From contig RDXX01000011.1 in NCBI GenBank assembly GCA_004292955.1, forward strand, positions 109,336-173,335: a stretch of DNA of 64,000 nucleotides, written 5' to 3'. Positions within the stretch are counted from its first letter, which is position 1, and the number at the start of each line of letters is the position of its first letter. Position numbers and translations under genes: made by a program. The notes beneath the pieces were generated by a model, which was not told the DNA's origin, ran no database searches, and saw only the letters and a list, made by a program, of their open reading frames with translations. Positions 1 through 64,000 of the stretch are shown in pieces. This DNA is from Oscillatoriales cyanobacterium. Lineage in GTDB: Bacteria; Cyanobacteriota; Cyanobacteriia; Cyanobacteriales; Microcoleaceae.

Positions 1-2
1 CA

Positions 3-293
3 AATGTCTGGGTTGCTATTGATGCAGGTTCCACCGTGGGCTTTGTCGCCGTGAAACTCGATTCGGAAAGCAGCATGGGTGAAATTTACATGATCGCTGT
101 CGATCCAGACTTTCAAGGTCGTGGCATTGGCTCCGCTCTGACAGAATTCGCTGTAAATTGGATGAAAGATGCGGGGATGTCTGTTGCAATGGTCGAAACC
201 GGAGGCGATCCAGGTCATGCCGCAGCACGTCGCACCTATGAAAAGGCGGGTTTCGGGCTGTTACCGATCGCCAGATACTTCAAAAAGCTGTAG
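3..293 (+). CDS. GNAT-family N-acetyltransferase (5' end outside window)
   Basis: The frame is open to the window edge (N-V-W-V-A-I-D-A-G upstream of the first possible GTG at 36), so the gene starts before the window. The visible 96 residues hold the GNAT core. The strand-4 segment IYMIAVDPDF leads into the acetyl-CoA pyrophosphate loop QGRGIGSAL, followed by the C-terminal AARRTYEKAGF motif. GNAT enzymes transfer acetyl from acetyl-CoA to an amine; the substrate cannot be read from this fragment. It is the first of several GNAT genes in the same orientation in the first 8 kb. Confidence 0.85.
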   Translation, partial: NVWVAIDAGSTVGFVAVKLDSESSMGEIYMIAVDPDFQGRGIGSALTEFAVNWMKDAGMSVAMVETGGDPGHAAARRTYEKAGFGLLPIARYFKKL

Positions 294-388
294 ATTTGTC
301 GATCGGCTGGAACGTTATTGTCATTGAACTCGTCGATCTGGTTACTTCTTCACAAGATAAATAAGCGATAATATAGTAGGAAAAATTG

Positions 389-775
389 ATGATTGACCAT
401 ACTGGCATTAACATTAGTAATTTCGAGAAAAGCAAAGATTTTTACACCAAAGCCTTAGCCCCGCTTGGTTATCAATTGCTGAAAGAGTTTGATGCTTCTG
501 TGACTGGTTCTATATCTCTGGCAGGTTTTGGAATAGACGGAAAGCCCGATTTCTGGATTACACAGGGAGAGGTAAATACCCCTAGAATTCATATTGCTTT
601 CCGCGCAGAAACTCATGAGATGGTTCAGGCTTTTTACACAGCAGCGCTAGCAGCAGGGGGGCGAGACAATGGTACTCCGGGTTTGCGAACTCACTATCAT
701 CCTGATTATTATGGTGCTTTTGTTTTAGATCCAGATGGACATAATATGGAAGCAGTATGTCATTTTCCTGTTTAA
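389..775 (+). CDS. VOC-superfamily (glyoxalase/bleomycin-resistance fold) protein
   Basis: This 128-aa protein matches the usual length of single-domain VOC proteins. It opens with MIDHTGINISNFEKSKDFY, the typical first beta-alpha unit, and ends with the paired strand YYGAFVLDPDGHNMEAVCH. The likely metal ligands His4, His68 and Glu121 are all present, so it could be an active metalloenzyme (lyase, dioxygenase or thiol transferase) or a binding protein; the substrate is unknown. A TTG codon lies just upstream at 386, but the ATG at 389 is better placed behind the weak AGG at 378-380. It lies in a run of small plus-strand enzyme genes. Confidence 0.85.
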   Translation: MIDHTGINISNFEKSKDFYTKALAPLGYQLLKEFDASVTGSISLAGFGIDGKPDFWITQGEVNTPRIHIAFRAETHEMVQAFYTAALAAGGRDNGTPGLRTHYHPDYYGAFVLDPDGHNMEAVCHFPV

Positions 776-816
776 CATTAATCAAGGCAGTGAAAATAAA
801 ATTTCAAAAGTAATGA

Positions 817-1335
817 ATGATGATAAACCTACGCCCCGGCACCTCCGCTGATTTAGCTCTACTGCGACATTGGGATGAGCAACCTCATGTGGTTAATGCA
901 GATCCTAACGATGATTGGGGTTGGGAAATAGAGCTCGATCGCACTCCCGACTGGAGGGAGCAATTAATTGCTGAAATTGATGGCCGTGCGATCGGATTTA
1001 TCCAGATTATCGATCCAGCACTTGAGGATAGTCACTACTGGGGCGATGTTCCAGCGAATCTACGTGCGATCGATATCTGGATTGGAGAAGAGACAGATTT
1101 GGGCAAAGGCTATGGCACACATATGATGCAGCTTGCACTGACTCGATGTTTCGCCGACTCTGCTGTGACGGCTGTACTCATCGATCCACTGGCCAGCAAT
1201 ACCCGTGCCCACCGCTTCTACGAACGTCTTGGCTTTCAATTTGTTGAACCGCGACAGTTTGGTGACGATGACTGTTTTGTTTACCGCCTGAACCGGGCAG
1301 ATTGGCATCCCAGTAATGAGAATAACGCTCAATGA
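817..1335 (+). CDS. GNAT acetyltransferase resembling aminoglycoside 6'-N-acetyltransferases
   Basis: This 172-aa GNAT protein carries R-A-I-D-I-W-I-G (83-90), then DLGKGYGTHMM (94-104) as the acetyl-CoA loop, then IDPLASNTRAHRFYERLGF (122-140). The order RxID, LGKGxGT and DPxxSNxRAxRxYExxGF is the layout I know from the AAC(6')-Ib-like branch. Drug acetylation is therefore possible, but environmental relatives are common and the substrate is not proven. The start ATG at 817 is followed by a second ATG at 820. The stop is 43 nt before the next gene, in the same orientation. Confidence 0.8.
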   Translation: MMINLRPGTSADLALLRHWDEQPHVVNADPNDDWGWEIELDRTPDWREQLIAEIDGRAIGFIQIIDPALEDSHYWGDVPANLRAIDIWIGEETDLGKGYGTHMMQLALTRCFADSAVTAVLIDPLASNTRAHRFYERLGFQFVEPRQFGDDDCFVYRLNRADWHPSNENNAQ

Positions 1336-1363
1336 CTTGTTCGTTGCACAAGCATCGCCCTGG

Positions 1364-1371
1364 AAAGGAGG
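1364..1371 (+). promoter_or_regulatory. Strong Shine-Dalgarno for the RibD_C-like gene
   Basis: AAAGGAGG with a 7-nt spacer before the ATG at 1379. It decides the start of the gene and is unusually close to consensus; most genes in this window have weak or no purine-rich sites. Confidence 0.75.
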
Positions 1372-1378
1372 TTAGTGA

Positions 1379-1912
1379 ATGACAAAAATCGTACTTTATA
1401 TTGCAACCAGTCTGGACGGTTATATTGCTCGTAAAGACGGCAGTATTGATTGGCTGACAGCTTTTGAGACGGACGAAACTGACCACGGGTATGGTGAGTT
1501 TTATCGATCGATCGATGGATTGGCGATGGGACGCAAAACCTACGAACAGGTGTTGAGCTTTGGCGAGTGGCCCCATCCCGGCAAGCCATCCTACGTTTTT
1601 ACCCAGCAAAGCCGATCGCCCGATCGCGATGATGTGTTATTTACCTCCGCAACGCCCGATCGATTTCTGCACGAAATGGAGTTGCAAGGACTCAAACGAA
1701 TTTGGCTAGTTGGAGGTGCAGAATTAATCGCCTCATTCCTCCAATGTCAACTGATTGATGAATATATTCTGTCGATCGCACCTATCATGTTAGGCGAAGG
1801 AATTCCCTTATTCTTGCCATCTCCCATGGAGATGAAATTAAAGTTAATAGAAGTACAGAAGTATCCGACCGAGTTAGTTCAAGTAAGATACACCAAATAT
1901 AAAAGTAAATAA
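1379..1912 (+). CDS. RibD C-terminal / dihydrofolate-reductase-like protein
   Basis: A 177-aa single-domain reductase-like protein. The N-terminus IVLYIATSLDGYIA (4-17) is the hallmark of the RibD_C family. It is followed by the NADPH-site MGRKTYEQV near residue 50 and WLVGGAELIASFL near 110. Members reduce pteridine- or pyrimidine-like substrates with NADPH; the bacterial YyaP/YwjB-like branch has no firm role. The start is fixed by a strong Shine-Dalgarno AAAGGAGG at 1364-1371, 7 nt before ATG. It is the best ribosome-binding site in this part of the window. Confidence 0.85.
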   Translation: MTKIVLYIATSLDGYIARKDGSIDWLTAFETDETDHGYGEFYRSIDGLAMGRKTYEQVLSFGEWPHPGKPSYVFTQQSRSPDRDDVLFTSATPDRFLHEMELQGLKRIWLVGGAELIASFLQCQLIDEYILSIAPIMLGEGIPLFLPSPMEMKLKLIEVQKYPTELVQVRYTKYKSK

Positions 1913-3110
1913 AAAATACAGACAAAGGAAGCTTTCACATGAGCAAAGTTCGCATTTAATTCTGCTGAGGAATCAGTACAGGTTTTATTTATCGAGTGAT
2001 GTCTAGCTTTAAAATGATTAGAGGCGTACCAATTGCATCGGGATAGCGACGGTTAACAACAACTTTGAATGCCAACTCAATTTGAGTCTGAGGAAAGTTT
2101 TGTGAAACCCATGCTGGCGAAAAATTGTATTAAGCAGACGATGGCGACAGTCCTAATAATGAATGTAATTGTTGGCAATCCGTTTCAGCAACAAACAATC
2201 TCAGATGTACCAGATAGGAATCTCCTCAGAATACAGTCTTATCGTCAGTCAGTTTTCCTGTTCTTGAATTAGTACAGGTCAAGGGAATTTTCAAGGTCAA
2301 AATTCATTCTTTATTGTAGAATATCTTTGAGCAAACTCCACAGCAGCAATCGGGTGGGCTCAAAGCCTCTGTCCACAACCAGAAGTTTGATGAAAGCCGA
2401 CGAACTCCCGCGATTGCTATCAGTCAAGCCCCTCTCTATCCCAGGGCTGATTTATTCTAATATCAATTTACGATTTAAATCTGGACAAAGCTTTTAGTAG
2501 CAAGGAAAACAGGAGTTTTTAATAATTTGCTAAGCCTGCTACAGAAAGATCTACCCAACGCCTCATAACATAAGGGTTAGAGAGATTGGAAAATTTTAGA
2601 AGGAATCAGCCCTGCTCTCTATCCCAATCTCCTGCTGCTTCAAAAGCAGAGTTTGCCTAATATCGATAGGGACTGTTGACATTTGGTAAAATCCCCATGT
2701 ATTGTTAACGGAAAATTAGTACCCCGTGAGGACGGTGATTATATCTATTCAGGCGATCGTCTCAATTGAGACTGATTACCAGGAATATTTGGTGAGGTCA
2801 GACAGGAAAATGTCAGTGATGCAACCGCATCAAAATCTCGCAATCGAATCGGATTTGCAGCGGTATGGTTAACGGCTTGAAAACACTCAGGCTGTTATGA
2901 GTTTCCTTGGGCGCTGCCCTACAGCTTGCTTGGAACAATTGAGATCAATGGTAATGGCGCCGACAAAGTTATTGTCAAACGTGCTCTGAGTATGAAGGCA
3001 CTAGCTTTGAGTTCTAGGAATACAGAATGGTCAACTCAATCGCATTTTCAGGGGTGAAGGGTACGGTTGTCAAAGTTGTTTTCCAGGAATGTAAATTCGT
3101 TGAGGATTTT
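1913..3110. other. 1.2-kb stretch without a convincing gene, probably gene debris
   Basis: Only short open frames occur here, such as a 67-codon one at 2069-2272 with no recognisable motif and no ribosome-binding site. Two places share the phrase CTCTCTATCCCA (about 2432 and 2616), each followed by CTAATATC-like sequence, suggesting decayed duplicated sequence. The segment 2930-3026 reads as a short coding-like stretch (EINGNGADKVIVKRALS) with no start, so it may be a gene remnant. I see no rRNA, tRNA or clear terminator. Confidence 0.4.
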
Positions 3111-4136
3111 ATGCCAAACTCTACTTTGAAATCATCGATCCCAGAAGCAAAACTCGAAGCAGTTGAAACAGCAATTCAAACTGCTTTTAATACCAGAAAT
3201 GTCGAAAGTATCCAGCTTCTAACTGGAGGGTTCTCCTCAGCGCTGGTTTATAAAATTACCGTGAATGGTAAAGCTTATGTATTAAGGCTGATTATGCAGA
3301 TCGATCCGCTCAGCGATCCCGTTCGGCAATATGCTTGCATGAATTTGGCCGCAGAAGCTGGCATTTCACCACAGGTTTATTATTTCAGCACGGAAGATGC
3401 TTTAGCAATTACCGACTTTATCGAAGCTGTACCTTTGTCGAAATATGTTGGCTCGCGAGATGATTTGCTGGCAGAATTCGCAAAAATGATTGAATCGATT
3501 CATGCTACCTCGCTTTTTCCAAAATTCGTGAATTTCATGGATGGCATTGACGGTTTTATTCAGGAGTTTAAGGCTTCAAAAGTATTGCCAGAAACTGCAA
3601 CAGCAGAAGTTTTCAAATATTACTCAGAAATCCAGATGGTTTATCCGCGTCACGATCGCGATTTAGTCTCAAGTCACAACGATTTGAACCCACACAATAT
3701 TCTTTTTGATGGCAATAAATTCTGGGTTATTGATTGGGAGGGAGCCTTTGGGAGCGATCGCTATGTGGATTTGGCGATCCTTGCCAATAGCTTTGTCACC
3801 ACCGAAAAGCAGGAAAACATCTATCTAAAGGCATACTTCGGTGACGCACTGGATGACTGCAAGCGCGATCGCTTGTTCCTGATGCAGCAAGTTTGTCACA
3901 TTTTCTACGCGCTACCGTTTATGAAGTTTGCTGCGGCGTTGCGTCCCCCCAATTTCGTCCATGACAGCAGCATGGATACGCCTGGTTACAGACAATTTTG
4001 CTGGCAACTTGGGGCTGGTGAAGTTTCGCTTAATTCCTATGAAGGAAAACTATTGTTTGGAAAAGTCTTGTTGAACGAGGCTTTGCACAATATGAAAACA
4101 GCGCGATTTGTAAGAGCGATCGAGCAAATGGCATAA
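3111..4136 (+). CDS. Aminoglycoside-phosphotransferase/choline-kinase-family kinase
   Basis: From the ATG at 3111 the protein has 341 residues. GAGG at 3102-3105 lies 5 nt before this ATG, so I prefer it to the longer frame from 3027. The N-lobe has a nucleotide-loop segment (LLTGGFSSALVYKI), then a lysine strand. The C-lobe has the catalytic SHNDLNPHNILFDG (Asp and Asn of the HxDxxxxN loop) and the metal-binding IDWEGAFGSDRYVDLA. The substrate could be an antibiotic, choline or another small alcohol. Its last 76 coding bases are repeated exactly 680 bp downstream (see 4721-4819). Confidence 0.85.
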   Translation: MPNSTLKSSIPEAKLEAVETAIQTAFNTRNVESIQLLTGGFSSALVYKITVNGKAYVLRLIMQIDPLSDPVRQYACMNLAAEAGISPQVYYFSTEDALAITDFIEAVPLSKYVGSRDDLLAEFAKMIESIHATSLFPKFVNFMDGIDGFIQEFKASKVLPETATAEVFKYYSEIQMVYPRHDRDLVSSHNDLNPHNILFDGNKFWVIDWEGAFGSDRYVDLAILANSFVTTEKQENIYLKAYFGDALDDCKRDRLFLMQQVCHIFYALPFMKFAAALRPPNFVHDSSMDTPGYRQFCWQLGAGEVSLNSYEGKLLFGKVLLNEALHNMKTARFVRAIEQMA

Positions 4137-4229
4137 TAAGATATGATGTTCGCAACCTAACTCTGTGAATTCAGATTCCATCTCTTGAGAGCAAAACAGT
4201 TCCATAGATCGCGATTAAGGGGTAGCACA

Positions 4230-4667
4230 TTGATTTCCACAGCAATGCAAAATCAAGAAATCACAGATTTTGGAATCAAACTGATTGCAACGGTGAATGG
4301 GATTGCAGCCTTACTGCACTTGGGTTTCTGGATATTTGCTTTCCTGCGGCTGCCCCGTCCATCGGTTGTCGAGACAGAAGCAGAACGTGTTGACCTAATC
4401 GTGACTTACGGGTTGGGAGTTGCGGATCTTTTATGGTCTGTACCTCTGTTGATTGTGGGTTGTTTTTGGCTTTACAATGGCAGGGAAATTGGTTGGCTAG
4501 CGGCACAAATGGCAAACGTGCTTTATTGGTACTCTTTTACGTTCATTCTGATCCGCGAACTGAATGCTAAGTCTATTCGTTTTGGCACCCTGCTATTTTC
4601 GCCGTTTGCTATGTTCTCGCTGTGGGCGGCCTGGTATCTATGGCAGGTTCGCACCATGTTTTATTAA
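4230..4667 (+). CDS. Small four-helix membrane protein, unknown function
   Basis: About 145 residues with four hydrophobic segments (IATVNGIAALLHLGFWIFAFL, a second ending LLWSVPLLIVGCFWLY, then VLYWYSFTFILI and a C-terminal FSLWAAWYLWQV). I recognise no family. A TTG at 4230 has AAGGGG (4217-4222) 7 nt upstream and is the best-supported start; an ATG at 4245 would remove five residues and has no site of its own. The gene sits exactly between the two copies of the APH-family gene tail, so it may have arrived with, or been trapped by, that duplication. Confidence 0.6.
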   Translation: MISTAMQNQEITDFGIKLIATVNGIAALLHLGFWIFAFLRLPRPSVVETEAERVDLIVTYGLGVADLLWSVPLLIVGCFWLYNGREIGWLAAQMANVLYWYSFTFILIRELNAKSIRFGTLLFSPFAMFSLWAAWYLWQVRTMFY

Positions 4668-4720
4668 CCAGAAAATAGATTAGATTAATAGTGCAGAAAA
4701 AGTTCTAGCTGGATGATTCT

Positions 4721-4819
4721 GAAGCAAAACTACTGGTTGGAAAAGTCTTGTTGAACGAGGCTTTGCACAATATGAAAACAGCGCGATTTGTAAGAGCGAT
4801 CGAGCAAATGGCTCGATAA
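4721..4819 (+). pseudogene. Duplicated C-terminal tail of an APH-family kinase gene
   Basis: Bases 4737-4812 are identical to 4057-4132 of the kinase gene at 3111-4136, and the similarity with scattered mismatches starts at 4721. The copy reads in frame to its own stop (…IEQMAR, then TAA), where the upstream gene ends …IEQMA then TAA. With no start or upstream kinase sequence, this is the surviving end of a second, diverged copy or the scar of a tandem duplication that was then mostly deleted. Confidence 0.85.
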
Positions 4820-4912
4820 AATCTACGCTTTAGTCATGACATTCAGGGAAATTGCCTGCGTTTAGTAAGCGGGATAGTTAGATATAAATTCCACCTTTTT
4901 GCCGATCGTTGA

Positions 4913-5770
4913 ATGAAACATACCGCAATTGATATGCCGCGCATTCCCACCGCGCCGAGTTCAATTCAGAAGGGAGTTCCTCTGAAGCATCTGCTTGGGT
5001 CAGAAGCAGTTGATTGTTTGGCACACAATATCTTGCTCGCGTACCCGCAATTTGATGAAAAATCGTTTCGTCAGGTTGCGTTAGATGGATTGGATTCGCT
5101 TGAACTTATGGAACGCGGCCGACATCTGGCATTAGCACTCCGTCAATGTTTGCCTGATAAATATGCGACAGCTATTGAGATACTTGTGGCTTCTTTGACA
5201 CCGCCACTAACTCAAACAGATGGACTAAAACTGGCAGTATTTTTTTATCTTCCTCATATTTGTTTCATTGCTAAGTATGGTATAGAACTAAAAGATAATG
5301 ATGGACAAGATCCGTTTGAAATATCCATGCTTGCCCAATACGAACTTACCAAACGGTTTAGTGCGGAGTTTTCCATACGACCGTTTCTAATTCAACAACA
5401 ATATCGCACCCTTTCGCAACTGCTTGATTGGACATCGGATCCAGACCCCCATGTCCGTCGTCTTTGTTCTGAAGGTACGCGATCCAGACTTCCTTGGGGA
5501 ACGCGAATCCCCGCTTTCATCGCCAACCCAGCCCCCGTATTCCCAATCCTTGATGCCCTGAAGGACGATCGCAGCCTTTACGTGCGTCGCAGTGTCGCCA
5601 ACAATCTGGGCGATATTGCCAAAGACCACCCCGAACAGGTATTTGCAATTTGCGATCGTTGGCTAAACGGTGCCTCTAATGAAGTCAAATGGCTCATCCG
5701 CCATGCTCTTCGGTACCCAGCAAAAAAAGGAAATAAAACCGCTCTCCAACTTAGAGTCGCAGCTAAATAA
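4913..5770 (+). CDS. AlkC-like DNA alkylation repair protein (HEAT-like repeats)
   Basis: A 285-aa alpha-helical protein. The segment DPDPHVRRLCSEGTRSRLPWG near residues 178-198 and the later YVRRSVANNLGDIAKDHPE are signatures I associate with the AlkC/AlkD alkylpurine glycosylase superfamily, in which HEAT-like repeats hold the DNA and alkylated N3/N7 purines are excised. The C-terminus (IRHALRYPAKKGN…) looks complete. The start ATG at 4913 has no clear Shine-Dalgarno site; a second ATG at 4934 is possible. It is flanked by the APH-tail remnant and the interrupted GNAT gene. Confidence 0.75.
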   Translation: MKHTAIDMPRIPTAPSSIQKGVPLKHLLGSEAVDCLAHNILLAYPQFDEKSFRQVALDGLDSLELMERGRHLALALRQCLPDKYATAIEILVASLTPPLTQTDGLKLAVFFYLPHICFIAKYGIELKDNDGQDPFEISMLAQYELTKRFSAEFSIRPFLIQQQYRTLSQLLDWTSDPDPHVRRLCSEGTRSRLPWGTRIPAFIANPAPVFPILDALKDDRSLYVRRSVANNLGDIAKDHPEQVFAICDRWLNGASNEVKWLIRHALRYPAKKGNKTALQLRVAAK

Positions 5771-5921
5771 CGAAAATCACTTTAATAAACCTCTCCTAAA
5801 AAGATTCTGGAGGCCTTGCTATATGACGATTTTAAAATACAATAAAAATAAAAGTGTTTTTGTTGCGTAAGTCATATTTGAATTAAATTTCCAATCAAAT
5901 ATCGATCGAGAAGGCAGAACC

Positions 5922-6053
5922 ATGATTGAGACGACTAATCTGCAACTACTCCCCGTCGAACGGATACACATCAAGGCTTTTTTGAGCAGTAAAAGCGAGC
6001 TGGCAGAACTTTTGCAAGTCACAGTACCTAATAACTGGCCGCAGTTCCCTCAC
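5922..6053 (+). pseudogene. 5' part of a GNAT gene interrupted by a tnpB element
   Basis: ATG at 5922 begins MIETTNLQLLPVERIHIKAF, a RimJ/RimL-type GNAT opening, and the frame runs 44 codons to NNWPQFPH where GNAT similarity stops. The rest of the protein resumes at 7526 in the matching frame. Joining 5922-6053 to 7526-7909 gives one open frame of 171 codons plus stop. The junction is ambiguous by one base (PH-AF or PQ-AF), both in frame. The gene is therefore inactive here unless the element excises. Confidence 0.9.
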
Positions 6054-6236
6054 CGAAAACGAGCGGGAAGCCCCGGGCTTTAGACATGGGGAGGAACGCG
6101 GCTGCGACTTATTTAGTCGCCTACATCTTTTTTGAGAATAAATCTTTTCATAGTCGCCTACAAAATGTTTTTTATTGGCAAAATCCCACCTTAAATAAGA
6201 TTGCTATGCTAATCTAATAATCAGGAGGAAATAGAA

Positions 6237-7488
6237 ATGTTTGGATGTCAACAAAATCTCATTAGTCCCGATAATAATCTCAAAGCAATTCTAGAATTCC
6301 TGTGCAGTGAGTCATCAAAATTGACGAATTGCGGAATTTATTATGCTCGACAGATGTACTTCAAGACTGGTAAAATACCGACGAGGGCAGAGTTACACAA
6401 AGTGTTAGGCACGGAGAATCAAAATCTGCATTACAAGGCATTCTATTCGGACACGGCACAGCAGATTTTAACTACTGTCGCCGAGTCTTTTAAATCCTAT
6501 ATTGGACTTCTAGAAGGCATCAAAAAAGGGACGGTAACTCAAAGACCTAGATTACCTAATTATCGACAAGGTGGTCTAGCTTTGGTGACTTATACAGGTC
6601 GCTCCGTTCGACTTAAAGACGGACTTTTGAGATTTCCGCTGGGTACTAAAGTTAAAGCCTGGTTCGGATTGGATGCTTTTTATCTACCTTGGCCTACAAA
6701 CTTAGACGACAAAGCAATCAGAGAATATCGAATCCTACCTAGAAACGGCTGCTTCTATTTGGAATTAGTCTACAAAACGGCAGATATCCAAGCAGATGTA
6801 GACCCATCTAAAGCTTTGATGATCGACCACGGAATGAACAACTGGCTAACTTGTGTTAGTAATATAGGAACTAGCTTGATCGTTGATGGGTTACATTTGA
6901 AGTCGCTCAATCAAGGATACAATAAGCGTGTTGCTTTTTTGATGTCAGGGAAGGCAAATGGTTATTGGTCAAAACGACTGGCGCGTTTGACAGAAAATCG
7001 CAATCGGACGATGCGAGATGCTATTAATAAAGCAGCTCGAAAAGTGATAAATCATTGCTTAAGCAACAATCTTGGTACTGTTATATTTGGTTGGAATGCT
7101 GGCATGAAGAATGCTATTAATCTTGGCTCTCAAACCAATCAGAATTTTGTGCAAATTCCGACGGGTAGACTCAAGAATAGAATTGCTAAACTGTGTGAAG
7201 AATACGGGATTAAGTTTGTAGAAACGGAAGAGTCGTATACTTCCAAGGCTTCATTTATTGACCTTGATTTGCTACCTAAATTCTGCGAAAAACTTTCGTG
7301 GGTGGCAACCTTGTGGTAAACGAGTTAAGCGCGGATTGTATCGTACTCTTGAAGGTTTGTTGATTAATGCAGACTGCAATGGGGCAGCGAATATTGGTCG
7401 AAAAGTAGCGGCAACCTTGGGGATAAGTCTCAAGGGAGTCAGTAGAGGTGCTTTGATAACGCCTTTGAAAGTCCCTTTGTGGTCTTAG
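6237..7488 (+). pseudogene. tnpB: tnpB (RuvC-like RNA-guided nuclease), frameshifted near its 3' end
   Basis: The first frame (6237-7319, 360 aa) has a strong AGGAGG upstream and contains ALMIDHGMNNWLTCVSN (first RuvC-type Asp region) and VIFGWNAGMKNAINLG. It then drifts off at about 7285-7300 into a wrong frame. The +1 frame from about 7290 carries the expected end, WQPCGKRVKRGLYRTLEGLLINADCNGAANI with the last catalytic Asp, to the stop at 7488. This sub-branch lacks the usual four-Cys zinc finger. One small indel explains the split, so the protein is probably inactive. Family TnpB proteins cut DNA guided by an RNA made from the right end of the element. Confidence 0.85.
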
Positions 7489-7495
7489 TCAAGAA

Positions 7496-7525
7496 TCCCC
7501 CTGATTCATCAGTGGGGAGTATCAA
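7496..7525 (+). repeat. Right-end hairpin of the first tnpB element
   Basis: CCCC CTGAT TC ATCAG T GGGG followed by AGTATCAA. In this superfamily the right end is both the single-strand transposase substrate and the 3' part of the guide RNA (omega/reRNA), so any guide would continue from here into the GNAT gene's second half. Confidence 0.7.
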
Positions 7526-7909
7526 GCATTTTCCCTCCCTGAGGATGAATCCTTACCGCTTTCTAATGGTTGGAATGGATATTTGTTTATTCACCCGCAA
7601 CAGGCAGTGCTTGTGGGTAATGGAGGTTTCAAAGGTGAACCAAATGAGTCGGGCATTGTAGAAATTGGTTATGAAATAGCTGCCGAATACTGGAATCGCG
7701 GATTGGCAACTGAGGCAGTACAGGGGCTAATTGACTATGCTTTCGATCGCGAGGAAGTGCGAGCAGTCAACGCTCATACTCTGGGTGAAGCTAATGCTTC
7801 CAATCGGGTACTACAGAAGGTGGGGATGCGGTTTGTGTCCGATGTTGTTCATTCTCAATTAGGTACAATCTGGCTCTGGCAGATCGATCGAGATTCTGCC
7901 AATCGTTGA
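7526..7909 (+). pseudogene. 3' part of the interrupted GNAT gene
   Basis: The frame reads (H/Q)AFSLPEDESLPLSNGWNGYLF, then EIGYEIAAEYWNRGLATEAVQGLIDYAF, the RimJ/RimL-type acetyl-CoA loop, then LGEANASNRVLQKVGMRFV. It continues the 44 codons at 5922-6053 in frame. An internal start at about 7583 could give a 108-aa fragment lacking the N-terminal strands, which is unlikely to be functional alone. Confidence 0.9.
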
Positions 7910-8145
7910 TGGAATTGATGAGGATTTTTGTAGCAAGGTCAACAGGTGCGATCGATCGCCCGCAATGACTCGCCAGTTGTTTCGAGCATCCGCTTTAACA
8001 CTCGCTGCATCACCTGTGCTTCATCATCATGTAGAATATGCTGGATCTGTCAAATAAATTAACCACAATTATTGTAGAGACGGGTTCGCGGGCGATCGCA
8101 AATATCAGCAATAACACCCGCAAACCGGATTTGATTGGGAACTTT

Positions 8146-8877
8146 CTAAGCTCGCAAATCGCCTAAAGCTTTCAAGGCAAATTGTGGCAAAGCCAACATC
8201 CTGCGCCAGCGCCAAGGTTCTTGATAAAGCCGGTACAACCATTCTAAATGATTGTCGCAAAACCACGCCGGTGCGCGGTCTTTTGTTCCAGCCCAAATAT
8301 CAAAACTGCCGCCAACTCCCACCCAAATTGACTGCGGACAAAGGTGGCGGTGTTCGGCAATCCAAAACTCTTGGCGCGGCACTCCTAAGCCGACAAAAAT
8401 AATTTTTGGCTGTATTTGTTTGAGGCTTTCACAGAATTCTGTTTCTTCCTCAGCAGAAAGATAGCCGTGTTGAGCAGAAATAGACAATCGATTAACTTTT
8501 TGCTGCCAACTTTCCGCCGCCTTCGCCGTGACTCCGGGCGCACCTCCAAAGAAAAATATTGGTTCGGAATTCGGCAATTTTCCGGCCTGTTGCAGCAGCG
8601 ATTCTGCTAGTTCAATCCCCGGAAACCGCTGTGCCGATTTGCCGCGCATTCGCAAATACAGCACTACTCCAGAACCGTCGGGTATCACGAGCTCGGCAGA
8701 GCGAATTACATCGGCTAAAGCCGGGTTTTGTTCGGCTTGCATTGCCATTTCAGCATTCAGCGTCACGACGTGAGTCCCTAACCCTTGATGCAGGCGCTCT
8801 ATCAGCCAACCTGCATAATCGTCTAATATGTGAACTGGTAGTCCCAGGACTGAGAATTGCAGGCGCGATCGATCCAT
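8146..8877 (-). CDS. WecG/TagA/CpsF-family glycosyltransferase (GT26)
   Basis: The 243-aa length is normal for the family. Motifs in order are VVTLNAEMAMQAEQNP (37-52), VIPDGSGVVLYLR (66-78), FFFGGAPGVTAKA (108-120), VGLGVPRQEFWIAEH (158-172) and GVGGSFDIWAGTKDRAPAWF (188-207), then LEWLYRLYQEPWRW. These enzymes add a sugar such as N-acetylmannosaminuronate to a lipid-linked acceptor on the cytoplasmic membrane face, in surface polysaccharide synthesis. No other polysaccharide genes lie nearby, so the pathway is not identified. ATG at 8877. Confidence 0.9.
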   Translation of the reverse strand: MDRSRLQFSVLGLPVHILDDYAGWLIERLHQGLGTHVVTLNAEMAMQAEQNPALADVIRSAELVIPDGSGVVLYLRMRGKSAQRFPGIELAESLLQQAGKLPNSEPIFFFGGAPGVTAKAAESWQQKVNRLSISAQHGYLSAEEETEFCESLKQIQPKIIFVGLGVPRQEFWIAEHRHLCPQSIWVGVGGSFDIWAGTKDRAPAWFCDNHLEWLYRLYQEPWRWRRMLALPQFALKALGDLRA

Positions 8878-9159
8878 ATTTCTTTACTTTGAGATTCCTA
8901 CATACCTAGTTGTTTAAATTAGCTTAGTTTGGCGATCGCCGCACTTGCCACTTCTGGACGCCAAAAATCCGGTTGGTGCCGAAAATAGGGGAAAATTAAG
9001 GGTGAGAGCTTTTCTCTGAGTGCGATCGCACTTTTGCTTGCTGGTATAGCGGTTCTCTCGCTTGCTGTGAGGTACCCGCCAGTTAATTACCAATGCCCCA
9101 AATGCCCAATCTAAAATATAAAATCTAAAATCTAAAATTTCCACCTGTGCGATCGCCTC

Positions 9160-9297
9160 TTAGCGTTCCATTTTCTTGACAGAGCCGTCAGCGTACCATT
9201 CCATCGGCACGAGTTCAATTTTACCATTAATTTTCACTGTAGAGTAGACAATCTTTACGAAAGCAACGCTGTTGTTATTGTTGTTGCGGCTAGACAT
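9160..9297 (-). CDS. Small conserved-looking 45-aa protein, unknown function
   Basis: From ATG at 9297 it begins MSSRNNNNNSVAFVKIVYST and ends MEWYADGSVKKMER. A longer frame to 9435 has no plausible start context and overlaps the promoter of the divergent GH15-like gene. AAGG precedes the ATG on the minus strand at a usable distance. The run of five asparagines and the charged end are the only notable features. I believe similar short proteins occur in other cyanobacteria, but this is from memory and not verified. Confidence 0.5.
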   Translation of the reverse strand: MSSRNNNNNSVAFVKIVYSTVKINGKIELVPMEWYADGSVKKMER

Positions 9298-9408
9298 GGC
9301 AAATACCTTGTTATGTTTGTAGAACTTGAGAAATGATAGAAACTCTGATATATTTAAAAGTCTATTCACCGCAATTCGGCTCGCATCAGGAAAACTAAGG
9401 AAAACGAA

Positions 9409-12400
9409 ATGGCGATCGCAACAACCCAGCGGCAAACCCGGTTAGATTATTACTACCAGCAAATCAAAAACGTCATCCTCAAACGCCAGAACCCAATAAC
9501 CGGTTTGCTGCCGGCGAGTACGGCTGTTAACGCCCACGGCGACTACACCGATGCCTGGGTGCGCGATAACGTGTACAGCATTTTGGCAGTGTGGGGTTTG
9601 GGTTTAGCTTACCGCAAAATTGATGGCGATCGCGGCAGAACATTTGAACTCGAACACAGCACAGTCAAACTAATGCGCGGCTTGATGTTTGCGATGATGC
9701 AGCAAGCAAACAAAGTCGAACGTTTTAAAAATACTCAATTGCCCCTAGATGCCCTGCACGCCAAATACAATACTCAAACCGGAAACATTGTTGTCGGCGA
9801 TGACGAGTGGGGACATTTGCAGTTAGATGCTACCTCTATCTTTTTGTTGATTCTTGCTCAAATGACGGCTTCGGGATTGCATATAGTTTTTACAATCGAT
9901 GAAGTCAATTTCGTCCAAAATTTAGTTTACTACATTGGCAGAGCTTACCGCACTCCCGATTACGGAATTTGGGAAAGAGGTCATAAAATTAATCGCGGCA
10001 ATGCCGAATTAAATGCCAGTTCTGTTGGCATGGCAAAAGCAGCGCTGGAAGCAATCAATGGATTGGATTTGTTTGGAGTTAACGGTTCTCAAGCATCGGT
10101 AATTCACGTTTTGCCGGATGAAATTGCCAGAAGCCGCATCACTTTAGAATCGCTTTTGCCTCGCGAATCTAGTTCAAAAGAAGTAGATGCTGCTTTATTG
10201 AGCGTGATTAGTTTTCCTGCTTTTGCTGTGGAAGACAAAGAATTAGTAGCACGGACTCGCAATAAAATTATTGACAAATTACAGGGAAATTACGGCTGCA
10301 AGCGGTTTCTGCGGGACGGACACCAAACAGTTTTAGAAGATGCCGATCGCCTGCATTACGAACCGACAGAATTAAAGCAGTTCGATAGTATAGAATGCGA
10401 GTGGCCGCTATTTTTCACTTATCTGCTCTTGGACGGCATATTTGAGGGAAACCAAGCCCAAGTCGAAGAGTACCAGGAGCGTTTGGCATCTCTGGCAGTC
10501 GATCGCGCTGGTTTACCTTTACTACCAGAATTGTACTATGTCCCTGCCGTAAATATAGAAGCCGAAAAATTAAATCCCCGCAGCCAGCAGCGCTTACCCA
10601 ATGAAAATGTTCCCCTAGTTTGGGCGCAAAGTTTGTATTTTCTCGGTCAATTGCTGAACGAGAAATTAATTGCAGTGGGGGATATCGACCCGCTAGGAAG
10701 GCATCTGTCAGTCGGCCAGCAAAGAGAACCTTTAGTGCAAATTGCCCTGTTAGCTGAAGACGAAGATTTGCAAGCAGAATTAGCCGCTAACGGCATAGCA
10801 GCCCAAACGCCCAAGCAGGTAGCACCAATTCAAGTCCGCCAAACTAAGGAATTATCCGCTATTTACGCGGAGATTGGACGCAACGATCCGCTAGGCTTAA
10901 CCGGGCGCCCCGTGCGCCGTTTGCGGAGTTTGACGACTTCCCGGGTGTTCAAAATTCGCGGAGAGGCGATCGTATTTCTCCCCTCATTTTTGGACAGAGA
11001 AGAATTTTACCTAACCCTAGACTACCATTTTCTAGTATCTAAAATCCAAAGTGAAATCGCTCACATTCACCGCCACTGGTATCAGTTAGGACGCCCCACA
11101 GTAACGCTGATGTTAACTCATGCGATGCTGGAAACCGGCCGGGAAGCATTGTTAGACTTGATGAAAGAACTCCGGGACGGACACTGCAAAAACACGCCAG
11201 TTAAACTCGGGAATCTCAACCAGTTAATGCTGACTGCGGGTACGGAAAGAATTGATTTCATGCACGATTTTGAATTCACCGAATCTCCGGTAACAGGTGC
11301 AATAGAAACCCGCAGCTATCTCGGTTACAATCCCGAAAAAACTTGGCCTTTGGGTCACACGCAAGAATTCAAACTAGAGTGCGAAACTAATACTAAATTG
11401 CTGCTCGCTAGCCTGCGCGGTTCAGAGAACTTGTACGAACAAATAGAGCTGCTGCACACATTGATTCGACTAAAAGGACTAAATTTCGATACAGGATTTG
11501 GAGGCGCCGAAGCAACAGTAAAAGTTGTGGATTTGCTCAACGAAGTTTATACAAAAGCTGGAGAAAGTTCGCAGTCAAAAATCCAATGGGCAGTCATCCG
11601 CCATGCTGCTGGATTGCTGGACAAGGTTGATATCAGCTTGTCGGATGCGGTGACAGACATTTTGGTCAGGCAAAAACAAATTGCTGTGGGGAAAGCCTAC
11701 AGCGAAGATTCGGTGATTTCGCGGCCTGGTTCTTACATGGAAGTGATGGACAAAATCCGCCAATTCTGCGGAGAAGATGTTCGCGATCGAGTTCTCACCC
11801 AAGAAGTTATTATCTATCTCAGCGTCCTAATTAAAGCCGAACCGCAGTTATTTAAAGGTCTGCTGACACTGAGAGTTAGCTACTTTATTTTGTTGTTGAC
11901 CAGCGAATTAGCCCGCGAATTGGGAGTTACGCAAAACGAAGCTTACGAACATTTAATGCAGCTAAGTCCCTTTGAAATCAAAAATCGCCTGCGCCAAGTT
12001 TTGACAGAATACGAGGAAATGAATCAAATCCTCAAAGAGCAAGAATCCCTGCGCGTCAAACAGCCGGAAAAAGATATTGAATGGGTAGTCGCGCCTGTTT
12101 TTGAAGAACCACAAATGCCTGCGGGAGGATGGCGCCGGAAGCGGCAAATGGAAGGTGCAGTCAATCGCGTGCCCAAGGATTTTTATCCGAGTGTTTGGGG
12201 ATTACTGCGGCACTGTAAAGGCTTGATTATTGGCGACAAATTAGAGCGCCGAAATCGCTTGGACAGCGATGTTATTTTATCGGAAATGACCCCGGGCGAA
12301 AAGAATTTTGCGCTACAAATTGAGCATTTGCTGAACAAGATTGTGGCACCGGAATATCGACAAGTAAATATTGAGGCGCTGATGGAGTTGGCTGCGATCG

Positions 12401-12618
12401 CCCAGCGGAATCCAGAATTGAAAGTAGAAGAATACATTGTTTTAGATGTATTAGTCGGTCACGCGGTGCGGCTGAATTGGCAAGGAAAACACCCGGAAAG
12501 AGCGGACAGGTATGATGAAGATAAGGCGGCGGCGTGGCAAGGTTTTTACAATACTTCGCCCTACGTTTGTGCGAGTCACGTCCTCGATGCTTTCCGATTC
12601 TTGACGACGTTTGGATAG
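9409..12618 (+). CDS. GH15-like (glucoamylase / phosphorylase-kinase regulatory-type) large protein
   Basis: A 1069-aa cytoplasmic protein. The N-terminal half (from about residue 10) has the alpha/alpha-barrel sequence NPITGLLPASTAVNAHGDYTDAWVRDNVYSI, then DEWGHLQLDATSIFL and NASSVGMAKAALEAI. This is typical of the GH15-related family shared with phosphorylase-kinase alpha/beta subunits. The C-terminal third (KVEEYIVLDVLVGHAVRLNW…) follows the kinase-subunit-like plan. It may act on glycogen-type glucans or regulate their turnover; whether it is catalytic is open. ATG at 9409 follows AAGGAAAACGAA. It converges with hisB across a hairpin at 12653-12677. Confidence 0.8.
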   Translation: MAIATTQRQTRLDYYYQQIKNVILKRQNPITGLLPASTAVNAHGDYTDAWVRDNVYSILAVWGLGLAYRKIDGDRGRTFELEHSTVKLMRGLMFAMMQQANKVERFKNTQLPLDALHAKYNTQTGNIVVGDDEWGHLQLDATSIFLLILAQMTASGLHIVFTIDEVNFVQNLVYYIGRAYRTPDYGIWERGHKINRGNAELNASSVGMAKAALEAINGLDLFGVNGSQASVIHVLPDEIARSRITLESLLPRESSSKEVDAALLSVISFPAFAVEDKELVARTRNKIIDKLQGNYGCKRFLRDGHQTVLEDADRLHYEPTELKQFDSIECEWPLFFTYLLLDGIFEGNQAQVEEYQERLASLAVDRAGLPLLPELYYVPAVNIEAEKLNPRSQQRLPNENVPLVWAQSLYFLGQLLNEKLIAVGDIDPLGRHLSVGQQREPLVQIALLAEDEDLQAELAANGIAAQTPKQVAPIQVRQTKELSAIYAEIGRNDPLGLTGRPVRRLRSLTTSRVFKIRGEAIVFLPSFLDREEFYLTLDYHFLVSKIQSEIAHIHRHWYQLGRPTVTLMLTHAMLETGREALLDLMKELRDGHCKNTPVKLGNLNQLMLTAGTERIDFMHDFEFTESPVTGAIETRSYLGYNPEKTWPLGHTQEFKLECETNTKLLLASLRGSENLYEQIELLHTLIRLKGLNFDTGFGGAEATVKVVDLLNEVYTKAGESSQSKIQWAVIRHAAGLLDKVDISLSDAVTDILVRQKQIAVGKAYSEDSVISRPGSYMEVMDKIRQFCGEDVRDRVLTQEVIIYLSVLIKAEPQLFKGLLTLRVSYFILLLTSELARELGVTQNEAYEHLMQLSPFEIKNRLRQVLTEYEEMNQILKEQESLRVKQPEKDIEWVVAPVFEEPQMPAGGWRRKRQMEGAVNRVPKDFYPSVWGLLRHCKGLIIGDKLERRNRLDSDVILSEMTPGEKNFALQIEHLLNKIVAPEYRQVNIEALMELAAIAQRNPELKVEEYIVLDVLVGHAVRLNWQGKHPERADRYDEDKAAAWQGFYNTSPYVCASHVLDAFRFLTTFG

Positions 12619-12652
12619 GTAGTAGGGTGTTGTGAATTTAAATTGCATATTC

Positions 12653-12690
12653 GGGGTGGTGCTGCGAAGCCCACCCCACTAATTGTTTGA
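12653..12690. terminator. Hairpin plus T-run between the GH15-like gene and hisB
   Basis: GGGGTGG and CCACCCC pair across an 11-nt loop, followed after a short gap by a T-rich run. It lies between two converging genes and could end transcription of the plus-strand gene. The gap before the T-run makes it a weaker classical terminator. Confidence 0.5.
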
Positions 12691-12722
12691 TTGTTTTTTG
12701 GGACGCAGTTACTACCCCTAAA

Positions 12723-13385
12723 CTACAAAACTCCTTTAGAGCTCGGAATCCGACTGGCGCGCCGAGGATCGATCGCCACCGCCATCCGCAGAGCCCGCGC
12801 AAATGCCTTAAACGCGGCTTCGACAATGTGATGAGAATTCCCGCCCTGCAACTGTCTGACGTGCAGTGTCATTTGAGTGTGGTTCACCACCGCAGCAAAA
12901 AACTCTCTCACTAACTCGGTGTCGTAACTACCGATGCGCTGGGTGGGAATTTCCAAGTTGTAACTTAAATGAGGCCTTCCCGAAAAATCTAGCACTACTT
13001 CAATTAATGCTTCATCCAGCGGGGCGATGAAGTGTCCGAAACGAGAAATGCCCGATCGATCTCCGACAGCTTTTGCTAGGGTTTGACCTAAGGTAATGCC
13101 CACATCTTCGTTCGTGTGATGGTCGTCGATCGCCAAATCGCCGATCGCCTGCACGTCCAAATCAATCAATCCGTGAGAAGAAATCTGCTGCAACATATGG
13201 TCTAAAAACGGAATTCCTGTAGACGCCTTGCAAGTTCCCGAACCGTCGAGATTGAGGCTGACAGTGACATCCGTTTCGAGTGTTGTGCGCTTCACCAAGG
13301 CGGCCCTGGCGATCGTGTTACTAGAAATTGGAGGAGGTACAGGCGGGCGATCGATTATTTCCATAATTCGCAATTGGTCATTCAT
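12723..13385 (-). CDS. hisB: Imidazoleglycerol-phosphate dehydratase
   Basis: A 220-aa single-function HisB, catalysing the sixth step of histidine synthesis (IGP to imidazole-acetol phosphate). Clear motifs are [37 protein letters not shown] and the second metal repeat [18 protein letters not shown]. All Mn-binding His/Glu residues are visible. The first ~20 residues before [14 protein letters not shown] are non-conserved, and an internal ATG 21 nt downstream is an alternative start. It lies downstream of fabI on the same strand, with 147 bp and a CAACTGT array between them. Confidence 0.96.
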
Positions 13386-13490
13386 TAGAATTAATTAGTA
13401 ATTTGGGATTAACACTTTTGTAGCGAACAAAAGACAGTTATTGACAGTTGACTGTTTGCAAATCTTGCTGTCAACTGTCTAAAAACTTCG

Positions 13491-13522
13491 CTGTCAACTG
13501 TCAACTGTCAACTGTCAACTGT
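13491..13522. repeat. Heptamer array, unit CAACTGT
   Basis: About four tandem copies of CAACTGT between fabI and hisB, with single related units in inverted orientation at about 13438-13455 (GACAGTT, TTGACAGTTGACTG). It belongs to the 7-bp short-tandem-repeat class seen throughout this window. Confidence 0.85.
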
Positions 13523-13532
13523 TTAAAAGCTG

Positions 13533-14309
13533 TTACATTCCCATGATTTCGTAACCAGCATCGACATACAAAACTTGACCCGTAATCCCGCTAGATAGAT
13601 TGCTGCACAGAAAAGCCGCAGCATTTCCCACTTCCTGCTGAGTTACCGTCCGCCGCAGCGGTGCCACTTCCTCAACGTGGTGGATCATGTCCAGAATGCC
13701 GCCAACTGCTGACGAAGCCAGAGTCCGAATCGGGCCTGAAGAAATGGCATTTACCCGAATATTTAACGGGCCGAGTTCCGCCGCCAGATACCGAACATTC
13801 ATTTCCAAAGCAGCCTTAGCAATTCCCATGACATTATAATTAGGAACTACCCGCACACCGCCCAAATAAGTTAGCGTGATAATACTGCCGCCTTCGGCCA
13901 TCAGCGGTTTAGCAGCAGCACAAAGCCGCACCAGCGAGTAAGCGCTAATATCCAAAGCATTGGAGAAGCCTTGACGCGAGGTGTTGCTGAAATCTCCGGA
14001 AAGTTCGTCTTTGCCGGCAAAAGCCAGACAGTGAACTAGGACATCTAACTTGCCCCATTTGTCGGCGATGGTTTTAAAAGTAGACTCGATTTCGCTTTCG
14101 TCTTGGACATTGCAGGGCAGATACAGACTGGGATTGAGCGGTTCCACGAGTTCAGCGACTTTGCGCTCGTGCTTGCCTTTTTCGTCCTTCAAATAAGTTA
14201 TGCCGAGATTAGCCCCAGCTTTGTGGAGCTGCTGGGCGATGCCCCAGGCGATCGAGCGATTGTTGGCAATGCCCGTAACAAGAGCATTTTTTCCGGTCAA
14301 ATCTATCAT
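13533..14309 (-). CDS. fabI: Enoyl-[acyl-carrier-protein] reductase (NADH)
   Basis: From ATG at 14309 the protein has 258 residues, the usual FabI length. The longer frame from TTG at 14330 adds an unlikely MLLKKIQ. It shows the SDR-type NAD loop GIANNRSIAWGIAQQL, HCLAFAGKDELSG, and the catalytic region with Tyr and Lys in LTYLGGVRVVPNYNVMGIAKAALE, where Y-x6-K is the FabI spacing. It reduces trans-2-enoyl-ACP in the last step of each fatty-acid elongation cycle. It is divergent from ntcA and upstream of hisB. Confidence 0.95.
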   Translation of the reverse strand: MIDLTGKNALVTGIANNRSIAWGIAQQLHKAGANLGITYLKDEKGKHERKVAELVEPLNPSLYLPCNVQDESEIESTFKTIADKWGKLDVLVHCLAFAGKDELSGDFSNTSRQGFSNALDISAYSLVRLCAAAKPLMAEGGSIITLTYLGGVRVVPNYNVMGIAKAALEMNVRYLAAELGPLNIRVNAISSGPIRTLASSAVGGILDMIHHVEEVAPLRRTVTQQEVGNAAAFLCSNLSSGITGQVLYVDAGYEIMGM

Positions 14310-14599
14310 CTGTATTTTTTTAAGAAGCAACTAGCACCGTTCTCATTGGCTGTATGCGACAACCCCGCCAGTTTAGACACAACCGATTCAGATTTAACTG
14401 ATTCAGACACAATTGAGACACAATTGATATTAATTTTGCTGTGGAGCTAGATGGGGCGGAATTGAAAAAGTTAAGAGAAGGGCTAGATTTAATCATACAG
14501 CGTGTGCTTACCTTAACATTAGATGACAGTAACAGAATCCCTAGAGATTGGAGGTTGGGCAGTATATTTACTCAATAAGGTTAATCGACAAGTTACAAA

Positions 14600-14613
14600 G
14601 TATTGATTAGTAC
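14600..14613. promoter_or_regulatory. Perfect NtcA-type site GTA-N8-TAC in front of ntcA
   Basis: GTA at 14600-14602 and TAC at 14611-14613 flank exactly 8 bases (TTGATTAG), the established NtcA consensus. It ends one base before the Shine-Dalgarno AAAGGA of ntcA. A site so close to the start codon suits repression or downstream autoregulation rather than classic activation at -41.5. A six-base match in this ~300-bp gap can also arise by chance. Confidence 0.5.
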
Positions 14614-14626
14614 AAAGGATCTCGTC

Positions 14627-15292
14627 GTGACACATGATAGACCGCTAGCAGCCGTGTTCCGCCAAATCAGTGGCGGGGCGTTTCCGCCCATTGTCGAAAA
14701 CTTTGAACGGGGCAAGACAATTTTTTTCCCTGGAGATCCGGCTGAGCGCGTCTACGTTCTCATTAAAGGCGCTGTGAAGCTCTCCAGGGTGTACGAAGCA
14801 GGGGAAGAAATTACAGTCGCCCTCCTGCGCGAAAACAGCGTATTTGGGGTGCTGTCTCTGATTACGGGACACAGATCGGATAGGTTTTACCACGCGGTAG
14901 CCTTTACACCGGTGGAATTGATCTCGCTGCCGATCGAACAAGTGGAGAAAGCGCTCAAGGAAGACCCGGAATTGTCGATGGTGATGCTTCGGGGACTGTC
15001 ATCTCGGATTTTGCAAACCGAGATGATGATCGAAACGCTGGCACACCGAGATATGGGTTCGAGACTCGTCAGCTTTTTGCTGATTCTATGCCGGGATTTT
15101 GGGGTGCCGAGTACGGATGGGATTACGATTGATTTGAAGCTGTCCCATCAGGCGATCGCGGAGGCGATCGGCTCGACGCGGGTAACTGTGACTCGTTTGC
15201 TGGGGGATCTCAGACAAGAAACAATGATCTCGATCCACAAGAAAAAGATCACAGTTCACAATCCGGTGGCCTTAAGCCAGCAATTCACTTGA
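14627..15292 (+). CDS. ntcA: Global nitrogen regulator NtcA (CRP/FNR family)
   Basis: A 221-aa CRP-family activator. The effector domain contains [42 protein letters not shown] (2-oxoglutarate-binding fold). The C-terminal helix-turn-helix has [25 protein letters not shown], the strongly conserved NtcA recognition helix. It controls nitrogen assimilation genes through GTA-N8-TAC sites. I choose GTG at 14627 because AAAGGA at 14614-14619 sits 7 nt upstream and the length then fits known NtcA; a TTG at 14603 would add eight residues. Confidence 0.96.
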
Positions 15293-15369
15293 TGCCGAGA
15301 AATTATACGATTTTGGATTTTGGATTCTTTCTTCAATCCAAAATCCACAATCTAAAATAAGAAATCGGA

Positions 15370-17058
15370 ATGACTGCTGGATACATCTTAATATTTGTAA
15401 TGTTAGTGTTGGGCGGCGTGATCGCTACTGTTAGCGATCGCCTTGGGACGAAAGTCGGCAAGGCCAGATTGAGTTTGTTCAAACTGCGCCCCCGCGATAC
15501 CGCTGTTGTAGTGACAGTGATGGCCGGCAGCATCCTGTCAGCCATTACTCTGGGCATTTTATTTGCTACCAGCAAGCCGCTGCGAACCGGAGTTTTTAGC
15601 ATAGACGAGATTCAAAAAAGACTCAACAACGCCCGCAGAGAAATCAAACAAGCCACTCAAGAGAAAAATCGAGTTGAAACTGAATTAGCTCAAGCTTTGG
15701 CGGCTCAATCCCAAGCTAAAGCCAATTTAGAGCAAATTAATCAATCGCTCCAAGCAGCTAATGCCGAGCAAGCTAAGACGCAAACAAAATTAAATTCGCT
15801 GCGGGCCCAACTTAACAGCGTGCAAGCAGCCAAGTCTAAAACTGAACAGCAGTTAAGTCAGGTAGAAGCGGCTAAATCGCAAACGGAAGAACAGCTTGCT
15901 ACTGTGGAAGCGGCTAAATCTCAGACAGAAGAACAATTGAAATTGGTGGAAACGGCGCGATCGACTACCAGAGTTCAGCTCGATCGCACTGAGAATCAAT
16001 TGAAGACTGTTTCAGGGCAAAAAACGACTTTGAGCTCGGAAATCGCCCAACTGCAAGCGGAACGCCAACAGTTAATCGAGCAGCGAGAGCAGGTTAAAAC
16101 TCAAATTGCTCAGCGGGACAAGGAAATTGCCCAGCGAGAGGCAGAAATTACAAAACGAAATGTGGCAATTGTCGATCGCAACAAGCTAATTGCTGAGCGA
16201 GACAAGGAAATTGCCCAGCGTGCGGAAAATCTCGCCCAGCGCGATCGCATAATTGTCGAGAGGGACAAGGTAATTGCCGAGAGGGAAGCACTTTTAGAAA
16301 CCCTGGGACAGCAACAAGCTCAACTCGAACAGCAACAAACTTTATTGCAGCAGCAAATGCAAGTTTTGGAACGCGATTTTCAAGCCATCCGCGAGGGAAC
16401 AGTTGCGATCAGGCGCGGTCAAATTTTAGCTGCTGGTGTTGTTAGCATCAAAGAAGCGGGTACGGAAAGCCGCGCGATCGATCGACTGTTGCAAGAAGCA
16501 AATAAAACCACCGTCGAACTGATGCAGCCGGAAAATAATAAGGTTAGAGAGCAGGTTATTCAAATTACTAAGGCGGAAATCGATCAATTAATCAGTCAGA
16601 TCAAAGACGGTAAAGACTACGTGGTGCGGATTGTAGCCGGCGCTAATTACCTGCGACAAGAAAAGGTAATTAAGGTATTTGCAGAAGCCGAAATCAATCG
16701 AGTGGTGTTCCGCGCTGGAGATGTGATTGCAGGGGTTGCTGTCGATCCCGTAGCTTTACCTGACGAACAGGTGCGACAACAGTTGCAGCAATTGATTGAA
16801 GCTTGTCAATTTCGAGCTCGGTTAATTGGTGTTGTCGGCGGTAGAGTCCAAGTTGCGGACAATCGGATTGAAACTTTGGGCGGTTTTGTCGATCGACTAC
16901 AGCAGTACGATAAACCATTGGAGGTTCGGGCGATCGCCGCGGATGTCACTTACATCGCCGGGCCGCTGAAAATAGATTTAGTTGCTCTGTCAAACGGAGT
17001 CGTGGTTTTCCGCACCGGACAACAAGAGCCAAGTAGAGGAGATTTGAAACTTAGATAA
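15370..17058 (+). CDS. DUF3084-domain coiled-coil membrane protein
   Basis: 562 residues. Two N-terminal membrane helices (GYILIFVMLVLGGVIATV, then VVTVMAGSILSAITLGILFA) flank RLGTKVGKARLSLFKLRPRDTAV. A long heptad coiled coil from about 75 to 330 includes tandem KSQTEEQLATVEAA-type and IAQRDKEIAQR-type repeats. A C-terminal globular part follows (VRIVAGANYLRQEKVIKVFAE…). This is the cyanobacterial DUF3084 protein; its function is unknown. From memory it often neighbours the YqgF-like gene found here at 18960, now split off by the FGE cassette. Confidence 0.85.
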   Translation: MTAGYILIFVMLVLGGVIATVSDRLGTKVGKARLSLFKLRPRDTAVVVTVMAGSILSAITLGILFATSKPLRTGVFSIDEIQKRLNNARREIKQATQEKNRVETELAQALAAQSQAKANLEQINQSLQAANAEQAKTQTKLNSLRAQLNSVQAAKSKTEQQLSQVEAAKSQTEEQLATVEAAKSQTEEQLKLVETARSTTRVQLDRTENQLKTVSGQKTTLSSEIAQLQAERQQLIEQREQVKTQIAQRDKEIAQREAEITKRNVAIVDRNKLIAERDKEIAQRAENLAQRDRIIVERDKVIAEREALLETLGQQQAQLEQQQTLLQQQMQVLERDFQAIREGTVAIRRGQILAAGVVSIKEAGTESRAIDRLLQEANKTTVELMQPENNKVREQVIQITKAEIDQLISQIKDGKDYVVRIVAGANYLRQEKVIKVFAEAEINRVVFRAGDVIAGVAVDPVALPDEQVRQQLQQLIEACQFRARLIGVVGGRVQVADNRIETLGGFVDRLQQYDKPLEVRAIAADVTYIAGPLKIDLVALSNGVVVFRTGQQEPSRGDLKLR

Positions 17059-17118
17059 GAAGTGCGATCGATCTATCGAATTTGATGAAATATTTTGGGC
17101 GATCGAACCGCAATTTTG

Positions 17119-17177
17119 CTTGACATTTTCGCGCCATTGACATATCATTAAATCATGGGAATCCGTGTCGCCATATA
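17119..17177 (+). promoter_or_regulatory. 59-bp promoter-like repeat, copy 1
   Basis: It contains TTGACA (17120-17125), a 17-bp spacer and TATCAT (17143-17148), then a conserved downstream block with CATGGGAATCCGTG and CCATATA. Two other copies (18768-18826 minus, 36770-36828 plus) have the same length without gaps, and each keeps the -35/17/-10 layout. It points toward the FGE gene starting at 17351. Confidence 0.7.
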
Positions 17178-17187
17178 TATAGCAATC

Positions 17188-17249
17188 GTAGGGTATGTCG
17201 CCACCAAAAATCTGGAAGCACCACCAACAATCTCACAGCGACGCACCGC
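17188..17249. repeat. ~63-bp palindromic repeat (GTAGGGTGCGTCGC ends), copy 1
   Basis: Degenerate left end GTAGGGTATGTCGC and right end AATCTCACAGCGACGCACC enclose a variable middle. It belongs to an eight-member family in this window and sits in the leader of the first FGE gene, directly after the promoter-like repeat. Confidence 0.75.
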
Positions 17250-17350
17250 ACCGCTAAAAGGTCAAAGAGAGAAATTAAGAATCGATCCCTGAGATATTGA
17301 CATCACAAAACAAAATTTTACTCAATTAAAATGCAGGACAGTGCGGTGTA

Positions 17351-18475
17351 ATGTCAGAGAATCAAAATGAACCCAGAGAATACGATGCTGTCCGTGGCGG
17401 ACAAAATTCAATTCCTGTCAATGCCGCGGTACTCGGAGGCATACCCGGTGTTAAAAGCCGCTTAGCCTCACCCATTGTCGAAGTGAAAATCGCCGCACTC
17501 TCCGAAGCACTGAAATATGGAGAAGCAGGCTTAGATGTGATAGTGCAAGCCTTGCGCGAGGAATCAATGCAGGTGAAATTTGCTGCCTATTCACTCCTGA
17601 AAGATAGAGATGACTTAAAGATAAAACCGCAGTTTCAAGACTATCTCCCTACATTTGAATTTGATGTCATCACAGTCGATGATAAAGGAAAAGAAAACAG
17701 TCGCATCAAGTCCTTTGCTCATTACTTCAGAGAAGACTTAGGTAATGGAGTTGTACTAGAAATGGTTTACATTCCTGGCGGCACATTTATGATGGGTTCG
17801 CCAGCAACAGAATCAGGTATATACGATCGCGAAAGTCCGCACCATCAAGTAACAGTACCCGCTTTTTATGCAGGAAAATACCCCATCACCCAAGCACAGT
17901 GGCAAGCAGTGATGGGAAATAACCCATCGCACTTTAGAGGTGAGAAACTGCCTGTAGAAACTTTAGGCTGGGATAAGGCTGTAGCATTCTGCCGGAAAAT
18001 TTCTGAAAAAACAGGCAAGATTTATCGCTTACTTTCGGAATCTGAATGGGAATATGCTTGTCGCGCCGGAACTGCAACACCTTTCTATTTTGGCGAGACA
18101 ATTACCACGGATTTAGTTAATTATAATGGGAATTTTCCCTTCGGTGCAGCACCGACGGGACGTTACCGCGAACAAACAATGGATGTGGGGAGTTTTCCCC
18201 CCAATCCCTTTGGACTTTATGATATGCACGGTCAGGTTTGCGAATGGTGCAGCGATAAGTGGCACATTAACTATGACGGCGCACCGATTGACGGAAGTTC
18301 TTGGGAAACTGGAACAAGTAATTGCCGAGTGCTGCGTGGTGGTTCGTGGTACAACTATGCGGTGTATTGCCGTGCTGCCCGCCGCGACTGGATCCCTGCG
18401 GGCCACTCGTACAGGTGCAGGGGTTTTCGTGTAGCGGTAGCTTTGACTGTCCCTTCCTCCCTGTCTTCCCTGTGA
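17351..18475 (+). CDS. FGE-sulfatase (SUMF1/C-type-lectin-fold) protein with N-terminal HEAT-like region
   Basis: 374 residues. Residues 30-95 look like two HEAT-type helical repeats (SPIVEVKIAALSEALKYG…, ESMQVKFAAYSLLKD). From about 137 the FGE domain runs through MVYIPGGTFMMGSP, YPITQAQWQAVMGNNPS, LPVETLGWDKAVAFC, LLSESEWEYACRAGT, NPFGLYDMHGQVCEWCSDKW and RVLRGGSW to RGFRVA. The catalytic cysteines of true formylglycine-generating enzymes cannot be confirmed. The 25 codons between RGGSW and RGFRVA (18350-18424) resemble a diversity-generating-retroelement variable region. Repeats on both sides suggest an inserted cassette. ATG at 17351. Confidence 0.85.
   Translation: MSENQNEPREYDAVRGGQNSIPVNAAVLGGIPGVKSRLASPIVEVKIAALSEALKYGEAGLDVIVQALREESMQVKFAAYSLLKDRDDLKIKPQFQDYLPTFEFDVITVDDKGKENSRIKSFAHYFREDLGNGVVLEMVYIPGGTFMMGSPATESGIYDRESPHHQVTVPAFYAGKYPITQAQWQAVMGNNPSHFRGEKLPVETLGWDKAVAFCRKISEKTGKIYRLLSESEWEYACRAGTATPFYFGETITTDLVNYNGNFPFGAAPTGRYREQTMDVGSFPPNPFGLYDMHGQVCEWCSDKWHINYDGAPIDGSSWETGTSNCRVLRGGSWYNYAVYCRAARRDWIPAGHSYRCRGFRVAVALTVPSSLSSL
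18350..18424 (+). other. Candidate hypervariable segment of the first FGE gene
   Basis: The skeleton AVxCR, AG and RGFRVA is shared with the second FGE gene (38391-38456), while the residues between differ (YNY, Y, AAR, DWIP, HSYRC against KCH, N, SAY, SGNR, DDD). Many differing codons (TAC, TAT, CAC, AAC) could come from AAC/AAT by changes at adenines only, as retroelement mutagenesis makes. No reverse transcriptase or template repeat is seen in this window. Confidence 0.45.
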
Positions 18476-18499
18476 GGACTCTTCTCTACTCTCTAGATA

Positions 18500-18560
18500 G
18501 TAGGGTGCGTCGCCATCTGCAATTTGCAAATCAAATCGACAATCTCACAGCGACGCACCG
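18500..18560. repeat. ~63-bp palindromic repeat, copy 2
   Basis: GTAGGGTGCGTCGC at the left and AATCTCACAGCGACGCACC at the right, 25 bp after the FGE stop codon. Together with copy 1 it brackets the FGE gene. Confidence 0.8.
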
Positions 18561-18621
18561 CCAGAATCAGATACGCCTTCTGATATCATGTCTGGTCGAT
18601 TACCATAACAAAAAACGGTTT

Positions 18622-18671
18622 GTAGTGCGGACTTCAGTCCGCAATATTGAGCGGACTTCAGTCCGCACTAC
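18622..18671. repeat. Palindromic repeat of the GTAGTGCGGACTTCAGTCCGC type
   Basis: Two self-complementary GCGGACTTCAGTCCGC cores flank AATATTGA, and the outer GTAGT and ACTAC also pair. Related units form a cluster at 21155-21321. Nothing else recognisable fills 18476-18767. Confidence 0.8.
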
Positions 18672-18767
18672 GAACGAATCTTGCTGCGGTCAATTGATGG
18701 GACACGATATCAATTAAAACGGGGAAGTAAAGATTGTGGCAAAAACCCGGTTTCTGATTTTAGGCAT

Positions 18768-18826
18768 TATATGGTCGCACGGATTCCCATGATGATATAA
18801 TATGTCAATCCTGCAAAAAAGTCAAG
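18768..18826 (-). promoter_or_regulatory. 59-bp promoter-like repeat, copy 2 (inverted)
   Basis: Read on the minus strand it has TTGACT, a 17-bp spacer and TATTAT, then CATGGGAATCCGTG and CCATATA. It faces copy 1 across the FGE gene and would transcribe antisense into that gene's 3' end, past a T-rich hairpin (AAAACCCGGTTT type) near 18740-18760. Confidence 0.7.
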
Positions 18827-18959
18827 TAAAATAAGTACGATCGCCCGCCAAGATTTTGAGACAGTCAAGAATGCAAGTATCAGATTAGATATAAGTTGGC
18901 GATTGAGTTAGCCGGCGCTCAAGCCCCTGTAAAAACTTATTAAATGAGGACTAATAAAT

Positions 18960-19370
18960 ATGATTTTAGGTTTCGATCCGGGGAAAGACAAGTGCGGCAT
19001 CGCCGTGATGGGTAGAGATAAGAACATCTGCTACCATCAAGTAGTGCTGTCCGACGAAGCAATATCTACCATTCAATCACTGTGCAAACAGTTTCCCATT
19101 GAGTTATTAGTCATGGGAGACCAAACAACTTCCAAAAGTTGGAAACAAAAACTGACGCAGAGTTTGTCGCCCTTTATAAAAATTGTGCAGATTGACGAGA
19201 GGTTCAGCAGTCTAGAAGCGAAGGATCGTTACTGGGAAATGTACCCTGCGACGGGACTTTCTCGCTTGATTCCCCAGGGAATGCGGACTCCGCCGCGGCC
19301 TGTAGATGATATTGTGGCGATCGTCCTAATTGAAAGATATTTAAACAAGCAGTTGACATTTGACAGTTGA
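18960..19370 (+). CDS. YqgF/RuvX-like RNase H-fold nuclease
   Basis: 136 residues with the YqgF RNase-H-fold layout. The first acidic motif is MILGFDPGKDKCGIAVM (Asp6), then LLVMGDQTTSKSW, then the acidic IDERFSSLEAKDRYWE, and finally RPVDDIVAIVLIERYL with the last catalytic Asp. Relatives are proposed to trim the 5' end of 16S rRNA precursors; this cyanobacterial variant is more divergent than standard RuvX, so the role is by family only. ATG at 18960. It probably adjoined the DUF3084 gene before the FGE cassette entered. Confidence 0.8.
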   Translation: MILGFDPGKDKCGIAVMGRDKNICYHQVVLSDEAISTIQSLCKQFPIELLVMGDQTTSKSWKQKLTQSLSPFIKIVQIDERFSSLEAKDRYWEMYPATGLSRLIPQGMRTPPRPVDDIVAIVLIERYLNKQLTFDS

Positions 19371-19449
19371 CAGCGAGGTTTTTAAGCAAGTTCTAAAAAC
19401 TTTGGGTTTAGTGCGAAATCCTATTTTTTACTGAATAAGTGAAATCTAG

Positions 19450-20049
19450 CTAAGTCTGTTGAACCATCCAAACCAAGAATCCTAAAATGGTTTCCACGGG
19501 AAGCAGCGGATAATCGGTAAGATCGATCGCCACAGTTGTTCCTGAAAGCTTGAGAAAGCGCCATTGAGTGCCGCTGCTGATACAACCGTAGATAGTTGCG
19601 ATCGGGTGTTCTGCTGCTTCGTTAAAGCGCTGTGCTGCTACCATTTCAGCAATACATTGACCGATCCCTTCGTTCAAATCGGCTTTTTTTGCTTCCACAA
19701 CTACGATCGCAGGTGCTTCAACGGTAAGCTGTTCGGGCGATCGGCTAATTAAAAAATCGACGTATCCGGTAAGATCGCAACTGGGGTCAACATTAAATTC
19801 CCGTCCCGAAAATAAACTGATTTGGCGGTTCATCAAGCGCCGGACTTCTTGCAAAACTGGGTAGACAAGGGCTTCCGATCTCGCTTTTTCGGAACCAACT
19901 GCGATCGTCCAAGGCAAATCTTCTAATTCGCTAGTCAATCTCGGACTGGGATTAATTGATTCCACCTCAGGAAAAAACCGAGTGCCCTCCACGATAGTTA
20001 ACTGAAAGTCTTTTTTAGCTTTAGTAATTGTGAATTGACTGTAAGGCAT
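19450..20049 (-). CDS. Predicted PD-(D/E)XK-type protein, unknown role
   Basis: 199 residues. The segment DLTGYVDFLISR…APAIVVVEAKKADLNEGIGQCIAEM (about 93-140) has the nuclease pattern Asp…Glu-x-Lys followed by an amphipathic helix with Gln. It resembles the N-terminal nuclease-like part of type I restriction HsdR-type proteins and many cyanobacterial orphans. There is no helicase or methylase gene next door. The neighbour upstream on the same strand is an Rpn-like PD-(D/E)XK protein, so two nuclease-fold genes lie together. ATG at 20049. Confidence 0.6.
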   Translation of the reverse strand: MPYSQFTITKAKKDFQLTIVEGTRFFPEVESINPSPRLTSELEDLPWTIAVGSEKARSEALVYPVLQEVRRLMNRQISLFSGREFNVDPSCDLTGYVDFLISRSPEQLTVEAPAIVVVEAKKADLNEGIGQCIAEMVAAQRFNEAAEHPIATIYGCISSGTQWRFLKLSGTTVAIDLTDYPLLPVETILGFLVWMVQQT

Positions 20050-20120
20050 AATGTGCGATCGCTCTTTATGAAATTGAAAATGCTATAGACAAGATACGCA
20101 AGGCGCACTCTGACTTTTTA

Positions 20121-21095
20121 CTATCGATCGCCCATTTCCTGCAACCAACTCACCAAATCTTCCGCGCTATTGAAATCAAGCACAGCTTCTGTCAAAGTAT
20201 CGATTCGATCGCTAGATAACTGTGCAATTCTAGATTTAATTGACTCATCCAAAGTTTCCAGCTTTCGTTCCAGCAAACGAATCGCACTATTAATTTGACG
20301 CTGCAAGCCCTGCTGCAAGCCCTGCTGCAAGCCCTGCTGCAAGCCCTGCTGCAAGCCCTGCTGCACACCCCTTTCTAATCCTGTTTCTAAACTTTCTTCT
20401 CTCGAACGTTGCTGATCTTGCATATAAAATACCTGTGCTTCCAATTGATCTAATTCTTTGCGGCTGAGGTTCACGGTATTAGCAATACCAAAAGCTTGCT
20501 GAATCGGTGCAGTTGTTTCCAGCGATTCTGGAACCATGTCCAAATTTGGTGCTTCTCTAATAAAATAAATCCACTTGTCAGCTAGAGATTCTAACTCATC
20601 AACAGACTTATTAAATTTTGGTAACTCCACAAAAATTAGCGTCATTGTCGGACAGATATAATCAAAGTGTTCTTCCTCTTCTTTAAAAGAAAAACGCGAA
20701 ATAATTTTATTGGTGTTTTCAAACAAAATAAAATCCGTAATTGTGATGGCAATTACCGGGTCTAAATTTAAGTACCCCTTGCCCCGCGTGAGTTGATTTC
20801 CGTAAGCTTTCGCTGCATTGTAGGCAATTCGTTTTTCAAAAGCTTTAACATTCAAAACTTGCATTTCGATAATCACGATCGTCCCGTTATCTAGGGTTGC
20901 TTTGACATCTAAATACGAGTCTTTCAATCCCACAACTTCTCCGGCTTGATACGGATCGATCATTTGTAAATCTTGAATTGTGGGATTGCCTTGATAAATC
21001 AGACCGTTGAGAAAGCTAATCAGAATAGGTTTACTTTCTGCGGAAGCAAATATTCTTTTAAATGCAAAATCCGTTCTGGGGTCGATAAAAGTCAT
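20121..21095 (-). CDS. Rpn-family (recombination-promoting) PD-(D/E)XK nuclease / transposase-like protein
   Basis: 324 residues. It opens MTFIDPRTDFAFKRIFAS, the family hallmark, then FLNGLIY, and the nuclease core LDVKATLDNGTIVIIEMQVLNVKAFEKRIAYNAAKAY (Asp…Glu-x-Gln). A Gln/Gly/Leu tandem tract near residues 245-265 is encoded by five perfect 12-bp units at 20301-20360. Family members such as E. coli RpnA promote recombination and cut DNA. The tandem tract makes the length likely to vary between strains without frameshift, since the unit is four codons. ATG at 21095. Confidence 0.85.
   Translation of the reverse strand: MTFIDPRTDFAFKRIFASAESKPILISFLNGLIYQGNPTIQDLQMIDPYQAGEVVGLKDSYLDVKATLDNGTIVIIEMQVLNVKAFEKRIAYNAAKAYGNQLTRGKGYLNLDPVIAITITDFILFENTNKIISRFSFKEEEEHFDYICPTMTLIFVELPKFNKSVDELESLADKWIYFIREAPNLDMVPESLETTAPIQQAFGIANTVNLSRKELDQLEAQVFYMQDQQRSREESLETGLERGVQQGLQQGLQQGLQQGLQQGLQRQINSAIRLLERKLETLDESIKSRIAQLSSDRIDTLTEAVLDFNSAEDLVSWLQEMGDR
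20301..20360 (-). repeat. Five in-frame 12-bp tandem repeats (QGLQ units)
   Basis: Unit CTGCAAGCCCTG on the plus strand, reading CAG GGC TTG CAG in the gene, repeated five times exactly and once partially. A protein repeat of the same composition at 50217-50264 uses different codons. Confidence 0.95.
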
Positions 21096-21154
21096 GATGT
21101 TTATCTCCTATTTATGATTCTGTTTTCCAAGTGTTGACAATGTGAAAAAAATTA

Positions 21155-21321
21155 GGTTCGTAGTAAGGACTTTAGTCCGGTTTGTTTTAATTTCGGAAGG
21201 ACTGAAGTCCTCACTACGAACCTTCTTGAAGGACTAAAGTCCTCACTACGAACCTTTTTGTCGTAAAGACTTTAGTCCGGCTTATCTTAATTTGGAAGGA
21301 CTGAAGTCCTCACTACAAACC
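21155..21321. repeat. Cluster of GTAGTGAGGACT(T/G)(A/C)AGTCC palindromes
   Basis: Four inverted GGACTnnAGTCC-type units with GTAGT/ACTAC ends, arranged as two head-to-head pairs between the Rpn gene and the radical SAM gene. The same family occurs at 18622-18671. Confidence 0.8.
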
Positions 21322-21327
21322 AGGAAA

Positions 21328-22917
21328 TCAACGAACAGCAGTTAACTGTTTGTCTTTGATTTCAACAGGTGCAGTCAAAGCTGCTTCCAAATCCGCACAG
21401 CCGAGTTTTTCCTCCAAAATCGCCATCACTTCGCGGCCGAAATCATTGGAATTTCGCTGCCAAGCTTCTAAACAAATTTGTCCGAAAAACGAGCCCAAAG
21501 GTTCGGGATTCCACAGCAGTTTGCGCGCTGTCCAAGGCATCAAACTCATCGGATCGTAACCGGGTTGCAGAATATCCTTTTTAAAGGCGTATTCTTCTAA
21601 AATTGTGTGCGGCTGCAACCCGATAAAGAAAATCGCTGGTTCTACTTTATCGACTCCGAAAATTCGCTCTAATTCTCGGTGGTAAGCAATAGTTTGCCGG
21701 ATGGTTTCAACGGTTTCGTCAATGACGTTGAATGAGTAATTTACCGAAACCACATCGTTGTAACCGGCGGCTTTTAAATCGCGGCAATTTTCCAAAACTA
21801 CTCGCAAGTTGTAGCCCATCCGCATTTTACGAACAAGTTCTTGGGAACCGCTGGTGATGCCGATTTCAAAGTAATTCATTCCCGTTTTTACCATCAAATC
21901 GCACAACTCGGGTGTGAGATTGTCCGCACGGATGTAAGCAGCCCAGTGGATGTCACTCATGCCGTCGGCGATGATTTTTTGCAATAATTCGATCGCATCA
22001 TCGATGAATTTGCGCGCCGGGATAAATTGAGCGTCGGTAAACCAGAAATTGCGGATACCTCGATCGTACAATTGGCGCATCTCCGCCACCACCTCATCCG
22101 CCGGATTGATCCGCACTTGCTTGCCTTCAATCACCGTATAGATGCAGTAACAGCAATTGTGAGGACAGCCGCGCTTGGTTTGGACTCCGAGGTAGAAGTC
22201 CATATCCTGTAGATAATAGGAAAATTCTGGCCAAATGCTCTCGATGTAGTTATAGTTGCAAGCAGTTTTCTCGATGTTGGCTGGCTTTTCGTGAATTAGT
22301 CGATCGCGCGGTACAGTTTCTCCTGCTACATAACACCTTTCCTGTGCCAAATCTTCGCCTTTAATCAACTTCTCCAGCAAAGCCTCGCCTTCGCCCACCG
22401 AAACCACAGTCCCGGCCGGCAAGCTGCGGCCCAACTGCTCGTAAAACACGCTCACAGCACCGCCACCGACGACTGCGCGCGCTTCCGGATGGTATTTCCG
22501 GGCCCGCTTCAATCCGCGCTTAAGCAGTCCCAGATTGCGCCAGAGTTCGGTGTAGTAAGACGTGGCCAAACGCAATCCTCCGAGAGCTCCCCGGAACTTG
22601 GTTAGGGGATTTTTGGCGTAGTAAAACTCGAAGGCATTTTGCAGCGGATTTCCGCCTCTACCGCCCACGGGCGCGTAAATTTGAATGTCCCGCCAAGAGA
22701 AAACTAACAGCGTTGGCCTAAACTCATCTACGATCGCATCCAAACCTTTAGCGTAATCCAGCGGGGGCACCGCGCCTAAGTCGAAAATCCGCTGTTGGAC
22801 ATCGGGAAACAGCTTGTGCACGTGATCCGAAAGGTACACAACTCCGATCGGGAAAATGGGATTGCAAGGGAGGCGAACGTACAAAACTCGGTTTTCTCGG
22901 CTTTCCATGATTGCCAT
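21328..22917 (-). CDS. B12-binding-type radical SAM protein, cyanobacterial
   Basis: 529 residues. The N-terminal ~200 form a cobalamin-binding-like Rossmann region (VLYVRLPCNPIFPIGVVYLSDHV, then VVGGGAVSVF and VSVGEGEALLEKL). The radical SAM barrel starts at QTKRGCPHNCCYCIY, where CxxxCxxC binds the 4Fe-4S cluster, followed by FWFTDAQFIPARKF and YFEIGITSGSQELVRKMRMG. It matches in length and sequence what I remember as the 'photosystem II high light acclimation radical SAM protein', but this name is from memory. The substrate is unknown. ATG at 22917 or 22908. Confidence 0.8.
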   Translation of the reverse strand: MAIMESRENRVLYVRLPCNPIFPIGVVYLSDHVHKLFPDVQQRIFDLGAVPPLDYAKGLDAIVDEFRPTLLVFSWRDIQIYAPVGGRGGNPLQNAFEFYYAKNPLTKFRGALGGLRLATSYYTELWRNLGLLKRGLKRARKYHPEARAVVGGGAVSVFYEQLGRSLPAGTVVSVGEGEALLEKLIKGEDLAQERCYVAGETVPRDRLIHEKPANIEKTACNYNYIESIWPEFSYYLQDMDFYLGVQTKRGCPHNCCYCIYTVIEGKQVRINPADEVVAEMRQLYDRGIRNFWFTDAQFIPARKFIDDAIELLQKIIADGMSDIHWAAYIRADNLTPELCDLMVKTGMNYFEIGITSGSQELVRKMRMGYNLRVVLENCRDLKAAGYNDVVSVNYSFNVIDETVETIRQTIAYHRELERIFGVDKVEPAIFFIGLQPHTILEEYAFKKDILQPGYDPMSLMPWTARKLLWNPEPLGSFFGQICLEAWQRNSNDFGREVMAILEEKLGCADLEAALTAPVEIKDKQLTAVR

Positions 22918-23283
22918 ATCCTAATGTGGAACTTTTTTAACTATGTTTATATTCTTTTAATATAACTTTACATTCAATCTAATTTTCGCAATTTAATATT
23001 AAATATTCTTAAATTTTGCTAAGAGGCTTAAGGGTGAGCTGGTGGGTGTCGATGGGCGATCGCAGCAGAAAAAAGTTAAATTTTAAGCAAATACAGCGTA
23101 TATTGACCGAAAATCGCCGGAAAAAGTCAAAAATTTGGTATTTTTTTGGGTAAAGACAAGTATGAGGTGCGATCGGTCTCTCATCTGTTATTCAGTTGGT
23201 AGTCGGCTTTACAGTAGGCCGGGATCGCAAGATGTTAGCCTGAGAAGATAACTAAAACTTTTAGGCAAAGCCCCTCAGCATTT
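22918..23283. other. Divergent intergenic region without recognised elements
   Basis: 366 bp between the minus-strand radical SAM gene and the plus-strand DUF1830 gene. It is A/T-rich near the radical SAM start (22930-23020, with TTTAATAT-like boxes) and must hold both promoters, but no single site is clear. One HIP1 octamer (GGCGATCGCAG) occurs near 23055. Confidence 0.4.
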
Positions 23284-23673
23284 ATGGCTCAAATTCTTGA
23301 CCCAGTACCCTCAGACGCCGACAGCAAAATTCTCTGCTGCTACGTCAACGCCACGAGTCAAATTCAGATTGCTCGCATCTGCAACATTCCTAACTGGTAT
23401 TTTGAACGAGTGGTGTTTCCCGGACAGCGTTTAGTCTTTGAAGCGATGCGGGCCGCAGCATTGGAAATTCACACCGGGATGATGGCCAGTGCAATTTTGT
23501 CGGATAAAATTCCTTGCGATCGCTTGCAGATTAACGAAGGCCCTTATTCAAGCGTCAATCCTAGCAGATCCCGAGGCAAAGCTCAGGGCGATCGCGCCAT
23601 GATGGCCGGCCGCCCCAAATCCCGAGAAATCTCAGAACCTTTGACAGTACCCGCATTAACAGCCGTTGATTAA
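23284..23673 (+). CDS. DUF1830 protein (cyanobacterial)
   Basis: 129 residues. The core SKILCCYVNATSQIQIARICNIPNWYFERVVFPGQRLVFEA (about 14-53) is the DUF1830 signature, followed by SDKIPCDRLQINEG. The remaining ~40 residues are polar and basic and look disordered. The function is unknown; the family is small and essentially cyanobacterial. ATG at 23284 with no strong Shine-Dalgarno site. Confidence 0.8.
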   Translation: MAQILDPVPSDADSKILCCYVNATSQIQIARICNIPNWYFERVVFPGQRLVFEAMRAAALEIHTGMMASAILSDKIPCDRLQINEGPYSSVNPSRSRGKAQGDRAMMAGRPKSREISEPLTVPALTAVD

Positions 23674-23853
23674 TATAAGTTGTGAGTTTTGAGTTATAAA
23701 TTGTCCGTTAATTGATAACTGGGCACTCAAGATTCCAACTCCTGCAAATCGGTAAAAACTCAACAGTTAAAAATCAAAGTTTCTGAATAGAATTTTAGCT
23801 CGAAAGTCAACAGTGCAAATATAGTCATGTTTTGCATATTTGCCTGAGTATTT

Positions 23854-23918
23854 GTAGGGTGCGGATCCATCAACAATCCCTCCCATTTAATCGACTTTTC
23901 GAGTGGCGACGCACCTTA
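23854..23918. repeat. ~63-bp palindromic repeat, copy 3 (degenerate)
   Basis: GTAGGGTGCGGATCC… to …GTGGCGACGCACCTTA. The ends match the family; the middle differs. Confidence 0.65.
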
Positions 23919-23981
23919 TACCATTTCTTTCAAGTATTGGTACATAATTATTGAGTTTGTTTGCTCGACTATTCAAAAGTA

Positions 23982-24045
23982 TAGGTGCGTCGCTATTAGA
24001 CGAGCGATTTTTATTTGGGGATTTTTAATGGCGACGCACCCTACG
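23982..24045. repeat. ~63-bp palindromic repeat, copy 4
   Basis: AGGTGCGTCGC… to …GGCGACGCACCCTAC. With copy 3 it fills most of the 480-bp gap before the membrane-protein gene at 24156. Confidence 0.75.
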
Positions 24046-24106
24046 GCTCAAAACTTCATGAATATAGCCGATACCCGTGCTGCATCAATGATTTGATTCG
24101 GGTTCT

Positions 24107-24141
24107 GCAACTGTCAACTGTCAACTGTCCACTGTCCACTG
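24107..24141. repeat. Heptamer array, unit CAACTGT/CCACTGT
   Basis: Five tandem 7-bp units ending 14 bp before the ATG at 24156, so the array occupies the leader of that gene. Confidence 0.85.
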
Positions 24142-24155
24142 CTATAATTTCAGCC

Positions 24156-24740
24156 ATGTCAGCAGAACCGATCGCACTTTCGCCATCTTCCCCCCCAGTA
24201 TTTGAGCCGGCAGTATTCCGGCTTTCTCCGCTGATTAGAATCACGCTGTTGAGTTTGTACTTCGCCCTGAGTATTCCGTTACCGTTTCTGTCGGAGGTAA
24301 CGAAAGCACCCGTTCCGCCCGCTGCACTCTGGGTGGCAATTGCGATCGGCGCAGCGGGCCTTTACGGCGTGCTCAGCGAACGGGTAATCCTCACCGAGGA
24401 GGGGATTGAAGTTACCTATCCGAACTGGTTTCCGCGCGTGTTTCGCAGGGGTTGGGATCTTCCTTGGACTGAGGTAAAGGCTCTTAAACCTCGATCGACC
24501 GGTCAAGGAGGTTTAGTGTACTATTTTTTGAGTCATGCGGGTGAAGGTTATTTGTTGCCGATGCGGGTGGCTGGATTTGGTAAATTAGTGCGTTTGGTGG
24601 AAGCGAAAACGGGTATTGATACTAGAGATGTTCGCCCTTTGTCTCAACCTTGGATGTATCTTATTTTACTTTTATGTACGCTGCTGCTGCTGTTGGTGGA
24701 TGCGTGGACGATCGCAACGGCGATTAGCATAAAAAGTTAA
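24156..24740 (+). CDS. Membrane protein with PH-like domain, unknown function
   Basis: From ATG at 24156 it has 194 residues; the longer frame from 24015 reads through repeat sequence and is rejected. Two helices (ITLLSLYFALSIPLPFL and AALWVAIAIGAAGLYGVL) are followed by a soluble part VILTEEGIEVTYPNWFPRVFRRGWDLPWTEVKALKPR, typical of bacterial PH-like domains. A C-terminal helix (YLILLLCTLLLLLVDAWTIATAI) completes the protein. Nothing indicates a partner; neighbours are unrelated. Confidence 0.7.
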   Translation: MSAEPIALSPSSPPVFEPAVFRLSPLIRITLLSLYFALSIPLPFLSEVTKAPVPPAALWVAIAIGAAGLYGVLSERVILTEEGIEVTYPNWFPRVFRRGWDLPWTEVKALKPRSTGQGGLVYYFLSHAGEGYLLPMRVAGFGKLVRLVEAKTGIDTRDVRPLSQPWMYLILLLCTLLLLLVDAWTIATAISIKS

Positions 24741-24920
24741 GAATTTCAAGTAATAATTGGTAATCGGTAATTGCTAATCGGTCAGTCCTGGACGCAACCA
24801 TCAAAGAAATAGGGGCAACCACGAGTGGATTGCCTCTATAAAACGCTATATGTTGGTGTGTTATATGGCGTCATGCACCCTGCATGACTCGATTATGGAT
24901 CCTTTATTTCGAGCAGATCC

Positions 24921-25568
24921 CTAAACGCTAAAGAACGAGGAATTAGGCACATTGATCGTGTCTTGAATAACAGCAATCCGGTTTCCGTTTAACAGAATCT
25001 CCGTGTCAAATGCGCTGCCCCCCAGTTGAAGGTCACGATCCTTCCTTAGCGTGTACTGAGACAGACTGCCCTTAATCTGAATCTTGTCGCCCTCACCCGG
25101 TGCAAAACCTCGGATCAGCGCGAATTGGTTGGATGCAGTGTAGAAGGCAGTGGAGAAATTGCCAAGCACATAGGTATCTGCACCACCTCCACCAAGAAGA
25201 TCGTCAACTTGAGAACCAGATTGATTGCCGAAGCCATTCAAGGTGTCATTGCCCAATCCCCCCGTTAGGAAATCTGAGCCCGCCTCACCATTCAAGACAT
25301 CGTTGCCTTGGCCACCGCTCAACTGATCGTTGCCAGTACCACCGAAAAGTACGTCATTGCCACCATTACCCTGGACGTTATCATTTCCGTTTCCAGCAAA
25401 GATTGTGTCATTACCATCGCTCGGCAGGGCTGCACCACCGTTATCACCAAAGATGCGATCGTCTCCGTCAAGACCTTGAATGAAATCGTTTCCTCCAAGT
25501 CCCCTGATTGTATCAGCTTGTAAAGAGCCGATTAGATTGTTGTTGCCGCTGTTACCTATAATTTCCAT
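24921..25568 (-). CDS. RTX (hemolysin-type calcium-binding repeat) protein, short
   Basis: 215 residues. Residues 1-125 are GGxGxDxUx nonapeptides such as GNGNDNVQGNGGNDVLFGGTG and GGLGNDTLNGFG, which fold as a Ca2+-binding parallel beta-roll. The C-terminal ~85 residues (ADTYVLGNF…IRGFAPGEGDKIQIKGSLSQYTL…) form a conserved cap also seen in the RTX gene at 63245. There is no signal peptide, as expected for type I secretion substrates, and no T1SS genes nearby. ATG at 25568. Confidence 0.9.
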   Translation of the reverse strand: MEIIGNSGNNNLIGSLQADTIRGLGGNDFIQGLDGDDRIFGDNGGAALPSDGNDTIFAGNGNDNVQGNGGNDVLFGGTGNDQLSGGQGNDVLNGEAGSDFLTGGLGNDTLNGFGNQSGSQVDDLLGGGGADTYVLGNFSTAFYTASNQFALIRGFAPGEGDKIQIKGSLSQYTLRKDRDLQLGGSAFDTEILLNGNRIAVIQDTINVPNSSFFSV

Positions 25569-25780
25569 GTTGGGTTTCCTGTTTGTTGTTAATCCAGTGA
25601 TGTGTAGACCCTAACAAGGCATCGTCTACGCATCGTCCACAGCAGCGTGAATCGATCGTGAATTGGTAAAATTTTCTGGCTTTACTGTTTTGGCTACTAT
25701 GGAAAAGCTCAGCAATTTCATAACCGTAATTTTTTTGCTGAGGAATGAGAATTAAATAACTTACAAGCTTTATTATTCTT

Positions 25781-25833
25781 GTGGGATGGGCGTCCCGCCC
25801 GTTCTTTATGGACGGGCGGGACGCCCATCCCAC
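25781..25833. repeat. Perfect 22-bp inverted repeat
   Basis: GTGGGATGGGCGTCCCGCCCGT (first 20 bases at 25781-25800, arm to 25802) pairs exactly with 25812-25833 across a 9-nt loop. It lies upstream of the RTX gene. The GGGCGTCCCGCCC core suggests a mobile palindromic repeat rather than a terminator. Confidence 0.9.
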
Positions 25834-25910
25834 TTTCATTGTGTAAATTATTTAATTTGCGATCCTGAGTACCCCTGTGGGTACTTTCTCTGCTCCTGAA
25901 TCAATACATA

Positions 25911-25983
25911 CGACTTTTTATGACTTTTTATGGCTGGCATTGTCAGTGCATTGGTTTAACTTGGGTTTATCAGGTCAAACAAA
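25911..25983 (+). promoter_or_regulatory. Direct repeats GACTTTTTA plus TTAACTTGGG block, upstream of the BTAD gene
   Basis: GACTTTTTA occurs twice 10 bp apart (25912 and 25922) and is followed by TTTAACTTGGGT (from 25955) and AAACAAAC. The same set of elements precedes the RTX gene at 31254 (see 31042-31135). SARP/BTAD-type regulators are known to bind tandem direct repeats, so these may be operator sites. Confidence 0.4.
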
Positions 25984-26200
25984 CCCGCTGATACTAATAC
26001 TATTCCCTAAAACTCATGCAACAGTAAAAAGAGTAGGTTGATTGCCTGAAATCAAGCCAAGGATGCAGAGTGTAGCAAGAGTTTTTAGAATTGGTATCTC
26101 CAGCAAAGATAACTGACTCAAACGCACAATTTAAGTTCTGGGAATTGACCCAAATCACACACTATTCACTCAATTAAGTTTTTGTAAGAGGCACAATATT

Positions 26201-27100
26201 ATGACTCGATTAGCGTTAGCATTGCTCGGACAAATGCAAGTAATGGTGAACGGGCAGCCAATCCTGAATTTCCCCTATGAGAAAGTGCGGGCGCTGTTTG
26301 CTTATTTAGCGATCGAATCAAGCTATCCCCATCACCGCGATTCTCTGGCTGCGCTGTTGTGGTCAGATCGGTGCGAGTCAAACGCTCGCAGCAATCTTCG
26401 CAAAGCCTTATGCACGCTCCGCCATCTGCTAGCAGATTCGACGGTTCACTCACCGCTATTTCTCACCACGCGCAATACGATTCAGTTTAATCCTGCGGGC
26501 GAGCATACGTCTGATGTCGCTATATTAACTCAATTGCTTGATGGTCACAGCGAACATTCCTATGCCGGTGGTGAACTCGATCCAGAATGCGTGTCTGATT
26601 TAGAACAAGCAGTTGCTTTGTATCGGGGAGCGTTTCTCGATCGCATTCAACTTCCAGATAGCGAAGCTTTTGAAGCATGGGTGATGCTGAATCGCCAACG
26701 ATTCCACGAATTTGTGGTCAACGCCTGTATGGCACTTGTCACACACTACGAACACCAGCATAACTATCAAAAAGCACAACATTACGTTCAACGGCAGCTT
26801 CAACTAGAACCCTGGAATGAATCAGCCCATCAATGTTTGATACGGATTTTGGCACAGTGCGGGCGGCGCACGGCTGCTTTGAAGCAGTACGATCGCTGCT
26901 GTCAGATTCTAGAACAAGAATTAGCCACCGAACCAGAACCCGCAACGATCGAGTTATGGGAAGCGATTCGATCGGGCATATTTCCTGACCGGGCGAGTGC
27001 AGATTTCGATCGGGTGAATCTACTATCCATCTCTGCGGTTTCTCAGCACTCGGTTCGAGAATCCTTAGCGGTAGTGGGACAGTGCGGACGGCAGACATGA
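26201..27100 (+). CDS. SARP-like regulator: winged-helix plus BTAD domain, no ATPase part
   Basis: 299 residues. Residues 1-95 form an OmpR/PhoB-like DNA-binding domain (LALLGQMQVMVNGQPILNFPYEKVRALFAYLAIE…). Residues 105-260 form a bacterial transcriptional activator domain of TPR-like helices (LYRGAFLDRIQLPDSEAFEAWVMLNRQRF…, LQLEPWNESAHQCLIRILAQCGRRTAALKQYDRCCQIL). Many cyanobacterial relatives continue into an NB-ARC/TPR part; here the protein ends soon after BTAD, so it may be truncated. It converges with the NB-ARC/WD40 gene 5 bp away. Confidence 0.85.
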   Translation: MTRLALALLGQMQVMVNGQPILNFPYEKVRALFAYLAIESSYPHHRDSLAALLWSDRCESNARSNLRKALCTLRHLLADSTVHSPLFLTTRNTIQFNPAGEHTSDVAILTQLLDGHSEHSYAGGELDPECVSDLEQAVALYRGAFLDRIQLPDSEAFEAWVMLNRQRFHEFVVNACMALVTHYEHQHNYQKAQHYVQRQLQLEPWNESAHQCLIRILAQCGRRTAALKQYDRCCQILEQELATEPEPATIELWEAIRSGIFPDRASADFDRVNLLSISAVSQHSVRESLAVVGQCGRQT

Positions 27101-27105
27101 TATAA

Positions 27106-30100
27106 CTAATAACTATTCGCAATTTCCACTGCTCCGAGCGCCTTGAGTGTTGATTTTTGAGCATCGGTTATACCCGTGACACCTGCAATATTCATGCCTT
27201 CATAAATCCTGGGCGATCGCATATTTCCAACAGATTCTGCCGTCTCCATTTCCCACAGATTAATAGCTCCATCGGCGCTGCCGCTGGCTATGGTCTTACC
27301 ATCGGGAGAAATTGCGATCGCCCAAACTTCAGATGTATAGTTCTGGATGGTTTTAACACATTCCCCGGAGCACACATCCCACAACTTAATTGTTTTATCG
27401 TGACTGCCGCTGACCAAAATTCGCCCATCTAAACTAAACCGCACGCACCAAACTAAAGCTGCGTGACCTTGCAAGGTTTTCAGACATTCTCCAGACTCAA
27501 CATCCCACAGTTTTACCGTTTTGTCGTCACCGCTACTTGCTAGAATCTTTCCATCTGGGCTAAAAGCAACCGAAAACAGCAAACTGGTATGACCTGAAAG
27601 GGTTTTGAAACATTCCCCAGAACGCACATCCCACAATCTCACCAGTCTATCATCGCTGCCACTGGCTAAAATTGTGCCATCTGGACTGAAAGCAACTGAC
27701 CAAGCACGACAATTATCTGACAGAATTTGGCAGCATTCACCAGTCTGAACGTTCCACAATCGGAGAGTATGAGCATTATCGCTACTTGCCAATGTGCGAC
27801 CGTCTGGACTGAAGCTAATGGCAAACACGACATTCGGAATGCTTGTACTCCCCTGCATTACCCGCAGCAATTGACCTGTAGCGACATCCCACAAGCGGAT
27901 AATGCCACGATTACTGCTGCTAGCAAGCATTTGACCATCTGGACTGAAGGCAACCCACCAAACCCAATTTGTATGTCCTTGCAGTGTTTTGCTGCACTCA
28001 CCAGATTGGACATCCCATAATTTGAGTGTTGTGTCATCGCTACCGCTGGCTAATAACTGTCCATCTGGACTAAAAGCAAGCGATTTAATCCCAGCGCTGT
28101 AGCCGTGCAGCGTCCTGAATGATTCTCCTGTTTCCCGATTCCAGAGCGTGACGGTGCAATCTAAGCTACCACTTGCTAGAGTATGACCTTGCGGGTGAAA
28201 TGCGATCGACCAGATCCAACCGCAGTGTTTCTGCATAATTTTGAAACACAGTCCAGTCGCAACATCCCAGAGTCGAACCGTGCAATCATAACTGGCACTA
28301 GCGATCGCGCAACCATCGGGACTAAACGCGACTCCTGCAACAGGATCGGTATGTCCCCGCAAAATCTTTAAACATTGTCCTGTAGAAATCTCCCACAAGC
28401 GAACAGTACCATCCCAACTGCCACTGACCAGAGTTTGATTATCTGGACTAAAAGCAATCGACCGAATGATGTGTGTATGCCCTTGCAATGTGTTAATAAT
28501 TTCCCCTGTTTCAAGCAGCCACAATTTTATAGTTTTGTCGTAACTACAAGTCGCCAAAAGTTTACCTTCGGGACTAAAAATCACCGATGTTACAAAATTG
28601 GTATGTCCCTGAAGCGTCTTTAAACATTCACCCGTTGCCACATCCCACAACTTAATTGTGCAGTCCCAACTACCACTAGCTAAGGTTCGACCGTCTGGAC
28701 TAAATACAACAGAATCCGCCCATCCGGTATGCTCTCTTAATGTTTGAATACACTCACCAGTAGCCAAATCCCATAACTTGACGGTATGGTCAAAAGAGGC
28801 ACTTGCTAAAGTTTGATTGTTCGGACTGAAAGCAACACGAGCAATCCAACTGGTGTGTCCTTCACAGGTGAGAAAATCTCGATAATCTTGGGTGCGGCAG
28901 ACTCGAATCTTACCATCCGCATTGCCGACTGCCAAAAAATTACCATCGGAGCTAAAGGCAACAGATACAGCCCCATTTGAATTGCTGGTAAAAACGGATT
29001 TAGATAGATCGGAATTGGCAAAGTTCACTCGATGCAAGTTGGTACCAATCAGATAAGCTTGCCAGATACTCAAGTACGAGAAATCATAGTCGCTTAAATT
29101 TATTTTTAATTGAAGTAACAGGTTAATCAAATTGCCACCCGCATATCCCACTGAGTTAGGAAATTGCGATCGCATCCGAAACAAAACCTGATTTAGTTGA
29201 TATTCGACCTCTTTATTAGAGCGGTATTCGCCGATTAGTCGTTCGGCAAACGGTGCTAAAATTAAGCGAGTTTGGCTTTCTCTGACGTAATCTTTAGCCT
29301 CGGCTTTAATCAGGGCGTGGGTTATGAATAAATCTAGATTCTGCGACTGAATTTCCCGCTCGAACCGCTCGATCAACTGTTCGGTAACGTACTCCATCAC
29401 CACAGGTTGCAAGGTGAATTGTCCGGCATTTTTTTCGATCAGCGATCGCCCTCTTAGCGACAACAAAGCATCCAGCAGTTTAGATTGTGAAGGGAGGGAA
29501 ACAAAATCCGCCCGTAACTCGGCAAGCGTTATCCATTCTCGATCGATCGCCAGCCAATACACGATCTGCTTTTCCAAGTCTGACAAACGACGAAATTGCC
29601 CGTCGAGCAGAATATTGATATCTCCAAACGCGATCGCTCCATGCTCCAAAAAGTTGGTAATATTGCCATCAAATAAATCTCGCACGGTTGTGGAGACAAT
29701 TTTGAGCGCTAGGGGATTTCCGCAATAATGTTGAGTTAAATTTACCCAATCTGTTTCTGTTGTGGAAAAACACCCATTGGCTTGTAAAATATTTTGCACT
29801 TCCTCGGAACTTAAGCCTATTAAGGGTAAGGTTCGCACAGGTGAGTTTTCGCCTTCCAACGGCATCAAAGTTGTGGGTTTTTCCCGACTTGTTAATAGCA
29901 GACAACTGGAATGCCCTTCGCTTCCCACTCGTGTCAGAAGTTCCCCATATCCCTCGTAACCTTCTCGATATTGTTCTACTATACCTGTGGGAAAACTCTG
30001 GTTTGGCAGGCATCCTGCCTGTCTTTGTGCTTCTGGGCTGGATAAATTTGCGGGGGACTTTGCGCCATCATTACTGCCGAGAATTGCCTCAAGGTTATCC

Positions 30101-30783
30101 AGGATTAAAAGACAGCGTGAGGCACGTAAATATCCCATTAATTGAGAAATTTGAGCCGACAGCGATGTCGGGAGTGCAGTTTCTTGCTGCCCAGAAAGGA
30201 TTTGAATCAAATTTAACAATACATCTTCAATTGGTGGCGCGTTGCGTAAGGATTGCCAGATCAGGAAGTCAAAGTTATTTTGAAGTGCGATCGCGAGTTT
30301 TGCAGCCAGTGACGTTTTGCCAATTCCACCCATTCCAATCAAGGCAACCAAACGGCAGGAGTCGCTCACAATCCATTGTTGCAGTCGCGCTAATTCCTGA
30401 TTTCGGCCGTAGAATGCGGAGACATCAACGATTTCTCCCCAGTGGCGGTGTGTAGAAAATTCTTGTTGTTGAATTTGCTGTTGCAGTGGCTGTATTTTTT
30501 GTATCTCTGTGCTGGATGATTCTACGGATACCTGACGCGCTCGCCGCCCTATTACTGCTTGAAGATTGCTTTTAGTAACCTTTTCTCCAAGTGCTTGACT
30601 GAGTAGTTGCCATAACTTGTAACCCACATCTTTTATATAACTAGCATCATAGCCAGCGCTACCAGCAATATCTAAATAAGATAGCCCTTCCCAAGATTGG
30701 CGAAATACGATCTCTTGGATGTTGCTCAGAGAAGTTGGCGCGATCGCACTATCTAAAATTTTCAGTGCTTCTTCCACAGTCAT
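27106..30783 (-). CDS. NB-ARC (STAND) ATPase with 14 WD40 repeats
   Basis: 1225 residues in three parts. An N-terminal helix-turn-helix-like domain (~1-85) is of the vWA-MoxR-associated type. An NB-ARC ATPase has P-loop LIGMGGIGKTSLAAKLA near 150, Walker B CLLILDNLEAIL near 225 and SREKP. Fourteen WD40 repeats follow from about 595 to the end, enough for two seven-blade propellers. Such STAND proteins act as signal-sensing switches, some in defence. About 30 residues after Walker B (near 29985-30080) look like repeat-derived insertion. GTG/ATG start region at 30783. Confidence 0.9.
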   Translation of the reverse strand: MTVEEALKILDSAIAPTSLSNIQEIVFRQSWEGLSYLDIAGSAGYDASYIKDVGYKLWQLLSQALGEKVTKSNLQAVIGRRARQVSVESSSTEIQKIQPLQQQIQQQEFSTHRHWGEIVDVSAFYGRNQELARLQQWIVSDSCRLVALIGMGGIGKTSLAAKLAIALQNNFDFLIWQSLRNAPPIEDVLLNLIQILSGQQETALPTSLSAQISQLMGYLRASRCLLILDNLEAILGSNDGAKSPANLSSPEAQRQAGCLPNQSFPTGIVEQYREGYEGYGELLTRVGSEGHSSCLLLTSREKPTTLMPLEGENSPVRTLPLIGLSSEEVQNILQANGCFSTTETDWVNLTQHYCGNPLALKIVSTTVRDLFDGNITNFLEHGAIAFGDINILLDGQFRRLSDLEKQIVYWLAIDREWITLAELRADFVSLPSQSKLLDALLSLRGRSLIEKNAGQFTLQPVVMEYVTEQLIERFEREIQSQNLDLFITHALIKAEAKDYVRESQTRLILAPFAERLIGEYRSNKEVEYQLNQVLFRMRSQFPNSVGYAGGNLINLLLQLKINLSDYDFSYLSIWQAYLIGTNLHRVNFANSDLSKSVFTSNSNGAVSVAFSSDGNFLAVGNADGKIRVCRTQDYRDFLTCEGHTSWIARVAFSPNNQTLASASFDHTVKLWDLATGECIQTLREHTGWADSVVFSPDGRTLASGSWDCTIKLWDVATGECLKTLQGHTNFVTSVIFSPEGKLLATCSYDKTIKLWLLETGEIINTLQGHTHIIRSIAFSPDNQTLVSGSWDGTVRLWEISTGQCLKILRGHTDPVAGVAFSPDGCAIASASYDCTVRLWDVATGLCFKIMQKHCGWIWSIAFHPQGHTLASGSLDCTVTLWNRETGESFRTLHGYSAGIKSLAFSPDGQLLASGSDDTTLKLWDVQSGECSKTLQGHTNWVWWVAFSPDGQMLASSSNRGIIRLWDVATGQLLRVMQGSTSIPNVVFAISFSPDGRTLASSDNAHTLRLWNVQTGECCQILSDNCRAWSVAFSPDGTILASGSDDRLVRLWDVRSGECFKTLSGHTSLLFSVAFSPDGKILASSGDDKTVKLWDVESGECLKTLQGHAALVWCVRFSLDGRILVSGSHDKTIKLWDVCSGECVKTIQNYTSEVWAIAISPDGKTIASGSADGAINLWEMETAESVGNMRSPRIYEGMNIAGVTGITDAQKSTLKALGAVEIANSY

Positions 30784-31041
30784 GGCTTTACAGCACTCCT
30801 AAATTAGTCTTCTGATATCTTGCTTTTCTTATTTTACGTGAGATAAGTTTTCCAGCCCATCTCACAAGAAAAATTAACCTCTTGCAGGTAAGTATCTCGC
30901 CTGCCTAGTCTGTGGATGCAAAATCTGAGTCCTCTTACTTTAACAAGATTTTTCTATGTTTTTACAAAAATAGCGATCTCAACATTTATCGCCCGCCAGC
31001 GGACGAACAATGGTCATCGAACTTGCCAATCTTAATCGTAC

Positions 31042-31135
31042 TGACTTTTTCAGACTATTTATTCCTGACTTTTTACGGCCTTTTCTTGTCGTCATATCAA
31101 AGCTGATTGCTTAACTTGGGTCTAGAGCGAAACAA
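31042..31135 (+). promoter_or_regulatory. Direct repeats GACTTTTT plus TTAACTTGGG block, upstream of an RTX gene
   Basis: GACTTTTT at 31043, GACTATTTA at 31053 and GACTTTTTA at 31067, then TTAACTTGGG at 31111 and AAACAAAAC. It shares element order with 25911-25983. The 470-bp gap 30784-31253 otherwise holds no gene. Confidence 0.4.
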
Positions 31136-31253
31136 AACTTGCATTGTACGCAGCAAGAGTCGCTCAATTGTCAATCATTCATTTGGATGATTTTCTTGAG
31201 TTTGTAACAAAAGAGAAACATTCAAACCTAAACAAATAAGGAGAAACAAAATC

Positions 31254-32618
31254 ATGGCGATTATCGGAAACCCAACCCCTGGTAACGACTTAATTCTTGG
31301 TGATGCAGCGAATAACTTCATCGATGCCCTCGCAGGCGATGATACTGTCAATGGTAACGGTGGCGATGATTCCCTCCTCGGTGGATTGGGCAATGACCAA
31401 CTTCTGGGTGCAGTTGGCAATGACACCCTGATCGGTGGAGGAGGCAATGACGTTCTCGTTGGGGATATTTTTGGAGGCACGGGCAATGACAGCCTCAATG
31501 GTGGTGCGGGCGACGATGTACTTAACGGAGGCTTAGGTGCAGATACTATCGCTGGCGGCCCCGGAAACGATACCTACAGTGTCGGCTCACTTAATGCCAC
31601 CTTTATCGAGCAGGCTAATGAAGGCAATGACATCGTTAATTCTCCTATCAGCTTCACTCTACCAAACAACATCGAAAGATTGACTTTGGTGGGAACTGCT
31701 AACATCAACGGCACTGGCAATGCCCTTGGGAATAGCATTCTCGGTAATGCCGCTAATAACAGTTTGAGTGGCTTAGCAGGGGATGATACAATTAACGGTC
31801 TTGATGGCAATGATACTCTCAATGGTGGTGATGGCATTGACATTCTCAATGGTAACAATGGCGATGACATCCTCAACGGTGGTGCTGGTAATGATGTCAT
31901 CAATGGTGGTGCTGGAATCGATCGAGTCAAGGTGAATGCTGTTGGAAGTAACATCGTGCTGACTAACACCAGCGTGACGGGTGAGGGGGTTGATAGCCTG
32001 AATGGAATTGAGAATGCTGAACTGTTTGTCTTCCAAAGTAACAATATTCCCGGCAACATTGATGCTTCAGCTTTTACCTTAGGATCTGTTACCCTCGATG
32101 GTGGAATTGGCAGTAACGTCCTCATTGGTGGCAGTGGCAATGACTTTTTGGATGGAGAAGGTGCCAATGACACTCTCACCGGTGGCAGCGGCGATGACAC
32201 TCTCAATGGTGGATCTGGTAACGATTTGCTCACTGGCGGTGCTGGTGCCGATCGATTCCTTTACGAAACTGGTCGAGCATTTATTGCTTCCGATGTTGGC
32301 CTTGATACTGTCACTTCTTTCAGCGTTAGTTCCGACAAATTCGTTCTATCCAAAAAGACTTTCGATACTCTTATCACTGCTGCTGGTGGAACGTTACTCA
32401 GTTCGGAATTTGAAGTTGTAGATAGTTTCATCGAACAGTTTTCAAGCAATGCCAAAATTACTTACAATCGTGTAAGTGGCGATTTGTCTTTTAACCGCAA
32501 CGGTTCTATCCTAGTTGGCGGAGATGCAGAGGGCGGTTTTATTGCGGATCTCAATCCTGGAAACGTAGCGGGTGGTGCTCCTCTGCTGAGTGCTTCAAAT
32601 ATTCGGATTGTGGCGTAG
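31254..32618 (+). CDS. RTX (hemolysin-type calcium-binding repeat) protein
   Basis: 454 residues. Three blocks of GGxGNDxL nonapeptides (about 20-105, 165-225, 280-335) alternate with beta-rich linkers such as NIERLTLVGTANINGTGNALGNSILGNAANN and an IENAELFVFQ segment. The C-terminal ~110 residues (GADRFLYETGRAFIASDVGLDTVTSFSVSSDKFVLSK…) resemble the cap of type-I-secreted cyanobacterial RTX proteins. ATG at 31254 follows a good Shine-Dalgarno AAGGAGA. It probably binds calcium outside the cell; enzymatic domains are absent. Confidence 0.9.
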   Translation: MAIIGNPTPGNDLILGDAANNFIDALAGDDTVNGNGGDDSLLGGLGNDQLLGAVGNDTLIGGGGNDVLVGDIFGGTGNDSLNGGAGDDVLNGGLGADTIAGGPGNDTYSVGSLNATFIEQANEGNDIVNSPISFTLPNNIERLTLVGTANINGTGNALGNSILGNAANNSLSGLAGDDTINGLDGNDTLNGGDGIDILNGNNGDDILNGGAGNDVINGGAGIDRVKVNAVGSNIVLTNTSVTGEGVDSLNGIENAELFVFQSNNIPGNIDASAFTLGSVTLDGGIGSNVLIGGSGNDFLDGEGANDTLTGGSGDDTLNGGSGNDLLTGGAGADRFLYETGRAFIASDVGLDTVTSFSVSSDKFVLSKKTFDTLITAAGGTLLSSEFEVVDSFIEQFSSNAKITYNRVSGDLSFNRNGSILVGGDAEGGFIADLNPGNVAGGAPLLSASNIRIVA

Positions 32619-32655
32619 GGAAGTTGTATGGGATTGGAAAAAATGTAAATAAAAG

Positions 32656-32686
32656 AAACCCGGTTTTATTGCAAAACCGGGTTTTT
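32656..32686. terminator. Bidirectional hairpin terminator between the RTX gene and desB
   Basis: AAACCCGGTTTT and AAAACCGGGTTT pair across ATTGC, with T-runs on the plus strand and A-runs giving T-runs on the minus strand. It sits between converging genes and should serve both. Confidence 0.85.
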
Positions 32687-32757
32687 GAGTCGGAAGAGTT
32701 TTAAACAGTGGACAATTGTCAATAGTCAATTGTCCACTATTAAATTAACCTGCTAAC

Positions 32758-33834
32758 TCAATTCGATTTCCGACTGTTAGGCGATTCGTAGTAAACTCCA
32801 GAACCTGTATCGGAAACAAAGTGACAATCCCAGTAAGAGCGAATAAAGCTCTTCCAAATGGGATCGGTTGATTTGCGATAATAATCGCCCAACAGTGGCT
32901 TGATGGCTTCTGTGGCTTCCTTCAAGTGATAGTGCGGCATTGTCGAGAAGATGTGGTGGGCGACGTGGGTGCCGATGTCGTGATGGATGGAATTGATGAT
33001 TCCGTAATCGCGATCGATCGTAGATAGCGCACCTTTCAAGAAATACCAGTCATCTCCGCGATACCAGGGAATATCGGCTTCTGTGTGGTGCAGGAATGTT
33101 ACCAAATCCAGCCACATTACGAAGATTACGTAGGGAACTAGGTAGAACTTCAGTAAAAACAGCCAACCAAATTGATAGGTTAACGCACCCAAAAAGGCTA
33201 CCATCAATACCAATGATGCGGAACTCGTCAATACGTCCGCTTTTTCGGAAGGACGGAAAATCGGGCTACCGGGCATGAAGTGAGAACCTACCCGATCGGG
33301 CGATCGCCGAAACAGATAAATTGGATAAGCAAATAACATCAAATAAAAGCGTCCCAGCTTCTCGTACCAGGGCATTTGATTGTATTTGCTCTCCGACACT
33401 GGATACCAGCTTTCATCGTTGTCCAAGCTGCCTGTATTGGCGTGGTGGGTTCTGTGGCTGATCCGCCAACCGTGGAAGGGTACGAGAATGGGTGCGTGGG
33501 AAAGGTGTCCGATCAGGTTGTTGAGCCATTTGCTCTTAGAAAATGAACCGTGCCCGCAGTCGTGCCCGACTACAAACAATGCCCAAAACATGGTTCCCTG
33601 CATGAACCAGAAGATTGGATAAAATAACCAGGAATCTAGGCTGTAGGCGATCGCGTATAAACCTGCGATAATTCCAAGATCCAAAAAGAAATAAGCTAGA
33701 GATCTCCAAGCCGAGGGTTCAAAACAATGGGCTGGAATGGCTGCTTTGACATCACCAAGAGTAAAAGGTAACTCTTTTGTACGAGAGGATGAGCTGGTAT
33801 TGCTCGGCTGATTGAGAACAGTATCTAATTGCAC
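32758..33834 (-). CDS. desB: Omega-3 (delta-15) acyl-lipid fatty acid desaturase
   Basis: 358 residues, an integral membrane di-iron desaturase. The three His boxes are HDCGH at 91-95, HRTHH at 127-131 and HVAHH near 290. WALFVVGHDCGHGSFS and PILVPFHGWRISHRTHHANTG match the plant FAD3/cyanobacterial DesB omega-3 group rather than DesA or DesC. It introduces the omega-3 double bond into linoleoyl lipids, giving alpha-linolenate, and in other cyanobacteria desB is cold-induced. ATG at 33834. Confidence 0.9.
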   Translation of the reverse strand: MQLDTVLNQPSNTSSSSRTKELPFTLGDVKAAIPAHCFEPSAWRSLAYFFLDLGIIAGLYAIAYSLDSWLFYPIFWFMQGTMFWALFVVGHDCGHGSFSKSKWLNNLIGHLSHAPILVPFHGWRISHRTHHANTGSLDNDESWYPVSESKYNQMPWYEKLGRFYLMLFAYPIYLFRRSPDRVGSHFMPGSPIFRPSEKADVLTSSASLVLMVAFLGALTYQFGWLFLLKFYLVPYVIFVMWLDLVTFLHHTEADIPWYRGDDWYFLKGALSTIDRDYGIINSIHHDIGTHVAHHIFSTMPHYHLKEATEAIKPLLGDYYRKSTDPIWKSFIRSYWDCHFVSDTGSGVYYESPNSRKSN

Positions 33835-34304
33835 GAAGTTTCCGATTTAAGCTGACTTGAGAAACCGCATTCCGCCTTTTAACTTTCACTTTCAGCCCGC
33901 AAGGAGCCATATTTTTTACTCTGCAAGGGTTTCTAAAGTTCTTTAGTTCCGCATGAATCGCCCGCCCGCGATTCTCAAGCAAGTTGGCTTGTAGAATATT
34001 TGTGTGGGGAGATTTAGCGCGATCGACCCTGTTATCTGAAAAAATCCTATGTGTCCGTTGTTGGTACGAAATGCGACTTCAATTTGAGATCGCACTTTCT
34101 GGAGAAACTATCTCCAGTTCGCAGGTAGCATACAACATTTCCAGCAGGTATTGTCAACGAGAGTGTAGGTTGAGCCGATCGATTTTAGATTGGCGATTTT
34201 AGATTCAAGGACAAATCTCAAATCCGAAATCTCAAATCGGAGTCTTGGGTTTCACATCAAGCTCTACCTCAATACGCTTGGGCTAACACTGTTTATTGCC
34301 CGGA

Positions 34305-34384
34305 GATCCCCCTCGCATCCCCCTTAAGAAGGGGGACTTTGAGAAGATTCTTGTCCCCCCTTTTTAACGGGGGTTAGGGGGGAT
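34305..34384. repeat. GATCCCCC…GGGGGATC palindromic repeat
   Basis: Outer arms GATCCCCC and GGGGGGATC enclose two internal hairpins (CCCCCTTAAGAAGGGGG; CCCCCTTTTTAACGGGGG). G/C-run sequence of the same style forms part of the in-frame insertion in purL (40275-40485). Confidence 0.8.
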
Positions 34385-34823
34385 CTGTCTTAAACCAAGC
34401 CTATTGAGTTCTACCCAACTGATCGCTCCCTACAGTTCACAAATTCTGCCAGAGTTGCTAGAGCTAAGTTAATTTAACATTTCTACACACACTCTGGCAA
34501 TGACTTACCAGAAAATTTTTTTCAATCGACAAATCGCGGAAAGCGAGCTAAGTAGATGAGTATGAAAATACACAAGTATGTCCGAAGAGAGCGAAACGAA
34601 GTGAAGCGAAGCATAAGCCCTAGCCCTTTCAGGGCGGCTTCGCCAACGGGCAGGCACGCGGCTACGCAGGGGTTACGGTTGCTTTACGTTCTGTTACATG
34701 AACCGATTTATTTACACCCACCTACTTACCCAAAAACGGATAGAAGCGCTAAACAATCGTCGCGAATACAGCAGAGTTTTAGACTAAAGTTTTAGATATC
34801 AGATTCACTGTGCGAGCCGTGTG

Positions 34824-34863
34824 AATCTAAAATCTAAAATCTAAAATCTAAAATCTAAAATCT
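34824..34863. repeat. Heptamer array, unit CTAAAAT
   Basis: About five tandem AATCTAAA-type 7-bp units, 36 bp downstream of the purF stop codon. Single units recur at 9113-9139 and 15343-15358. Confidence 0.85.
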
Positions 34864-34898
34864 ACTGACTGGCGATCGCTTTCTCGCTGTTTGGTTTT

Positions 34899-36365
34899 CT
34901 AGGTTGCAGCCTTTTCTAATAAGAGCTTCGCCCGTTTGACCATTTCCGGAATCTCGATCGGATAATCGCCGGTGAAACACGCCGAACAAAAACTTTTCGT
35001 GTCTTCGTTAGTCGCACTCAGCATTCCTTCCCGGCTCAAGAAAGCCAAGGAATCCACCCCAATTTGAACGCCAATTTCGGCGACGGATTTGGTAGCAGCA
35101 ATCAACTGATCTTGATTGTCGGTGTCGATGCCGTAAAAACAAGGATGAGTCACCGGGGGCGAAGAAATTCTCATGTGAACTTCGGTGGCGCCCGCATCCC
35201 GCAAGGCTTTGACAATTTTGCGGCTGGTAGTGCCGCGGACGATAGAATCGTCGATAATAATGACCCGCTTTCCTTCCAACACATCTTTGAGAGGGTTGAG
35301 TTTCATGCGGATTCCTGACTCGCGCATTGTCTGAGTCGGTTGAATAAAAGTGCGTCCGACGTAGCGATTTTTAATCAATCCTTCGGCGTAAGGAATGCCG
35401 GAAGCTTGAGAAAAGCCGATCGCCGCTGGGATTCCAGAATCGGGAACACCGATGACTATATCAGCATCAATCGGAGATTCGACTGCCAACCTCCGCCCGA
35501 TCCGCAGTCGGTAGGTATATAAATTTTCACCTTCCATAATGCTGTCTGGTCGAGCAAAATAGATCATTTCAAAGACGCAAAGTTTGCGTTTTTGCTGCTG
35601 ACTCCAGTGGAAAGAAGCCATACCTTCCTCTGTAATCCAAACTAATTCTCCCGGTTCTACGTCCCGCAAAAATTCAGCACCGATAATATCTAATCCGCAG
35701 GTTTCCGATGCTAAAACGTACCGTTGCGGAGTTGTGGGGAGGGTGCCAATTACCAGCGGGCGGACGCCGTGGGGGTCGCGGACTCCCATGACGCCTTGGG
35801 GGGTGGCGATCGTCAAACTAAAGGCTCCTTGGCACATAGCAAAGGCACTGATCGCAGCTTCCAGCCAGTCTTTGCCCTGGTCTACCTCCCAACCGATCGC
35901 CACTGCGATCGCCTCTGAATCCGTCGTGCTGACAAACTCGCACTTCCGAGACAGCAATTCTTCCCGCAATTCTTTAGTATTGACAAGATTCCCGTTATGT
36001 GCTAGAGCCAGACTTCCCAAGCGAGTTTCGACAACCACAGGCTGAGCGTTGACCACGCGGGACGAGCCGGTAGTAGAGTAGCGAGTGTGCCCTACGGCTA
36101 AGTTACCGGGCAAATGACCTAAATTCGATTCGTTGAAGACTTGGGAAACCAGTCCCATCTCCTTGTGCAGGTGGACTGTTTCACCATCAAAAGTAGCAAT
36201 TCCGGCGGATTCCTGACCTCGGTGCTGCAAAGCATACAAGCCGAAGTAGGTCAACTTGGCGACATCTTCACCCGGTGCGTAGATACCGAAAACGCCGCAA
36301 GCTTCCTCGGGCTTGTCTGGTTTGCTAGAATGCTCGTCAGCCTCGAAGGAATGGTTGGGAATCAT
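34899..36365 (-). CDS. purF: Amidophosphoribosyltransferase
   Basis: 488 residues. A propeptide of 22 residues precedes Cys23 (EEACGVFGIY), the N-terminal nucleophile exposed after processing. The glutaminase domain has HRGQESAGI and HTRYSTTGSS; the phosphoribosyl domain has VIIIDDSIVRGTTSRKIV (the PRPP loop) and GVPDSGIPAAIGF. Cysteines in FCSACFTGDYP fit the 4Fe-4S-containing B. subtilis-type enzyme. It makes 5-phosphoribosylamine, the first committed purine step. purL lies 3 kb upstream on the same strand, separated by accessory genes and repeats. ATG at 36365. Confidence 0.96.
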   Translation of the reverse strand: MIPNHSFEADEHSSKPDKPEEACGVFGIYAPGEDVAKLTYFGLYALQHRGQESAGIATFDGETVHLHKEMGLVSQVFNESNLGHLPGNLAVGHTRYSTTGSSRVVNAQPVVVETRLGSLALAHNGNLVNTKELREELLSRKCEFVSTTDSEAIAVAIGWEVDQGKDWLEAAISAFAMCQGAFSLTIATPQGVMGVRDPHGVRPLVIGTLPTTPQRYVLASETCGLDIIGAEFLRDVEPGELVWITEEGMASFHWSQQQKRKLCVFEMIYFARPDSIMEGENLYTYRLRIGRRLAVESPIDADIVIGVPDSGIPAAIGFSQASGIPYAEGLIKNRYVGRTFIQPTQTMRESGIRMKLNPLKDVLEGKRVIIIDDSIVRGTTSRKIVKALRDAGATEVHMRISSPPVTHPCFYGIDTDNQDQLIAATKSVAEIGVQIGVDSLAFLSREGMLSATNEDTKSFCSACFTGDYPIEIPEMVKRAKLLLEKAAT

Positions 36366-36769
36366 AGATGGGTGGGCTCCTAATGGGAACGGTGGGTTAG
36401 CGGGAAAGTTTCAGCGGGAAGTTTTGTTTGCGATCGCGTCGCATAACTTAATAATTCCTTAATATTGCCACGGATCGAACATTAATTTCAAGTTGTTTGG
36501 CATTCTGGCTGGGGATGTGGGGCGTTTAAGGGGATTGTAATATCGATCGCCCATATCTCTGATAGTAGCGTTTATTCACGGGGGGCGATCCTCTTCGAGG
36601 GCTTCGCTAACGGGGGGAAAACCCGCATAAGTAATTCGGGATTCGCAAATCGATAGATTTTGTAGGGAAAATAGGTCTTTTTCAAAGATTAAGATATCGA
36701 GGGCGATTTCCTACGGGATAGCTACGCTTCACGGGCTGTTTGAAATATTAGCATTTAATGGCGATCGCT

Positions 36770-36828
36770 CTTGACTTTTGTGTGAGATTGACATACTATA
36801 TCATCATGGGAATCTGTGCGGCCATATA
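36770..36828 (+). promoter_or_regulatory. 59-bp promoter-like repeat, copy 3
   Basis: TTGACT, a 17-bp spacer, TACTAT, then CATGGGAATCTGTG and CCATATA. About 52 of 59 bases match copy 2. It is followed by three palindromic repeats (36893-37114) and points into the 3' side of the minus-strand gene block ending at 37144, so any transcript would be antisense to it. Confidence 0.7.
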
Positions 36829-36892
36829 AATCATTTTTGACACGACAAGTTATGTCAATAGCACAGAGCAGATAAATTTTTCAGTCTAATTG

Positions 36893-37114
36893 GTAGGGTG
36901 CGTCGCTGCGAGATTCTTGATGAAACTTGCAGATTGTAGATGGCGATGCACCTTACTATTGTGTGGTGCGTCGCTGCGAGATTGTCGATCGAAATTGCAG
37001 ATTTTCGATGCGACGCACCCTACGGATTAAGTCCATGCACTTGCTATTATGTGGTGCGTCGCTGCGAGATTGTCGATTTGATTTGTAGATTGTTGATAGC
37101 GACGCACCCTACGG
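36893..37114. repeat. Three tandem ~63-bp palindromic repeats, copies 5-7
   Basis: Copies at 36893-36957, 36961-37024 and 37051-37114, each with GGTGCGTCGCTGCGAGATT at the left and GCGA(C/T)GCACC at the right. The middles are alike (GTCGATnnnATTTGTAGATTGTTGAT type), so they are recent amplifications. With copy 3 of the promoter-like repeat they fill 36366-37143. Confidence 0.85.
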
Positions 37115-37143
37115 CTTCAACCCGCACATCCTCCGGGTTTTGT

Positions 37144-37578
37144 TTATCTAGACGCGGTTTCAACCGCCGCTTCCAATTCTTGAAAAATTTTGTAACTACC
37201 GCAAACTACTTCGATACAAATATCTCCTTCCAGCCGAAAGTAGAAAAGAGTTGAAGAACCTGTCTCAACCAAACCCTCTTGATTTTGAAAAGGATAGGAC
37301 AAAGCAGATAAAATTTGACTTTTATCTTCTGTCAGTTGTCTTAATTCTGCGTTACCTACCCAGAAGCAAGAGTCTTCTGAGTCGGCGTTGACAGGTTGAG
37401 AGATTACCTGATGCACGAGTTGATAGAATTCGATCGCAGTATCGTAGATCCCGGTTCCGAAAGTAAAGTCCAAACGCAAGGTTAAAGGTTGAGGGATGAG
37501 AGAAATACCTGTGAGGTCGGCACTTTTCAGGTCTTCTATGCAAAAATGTTTTAAAGGGCGATCGGTTGTAGCAGTCAT
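37144..37578 (-). CDS. Hypothetical protein, 144 aa
   Basis: No family recognised. It is an acidic soluble protein beginning MTATTDRPLKHFCIEDLKSA and ending YKIFQELEAAVETASR, with no membrane segment and several short beta-like stretches (LTLRLDFTFGTGIYDTAIEFYQLVHQ). It lies 32 bp downstream of the retropepsin-like gene on the same strand, so it may be the last gene of a small operon starting at 38236. The ATG at 37578 has no strong ribosome-binding site. Confidence 0.6.
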   Translation of the reverse strand: MTATTDRPLKHFCIEDLKSADLTGISLIPQPLTLRLDFTFGTGIYDTAIEFYQLVHQVISQPVNADSEDSCFWVGNAELRQLTEDKSQILSALSYPFQNQEGLVETGSSTLFYFRLEGDICIEVVCGSYKIFQELEAAVETASR

Positions 37579-37610
37579 AGAATTACCGTGCCAATAAATT
37601 ATGGTGGAAA

Positions 37611-38024
37611 TTAACGCTTCAGCTCAATATCAAACTCAAGCCGAGAACGATAAAAGTGAACGTCAAATTCTAAGAAAAAATTTGTCTGTCCCAGAATCAA
37701 TGATACGCTATCACTTTTTGCCCAAGCAAATACTAATCTTACCGGAGCAAACTCCCCTATTTCAGCCATGAAAAATACTGGCATCGCTGGTTGATTACCA
37801 ACGTTACCAGCCAGTCGAATAATGGCTTTGCTGTCATCCCACACTAAGCCAAGCTGAATTCCTATTTTGTAAGGCAATACACTCACTGTTGCACCGCTGT
37901 CTACTAACCCAACAACTTCGACTCTCTGGTTATTGTGGTGCAGAATCAAGGGAATGCGCGGTAAGCTGTCAAACTCATCTTGAGAGGGGTGATTGGTAGA
38001 GTATTGAAATCGCATAATACTCAC
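37611..38024 (-). CDS. Retropepsin-like aspartic protease-fold protein
   Basis: 137 residues from GTG at 38024, or 134 from ATG at 38015. VVGLVDSGATVSVLPYKIGIQLGL carries the D-S/T-G-A triad of retroviral-type aspartic proteases, and later SLILGQTNFFLEFDVHF matches the second conserved segment. Such single-domain proteins act as dimers when active. The start overlaps the stop of the preceding gene by 4 nt (GTGA), indicating translational coupling. The biological substrate is unknown. Confidence 0.75.
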   Translation of the reverse strand: MSIMRFQYSTNHPSQDEFDSLPRIPLILHHNNQRVEVVGLVDSGATVSVLPYKIGIQLGLVWDDSKAIIRLAGNVGNQPAMPVFFMAEIGEFAPVRLVFAWAKSDSVSLILGQTNFFLEFDVHFYRSRLEFDIELKR

Positions 38025-38236
38025 TTTTCGTTGCTGTTAGCCAGATTCATTGCCTGCATCAAAGCTGTACCAGCACCAAAAGTATTGTAGGGAGTTGGCA
38101 AGTAGTAAGTCTTGTAAGGTTCCAAAGGAAAAATATTCTGACTGATATCTTCTTCCGCCATAAGAATACGGATTAACTCTCGTTTATCGATCGCAGACAG
38201 TTTTTTAATGGTAGGGAGTAATTCTGTTAGTGTCAT
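38021..38236 (-). CDS. Small 71-aa protein coupled to the retropepsin-like gene
   Basis: From ATG at 38236: MTLTELLPTIKKLSAIDKRELIRILMAEE, an alpha-helical N-terminus like many small cyanobacterial antitoxin-like or adaptor proteins, then LEPYKTYYLPTPYNTFGAGTALMQAM. The longer frame from 38431 runs through a palindromic repeat and the tail of the FGE gene and is rejected. The 4-nt overlap with the next gene suggests a two-gene unit. A toxin-antitoxin role is only a guess. Confidence 0.65.
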   Translation of the reverse strand: MTLTELLPTIKKLSAIDKRELIRILMAEEDISQNIFPLEPYKTYYLPTPYNTFGAGTALMQAMNLANSNEK

Positions 38237-38289
38237 CGGTTGTTTTCCTACGATGCGTCTATCTTGATGATAGCAGGTGAACAGTGTTT

Positions 38290-38353
38290 GTAGGGTGCGT
38301 CGCTGTGAGATTGTCAATTTGATTTGTAGATTGTTGATAGCGACGCACCTACA
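38290..38353. repeat. ~63-bp palindromic repeat, copy 8
   Basis: GTAGGGTGCGTCGCTGTGAGATTGTC at the left and GCGACGCACCTAC at the right, 7 bp beyond the stop of the second FGE gene. Confidence 0.85.
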
Positions 38354-38360
38354 AGTGAGA

Positions 38361-39164
38361 CTACCCAGAAACAAGAGCAACGCGAAAACCTCTGTCGTCG
38401 TCGCCTGCCCTATTCCCGGAGCGATAGGCACTGCGACAATTCACCGCATGACATTTCCAGGAACCGCCACGAAGAACTCTCAAGTCAGAGTGAGTTTCCC
38501 AAGAACTTCCATCATTTGGTGCGCCATTGTAGTTAAAATTCACGCTATCGCTGCACCATTCGTTAACATTCCCGTGCATATCGTAAAGTCCAAAAGCATT
38601 CGGAGGAAAACTCCCGACATCCGTTGTTTCTTTGCGGGAAGGTTCCCATTGTGCAGAACCATAGGGATAGCCACTATAATTGACTAAATCCGCGGTAATT
38701 GTTTCGCCAAAGTGAAAAGGTGTTTTAGTTCTCGCGCGACAAGCATATTCCCACTCGGCTTCCGAAGGTAAGCGATAAGTCTTGCCTGTTTTTTGGGAAA
38801 GTTTCTCGCAGAATTCCACAGCATCATTCCAACTTACTTTTTCTACAGGACGTTTCGCGCCTTTGAATTTAGATGGGTTATTTCCCATCACCGCTTGGTA
38901 TTGTTCTTGAGTGACTTCATACTTGCCCATAAAAAAAGGAGAGATGTTAACTTTGTGTTGCGGATTTTCCATATTTTCTTTCCCTACTTCCTCAGTGGGG
39001 GAGCCCATCAGGAAACTGCCTCCAGGGATTGCTATCATTTCTAAGCTTGCACCGCCACCTAAATCTTCGCTAATAAATTGTGCTTGATTGTCTTTACGGT
39101 TAGTTATATTACCCTGGACATCAACTGTCACTGTTTCAAAATCAAACGTTTGTAAATTTCTCAT
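38361..39164 (-). CDS. FGE-sulfatase (SUMF1/C-type-lectin-fold) protein, second copy
   Basis: 267 residues from ATG at 39164; the longer frame from 39260 runs through a hairpin repeat. It has the same plan as the gene at 17351 without the HEAT part: MIAIPGGSFLMGSP, YEVTQEQYQAVMGNNPS, RPVEKVSWNDAVEFCEKLS, YRLPSEAEWEYACRART, NAFGLYDMHGNVNEWCSD, RVLRGGSW to RGFRVA. A ~22-codon segment before RGFRVA (38391-38456) differs from the first copy at alternate residues. It is separated from purL by hairpin repeats. It could be a variable surface or ligand-binding protein; enzymatic activity is uncertain. Confidence 0.85.
   Translation of the reverse strand: MRNLQTFDFETVTVDVQGNITNRKDNQAQFISEDLGGGASLEMIAIPGGSFLMGSPTEEVGKENMENPQHKVNISPFFMGKYEVTQEQYQAVMGNNPSKFKGAKRPVEKVSWNDAVEFCEKLSQKTGKTYRLPSEAEWEYACRARTKTPFHFGETITADLVNYSGYPYGSAQWEPSRKETTDVGSFPPNAFGLYDMHGNVNEWCSDSVNFNYNGAPNDGSSWETHSDLRVLRGGSWKCHAVNCRSAYRSGNRAGDDDRGFRVALVSG
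38391..38456 (-). other. Candidate hypervariable segment of the second FGE gene
   Basis: Codons here include three consecutive GAC, TGT, CAT, TAT, TCC and AAT at positions that differ from the first FGE gene; all could derive from AAC or AAT by substitution at A only. The flanking RGGSW, AVxCR and RGFRVA residues are unchanged. Confidence 0.45.
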
Positions 39165-39230
39165 AATTGTGGGTTTTAAAGAAGAAAATATATTGTAGAA
39201 ATTTAACCCGCGCAGGCGGGTTTTGTCAGT

Positions 39231-39270
39231 GTAGCGGTGGTTGAAACCAGGCACTTTCAACCACCGCTAC
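39231..39270. repeat. Perfect inverted repeat between purL and the second FGE gene
   Basis: GTAGCGGTGGTTGAAA pairs with TTTCAACCACCGCTAC across 8 nt. A second small hairpin (AACCCG…CGGGTT) is at 39205-39222. They may end purL transcription, which runs on the minus strand. Confidence 0.8.
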
Positions 39271-39283
39271 TTATCCCTCGAAA

Positions 39284-41866
39284 TCAAACAGATCCAATTC
39301 GACGCTCGATCGCATTATAGAACCGATCGCCCATATCACCCATCCCGACCTCAATCAACCCCAAATTATCCGCACTCACCACCCGCAAAGGCGAGTCAGC
39401 ACCCCCAACTACACCGATTTTCTGCCACATTTTAGCCAAATGTTCTTGCAAGTAAGCTTCCCAAACTCCTTGATTTTCCGGCGCGATGGAAACAATAATG
39501 CAGTTGCCCATTTCACCAAACAAAACTTCATCCCAACGGCTAACATTTGCCGAATTCAAGCCCAGATGGATTTCCGCACCCAGTTTACCAGAGATGCAGG
39601 ATTCCGCCAGGGCGATCGCAATTCCACCTTCCGCAGCATCGTGGGCGGAACAAACCCAACCGCTACGGATTCCATCGCGACAAACTGATTGCACTTTCCT
39701 TTCCAATTCAAAATTAATCCTTGGCGGTTTCCCCGCTACAATCCCGTGAACTGCCGCTAAATATTCCGAACCTCCGAGAGTAGCAAAAGCCGATTTCTTC
39801 GGAGTTTCAGTTTTCAATTCAGAATTAGCCGATTGAAAAAAGGTCAGTTCATCCTGACTATTTGCTCCAATTCCCAACACATAAATTAAATCGCCCTTCT
39901 TTTGCCAACCTTGACCGCAAATCTTCGTCAAATCTGGAATCAATCCCACCATTCCGATTACCGGAGTTGGATAAATCGGTTGAGGATTGCCATCAGAATC
40001 AACCGTTTCATTGTACAGAGAAACATTACCCCCAGTCACAGGTGTTTTCAACTCGCGACAAGCATCAGCAATCCCGCGACAAGCCGATGCTAACTGCCAA
40101 TATCCTACAGGTTTTTCGGGACTGCCAAAATTGAGATTGTCCGTAACTGCAATAGGTTCAGCACCGACACAACTTAAGTTTCTCGCTGCTTCCGCTACGA
40201 CGGCTTTTGCACCTTCATAAGGGTCGAGATAAACATAGCGAGAATTGCAATCAACCGTCGCCGCAACTCCGGGAATAACCCCCCCTGGCGAGGGCGGGCA
40301 CGGGGGCACCGCCCCTACAAGGGGGGGAGAAAATTCGGCAGTTTCTCTTCCTTGTGCTTTCTTAAATAAGGGAATAGCTTCTGCTTCCTCTTGTAGCGTC
40401 GCCTTAGTAAGGGCGGGTTCTTCCTCTTGTAGCCCCCCCTTAGCAAGGGGGGGTTGGGGGGGTTCTTTTTGACATGGTTCCAGAGGCCGCAATCTGACCA
40501 CAGCAGCATCAGCGCCTCCCGGCAAAACAACAGTATTATTTTGCACCTGATGGTCGTATTGGCGATAAACCCAGCGTTTAGAAGCGATGGTGGGAGTATC
40601 TAAAAGAGTCAGCAAAATCTGATTCCAAGTTTGGAAATCACCTTGAACTTCGATACCGGCTGCGGTGCATTCCGGCAACTTGTCCGCCGTCCATTCCCAT
40701 GCTTTTCTAGCATATTCTGGCGCTTCCGTTAACAATTCGCGGTGATAAATTGGCGTATTATCTGCCAAAGCAGTCGCGGTAATTTCAGCAGCGATTTCGC
40801 CTTTAAACAGAATTCGGACGATCGGCTCTGCGATGACTGTCCCCGCGACTACGGCGTGCAATCCCCAGCGATGAAAAATATCAATTAATTCCTGTTCCCG
40901 TCCTTTCTGTGCGACAAACAACATCCGTTCTTGCGATTCCGAAAGCAGGTATTCGTAGGGAACCATACCGCTTTCTCGAACCGGAACTTTATCTAAATCA
41001 AATTCAATTCCGACACCACCTTTGGCTGCCATTTCCGATGTCGAACAGGTGATTCCTGCCGCGCCCATATCTTGGGCGGCGACGACAGCACCAGTTTTGA
41101 ATGCTGCCAAACAAGCTTCAATTAAGGATTTTTCGAGAAACGGATCTCCTACTTGGACTGCTGGGCGGTCATCCATTGATTTGTCGGTCAATTCTGCACT
41201 AGCAAAACTTGCGCCTCCCATGCCATCTCTGCCAGTAGTTGAACCCACATAAAGCACAGGATTTCCGATTCCCGATGCGCCAGATTTAACAATTTCTTGA
41301 GTTTCCATTAAACCCAAAGCCATGACATTAACTAGCGGGTTTTCAGAATAAGCAGCATCGAAATAAACTTCGCCGCCAACCGTGGGTACGCCGATGCAGT
41401 TTCCGTAGTGACTGATTCCCGATACAACACCTTTGAACAATCTCTGAGTTTTGCTATCATCTAAATTGCCGAAACGTAGAGAATTCAAAAGTGCGATCGG
41501 GCGAGCACCCATTGTAAAGATATCGCGGAGAATCCCACCGACGCCAGTTGCAGCACCTTGGAAAGGTTCCACTGCTGACGGGTGGTTGTGGGATTCAATT
41601 TTGAAAGCAAGTTGCAAGCCATCTCCCAAGTCTACGACGCCGGCATTTTCTCCAGGGCCGACGAGAATGCGATCGCCCTCTGTGGGAAACTGTTTTAATA
41701 GCGGCCGCGAATTTTTGTAGCAGCAGTGTTCGCTCCACATCACGCCGAACATTCCCAATTCAGCCTTATTGGGATGGCGGCCGAGACGCTGAACGATTTC
41801 TTCATATTCTTCGGGTTTGAGTCTTTCAGCGGCAATTTGTTCGGGGGAAAATGGGAGGTTTGGCAT
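39284..41866 (-). CDS. purL: Phosphoribosylformylglycinamidine synthase subunit PurL, with an in-frame insertion
   Basis: 860 residues against about 770-790 usual. N-terminal [55 protein letters not shown] and [10 protein letters not shown] are canonical. The second half has [45 protein letters not shown] and [15 protein letters not shown]. Between [12 protein letters not shown] and [13 protein letters not shown] lie about 70 low-complexity residues ([10 protein letters not shown]…, PPCPPSPGG…) encoded by palindromic-repeat-like DNA at 40275-40485. PurL makes FGAM in purine synthesis with PurQ and PurS. The rest of the protein appears intact. ATG at 41866. Confidence 0.95.
40275..40485. repeat. 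Repeat-derived insertion inside purL
   Basis: It contains CCCCCCTGGCGAGGGCGGGC/GGGGGCACCGCCCC and AGCCCCCCCTTAGCAAGGGGGGG-like palindromes plus a degenerate tandem CCTCTTGTAGC unit. It is open in the purL frame throughout and has no counterpart in the conserved PurL sequence. Confidence 0.75.
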
Positions 41867-41940
41867 AATAATTGCGATGTTTTGTAGATTTTACATCCCG
41901 ACTTGGGATTTTGTCGATCGGGATTTAGGTATCAAGACCA

Positions 41941-42140
41941 AAGAAACCGGGTTTTTTATTTAATCTGAGGGTTGGAAGGAAATCTTTGGGTGCATCTGGT
42001 TTTTGAGGAGGGCGAAGCATGACCGCATATAAATTATTAGTTATAATCCCATATTGACTGCGGTCATGCTTCGCCCCTACAAACATATTTGTCTTGCGCC
42101 AGATGCACCCAAATCTTTTCGGTAAAAAACCCGGTTTCTG
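41941..42140. repeat. Three-level nested inverted repeat (element within element)
   Basis: Outer arms AAGAAACCGGGTTTTTTA (41941-41958) and 42123-42139; middle arms ATCTTTGGGTGCATCTGG (41982-41999) and 42099-42113; inner arms GGGCGAAGCATGACCGCA (42010-42027) and 42059-42076. All pairs share one centre near 42043. No convincing gene lies in 41867-42499. Confidence 0.9.
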
Positions 42141-42425
42141 ACCACTCGTCCATCCAGGACTGTTAATGCTAATTTCTAGGATGACAGAGTTTGTGGATAA
42201 CAGCATTCAGATTTTAATTTCTAGCATGAATTGAAGGGGCTGCATTGTTGTCAACTTAATCTCAAAGATCGTAGCAGTTTTTGGCGGCTCCGATGAGTTC
42301 CTAGGACGCGATCGATCGTACAGGGAAACTGAGAAGTTACCAAATATCGGATAATAATTGACATATATCTTATTTTCTGCTAAAGAAGTCGCACCCGACA
42401 GTTAAGATATGCTTAATTCCTCAAA

Positions 42426-42499
42426 CCCTCTTCCCTCTTCCCTCTTCCTTCTTCCCTCTTCCTTCTTCCCTCTTCCTTCTTCCTTCTTCCCTCTTCCTT
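42426..42499 (+). repeat. Pyrimidine heptamer array, unit CTTCCCT/CTTCCTT
   Basis: Roughly ten 7-bp units of pure C/T sequence running directly up to the ATG at 42500. It leaves no room for a purine-rich Shine-Dalgarno site in front of the pentapeptide-repeat gene. Confidence 0.9.
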
Positions 42500-43099
42500 A
42501 TGACTCAAAATCTCAATTTTGCCAACCAAAACTTGCGGAACCGTTCATTTAAAGGGCTGGATTTATCAGGGGCGAACTTCAGCGGTTGCGACATTCGAGG
42601 CTGCAATTTCACCGGGGCGATTTTGAGAGGGGCAAATTTTCAGGGCGTCAGAACCGGACAAAGCCGCCGCCGAGTAAAAAAATTGATTGCTAGGGCTGGC
42701 GTAACAGCGGTGATAGTGACGGCTGCTGGGGCTTTGATTGGACTGATTGGCGGGGTGGATGCGGGGGCTGTGGCTGTGGCTGGGACTGCTGCGACGGCGA
42801 TTGCTGCGACTCGGGGCGAGGCGGGAATTGTGGCGGGGGCTGTAGCTGGGGCTGCTGCTGCGATCGGCGCTAACGGTATTGTGACATTTTTGGGCGGGGA
42901 TACTCTGAGGGGAATTGGTTTATTTTTGGTTTCTGGGGTTATTTTGGGGTTATGTGCGATCGGCTTTTTTATCGCTGTTGAAGAAATCGAAAAATTATCA
43001 GTAACGTCGTTTAGAAAAGCTGATTTAACTGGCGCTATATTCGATCCGGGGGCGGTTCTCGATGCTGATTTTTCCGATGCGCGAGGCTTGCCGTGGTAA
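42500..43099 (+). CDS. Pentapeptide-repeat protein with glycine/alanine-rich membrane segments
   Basis: 199 residues. Residues 5-50 are pentapeptide repeats (FANQNLRNRSFKGLDLSGANFSGCDIRGCNFTGAILRGANFQG). Then come three hydrophobic, Gly/Ala-rich segments (VTAVIVTAAGALIGLIGG, AGAVAVAGTAATAIAATRG…, GIGLFLVSGVILGLCAIGFFIA), then a last pentapeptide pair FRKADLTGAIFDPGAVLDADFSDARG. It is probably membrane-anchored; function unknown. The start is unusual because the heptamer array ends at the base before ATG, so initiation would not use a Shine-Dalgarno site. Confidence 0.75.
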   Translation: MTQNLNFANQNLRNRSFKGLDLSGANFSGCDIRGCNFTGAILRGANFQGVRTGQSRRRVKKLIARAGVTAVIVTAAGALIGLIGGVDAGAVAVAGTAATAIAATRGEAGIVAGAVAGAAAAIGANGIVTFLGGDTLRGIGLFLVSGVILGLCAIGFFIAVEEIEKLSVTSFRKADLTGAIFDPGAVLDADFSDARGLPW

Positions 43100-43282
43100 C
43101 CTGCACAATTAGTTCGCGTTTGGTAAAATAACCCTGATAACGTTAGGTATGAAAGCACGTCCGCCGCTACTGGGAGGACGTTAAGCGTGCGATCGAGGCG
43201 GGTATTTTTTCGGCGGATTAGAAGCTGATTGATGATGGTGGAAGATGTTTTGGGCGATCGTACCCACAGACTTATGTTAAAT

Positions 43283-43408
43283 TAGACCTCTTGCAAAAAT
43301 AGCTAAGACGGGATCTCCGGCCCATCCCACAAAAATCATCTTTTCTTGTGGAATGGGCCGGAGAGCCCGTCCTAAAATTTGATTAAAAGGACTTTTGCAA
43401 AAGGTCTA
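43283..43408. mobile_element. MITE with TAGACCTCTTGCAAAA-type ends, copy 1
   Basis: About 126 bp. The left end is TAGACCTCTTGCAAAAAT and the right end is the complement of TAGACCTTTTGCAAAAGT. Inside is a long hairpin (GGGATCTCCGGCCCATCCCAC… against …TGGAATGGGCCGGAGAGCCC). TA at both ends fits a Tc1/mariner-IS630-type target. It lies 21 bp beyond the stop of the dynamin-like GTPase gene. The other copy is at 59505-59674. Confidence 0.8.
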
Positions 43409-43429
43409 TTTTCCTGTATTTTCAGTCAC

Positions 43430-45742
43430 TCACAGTACCTCCGGCAAACGACTTCTTTTTAAAGCAATAGATAATTGCCTTAATCGTTCGCTAACTTCTA
43501 AATTCGATTCTTCTGACTTCAAGTTATCAGGTATTTCAGCAAACAGAATTGAATTTCCCTGCAACCATTCATTAAGAGCAACCCCAGTCCAAGTACCTTC
43601 TTTGTCTCTAAAACTATCAACTAAACCCTTCAGTTCTTGAATACAGTATGACTCGAAACCAGACGCACCGAAGATTGCATAGCGTAGGTATTCTTCAAAC
43701 GCATTAATATCATTCTCTACCTCAAAAACTACAGATTCTTGTGAAGATATGAGGTCTTTAGAAACATCTACTACTATCTGCGTTGCTACCCCAGCAATTT
43801 GTCTTGCTACTCCTGGCACTCCCAAGACTTGTTGCCGAAGGTCAGGATTAAATAGTAAATCCGAGCCATATTTTACATATTTTTTCAGAACTTTAAAGGC
43901 AGCTTCTTCGCCACTATAGTAGTTATCAACAATTTCAATATCTACTCCTAAACTTTTGATGATTTTATTTCGAGTATCACTATTAACTGGGCCACGAATC
44001 AGCGCTTCCGAAACTGGACGGGCAAAACGTAAAAATAATACGCTTAAGCTATTCTCTAGTTTTGCTAAAAAATACTCCTCTGAATTTTCAATAAGCCTGG
44101 ATTTTACTTGGTTACTTTCCCATAATAAACTTGTCATGTATTCAACTAATTTTAATGCTTCATCCTTAAGTTCTAAAGCAAGTTGATGAGCAATTGAAGA
44201 TAGAAGCTTACTAATATCACCATACAAACTATCACGCCAAGCAAAATTGGCTTTCATGCGATCAAACTCTGGATTTGAGTTAGCCAGAAAAATCGTATCT
44301 TTCTTGTTAAATGTTTCCTCCCTAAGTTTCTTCATTTCAGTCTCGACGATTTGTAAATATCGCTCTCTAAATTTTTCTATTTGAGTAAATGACTTAGCAG
44401 TTGAACTCTCTAAGGGTTTGTTGACAACAGAATATTCATAGTATTTTTGTAAGTCAGCTTTAATTATTTCCCATTTTTGATTCCACCATTCTGTAAATAA
44501 AACTCGCCGATTATTTTCTTCAAATAGCTTTGCTTCTTCAGGATTTTCAGGATACTTTTTACTGACTGTAATATAAATTTCTTCAGAATTGCTAATAATT
44601 TTATTGATAGACGCTTCGCATCTTTTCTTTAAAATAGATACACGCTCAGTGTTGATATAGTTAAAAATTTTGTCTTTAATTTCTGGAATGCCCGTGCCAT
44701 CTTTAGTGATAATTTTTCCATCGGCAATTCCTGTTAATCTCTTCAACTGAGCTTGAATATTACTTGCGTCCCCAATCTCTAACTTAGTCTGTTCTCCTGC
44801 TAAACCATTCAAAATTAAATAGGCTCCCGCTGAACCATATACAATGCGTTCAGGTGGAAGGTTTGCACGCCTTAACCAATCTTGGGAAGCTTCTTCAATA
44901 TGTGTTTTAAGCGCCTCTGCACTACCTAATGAATCAATCCGACTTAAAAAAACAAACAGCTTATCAGCAACGGTGACGTTTTTATCGCCAAGTTCTGTGA
45001 ATTTTATTATTTCTAGTTCCTTTTCTCGGAGGCTAGTAAACCGTTGTACCAATATTACAGCATCACAGTCAGAGAGCATTTCTTGTGCTTCATCAACGTG
45101 CTTTGCTAAACCTGAATCTAAACCCGGAACATCATAAAAAACAATCCCTTCAGCTTGAGCAAGTTTGTTAGTATAAAGTCGAGCTTCTAAAACAGCGTGA
45201 GCATACTTTTCATCTGCTACATATTTTTTTAGCGGTTCTCTAATATCTTCTAGTCTAGTAAATGAGAAAGTCACATTACCTTCTCTTCTTACCTGTTGTA
45301 AAGTTATTTCGTTTGCTCTTATGGTATTTAGGTCTTCGTTCGCCCCTACTTTCTCAAGCTCTTTTAGTAAATTTAGAAACTCTTCATCAGTTCTCGCTTG
45401 TACTTCCAGCCTTTGTTCGGACTCATTTTCAACTGAATAAATTTGGGTGGTTGTAAATGTACATCTTCCTCCCTTCGCTGGAAGTAAATCGCATTCTAGC
45501 CAAGCATTAATAAATGTGCTTTTTCCGGCTTTTTCTAGCCCAACAACAGCGATGCGAAACTCACGCTTTCTCAGTCTTTCAAGTTGGCGACGAGTTGGTT
45601 CTGCTTCTTGTAAAAGTACCTCTTTTAATCGAGCCGGAACTTCGGCTTGGGGTAAGTTGGCTAAATTTACCGCGTGTCTTTGGATGTTTAAAGCGTCAGT
45701 GAGACGAGTCTCATAGTAAGAAGAAGCTGTTTTCCAGTCCAT
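43430..45742 (-). CDS. Dynamin-like GTPase B, third gene of the operon
   Basis: 770 residues. The GTPase domain has G1 GLEKAGKST at 68-76, a G2 threonine region (GRCTFTTTQIY), G3 VFYDVPGLDS near 197-207 and G4-like FLSRIDS near 268. A long helical region (~370-770) follows, rich in Glu/Lys, with hydrophobic segments near 640-680 (LGVPGVARQIAGVATQIVV) that could contact membrane. This is the bacterial dynamin-like layout. AAGGA sits 8 nt before the ATG at 45742, 11 nt after the stop of the 187-aa gene, so the two are co-transcribed. A+T-rich codon use differs from the flanking housekeeping genes. Confidence 0.85.
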   Translation of the reverse strand: MDWKTASSYYETRLTDALNIQRHAVNLANLPQAEVPARLKEVLLQEAEPTRRQLERLRKREFRIAVVGLEKAGKSTFINAWLECDLLPAKGGRCTFTTTQIYSVENESEQRLEVQARTDEEFLNLLKELEKVGANEDLNTIRANEITLQQVRREGNVTFSFTRLEDIREPLKKYVADEKYAHAVLEARLYTNKLAQAEGIVFYDVPGLDSGLAKHVDEAQEMLSDCDAVILVQRFTSLREKELEIIKFTELGDKNVTVADKLFVFLSRIDSLGSAEALKTHIEEASQDWLRRANLPPERIVYGSAGAYLILNGLAGEQTKLEIGDASNIQAQLKRLTGIADGKIITKDGTGIPEIKDKIFNYINTERVSILKKRCEASINKIISNSEEIYITVSKKYPENPEEAKLFEENNRRVLFTEWWNQKWEIIKADLQKYYEYSVVNKPLESSTAKSFTQIEKFRERYLQIVETEMKKLREETFNKKDTIFLANSNPEFDRMKANFAWRDSLYGDISKLLSSIAHQLALELKDEALKLVEYMTSLLWESNQVKSRLIENSEEYFLAKLENSLSVLFLRFARPVSEALIRGPVNSDTRNKIIKSLGVDIEIVDNYYSGEEAAFKVLKKYVKYGSDLLFNPDLRQQVLGVPGVARQIAGVATQIVVDVSKDLISSQESVVFEVENDINAFEEYLRYAIFGASGFESYCIQELKGLVDSFRDKEGTWTGVALNEWLQGNSILFAEIPDNLKSEESNLEVSERLRQLSIALKRSRLPEVL

Positions 45743-45753
45743 TGATATATTCC

Positions 45754-46317
45754 TTACACGCGGTTAAATTTTTCTAAACCAGATACAGATAGATATTCCA
45801 GACAAGCTAATTCTTTAACAGTACCCTGTCCATTTGGGGGAAGATTTCTTTTTAAAATATATTGAACTTTTTTCCCAATCATTTCTGGCCCATCAGCAAT
45901 GTCAATCCTGAAGTAAAATTCTCTTTGTTCACTTACATCTGTAATATCTTCCTCAGTTAATTTTAGACGCTGCTGTATGATATTCGCATCTTCAGGACTT
46001 GTACATAGAAAATATGAAGCATTTTCTATTAGTGTTTCTATATCAGAGACATTAATTGTATGATTTTCTCTGATATTTCCCACCACCGATGCTGGAACAA
46101 TAAGACACAAAGCTACAGACACGGAAGACTTTTTTGGAGAAGGAGGTAGAGATGGTCTATTATTTGATGATTCTCCTTGTATTTGCTTCCTCTTTGGTTC
46201 TTGAGAATTTGGCCTCTCCACAAATTTGGTAGCTGTAGCAGCAACAAAATCCTGGATAGCTGTACCAACAACATCCTGGATAACTTTAGCAGTATCCCTA
46301 ATTTTTTCAAAATCCAT
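45754..46317 (-). CDS. 187-aa protein of unknown family between two dynamin-like GTPases
   Basis: The N-terminus (MDFEKIRDTAKVIQDVVGTAIQDFVAATATKFVE) is a single amphipathic helix. A polar linker rich in Ser, Pro, Asn and Gln follows (~37-66), then a folded C-terminal part (VSVALCLIVPASVVGN… to CLEYLSVSGLEKFNRV). I recognise no domain. GGAG precedes the ATG at 46317 at a normal distance; 55 nt separate it from the upstream GTPase and 11 nt from the downstream one. Its position suggests an adaptor that links or regulates the two GTPases. This is inference from order only. Confidence 0.7.
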   Translation of the reverse strand: MDFEKIRDTAKVIQDVVGTAIQDFVAATATKFVERPNSQEPKRKQIQGESSNNRPSLPPSPKKSSVSVALCLIVPASVVGNIRENHTINVSDIETLIENASYFLCTSPEDANIIQQRLKLTEEDITDVSEQREFYFRIDIADGPEMIGKKVQYILKRNLPPNGQGTVKELACLEYLSVSGLEKFNRV

Positions 46318-46372
46318 TTCTTTATCGCTCCAATAGCAAATTTGATTTGCGTTCCTTAATACTCATTTGAAT

Positions 46373-48784
46373 TTAACACTCCTGTTTTAAGATTATGTCG
46401 AAGCTCGAAAATTCTTCTGCTAGGTTTTGAGCTTTTTGTTTCATAGGTTGCCAAATGTTTCTTTGCTTTTCATAATCTAGAGTAATTTCTTGGTTTGCTT
46501 TATCGAGTCTTTCCTGATAACGGTCAATAATATCACTCTGAATTTTGTCTACATTTTTTTTTAGACAGTCAATTTGTTCTAGTAACCAGCGTGCAACTTG
46601 ATTTACTCTTTCTGACTCTTGCCCTTTCGCCTGCTCTATCCAACCTTCCAGTAATTTTTCTGTGCTGGGTAGTTCAGCATTATCACTAGAACGTGGTTGA
46701 TACTCAGTTTCATAAATGGTTTTTTTACCTATCCACAATGTATACCAAGTTCGTTTTTGTTTTGGAACCTGTACTGCTTCTTCCCAAGTCCCTTGTGTAA
46801 TAGCAAATCCTGCTTTAAACCGAAAATTAAATTTTAAATTACTCTCGACTTTAATCAGTTCTGATTCAGGAAATTTAATCGCTATGTCAGGTGCACGAGA
46901 ATTTGCTCCATTTTCAAAATAAGACAAGTGGCAACGAAACAATTCGGACACAGCCTGATGAATTCTATTTAATTCTTGAGTAGAAATCTGTTTTAATACA
47001 TCCTGTATAACAATGTTGAGATGGATAGCTAGTTCATTAAGTTCCTCATTGAGTTGTTTGAGTTTGTTTTTATCTGCCTCTGTTCTTGCTTCCATTGTTT
47101 TTCCTTCTTTAGCAACGGAAGCTTTGTAGCCTAAGTCAACTAAACGGTTCAAGTTTCTTGCTAGTAAATTGACATTTAAAACATTTGCTCTTTTTAAATT
47201 CGGACTGTCTAACTCTACCCTTCCAGTTTCTAAAGACTTTGCCACTGCTTCTAAGACTTGAGTAATTCCTTTTTGAAATTCCTTCTCCCATGAATAAAGT
47301 GGAAATAATTTTTCTCCTAATTTCTTGTATGGCTCTTCCTGTTGGAGTTCCCTAATTACGGTTCTTATATAATTCACAACGTCATCTTGTGACTGTTTTG
47401 CAAGAACCTGTTTGACTTTTGTATCTAGTCTTTCAAACGGCTGTTTTAAGTTTGTATCGCTAGTTTCTAAGAAGCCTTCAAGCTCTGCCCTAATTTTTGA
47501 TATTTTTTCACATTCCTCTTGATAACCTGCTTCTGAACTGTTAAGAATAGCTGTTGTTGTTTGTACAGCCCATTCCGTTACTGCATTTCCAGCAGCCAGA
47601 TTAAAACGTTCTATAATTTGTGGAATTACTAGCTGTGGGAAGTGTTCAGTAATATGTTCTCTTAAGTGTTGCTGAAACTCTTCTGCATAAGATTTTTTCC
47701 ATAATGCTTCAGCAACTCGGTTTCGGTCGTGTCTAGACCATTTTTGTACGTTACGTGGCAAGTCTTCTAATATATCTTCATCAATTAATCCATTAAAATT
47801 GTTGTCCGCTTTTTTACACGCCTCAGCACTAAATATTTCATCATAATTTTGGATCTGAAGAGCCAGTAAAGCCGGCCATGTACTAAGTTTTACAACCTGC
47901 AACTTCTCAATCTCTTCTGTATATTCTTTTAATTGTTCAGTCAATTCACCTTTAATACTGCGGATAGCATTTTCAAAAAAGCGATTTTCTGTTTCAGGCC
48001 AATTTCTATCGGAGCGAAAAACATCAATACGATTAAGAGTAAAAAGCATACGCGCCGGAGAACCACCTAAATCTTTGACCTGCTGTACAACTTCTTGCAA
48101 CAAGCTTTTTACTTTCTGTGCATCGGTTTCTGCACTATTGTATGTTACTATGCACAATGCCTCTCGGCACTGTTGAATCACATTTGCGTTACCTTGATCG
48201 CCCACATAGGCTAAACCAGGTAAATCAAGAATTTTTACCCTAGTTCCTTGTGGCAGTTCTAGTTTTGACTCTTTGACAAGCCGGAAAGGGTAAAAGATTG
48301 TCGATTGTGGACAAGCTAAATTCGGTTGTTTTTCTCTATTTTCAATATAACTTATCATTGCTTCATATAAGCGCTGATAAATTTTCTCCTCTCTGATACC
48401 TCTCCATTCTCCACACTCCCACAATGCTCCTGGTGTTTCATGGATTATTAGAGACTTTTCCTTGCTATATTCGATAGTGACTGCCCCTGCGCTCATTTCA
48501 CTTACGGCTACGGGGACAATTTCGGCTCCACATAACAAATTTACCAAAGTGCTTTTCCCACTACTGGTGGTTCCTGTGGTCGCCAGAGTCAGAGTTGGAT
48601 TACGGAGTTCATCAACCAGATTACTTAAAGCCTCGTCTAATTTACTAGAAAGTTCTTGTATTTCAGGCTGATATGTATCTGGTAAATGTTCGGAGATTTC
48701 TGTAGAAAAATTATTCCAGTATTTAGCAAGCAGTTGAGCTTGGAATTCTACTTCGTCAAAAACTTTGTATAATTGTTTACTCAT
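46373..48784 (-). CDS. Dynamin-like GTPase A, first gene of the operon
   Basis: 803 residues. G1 is GTTSSGKST at 71-79, G2 lies in SEMSAGAVTIEYS, G3 is ILDLPGLA near 186, and G4 is TLNRIDVF near 250. The C-terminal ~400 residues are helical with coiled-coil stretches (KNKLKQLNEELNELAIHLNIV; DKIQSDIIDRYQERLDKANQEI). A compact segment (FNFRFKAGFAITQGTWEE…RTWYTLWIGKKTIYETEY) could be a membrane-binding or paddle region. Sequence differs strongly from GTPase B, so the pair is heterotypic. ATG at 48784 has no clear Shine-Dalgarno site. Confidence 0.85.
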   Translation of the reverse strand: MSKQLYKVFDEVEFQAQLLAKYWNNFSTEISEHLPDTYQPEIQELSSKLDEALSNLVDELRNPTLTLATTGTTSSGKSTLVNLLCGAEIVPVAVSEMSAGAVTIEYSKEKSLIIHETPGALWECGEWRGIREEKIYQRLYEAMISYIENREKQPNLACPQSTIFYPFRLVKESKLELPQGTRVKILDLPGLAYVGDQGNANVIQQCREALCIVTYNSAETDAQKVKSLLQEVVQQVKDLGGSPARMLFTLNRIDVFRSDRNWPETENRFFENAIRSIKGELTEQLKEYTEEIEKLQVVKLSTWPALLALQIQNYDEIFSAEACKKADNNFNGLIDEDILEDLPRNVQKWSRHDRNRVAEALWKKSYAEEFQQHLREHITEHFPQLVIPQIIERFNLAAGNAVTEWAVQTTTAILNSSEAGYQEECEKISKIRAELEGFLETSDTNLKQPFERLDTKVKQVLAKQSQDDVVNYIRTVIRELQQEEPYKKLGEKLFPLYSWEKEFQKGITQVLEAVAKSLETGRVELDSPNLKRANVLNVNLLARNLNRLVDLGYKASVAKEGKTMEARTEADKNKLKQLNEELNELAIHLNIVIQDVLKQISTQELNRIHQAVSELFRCHLSYFENGANSRAPDIAIKFPESELIKVESNLKFNFRFKAGFAITQGTWEEAVQVPKQKRTWYTLWIGKKTIYETEYQPRSSDNAELPSTEKLLEGWIEQAKGQESERVNQVARWLLEQIDCLKKNVDKIQSDIIDRYQERLDKANQEITLDYEKQRNIWQPMKQKAQNLAEEFSSFDIILKQEC

Positions 48785-49176
48785 GTGTTAAATACTGGTG
48801 TTGAGAGTGAATATGTATCCTATTTAACATATTTGAGTCGCAACTGATAGAGGGCTGACAGCCGCACTGTTTAATTATGACTCTAGGGTATTATACTATA
48901 CTTGTAAAGATACGATCGCACTTTCTTTAAAGAATTTTACACACAGGCTCTTGAGATTGTTGCAGGTCTTCAATCAGATGATCGGCGGGCGTTGCTTAAT
49001 GCAGGTATGAAACGATCGCCCGCTCGCCGAACGAGCGCTCTCTATTGTAATAAATTATACCCATATTCCCCAAAAGTCGATCGCCCGCACAGTCAAACAC
49101 CAGTTTTGTGCGAGCTCTGTGATTGTCGTTTGCGTGCACGAGGGATCTCGCACGTTAAGAGTTGGTAGACTGACAA
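48785..49176. other. Upstream region of the dynamin-like operon
   Basis: 392 bp with no gene. TATACTATACTTG-type A/T-rich sequence near 48890-48905 is a possible promoter region for the minus-strand operon. CGATCGCCCGCTCGCCGAACGAGCGCTC near 49014-49040 is a short palindrome. Nothing else recognised. Confidence 0.35.
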
Positions 49177-49392
49177 TTACCTATTCCTCACCCATTCCCG
49201 GAATTCTCGCACTGCTGCGGTTGCGCCTGTCGTTGGAGTGCGATCGATCGGTCTGTTGCGATTTTCATGTTCCGGTAGCGGCACCATAATTTCTAATTGA
49301 CCTTGATGATAAGCAATTCTGGCGGAACGTTGATTTCCCAGTTCCGCGAGCAAATCTTCATATAATTTCCAACTGATGTTTGGTAGTAAAAC
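49177..49392 (-). pseudogene. Remnant of a Uma2-family (DUF820) nuclease-like gene
   Basis: Read on the minus strand: LPNISWKLYEDLLAELGNQRSARIAYHQGQLEIMVPLPEHE, the N-terminal signature of Uma2-family PD-(D/E)XK proteins, then an unrelated tail to a stop at 49177. There is no start codon (an in-frame TAA lies just upstream) and the nuclease core is missing, so it is a decayed fragment. Confidence 0.75.
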
Positions 49393-49493
49393 TCTTTATT
49401 CAGAGGACGTTGATATTGTTAACATTTGAGTTGGGTTTGTATTAATGACTATTTGTTTGTGTAAAATAGCAGGGAGTGCAAAACATTGACTTT

Positions 49494-50627
49494 ATGACTA
49501 AGTTTCCCCACGATCAGTTTGCTAAAGAATACCTTCAAGAGTTATTGTCGCCTCTGGGAGAAGTAGAAACCAGCAAAGATGTCACCGCTGAAGTCAGAGA
49601 AATTGATGTCTGGTTTCAACCCACTTCTTTTGAGGGCGAATATGTTCAGAGTTTGGGTTTATTGGGTAAGATGGCTGCTACTGTAGCTGTGATTGAGCCG
49701 TTTCGCAATCCGGTTAATACTGAGGGAATCTTCAGTTGTGTGGTAAAACTATTAAATAGTAGGGCGAAACTGGGGCGGCAGACTAATCGAGAAGACCAGC
49801 GTTTAGAAGAAAGACAATTGCCGAGGTTGTGGATTTTAACTCCCACTGCTTCGGAACTTTTACTGGACAGTTTTGGTTTTCGGGTTCCCGAAGAGTCCGA
49901 GGGCTGGGCGAAAGGAGTTTATTTTTTAACTCAGGTTTGGAGAGTCGGACTAATCGCGATTCACCAGCTACCGAGAAGCCCCGAGACTATGTGGTTGCGG
50001 ATGTTGGGCCGCGGGCGGGTACAGGAACAGGCGATCGCAGAACTCAGTGCATTGCCTGTGGATAATCCACTCCGAACTAACGCGCTAGAATTATTGTACA
50101 TCTTGCAGGCAAATTTGCAAGCGAATACACCACCTATTCCCGCAGGGGATGATGAAGATCAGGAGTTAGTTATGGCGATTGCACCTCTTTTTCAACAACA
50201 TTTAGAAGCTGCACAACAACAAGGCCTCCAACAAGGCCTCCAACAAGGCCTCCAACAAGGCCGGGAAGAAGGACAGCGGATGATTTTGGAGAGTTTTTTG
50301 CAAGTTAGATATGGGGAGTTAGACCCACGAACTGTCGCATTAATTCTACCGATTTCGGCTTTGCCTGTTGCCGAGTTCACCTTGCTGTTAGTGCAATTAT
50401 CTACTCTGCCTGCGGGAGAAAATGAACACCAAAATGTGCAAATTTTGTTGGCACAAACAGTTATGGAAAAAACCTTCATTCAATCGGGACAATTAGAAGA
50501 AATCCCGGTAAATCTCATCCCCGATCTGCTGGCTTTATCCCCAGACAATTTATCATCGCTGTTGGCAGACTTGCCTCAATTATCGATTGAAGAACTGATG
50601 GCTAGATTGGCACAATCATTGACTTAG
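49494..50627 (+). CDS. Rpn/DUF4351-like cyanobacterial protein with QQGL repeats
   Basis: 377 residues from ATG at 49494. The N-terminus MTKFPHDQFAKEYLQELLSPLGEVETSKDVTAEVREIDVWF is typical of a cyanobacterial PD-(D/E)XK-like group, with Glu-Val-Arg-Glu-Ile-Asp as a possible active-site strand. Near residue 240 are three exact 12-bp repeats giving QQGLQQGLQQGL (50217-50252), then QQGREEG. The C-terminal helices (LVQLSTLPAGENEHQ…) look like a dimerisation region. It is related in architecture to the Rpn gene at 20121, but I see no close sequence match outside the repeat. Confidence 0.65.
   Translation: MTKFPHDQFAKEYLQELLSPLGEVETSKDVTAEVREIDVWFQPTSFEGEYVQSLGLLGKMAATVAVIEPFRNPVNTEGIFSCVVKLLNSRAKLGRQTNREDQRLEERQLPRLWILTPTASELLLDSFGFRVPEESEGWAKGVYFLTQVWRVGLIAIHQLPRSPETMWLRMLGRGRVQEQAIAELSALPVDNPLRTNALELLYILQANLQANTPPIPAGDDEDQELVMAIAPLFQQHLEAAQQQGLQQGLQQGLQQGREEGQRMILESFLQVRYGELDPRTVALILPISALPVAEFTLLLVQLSTLPAGENEHQNVQILLAQTVMEKTFIQSGQLEEIPVNLIPDLLALSPDNLSSLLADLPQLSIEELMARLAQSLT
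50217..50264 (+). repeat. In-frame 12-bp tandem repeats (QQGL units)
   Basis: CAACAAGGCCTC three times exactly, then CAACAAGGCCGG. It encodes the same Q/G/L motif as 20301-20360 but with CAA, GGC and CTC codons, indicating separate expansion. Confidence 0.95.
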
Positions 50628-50769
50628 AAAAAAATAAACTGACGGGTAATAGCCTGTCAATATTGGGGCGGTTTCTCACAGACACCGCCTCTATATTTTG
50701 CAGGTGTCAATAGCTACGGTCATGCGCTACTGTAGTTAATAGTAGACTGTGGTCATTAGTCCTTGTTTT

Positions 50770-52506
50770 ATGAAGTTGCGATCGTTCTTTTCTTTCCTCA
50801 TTGCTGGCGTTTTGGCTCTCTTAGCCTTGAGTGCAGGCGGTTTTTACTGGCTGTCAACCAAAACTCCCCTCAATCTGCTCGCCGGTGGGCCGACAACTAC
50901 TCCGGCTGCGGCTGTGTTTGTCTCGAAACAATCACCTGTGTTAGTTTCAATGCTGGTAAATCCCGATCGCCTCGAAGCATTGCGACAAATCTTTGCCTCT
51001 CCTGAAGAAAGAAGCCGATCGCACGCTGAATTCGAGCAAATAAAAAAAAGCTTCCTCGTTAATACTGGCCTGGATTACAGTCGCGATATCCAACCTTGGA
51101 TAGGTGACGAAATTACTTTCGCCACCACCACGCCAGATTTCGACGATCGCGAACTCAACAACGGCAAACAAACCGGGTTTTTGCTAGCCGTTTCCTCCCA
51201 AAATGCCGATCGCAGTCAAGAATTTCTCACTTCCTACTGGCAAAAAGAATCTCGTAAGGAGAAAACTGTGCAGTCGGAAGTATACAAAGGTGTCAAAATT
51301 TATTATAAAGAGTCACCAATAACTAACCCTAAAAAAGATTCGATTTGGTCTTTCAACTCGCTTTCTCTACCAAATTCAACTTTGCCTCCCAGCTTTGTAA
51401 CAGCAGCAATCGGCGGTAGTTCTGATTCAGGAAATAACAGCAGTTTTGTTTTATTTGCCAACAGTCCGAACGTGCTGCGAGATGCAATTGATAACGTAGA
51501 ATCAGCAAACCGGAATCTCAACAACAGTCCTAACTATCAAAAAGCTTTGCAGCAGCTAACTCAAGGCAGAATAGCTTTAGGATTTGTCAATCTCCCGCAG
51601 CCAGCAACCGAGAAAAATCCCCAAGTTTCCCCCAATTCCCTCGCAGTTGCTATCGGAGTCAACCGACGGGGATTGCTGGCCCAAACTGCTTTGGTGACAT
51701 CGGGAGACAAAACAGCAATTCCCACACTATCCGCACCAGTGCAAGCCTTGCAGTACATACCCTCAGCCAGTCCTTTCACGGTCGCCAGCACCGATTTAAG
51801 GAATTTTTGGACTGATTTGTCATCGGCGGTGTCAACTAACACAGAGGCTTCAAAATTAGTCGATCGCGCGATCGCAGATATTCAGCAAAATTCGGGCGTC
51901 AATTTGCCCCAAGATATATTTAACTGGGTACAAGGAGAATACGCTTTAGCCGTGGTTCCGAGTTCGTCAAACACTCCCGACTGGATTTTTGCGGCCGAGA
52001 AATCTGCTGATGCTCAAAAGGCGATCGACAAACTCGATGAAATTGCCCGCAGCAAAGAATACAGTATCGGCAACTTTACTCTCAGAAACCAGAAAATTAC
52101 CGCTTGGACGCAGTTGACAACGAGCCAGAGTTACGATGTAAAAAATAAGAGCAAAAGTGCGATCGAAACCGAGGCAAAAGGAGTTCGAGCCACTGTCGGC
52201 AAATACGAAATTTTCACGACTTCCGTAGAAGCAATGGACGCAGCACTCAAAGCAGCCGAAACAGGCTCTTTGGTGGCAAATCAAGATTTTCAAACCAGCA
52301 TCGAACCGCTACCGCCAGCTAACGACGGCTATTTTTATTTAGACTGGCCCTCCAGCAGAGCAATTTGGGAAAAACAAATCCCGCTGTTGAGGTTAATTGA
52401 ACTTTCTGCAAGACCACTTTTTGACCACTTGCGATCGCTCACTGTCACCAGTACGGGAGAAGTCGCAGGAATTCGGAAAGCTACAGTATTTATGCGGCTG
52501 AATTAG
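50770..52506 (+). CDS. DUF3352 protein, membrane-anchored
   Basis: 578 residues from ATG at 50770. An N-terminal anchor or signal helix (FFSFLIAGVLALLALSAGGFYWLS) is followed by TTPAAAVFVSKQSPVLVSMLVNPDRLEALR, the start of the DUF3352 domain. Internal segments such as ALGFVNLP and PFTVASTDLRNFW continue to YFYLDWPSSRAIWEKQIPLL near the end. The family is cyanobacterial, of unknown function, and probably faces the periplasm or thylakoid lumen. The longer frame from 50749 adds seven unlikely residues. A hairpin follows at 52566-52584. Confidence 0.85.
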   Translation: MKLRSFFSFLIAGVLALLALSAGGFYWLSTKTPLNLLAGGPTTTPAAAVFVSKQSPVLVSMLVNPDRLEALRQIFASPEERSRSHAEFEQIKKSFLVNTGLDYSRDIQPWIGDEITFATTTPDFDDRELNNGKQTGFLLAVSSQNADRSQEFLTSYWQKESRKEKTVQSEVYKGVKIYYKESPITNPKKDSIWSFNSLSLPNSTLPPSFVTAAIGGSSDSGNNSSFVLFANSPNVLRDAIDNVESANRNLNNSPNYQKALQQLTQGRIALGFVNLPQPATEKNPQVSPNSLAVAIGVNRRGLLAQTALVTSGDKTAIPTLSAPVQALQYIPSASPFTVASTDLRNFWTDLSSAVSTNTEASKLVDRAIADIQQNSGVNLPQDIFNWVQGEYALAVVPSSSNTPDWIFAAEKSADAQKAIDKLDEIARSKEYSIGNFTLRNQKITAWTQLTTSQSYDVKNKSKSAIETEAKGVRATVGKYEIFTTSVEAMDAALKAAETGSLVANQDFQTSIEPLPPANDGYFYLDWPSSRAIWEKQIPLLRLIELSARPLFDHLRSLTVTSTGEVAGIRKATVFMRLN

Positions 52507-52530
52507 TCAGTTGTCAGTTGTCAGTTGTCA
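52506..52530. repeat. Heptamer array, unit GTCAGTT
   Basis: Three to four 7-bp units immediately after the DUF3352 stop codon. Confidence 0.8.
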
Positions 52531-52565
52531 ATAATTCGGACAGTTTGATGCCATCCGTAGGGGTG

Positions 52566-52584
52566 GTAAAAACCCGGTTTTTTA
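52566..52584 (+). terminator. GTAAAAACCCGGTTTTTTAC hairpin
   Basis: Self-complementary A/T-flanked CCCGG-type hairpin with a T-run, 60 bp after the DUF3352 gene. It is similar to the terminator at 32656 and to the outer arms of the nested repeat at 41941. Confidence 0.6.
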
Positions 52585-52649
52585 CGTAAACGCACCTCGA
52601 CCATCTATCAGCAGTGCAGTGGGAGCATCTCAGTTTTGATTTTATAGTG

Positions 52650-52929
52650 CTGTCCCCGCTCGCGATCTATCCAACACTCGCGAGCGGGGACGCTCGCACT
52701 GTAAAGAAATTGCTTTTTCCAAAAGTGAGAGGCTCCCAGTCCAGTCATGAGTCATAGCACGTTTAAAAATTATTGGCACAAACATTGTGTTTGGGCTTAC
52801 TGTCTCATAACTAATGACTGATAACGTTCGCGAGCTCTTAAGCTCGCAAAACATGACTAATGACTAATAGCGTTCGCGAGTAACGTTCGCGAGCTCTTAA
52901 GCTCGCAAAACATGACTAATGACTAATGA
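52650..52929. repeat. Repeat-rich gap before the penicillin-binding protein gene
   Basis: It holds CCCGCTCGCGA…TCGCGAGCGGGG (an inverted repeat at about 52656-52690), two copies of AACGTTCGCGAGCTCTTAAGCTCGCAAAACATGACTAATGACTAAT-type sequence (from 52827 and 52872), each with the palindrome GCGAGCTCTTAAGCTCGC, and ACTAATG heptamer units. No gene. Confidence 0.7.
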
Positions 52930-54759
52930 CTACTCAGGATTGACTACTATTGGGTTGACTGGTGTTTTAGGTTTCCCAAAATAAGCTTGAAACACCTCTT
53001 TGGCGATGGGGGCCGCGGCAACAGAACCAAAACCGCCATTTTCCACAACCACGGCGATCGCAATTTCCGGCTTGTCCGCAGGCCCATAGGCCACATACAG
53101 CGAGTGATCCTTCTGTCCGATCACCTCCGAAGTCCCAGTTTTGCCCGCTGTTAGTGGAATTGAACCGTCATTGAGCCCCTGTCCCGTACCGTCGGTAACT
53201 ACTGCCACGAGTCCTTCTTTAATCACATTAACTGTCGAAGGTTTCATCCCCGTAGGTACTGGTTTTGTCTCAGGCTTGCCAGTCAGAGAAGTCAAAAGAT
53301 GCGGTTTGACCCGATTACCACCATTGGCAATCGAACCTACCATCACCGCCGCCTCCAAAGGAGTCACCAACACGAACCCTTGACCGATCGACATTGTTAC
53401 CGTATCACCAGCATACCAAGGTTCTTTATAGATTTTTTCCTTCTGGGCCGGGGTCGGCATTTGACCGTGATCGCCACCGCCTAGGCCCAAAAGCTTCAAA
53501 TCCGTATCCTTGCCAATGCCCAAGCGGTGTCCCCACTTAGCAATTTCGTCCGGCCCGGCACTCATCCCGATTTGATAAAAAAACGTATTGCTGCTGAAAG
53601 CCAAGGCATCCCGAAAGCCGATGTTTCCGTAACCGCCGCTGTGTTCGTTAAAATCAATTCCCCCCACAGTAATGTAAGACGAAGTACCAATAATTGAGTC
53701 CGGCGAAAACTTGCCCGACTCCATCCCCGCGACGGAAGTCACAATTTTAAACGTGCTGCCGGGGGGATAGCCTTGCATGGTTCGATTCACAAATGGATTT
53801 TCTTCCTGTTGAAGAGTTGCCCAATCATCCTTAGTGATTTTTCGCGTAAACAAATTGGGGTCAAAAGTCGGGTGGCTGGCCAAAACTAATACCGCGCCGG
53901 TTTTCACATCAAGGGCCACTACTGCTCCCCGGCGGTTCCCCAGGGCTGTTTCGGCTGCTTTTTGCATGGACAAGTCTATGGTTAGCTGCACTGCCTCGCC
54001 CGGTTTGGGCGGTGTCTCCCCCATCAGTCGCAATTCTTGATTTTGGGCATTTACTTCGATCAGCCGATCGCCCCACACTCCCGCAATTTCCTTGTTAGAA
54101 CTTGCTTCTATGCCCATCTGACCGACAATCATCCCCATTGGATATTCCGGGTGAGCTTTCAAGTCTTCTGCGGTAGCTTCGCCAATATATCCCAAAACGT
54201 GAGCAGCTAAACTGCCTTCGGGATAGTAGCGGCTTGCTTCTGGCCGCACTTCCACTCCCCGCATTTGTCCCACCTGTTCTGCTAGCGGTACAAACAATGC
54301 TGGTGGCATAGCTTGCTTGATTCGCACCGGTCTGTAGGATAGAGGATCAACTTTTTTTAATTTCTCTAATATTTCTTTAGCCGGGATTTTTAGCAGCGGA
54401 CTCAACTTTTGTGCTGTCACTTTCCACTCTTCGGGCGTTTGTTCTTTCGGCCACAAATAGACCGATCGAGCTAAATTGTTAGCCGCTAGCAGCTTGCCTT
54501 TGCGATCGACAATGTGTCCGCGATTCGCCGGCATGGGTACTAGGCGAACGCGATTGTTTTCGGCTCGTTCCCGGTTTTGCTTGCCTTGTACCAGTTGCAA
54601 TTCCACCAGCCGGCTAGCGTGCAGGCCCAGCAAACCGGTTGCTACTAGCATTAACACGATCGCCCGGTGTATCGGACGCGACTGTTTCTTAGGAGTTTCC
54701 AGCAGAGTTTTGTCATTCGAGCGAAATTCAGAGAGCGCAGAAATTTCTCGTTGCATCAT
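52930..54759 (-). CDS. mrdA: Penicillin-binding protein 2 (elongasome transpeptidase)
   Basis: 609 residues. One N-terminal membrane helix (IVLMLVATGLLGLHASRLVEL) leads to the dimerisation region with NRVRLVPMPANRGHIVDRKG. The transpeptidase has GYPPGSTFKI (Ser of SxxK near 330), SSN in ALAFSSNTFFYQIG, and GKTGTSE near 540. It cross-links lateral-wall peptidoglycan with RodA and MreB. The C-terminal ~15 residues (KTPVNPIVVNPE) are variable. ATG at 54759 is followed by a second ATG. The tnpB element at 54897 lies 138 bp upstream and may have displaced its promoter. Confidence 0.93.
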   Translation of the reverse strand: MMQREISALSEFRSNDKTLLETPKKQSRPIHRAIVLMLVATGLLGLHASRLVELQLVQGKQNRERAENNRVRLVPMPANRGHIVDRKGKLLAANNLARSVYLWPKEQTPEEWKVTAQKLSPLLKIPAKEILEKLKKVDPLSYRPVRIKQAMPPALFVPLAEQVGQMRGVEVRPEASRYYPEGSLAAHVLGYIGEATAEDLKAHPEYPMGMIVGQMGIEASSNKEIAGVWGDRLIEVNAQNQELRLMGETPPKPGEAVQLTIDLSMQKAAETALGNRRGAVVALDVKTGAVLVLASHPTFDPNLFTRKITKDDWATLQQEENPFVNRTMQGYPPGSTFKIVTSVAGMESGKFSPDSIIGTSSYITVGGIDFNEHSGGYGNIGFRDALAFSSNTFFYQIGMSAGPDEIAKWGHRLGIGKDTDLKLLGLGGGDHGQMPTPAQKEKIYKEPWYAGDTVTMSIGQGFVLVTPLEAAVMVGSIANGGNRVKPHLLTSLTGKPETKPVPTGMKPSTVNVIKEGLVAVVTDGTGQGLNDGSIPLTAGKTGTSEVIGQKDHSLYVAYGPADKPEIAIAVVVENGGFGSVAAAPIAKEVFQAYFGKPKTPVNPIVVNPE

Positions 54760-54896
54760 TCTATAGGTAGATGTTAAATCCTAGATTTTAGAGTCCTGAT
54801 TGTCAATTTTGCAGTATACATCATCACACCCGGGGCCGTTCTATAGGTGCAAGCTGCATTAACGGGAATTGACCGTTGGGCGAAGCGGAAAGATTG

Positions 54897-56512
54897 TTGA
54901 CACTCCCCGGCAGTCAAGGCACGGGGATTCTTAAGACATTTCGGTCTTAATATCCCTATGGCTAGGGTTCCCAAACTCACCACATTTGCTTTTTGAGCGT
55001 GGTGATACCTTTTGGGCGTCTAGGTACATAGTACCAGGTTTCGCAGAGTCCCCGCGTACCATTTTCAAAGCTCGATCTCTAATCGTTTTTGCAGCACCAA
55101 TATCAGCGTGTTCATGATAGCCACATTCTACACAGATGAATTTTTCACCATCTCTGTTGGACTTATCTATATGACCACAATTTCGACATTCTTGGCTAGA
55201 GTGTTTAGGATTGACTTTAATGACGACCTTTCCTTGCTTTGCAGCCAGATACTCAATCTTTAAAATCAATTCACCCCAGCCTGCATCGGAAATAGAGCGA
55301 TTTAAACCTTTTTTTCTGGATTGTCCATTTTTGAGAAATCTTCCCGTTTTCTCCTCAATTTTTACACGACAACGACGTAGCATTCCAGAAATATGTAAAT
55401 CTTCTAAAGCAATTGCATCAATATTTCGCTCCACTATTTTGTGAGCGACTTTCCATTGATACGCTTGACGCCGATTGCTGATTTTTTGATGTAATAGTCC
55501 TACTTTTTTGGCTGTTTTTTTCCGATTTTTACTGCCTTTGACTTGGCGACTAACTCGTCTCTGTCTAATTTTTAAGGTGCGTTTAACTTTTTTATTAGTT
55601 GAAAATTTGGGATTTTCAATTTGATATCCATCGGAAAGATGCACCAGCTTGGTAATCCCTAAGTCGCATCCAATTACTTTAACCACATCCTGGAGAGATT
55701 TAGCCTTATAATCGGGAATAGACTTGTTCTCGATCCGAATAGACACGTACCAACCATTTTGACGCTTCCTGACAGCACAAGCCTTGATAGTGAAACCATC
55801 AGGGATTGAGCGTGAGTTATAAAACCGCATCCACCCTAATTTGGGCAAGTAGATTTTGTTACCTTGTATCTTTATTCCCATTACAAAAGTAAAAGAGGTA
55901 AAGTTACTACGGTTTTTGAATTTAGGGAATCCTCTGCCTTCAAAGAAGTTTTTGTAGGCAGTATCTAAACGTTTAACGTTCTGTTGTAAAACTGTTGAGT
56001 CAATGCCACTATACCAAGGTCTAGCTATTTTGAGCTTCGGTAAGGATGTGATTTGAATGTCACCAGCAGTGCGACGAGGATTTTTTGAGTTTACCTTCAA
56101 AGTCTACCTTGCCATCTTTCCAGGGATTGCCGGTTGCACCATTTTTACTGACGAAGCAGGTTAACGGACAAGCTTCAACCTGATTTCTGATATCGCAGTA
56201 GTCTCCTTGAACAAACTGTTGGTTATATTGAATGATTCTGTCGTTCAGACACCAGTTATAGTGACTTCTCAACATATCCACCCAGTTTGACATTTTTAAA
56301 TCTTGGGTTTGATTTGGACGAAGTTTGTAAACATAGTTGGTCAACAAGATTGAGTCACCTCCTGTTTGTTGTGTACCTGATTTAAGCTTAAACTAAAATC
56401 TATTGGATTGAAGGGTTTGTCATACTTCTTTGTATTGAAAAGGTTTAAAAGTTGAAGCCTTGCTCTATATTTGAATTAAAGCCGTCCTATAATGACGGGG
56501 TTTTCAACCCAA
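54897..56512 (-). mobile_element. Second IS200/IS605-superfamily tnpB element
   Basis: On the minus strand the left end is near 56512 (GAAAACCCCGTC, with a CCGTC…GACGG hairpin). The right end is a CCCC…GGGG hairpin around 54904-54930, ending GGGGAGTGTCAA at 54897, almost the same as the end of the element at 6054-7525. There is no tnpA. The left boundary is uncertain by a few bases. It is inserted upstream of the penicillin-binding protein gene. Confidence 0.75.
54931..56347 (-). pseudogene. tnpB: tnpB (RuvC-like RNA-guided nuclease) split by an A6 frameshift
   Basis: The N-terminal frame (from 56347) reads MLTNYVYKLRPNQTQDLKMSNWVDMLRSHYNWCLNDR and continues to EGKLKK. The protein resumes in the +1 frame at NPRRTAGDIQ (reading to 54931). 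The switch lies in six A's at 56081-56086 (T's on the plus strand), so one extra A breaks the gene; five A's would restore LKNPRR. The C-terminal frame has DLGITKLV (RuvC Asp), ALEDLHISGM, CRNCGH…CVECGY (zinc finger) and HADIGAAKTI. Slippage on A6 could still make some full-length protein. Confidence 0.85.
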
Positions 56513-56566
56513 TTTTCTGATAATTGGCTTTTGAATAACTAATAACTCGTCACCGATCGCTGCAAA

Positions 56567-56728
56567 CTAATCGCCCAAGCACCAAGAAATAGCCAGCAAA
56601 ATCAAAGTCAGGCTGAGCCAAACCGGGAAATGGAGCCAGCCAGATAGACTCATAGGTAACAATAGCAAAACCTCGGCGAATAGGGAAGCAATTCCCAATA
56701 CAGAGGCAAGCAGTATCAAATTTATCAT
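56567..56728 (-). CDS. Small 53-aa two-helix membrane protein
   Basis: From ATG at 56728: MINLILLASVLGIASLFAEVLLLLPMSLSGWLHFPVWLSLTLILLAISWCLGD, two hydrophobic helices joined by a short polar loop. The longer upstream frames have no start signals. I think similar short proteins occur in related cyanobacteria, but I cannot name a function. It is divergent from the secreted-protein gene at 56957. Confidence 0.5.
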   Translation of the reverse strand: MINLILLASVLGIASLFAEVLLLLPMSLSGWLHFPVWLSLTLILLAISWCLGD

Positions 56729-56956
56729 CTTGACACCGTACAATTGCGGGTATGAGCGTGGCGCGTGTGGCAGAACTGGGAGTGGCACGAGGAAGGGCGA
56801 TCGCACAGGTGTTGTTCTGATAAAAATAAGGAAGAGAAACCAAGAGGTTTTGAACTAATTAAAAAAAAATGTTCTTCCTCTCCTAGTTCGGATTCTTGGG
56901 GCTGCGATGGGTAAATTCTGAGTTGTGATTTTAAGTTGTGACAGAGGAGTAGTGCC

Positions 56957-57439
56957 ATGTTGTTTAATCCGCGAGTTCATTTCAAAAACGCTGCGATCTT
57001 GGCTGCGACTTGTGCGATCGCCACCCACCCAGTTTTAGCAGAAACAGCCAATTTCGGCACATTAATTTTATCGCGAGGTTTTGGGGCCCCAACAGCAGCT
57101 TTGAGAGGTTCCACAGGCGGATCGTACTCTCTATCTGCCATTGCCAACGCCGATCGCCACAAAAACAAATGTTTGGGTTTTGCCACCCCCACTCCCGACC
57201 ACATCATAGTCTTGCAGCAAAACTTGGACAAACTTACCATCCAAGTCAACAGCGGAGGCAAGGACACCACCTTACTCGTACAAGGCCCCGGTAACACCGT
57301 GCGCTGCGGAGACGATACAGGTCAGAATAAAGATGCTGGCATTGTAGATTCAGACTGGCAAGCAGGCTCATACAAAATTTGGGTCGGCACACTCGAACCC
57401 GGAGTCAAGTCTAACTATACGATCTCAGTACAGGAATAG
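56957..57439 (+). CDS. Secreted protein, 160 aa, unknown function
   Basis: A signal peptide (residues 1-28, FKNAAILAATCAIATHPVLAETA, cleavage after VLA). The mature part has SRGFGAPTAALRGSTGGSYSLSAIANADRHKNKCLGFATPTPDHIIVLQQNLDKLTIQVNSGGKDTTLLVQGPGNTVRCGDD and ends DWQAGSYKIWVGTLEPGVKSNYTISVQE. The last part resembles the beta-sandwich pre-peptidase or secreted domain. Two cysteines could form a disulfide. ATG at 56957 follows GAGGAGTAGTGCC. Confidence 0.75.
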   Translation: MLFNPRVHFKNAAILAATCAIATHPVLAETANFGTLILSRGFGAPTAALRGSTGGSYSLSAIANADRHKNKCLGFATPTPDHIIVLQQNLDKLTIQVNSGGKDTTLLVQGPGNTVRCGDDTGQNKDAGIVDSDWQAGSYKIWVGTLEPGVKSNYTISVQE

Positions 57440-57629
57440 GGTGCAGTGGCGCTGTGAGGTGGGGACAATCGAATATCTTCAAATTTTATCGCAATCTCCC
57501 CCAATCTGCTCCAGGGACACTCCCCCAATCTCCGACTCCCCAAATCTCGCGCTCCGCCACTAACTTCCCCCATCAAGTAAAATGTAAGATCGAAAGTGCC
57601 GTGTTTAACCAAAATTGGTAAATCCGAAA

Positions 57630-58427
57630 GTGCTAAAGACTCTTAGAGCTGACTTCAGTATAATTTTCGATCGCGACCCAGCCGCTCGCAACTGGCTGGA
57701 AGTTTTGTTTTGTTACCCAGGTCTTCAGGCCCTAGTGCTGCACCGCCTCGCACACTGGCTTTACGTACTGGGTCTTCCCTTCATTCCCCGCTTAATTTCC
57801 CACATTGCTCGCTTTTTGACCGGCATTGAAATTCACCCAGGGGCAACGATCGGCAAAAGCGTCTTCATCGACCACGGTATGGGGGTTGTGATTGGCGAAA
57901 CAGCGATCGTCGGCGATTTTGCCCTAATTTACCAAGGTGTCACCCTCGGCGGCACAGGCAAGGAAAGTGGCAAACGTCACCCTACCGTCGGTGAAAATGT
58001 AGTTGTCGGTGCCGGCGCCAAGGTACTCGGCAACCTGCTAATTGGCAACAACGTTCGCATCGGCGCCGGTTCCGTCGTCCTGCGAGACGTACCATCTGAC
58101 TGTACCGTTGTAGGGATTCCCGGCCGCATTGTTTATCGATCGGGAGTGCGCGTCAATCCCCTAGAACACGGCAGTTTGCCGGATTCCGAAGCTGCGGTAA
58201 TTCGCTCTTTAGTCGATCGTATCGAATCCCTCGAACAGCAACTAAAAAGTTTGATTCCCCAACCATCTGCCTCATTAACTTCTGTTTCCGATTTCCATTC
58301 AGCATTCTCAACTTTAAATCAAACCAGTCATGTAGCTGTAGCTGAAAAAAACCAATTAGCTGTTGCCACCGCTTGTCAGTTAAAAGATAAAGCAATTCAA
58401 GAATTTTTCGACGGCACCGGCATCTAA
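57630..58427 (+). CDS. cysE: Serine O-acetyltransferase
   Basis: 265 residues from GTG at 57630, which gives the usual [26 protein letters not shown]; a TTG at 57615 would add five residues. The N-terminal helical domain is followed by left-handed beta-helix hexapeptides ([43 protein letters not shown]…) with the catalytic [10 protein letters not shown] and HPTVG segments. It acetylates serine for cysteine synthesis. The last ~60 residues (after residue 205) are a poorly conserved coiled or disordered tail. Heptamer arrays follow the stop at once. Confidence 0.93.
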
Positions 58428-58432
58428 AATTT

Positions 58433-58572
58433 GAATTGGGAATTGGGAATTGGGAATTGGGAATTGGGAATTGGGAATTGGGAATTGGGAATTGGGAATT
58501 GGGAATTGGGAATTGGGAATTGGGCATTGGGTTGGGCATTGGGCATTGGGCATTGGGAATTGGGCATTGGGC
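58433..58572 (+). repeat. Long heptamer array, unit GGGAATT
   Basis: About 13 perfect 7-bp units, then a degenerate part with GGGCATT variants. It directly follows the cysE stop codon and is the longest such array on this strand. Confidence 0.95.
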
Positions 58573-58630
58573 AAACAGGGCATTGGGAAGAAGGCCAAAC
58601 AGGGAAGAATGCCCGCGCAGGGCATTGGAA

Positions 58631-58800
58631 CCAATAACCAATAACCAATAACCAATAACCAATAACCAATAACCAATAACCAATAACCAATAACCAATAA
58701 CCAATAACCAATAACCAATAACCAATAAATAACCAATAACCAATAACCAATAACCAATAACTAATAACCAATAACTAATAACCAATAACCAATAACTAAT
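58631..58800 (+). repeat. Long heptamer array, unit CCAATAA
   Basis: About 24 units, mostly perfect, with one phase slip near 58725 and CTAATAA variants near the end. It stops 11 bp before the convergent flavoprotein gene. Its CCAAT can pair with ATTGG of the array at 58433-58572. Confidence 0.95.
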
Positions 58801-58810
58801 GACTTCTTTT

Positions 58811-59392
58811 TCAGGGATTGACCGATCGCACAAACCAATTGCCATCCCCGTCGCGCCCGTAAAGCGATCGGTTCTGGGGTTCCCCCCGCAACTCCAAAAA
58901 ATCCACCGTTTCCGGTTCCAACAGCAGCAAGCAAAAACTAGGCAGCGGCTCGATCGCATCTGGGGAAGCACAATCAAAAGCAGTAGCCTCAGCCTTGTCT
59001 TTCCCAGGATCGGGCCAACCAAACTGCACCCGCGCCCCCTCAGAAAGCTCCTGCCAAGCTGTGCGGCGGGCTGCGTACAACTCTACATCTGGACAATCTG
59101 CCCCTGCCAAAATCAGTTGTCCAGCAATCCGAAATTGTTCCCGAGTTTTAGGGAAATACCAGCAAATCTCCCCCCAAGGATAGAGATTAATTTCCTCTGC
59201 CTTTTGACTGCGAATATCTGTAATAAACTTTAACTGGTTGGTGTTTTCCAAAAAGCCTCGAAACACCACAGTGCGGTTAGCAGGACGCCCGTCAGGACGA
59301 ACCGTTGCTAGTTGCAAGTAGCGGGCATAGGCAAGACTGCGGTTGCGGTGGAGCGATCGCGCTAAGGGCGATCGCCAAAGTGCTAAAGACAT
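58811..59392 (-). CDS. PPOX-type FMN-dependent flavoprotein (pyridoxamine-phosphate-oxidase-like)
   Basis: 193 residues. RYLQLATVRPDGRPANRTVVFRGFLENTNQLKFITDIRSQKAEEI (about 25-69) is the FMN-binding split beta-barrel start of this family. FPKTREQFRIAGQLIL follows, and the C-terminus FLELRGEPQNRSLYGRDGDGNWFVRSVNP fits the cyanobacterial Alr4036-like group, distinct from true PdxH. The substrate is unknown. ATG at 59392. Confidence 0.85.
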   Translation of the reverse strand: MSLALWRSPLARSLHRNRSLAYARYLQLATVRPDGRPANRTVVFRGFLENTNQLKFITDIRSQKAEEINLYPWGEICWYFPKTREQFRIAGQLILAGADCPDVELYAARRTAWQELSEGARVQFGWPDPGKDKAEATAFDCASPDAIEPLPSFCLLLLEPETVDFLELRGEPQNRSLYGRDGDGNWFVRSVNP

Positions 59393-59504
59393 AATGAATA
59401 TCCTATTATATGGGTAATTGGCGATCGGTAGTTGGCAATCAGTAATCGGTAATCGGTAATGTACTAAGCCTGCTTCTTCCTTTTAGTTAATGACCAATGA
59501 CTAA

Positions 59505-59674
59505 TAGACCTCTTGCAAAAAAGATATATGTTATAATCAGAGGCTTTGAATTAAACATCTCCCATAATTGTGGAACAGGCATCCTGCCTGTTATTCACAG
59601 GCTTTTTGGGAGATATCTAATCAACTAAAGCAAAACTTTCCATTATATCAGAAAATTATTTTGCAAGAGGTCTA
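59505..59674. mobile_element. MITE with TAGACCTCTTGCAAAA ends, copy 2
   Basis: 170 bp. The left end TAGACCTCTTGCAAAA is the exact inverse of the right end TTTTGCAAGAGGTCTA. Inside is GGAACAGGCATCCTGCCTGTTATTC, a palindrome like the one at 30005-30022 in the NB-ARC/WD40 gene, plus CTCCCA…TGGGAG arms. TA borders fit a TA target. No open frame inside. Confidence 0.9.
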
Positions 59675-59680
59675 ATGACT

Positions 59681-60885
<1,205 letters not shown>

Positions 60886-60890
60886 GTCAG

Positions 60891-60921
60891 TAGTCATTAG
60901 TCATTAGTCATTAGTCATTAG
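60891..60921. repeat. Heptamer array, unit TAGTCAT
   Basis: Four 7-bp units right after the tocopherol-cyclase-like stop codon. Confidence 0.85.
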
Positions 60922-60957
60922 TTAAATGTCTATTAATTACTGACTGCTGAGAACTCA

Positions 60958-61055
60958 CAACTGCCAACTGCCAACTGCCAACTGCCAACTGTCAACTGTC
61001 AACTGTCAACTGTCAACTGTCAACTGCCAACTGTCAACTGTCAACTGTCAACTGT
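60958..61055. repeat. Heptamer array, unit CAACTGT/CAACTGC
   Basis: About 13-14 units, ending 10 bp before the stop of the convergent pentapeptide gene. The same unit occurs at 13491 and 24107. Confidence 0.95.
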
Positions 61056-61064
61056 ATTCAGACT

Positions 61065-61784
61065 TTACTTTAAATTAAAGCCAATTTCTTCATTATTAAT
61101 AGAGCCGTCGGGCATTATCGCTCCATTCAGCACCGCACCTCTGAGATTTGCTCCCGTTAAATTAGCGCCTTCTAGATTAGCATTGCTCAGATTTGTGACT
61201 TGTTTGGAACCTCGGAAAAAGAAGCTGTGCAAATCAGCATTTGTCAAATTAGTGTCTGCCAGATTAGCATATTGCAAATCAGCACCGTGCAGGGTCGCAT
61301 CAGTTAAATTAGCTTGGGTGAGATTGCTTCCCCAAAGTCTAGAATCCAACAAATTAGCATCTTGTAAATTGGCGCGACTCAGATTTGCCAAAGTCAGATT
61401 AGCATCCCACAATTTTGTGCGGTTGAAATTAGCTTCGGTCAAATTGGCTCGACTGAGATCCGTGCCCAAAATATCAGCATTTGCTAAATTGGCGCTGGTG
61501 AGATCTGCGTCAGAAAGGTCAGCATTTTTTAAATTAGCACCGGACAAGTTGGCGCCGCTCAGGTTGGCACCGCTCAAGTTGGCTTCTTGGAGATTAGCTC
61601 CTCGCAAATCGGCAGCGCTCAAATCGCATTGCTTCCACAGAAAGCTGACGCACCAATTATCTTTTAATAGCTGACTCAGATCCTCGGCATTCGCGGCAAT
61701 CACAGGAGGAGTTAAGTAGAGACTAAATAGGGCGATCGCGAATACTGTCGCGAAGAAAGTTTTTAACGTCAGAACTATTTTCAT
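61065..61784 (-). CDS. Exported pentapeptide-repeat protein
   Basis: 239 residues from ATG at 61784. A signal peptide (FFATVFAIALFSLYLTPPVIAANA) and LSQLLKDNWCVSFLWKQCDLSAAD, then about 30 A(N/D)LxX pentapeptides (GANLSGANLSGANLKNADLSDADL…) form one right-handed beta-helix. A break at DLHSFFFRGSKQVTN marks a loop. The C-terminus …AVLNGAIMPDGSINNEEIGFNLK is typical of such proteins. Function unknown; it acts outside the cytoplasm. Confidence 0.85.
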   Translation of the reverse strand: MKIVLTLKTFFATVFAIALFSLYLTPPVIAANAEDLSQLLKDNWCVSFLWKQCDLSAADLRGANLQEANLSGANLSGANLSGANLKNADLSDADLTSANLANADILGTDLSRANLTEANFNRTKLWDANLTLANLSRANLQDANLLDSRLWGSNLTQANLTDATLHGADLQYANLADTNLTNADLHSFFFRGSKQVTNLSNANLEGANLTGANLRGAVLNGAIMPDGSINNEEIGFNLK

Positions 61785-62401
61785 TGACACTAATTGCAAT
61801 AGATTCTTGATGTGTAATCAGAGCATATCAAAGAATAAGCAACTTTCATCGGCAATATTACTCAAAAATATCAGTGAAATGTCGATCGCCCTTAGCCCAG
61901 CCCCCAACTTAACTCGGCGAGTCGCGGGTGAATCCTCTTACCTAGAAAATGGGTTGCTTCACAGATGCGTCGGTGCTAGAGATTTTTTTTCCCTAAACCC
62001 TGTATCAGATGCTCGCAAGTGCGATCGGAATTTACTGATAGCATATATTGCGACAATGCAAGAAGCTGTTGCCCATTTAAATTGTATATTTTAATAAACT
62101 ATTCTCCTCCAGCGTCAAATATTCTCAACCTCTTCCTCTCTCCCTCTTTCTCTGGTGAATCTGGCTAGCAAAAATAAATTGTTCAGTTCGCTTAAAACTA
62201 CGAAATTTAGCGGTTTATAGACGCAATTATCCTTGGTTGTGACTGGCGTCACGAACTAAACCCAACTGTCATCACACAAATCAATCCCCGAGCATCACCA
62301 AATCTCCTCAAACTTATCACCTCCCCGAGAGTACGGATATCACTGTCAGTAGCTGAAAGATGCAAGAAAATTAGAGCATACAGTTAAACACCCGCCCTCC
62401 C
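61785..62401. other. 617-bp region with no convincing gene
   Basis: A 94-codon frame from ATG 61810 has no motif or ribosome-binding site and is divergent from the pentapeptide gene. The rest is ordinary A/T-rich intergenic DNA with the promoter of the TPR gene presumably near 62330-62400. No repeats noted beyond a C/T-rich tract at 62100-62155. Confidence 0.4.
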
Positions 62402-63115
62402 ATGCGTACTATCCCCTTTCTCCCGAGTCAATTAGCTGTCACAACTATTTTCAATTCGATCGAATTTTTGGGATTCGCCAATACTTCAGGTAAAGTATTT
62501 TCGGGCGAGCAAGCCCAAGCGCGACAAGAGGCAAATTTAGACGTTAGCACCAAGAAGGTTTACAGTGCAGGTTTAAAAAGTCTCGAACAAAAGGACTTGC
62601 ACGCTGCGATTAAAAATTTCACCGCCACAATAAACATTAATCCGCAATTCGCACCAGCTTACAACGATCGCGGTGTTGCCCGCTACAGATTAGGCGACAA
62701 ACAGTCTGCGATCGCCGATTTAACTACCGCCATCGAACTCAATCCCTATCGAGCCAAGTATTACAACAATCGGGCGTTTATGCTAGCTGGCTCAAAAGAT
62801 TATGCTGGGGCGATCGCAGATTACAACTCAGCACTGATGCTCAACCCCAATTTGGCTCAAGCTTACTTTAACCGAGGCACTATCCACTTGCAAATGGAAA
62901 ATTCCCTCGCAGCACTAGCTGATTTTGAATCAGCAATTCGCCTCGATCGCAATTTTGCCAAAGCTTACTTCAACCGAGGAGTGACTAGATATAAATTGAG
63001 AGAAGTTCAAGGAGCATTTGAGGATTTTCAGAAATCGGCAGGGCTGTTTAAGCAGCAAGCGAGAATGGATTGCTATCAAGATGCTGTCTCTAAACTTAGA
63101 AAGTTATGTTATTAA
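62402..63115 (+). CDS. TPR-repeat protein, probably exported or membrane-associated
   Basis: 237 residues. A weakly hydrophobic N-terminus (IPFLPSQLAVTTIFNSIEFLGFA) may be a signal. Four to five TPRs follow from about residue 52: YSAGLKSLEQKDLHAAIKNFTATININPQ, AYNDRGVARYRLGDKQSAIADLTTAIELNPY, YYNNRAFMLAGSKDYAGAIADYNSALMLNPN, AYFNRGTIHLQMENSLAALADFESAIRLDRN, AYFNRGVTRYKLREVQGAFEDFQKSAGLF. It is a protein-interaction scaffold; the partner is unknown. ATG at 62402. Confidence 0.85.
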   Translation: MRTIPFLPSQLAVTTIFNSIEFLGFANTSGKVFSGEQAQARQEANLDVSTKKVYSAGLKSLEQKDLHAAIKNFTATININPQFAPAYNDRGVARYRLGDKQSAIADLTTAIELNPYRAKYYNNRAFMLAGSKDYAGAIADYNSALMLNPNLAQAYFNRGTIHLQMENSLAALADFESAIRLDRNFAKAYFNRGVTRYKLREVQGAFEDFQKSAGLFKQQARMDCYQDAVSKLRKLCY

Positions 63116-63244
63116 TTAAATTTGGCATAAGCCATAAAAAATAGATTGTATAACCAGGGGCTGGCATCTAATAAAAGATATGGATATTGAGCCGAAAAGT
63201 ATTAGAAATTGGGTCGAGTTGAACTCAACCCAATTCACTTAAAA

Positions 63245-64000
63245 CTACCCAATTCTTAAGGCTGCATCGCCAGTGGGTAGGTCATTAGGACGAGGAACAA
63301 TCGGAGACAAAGGAATTGCAAAAACTGCATTTCTGACGGAATCGACAGTAGCATTTTTTACAATAGCAGGAGACCCAGCTAAGTTAATTAAAGTATCGCT
63401 GCCAGATTGAGTGAATGTGGTATCCGATAATTTTCCTGTCAAAGCAATGCGATCGCCTTCACCTGGTTTAAAATCAAGTATTGTATGATTCGTTGGGAGT
63501 AGCAGAATAAAAGGCAGACTCGCAGGATCGACTCCGACCAAAACAAAAGTATCTGCACCACTACCTCCGGTGAGAGTATCGTTGCCTGTATCCCCAATCA
63601 AAATATCATTGCCATCGCCACCATTTAAGACATCATTCCCTTGCCCACCCCGTAAAAAGTCGTTACCAGCATCGCCATTAAGAGTATCGTCGCCGAAATT
63701 TCCGTTGATAATATCGTTGCCAACACCACCGCTAATTAAGTCGCTACCTTTGCCACCTCTGAGAAAATCGTCGCCTGCTTCCCCGGTGATAGTGTCGTTG
63801 CCTTTGCCGCCGTTGATGGCATCATCAATCGATGAACCGATAATGCGATCGTTGGCGCTACCTCCGCGCACGCCGCTGGGGTTTTGCTGAGAGTCTTGGG
63901 CAGTGACTTGATAGTTGTTCGGCGTATTAGGCAAGTTGAGCGATCGCAAAGGCAGATTTACAAAATTAGTATTATTCACAAAACTATTCAACACAGAAGG
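63245..64000 (-). CDS. RTX (hemolysin-type calcium-binding repeat) protein, 5' end at window edge
   Basis: At least 249 residues; the frame is open to the window edge upstream of a possible GTG at 63994, so the true start may lie outside. Residues 45-155 are GGxGNDxL nonapeptides (GGKGNDTITGEAGDDFLRGGKG…). A C-terminal cap follows (ADTFVLVGVDPASLPF…ILDFKPGEGDRIALTGKLS…), related to that of the gene at 24921. Third RTX gene in the window, all without adjacent type I secretion genes. Confidence 0.85.
   Translation of the reverse strand, partial: PSVLNSFVNNTNFVNLPLRSLNLPNTPNNYQVTAQDSQQNPSGVRGGSANDRIIGSSIDDAINGGKGNDTITGEAGDDFLRGGKGSDLISGGVGNDIINGNFGDDTLNGDAGNDFLRGGQGNDVLNGGDGNDILIGDTGNDTLTGGSGADTFVLVGVDPASLPFILLLPTNHTILDFKPGEGDRIALTGKLSDTTFTQSGSDTLINLAGSPAIVKNATVDSVRNAVFAIPLSPIVPRPNDLPTGDAALRIG

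Follow-up and report, generated by a model that had tools for sequence, protein, structure and literature searches.

The genes A, M and B of an Oscillatoriales cyanobacterium appear to form an accessory cyanobacterial GTPase system that is directed at membranes and most likely acts against phages (or in envelope injury); we put the probability of this reading at about 0.55. The initial annotation had brought up phage defence. We infer it here from a JukB-like third gene in a sister operon, an exchanged block that joins half of A to M, the fast evolution of M, and a patchy, decaying distribution. The observation made in that annotation is confirmed, and its interpretation is partly supported. 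To our knowledge, most bacterial dynamins are of unknown function. A putative membrane adaptor exchanged together with half a dynamin offers both a partner and a specificity module that can be tested. If the reading is correct, cyanobacteria possess a modular type of defence based on dynamins and an adaptor family not described before.

The window, that is, the whole 64,000-nt stretch of DNA analysed, is positions 109,336-173,335 (forward strand) of contig RDXX01000011.1, assembly GCA_004292955.1 (Cyanobacteriota; Microcoleaceae).

Layout, conservation and insertion of the trio

The three genes and the features around them are as follows (window coordinates).

46373..48784, minus strand: gene A, ORF for an 803-aa predicted dynamin-like GTPase; the conserved G-domain half covers about codons 1-400, and the tail, from about 400-420, lies in the exchanged block
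45754..46317, minus strand: gene M, ORF for a 187-aa putative adaptor, a short form that lacks the N-domain and the predicted membrane helix seen in most relatives
43430..45742, minus strand: gene B, ORF for a 770-aa predicted dynamin-like GTPase, the most conserved member of the trio (96% identity to congener G209)
43304..43374: downstream of B, an inverted repeat whose arms are 32 nt long and which resembles a terminator or a MITE (repeat scan)
42500..43099, plus strand: pentapeptide-repeat gene that flanks the insertion site on the left (Pfam, sister-species alignment)
49476..50627, plus strand: 383-aa ORF that flanks the insertion site on the right (best Pfam match E 0.042; sister-species alignment) and that we take to be Rpn-like
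43101..49461: segment missing from sister species (about 160 nt in its place in G166)

A, M and B lie on one strand in the transcription order A-M-B, and re-computation of the initially annotated layout gave identical gaps of 55 and 11 nt. Conservation as a unit had been named as the point on which the proposal would stand or fall. The trio is intact and in the same order in 19 of 35 mapped loci (window locus counted), and M occurs in 28 of the 291 genomes of the host's order; A-M-B is therefore a conserved unit and not a chance arrangement. All 28 genomes with M also have A. M has A or a piece of A as a neighbor in 27 of them, and B in 27. The suggestion that the set may be undescribed agrees with a literature search in which the sources, covered in part, contained no description of A-M-B, as a housekeeping operon or otherwise.

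The distribution of the trio is patchy. B was found in 18 of 386 genomes of the phylum, every one of them from the host's order, and within one genus M is present in 4 of the 16 genomes listed. Seven of the 35 mapped loci have a broken trio. The site is empty in all five aligned sister species, so the trio is an accessory insertion acquired in the window's lineage. This conclusion is drawn from the empty sites and not from base composition, on which the initial annotation had based it. The trio is indeed A+T-rich: its GC content is 0.367 compared with 0.467 in the 6-kb flanks, and 2-kb windows over it have 0.36-0.38 GC, most others in the 64-kb window having 0.42-0.49. GC is lower than in the flanks in 19 of 19 loci (difference 0.004-0.108), which makes it a property of the operon and thus a weak sign of recent transfer. 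In the repeat scan, neither terminal repeats of the inserted segment nor a target duplication was noticed, and a search for an RNA element at the trio found none. The most recurrent neighboring gene is present in at most six mapped loci. The trio of one family (f7) adjoins psaA/psaB-like genes, which we take to be the photosystem I genes.

Proteins A, B and M

A and B both score above the cut-off of 27 bits for Pfam Dynamin_N (48.6 and 57.8 bits) and have a dynamin-type G domain with G1 (GxxxxGKS/T) and G3 (DxPG). The motifs reported initially are present: GTTSSGKST and DLPGLA in A, GLEKAGKST and DVPGLDS in B. The G, K and S of G1 and the D, P and G of G3 are invariant in alignments of 22 A and 26 B sequences, window included. 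By these features A and B are dynamin-like GTPases of differing type, as had been claimed. An extended P-loop ending in NALL/I is reported for nearly all cyanobacterial dynamin-like proteins (DLPs; PMC5827413); A has GKSTLVNLLC and B has GKSTFINAWL, one residue off, and neither fits. Scores against NCBIfam CrfC are 11.9 bits for A (E 0.049) and 18.1 bits for B (E 0.00065), and with a cut-off of 1146 neither is placed in CrfC/RdcA.

Among solved structures the best matches of the A profile are the vertebrate immunity-related GTPases IRGB10 and IIGP1 (E from 0.002), in stretches that end at about residue 86, in the P-loop region. The best match of B is SynDLP (E 3e-6; 4e-5 with the profile), the best stretch covering only residues 189-290. 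B was rejected as an orthologue of SynDLP or a member of the KGK clade: the true, full-length SynDLP (Slr0869) orthologue lies elsewhere in the window's genome (L152; E 0, about 23% identity to B), and B is followed by a convergent pentapeptide gene, not by a KGK gene. A and B were likewise rejected as BDLP1 orthologues. Their matches to BDLP1 (2j68; 0.028 and 0.0017) are confined to P-loop stretches, and the real orthologue is L151, at another place in the window's genome, with E 0 over 686 residues. Nostoc BDLP1 and its neighbor ('Tandem A/B', PMC5827413) are, like A and B, tandem cyanobacterial DLP genes that differ greatly from one another. Their identity to A and B of the window is only local (25-49%), and the available part of that paper mentions no adaptor gene between them.

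The middle protein had been left unnamed and called adaptor-like, and both descriptions hold. M has no convincing family in Pfam, NCBIfam or PADLOC and no match among solved structures; in PHROGs, an uncharacterised family is weakly matched over 47 residues (1e-3). A LeoC-like GTPase half was considered and rejected, there being no match of M to Dynamin_N or another GTPase in Pfam, NCBIfam or PADLOC. In most relatives, the C-domain follows an N-domain and a predicted membrane helix. M of the window has the C-domain only, behind a short predicted amphipathic helix, and its 187 aa are unusually few (250-300 aa in 20 of 30 aligned members).

46216..46314, minus strand: M residues 2-34, predicted amphipathic helix in place of the N-domain and membrane helix of relatives (moment reached by 3.6% of shuffles)
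46242-46289, minus strand: 24-nt tandem duplication within the predicted amphipathic helix (repeat scan)
45757..46113, minus strand: M C-terminal domain, residues 69-187, the portion aligned in all 30 members

A hydropathy segment of at least 1.6 precedes the C-domain in 16 of 21 M proteins, and one further protein reaches 1.55; the count is restricted to the region upstream of the C-domain, as a whole-protein count also picks up, in some members (M of the window among them), a stretch within that domain. This hydrophobic stretch makes the placement of M uncertain. The single-sequence fold prediction of M has a pLDDT of 41. M is a putative membrane adaptor that is probably membrane-anchored in most relatives. 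The window's M may bind membranes reversibly, as its amphipathic helix is predicted at the position of the membrane helix.

Sister operon and exchanged block

A second operon (operon II) contains homologs of A (A') and M (P2) in the same order, followed by a JukB-like gene, P3, in place of B. Profile comparison (hhalign) of A with A' gives a probability of 100 and an E of 3e-57. M and P2 match with a probability of 96% and an E of 4e-9 (controls 0.1%); this match includes the membrane helix itself, and the controls comprised no other membrane protein. The P2 profile recovers M in 3 of the 28 M genomes (2e-7 to 8e-6), and the M profile recovers 8 of 15 P2 ORFs. The two share a common C-domain behind a variable N-terminus and a gene position directly after an A-type DLP. 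We propose that M and P2 belong to one adaptor family.

P3 (about 430 aa) matches PADLOC JukB in 21 of 21 cases (best 6e-16). In one P3 for which the alignment is given, the likeness covers 125 residues, positions 14-135 of the 323 in the profile, and the same P3 matches the solved JukB chain with an E of 0.96. For JukB, pore formation is reported on the vesicle that jumbo phages form early in infection (PMC13282480). The likeness to Juk (JukA/JukB, jumbo-phage killer) is through P3 alone: the trio contains no JukB-like gene, and A, M and B have no Juk match up to E 1 in PADLOC. P3 ties the A-type dynamin branch to the pore-forming effector type of defence against vesicle-forming jumbo phages. 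As the sister set swaps B for a protein resembling an antiviral pore former, the trio may be an undescribed bacterial immune system.

Within the trio, DNA identity to three congeners falls in a block that covers the tail of A and M.

45755..47580, minus strand: exchanged block, A tail and M (ends approximate; DNA identity to three congeners)

The A tail of the window is mostly 62-69% identical to those of the congeners, with higher values where it begins (74-78%) and close to its end (79%), and M is 54-70% identical; identity is 85-99% upstream of the block and 88-100% in B. The congeners are 95-100% identical to one another across the A tail in the two pairs profiled, save for one 150-base stretch at 83%. 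A clade of the window and the congeners is kept in the A head (support 88, not starred) and the B tail (95); for the A tail and M it is rejected (AU p 5e-6 and 8e-4). Distance correlations in family f1 (6 genomes, 15 pairs) separate two modules: A head, B head and B tail correlate with each other at 0.96-0.99, A tail and M at 0.95, and regions of different modules at 0.39-0.70. This pattern is seen within f1; over all 21 genomes every region correlates (0.70-0.96). In operon II the partial correlation of A' tail and P2, given the A' head, is 0.53 and other pairs have 0.30-0.35, a weaker co-variation than in the trio. Judged from these alignments and trees, M and the second half of A were exchanged as one block in the window's lineage, and B and the GTPase half of A stay with the congeners.

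M also diverges fast. Its pN/pS is 0.63-1.21, whereas A and B have values of 0.08-0.41 (Fisher p from 0.006 down to 4e-14), and it is the highest in six of six pairs, three of which lie among the same three congeners. Relaxed constraint could explain this rate.

Proposed function, alternatives and defence neighborhood

In the proposed mechanism, M would hold A at the membrane through contact between the M C-domain and the A tail. The A tail and M would be the variable specificity part, recognising a membrane that is damaged or of phage making, or else a phage protein located on it. GTP-driven assembly of A would then recruit the third component to act on the recognised membrane, B by dynamin-type remodelling and P3 of the sister operon by pore formation. 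In Bacillus, lysis by phage is delayed by a dynamin, DynA (PMC8844932). A wider and more doubtful proposal is a two-branched immune family, in which a membrane-anchored adaptor would join an A-type dynamin in a fast-diversifying recognition unit that passes between genomes as one block. It would mark membranes made or damaged by phages and call an interchangeable effector, either a second dynamin or a JukB-like pore former, and would resemble the cell-autonomous GTPase immunity of animals.

Accessory membrane maintenance is a rather unlikely account, although several features agree with it: a heteromeric A-B dynamin, tethered to the membrane by M, would repair or remodel thylakoids or the plasma membrane during abiotic stress, and no phage would be involved. 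The f7 trio adjoins putative photosystem I genes. Known bacterial DLPs pair up and bind membranes (PMC6104087, PMC4159319), cyanobacteria have many DLPs (PMC5827413), and SynDLP is discussed as a repair protein (PMC10104851). Patchiness at 4 of 16 genomes in a genus, 7 of 35 loci broken, an exchanged A-tail/M block and a JukB-like sister operon would be unusual for such a function. The Campylobacter pair Cj-DLP1/Cj-DLP2 is encoded in one operon and active only jointly, and differs from the trio in that its genes are adjacent with none between and the assembly domain is inside one DLP (PMC6104087). A signalling set like E. coli RdcA/RdcB, in which M would be an accessory subunit enabling the dynamins to switch a membrane sensor or enzyme encoded elsewhere, is improbable. 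In E. coli a small protein of no known family partners RdcA, a dynamin-like GTPase (PMC6510439), and the weak CrfC matches of A and B point the same way; however, the part of that paper available describes both Rdc proteins as soluble and names no second dynamin, a membrane helix is predicted in most relatives of M, and no neighboring gene is shared by more than six mapped loci.

Eleos consists of LeoBC and LeoA, and it is very unlikely that the trio is this known type with an extra gene. The LeoABC operon of ETEC likewise encodes two differing DLPs and a small gene product that serves as membrane anchor, LeoC ending in a predicted membrane helix (PMC4159319). The LeoABC parallel drawn in the initial annotation thus stands for the layout; it does not extend to M as a LeoC-like GTPase half. 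The first DLP of LeoABC is split into LeoC and LeoB, whereas A is one 803-aa ORF with G1 and G3, and LeoC is GTPase-derived, whereas M has no GTPase motif. PADLOC LeoBC is matched by 21 of 22 A members (best 2e-13; window A 1.8e-7), and the best outscores all seven control DLPs from cyanobacteria; window B matches LeoA at 2.4e-7. The B members match LeoBC in 6 of 26 cases and LeoA in 3 of 26. All seven controls match both LeoA (2e-8 to 7e-16) and LeoBC (7e-7 to 4e-10), scoring about the same as window A on LeoBC and better than window B on LeoA. Membership is not claimed, since other DLPs match these unspecific profiles as well; by the LeoBC score of its best relative, A may still be of that type.

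Many defence genes occur on plasmids and phages. B had no match among 72,556 plasmid and 50,697 phage records and no relative in a viral-contig scan, M was missing from the same plasmid records, and A had one distant match in them, on a Nostoc plasmid. Against the defence reading stand this near absence, the f7 trio beside putative psaA/psaB, and the shortness of the JukB similarity.

Of 303 neighboring ORFs, 170 lie within 3.5 kb and are shorter than 1000 aa; 34 were removed by hand (10 psaA/psaB-like ORFs, near-duplicates of related loci, one M gene, and some housekeeping-looking or contig-end genes) and 136 were scanned. Among the 25 of 148 matched PADLOC families listed, counted with no background set, are PDC-S03 (up to 7), Csx1 (3), and AriA, AbiLi, mad2, mad3, LeoA, LeoBC and HEC-02A (2 each). 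The same 25 include three Cas12f-type matches, which are probably IS605 OrfB genes.

Genes of the trio and the middle protein

The three genes of the trio are co-oriented.

46373..48784, minus strand: A, dynamin-like GTPase of 803 aa, first in transcription order
45754..46317, minus strand: M, putative adaptor of 187 aa, second in transcription order
43430..45742, minus strand: B, dynamin-like GTPase of 770 aa, third in transcription order

The initial annotation described two GTPases with a 187-aa middle gene, and its coordinates and gaps (55 nt between A and M, 11 nt between M and B) were borne out. Both GTPases match Pfam Dynamin_N (E-values 1.2e-12 for A and 1.7e-15 for B), and their profiles have little in common outside the P-loop region (hhalign probability 15). 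Eight ORFs of the window's genome match Dynamin_N. This genome has a BDLP1 orthologue with a second dynamin-like protein (DLP) gene, its tandem partner, beside it (locus L151, 5142-9152), and a SynDLP orthologue (L152, 7361-9796). Because these are other genes, the identification of A or B as BDLP1 or SynDLP was rejected, as was that with the tandem partner.

Pfam, NCBIfam and PADLOC gave no convincing family match for M, 30 aligned members gave none against Pfam (best E 0.012), and solved structures gave no relative. M is 250-300 aa long in 20 of 30 members: an N-domain (~85 aa) is followed by a predicted membrane helix, and a linker leads on to the C-domain (~120 aa). Among 21 trio-set M proteins, 16 have an upstream segment with hydropathy of at least 1.6 and one more reaches 1.55; the window copy and those of genomes G095, G038 and G080 have no such segment. 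The charges flanking the helix, in counts that include some misplaced segments, suggest that the C-domain is cytosolic. The window's M begins with a predicted amphipathic helix (3.6% of shuffles reach its moment), within which falls a tandem duplication of 24 nt (window 46242-46289), towards the 5' end of the gene. A hydrophobic stretch is present in the C-domain of this copy as well.

Eleos is composed of LeoBC and LeoA. The systems nearest to the trio in layout are LeoABC (PMC4159319) and Eleos, which is mentioned in PMC10482375. The parallel with LeoABC drawn initially holds for layout; profile matches do not decide membership, since seven control DLPs also match the LeoA and LeoBC profiles, although the best A relative outscores them on LeoBC (2e-13). 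Unlike LeoC, M is no GTPase fragment. Section 7 of a cyanobacterial DLP survey (PMC5827413) covers KGK, tandem, HSR1 and chaperone groups, with no mention of a middle gene like M. A passage of another survey counts dynamins among cyanobacterial defence genes, citing Bacillus work (PMC11265339). Among the matches listed in open-licence PubMed Central papers (preprints excluded), neither the trio nor an operon joining a dynamin to JukB was seen to be described.

Distribution, decay and insertion slot

M is present in 28 of the order's 291 genomes, every one of which also has A. In 27 of them A, whole or in part, adjoins M; in the exception, G234, each of the two lies at a contig end, on separate contigs. 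B, again whole or in part, follows M in 27, and in G153 none follows although the contig continues. A, M and B are intact and in this order at 19 of the 35 mapped loci, so that conservation as a unit, left to a neighbourhood check, is confirmed. Eight loci are interrupted by contig ends, L068 has a shortened A plus an extra partial A, and seven are broken. A is split in L083, L090, L094 and L070 (the last also without M), B is split in L079, and L072 and L075 retain the A head (its GTPase half) and the B tail, M being gone. These remnants (L072 9648-10712, L075 8871-10035; genomes G074 and G060, of different families) form one 354-aa ORF in G074 and two overlapping ORFs in G060. Duplications (L089 6376-14168, L077 11788-13388) comprise A(truncated)-M-A-M-B in G009 and two M genes in G210. 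Across the phylum, 18 of 386 sampled genomes have B or a fragment of it, all 18 within the same order, and B was not found in plasmid or phage collections. All five trio loci of family f7 (L063, L064, L091, L092, L094) adjoin a pair of 731-751-aa genes, which we take to be psaA/psaB.

The flanks of the window's trio, a pentapeptide gene on the left and a 383-aa gene on the right, are adjacent in five aligned sister species (G166, G593, G219, G092, G588), where 58-160 nt separate the matching parts (in G166, window 42869-43100 and 49462-49769). The congener (same-genus genome) G264 has the trio in this slot. In G209 the slot is empty and the trio is elsewhere (L150, L082); G288 likewise has its trio elsewhere (L148, L084). 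In G200, the nearest sibling as judged from the right-hand marker (DUF3352, 97%), the slot is taken instead by a 2050-aa protein with a subtilase domain and by a DUF416 protein, possibly its partner (L135 4937-11729). Gain and loss are thus frequent. The proposed acquisition is upheld by the empty slots of the five sister species; low GC is weak evidence for it, the trio being below its flanks at 19 of 19 loci. By eye, the C-terminus of the 2050-aa protein is deaminase-like, and G001 (L137) has a related-looking gene end and a transposase-like pair close to the slot.

A sister operon with a JukB-like third gene

A was matched in 71 genomes. In 37 of them there is only a second DLP (A'), whose 27-44% identity to A lies mainly in the G domain; G209, G288 and G279 carry A as well as A'. 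A' (~835 aa) belongs to operon II with P2 (169-313 aa in one locus set) and P3 (~430 aa). Among loci selected by an A' or P2 match, the order A'-P2-P3 is kept at 22 of 24 in one set and 12 of 15 in another; several are broken.

L154 6921-11493, L155-L173, L175, L176, L208, L210-L220: sister operon loci, scattered through the order, often decayed

Of the 291 genomes, 41 gave a P2 match; three of these are M cross-matches, and a few are fragments. The contig of L165 (G274) has 111,206 bases, the same size as the conjugative plasmid NZ_CP040300.1 of Nostoc sp. TCL26-01; operon II can therefore be plasmid-borne.

The A and A' profiles align along their length (probability 100, E 3e-57). Those of M and P2 align with a probability of 96% (E 4e-9) over the membrane helix, the linker and a portion of the C-domain, and with 83% and 77% when three P2 sequences only are used; P3, the control used, gave 0.1%. 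The P2 profile matches M in 3 of the 28 M genomes (E 2e-7 to 8e-6), leaving 25 unmatched, and the M profile matches 8 of 15 P2 ORFs in the 15-locus set. Judged by these profiles, M and P2 are homologous; P2 N-termini vary as those of M do. The homologous core (A/A', M/P2) is combined with different third genes. P3 matches PADLOC JukB in 21 of 21 cases (best 6e-16; residues 10-134 in the one member displayed), and the solved JukB chain at E 0.96 only. JukB is reported to form pores on the jumbo-phage early-infection vesicle (PMC13282480).

Joint exchange of the A tail and M, and probable purpose

Compared with congeners G209, G264 and G288, the window's DNA is 85-99% identical over the opening 1,200 bases of A and 74-78% over the following 150. 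Most of the A tail (the second half of A) is at 62-69%, with 79% towards its end. M is at 54-70%, its junction with B at 79-89%, and B itself at 88-100%. Between congeners (two pairs profiled) the A tail is 95-100% identical, save one 150-base stretch at 83%. Protein distances in family f1 (15 pairs, 6 genomes) correlate at 0.96-0.99 among A head, B head and B tail, at 0.95 between A tail and M, and at 0.39-0.70 across the two groups. When all families are taken together, all regions correlate (0.70-0.96), so that two modules are shown within f1 only. In quick trees of 21 genomes, the clade of the window and its three congeners is kept with A head (support 88, not starred) and with B tail (95), but the data of the A tail (AU p 5e-6) and of M (p 8e-4) reject it. 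The window's A tail groups with f33 genomes G201, G251 and G261 (support 90), and its M with G201 (93). A tail and M were exchanged together in this lineage. The ratio of amino-acid-changing to silent differences is highest in M in six of six pairs, three drawn from the same three congeners (M 0.63-1.21, A 0.19-0.41, B 0.08-0.26); this does not prove positive selection, and relaxed constraint is possible.

The trio is conserved as a unit and most adaptors have a predicted membrane helix. M would anchor A through the A tail, and the A-M pair may give specificity. GTP-driven assembly could then recruit the third component, which would act on the target membrane, B by remodelling and P3 by permeabilising it. 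The trio most likely serves against phages (probability about 0.55), because the exchange of a variable block, the frequency of loss and an alternative effector resembling JukB suit conflict better than maintenance. Abiotic membrane maintenance, which fits these same three features less well, is the less likely reading.

An inverted repeat with 32-nt arms, terminator- or MITE-like, lies downstream of B (window 43304-43374).
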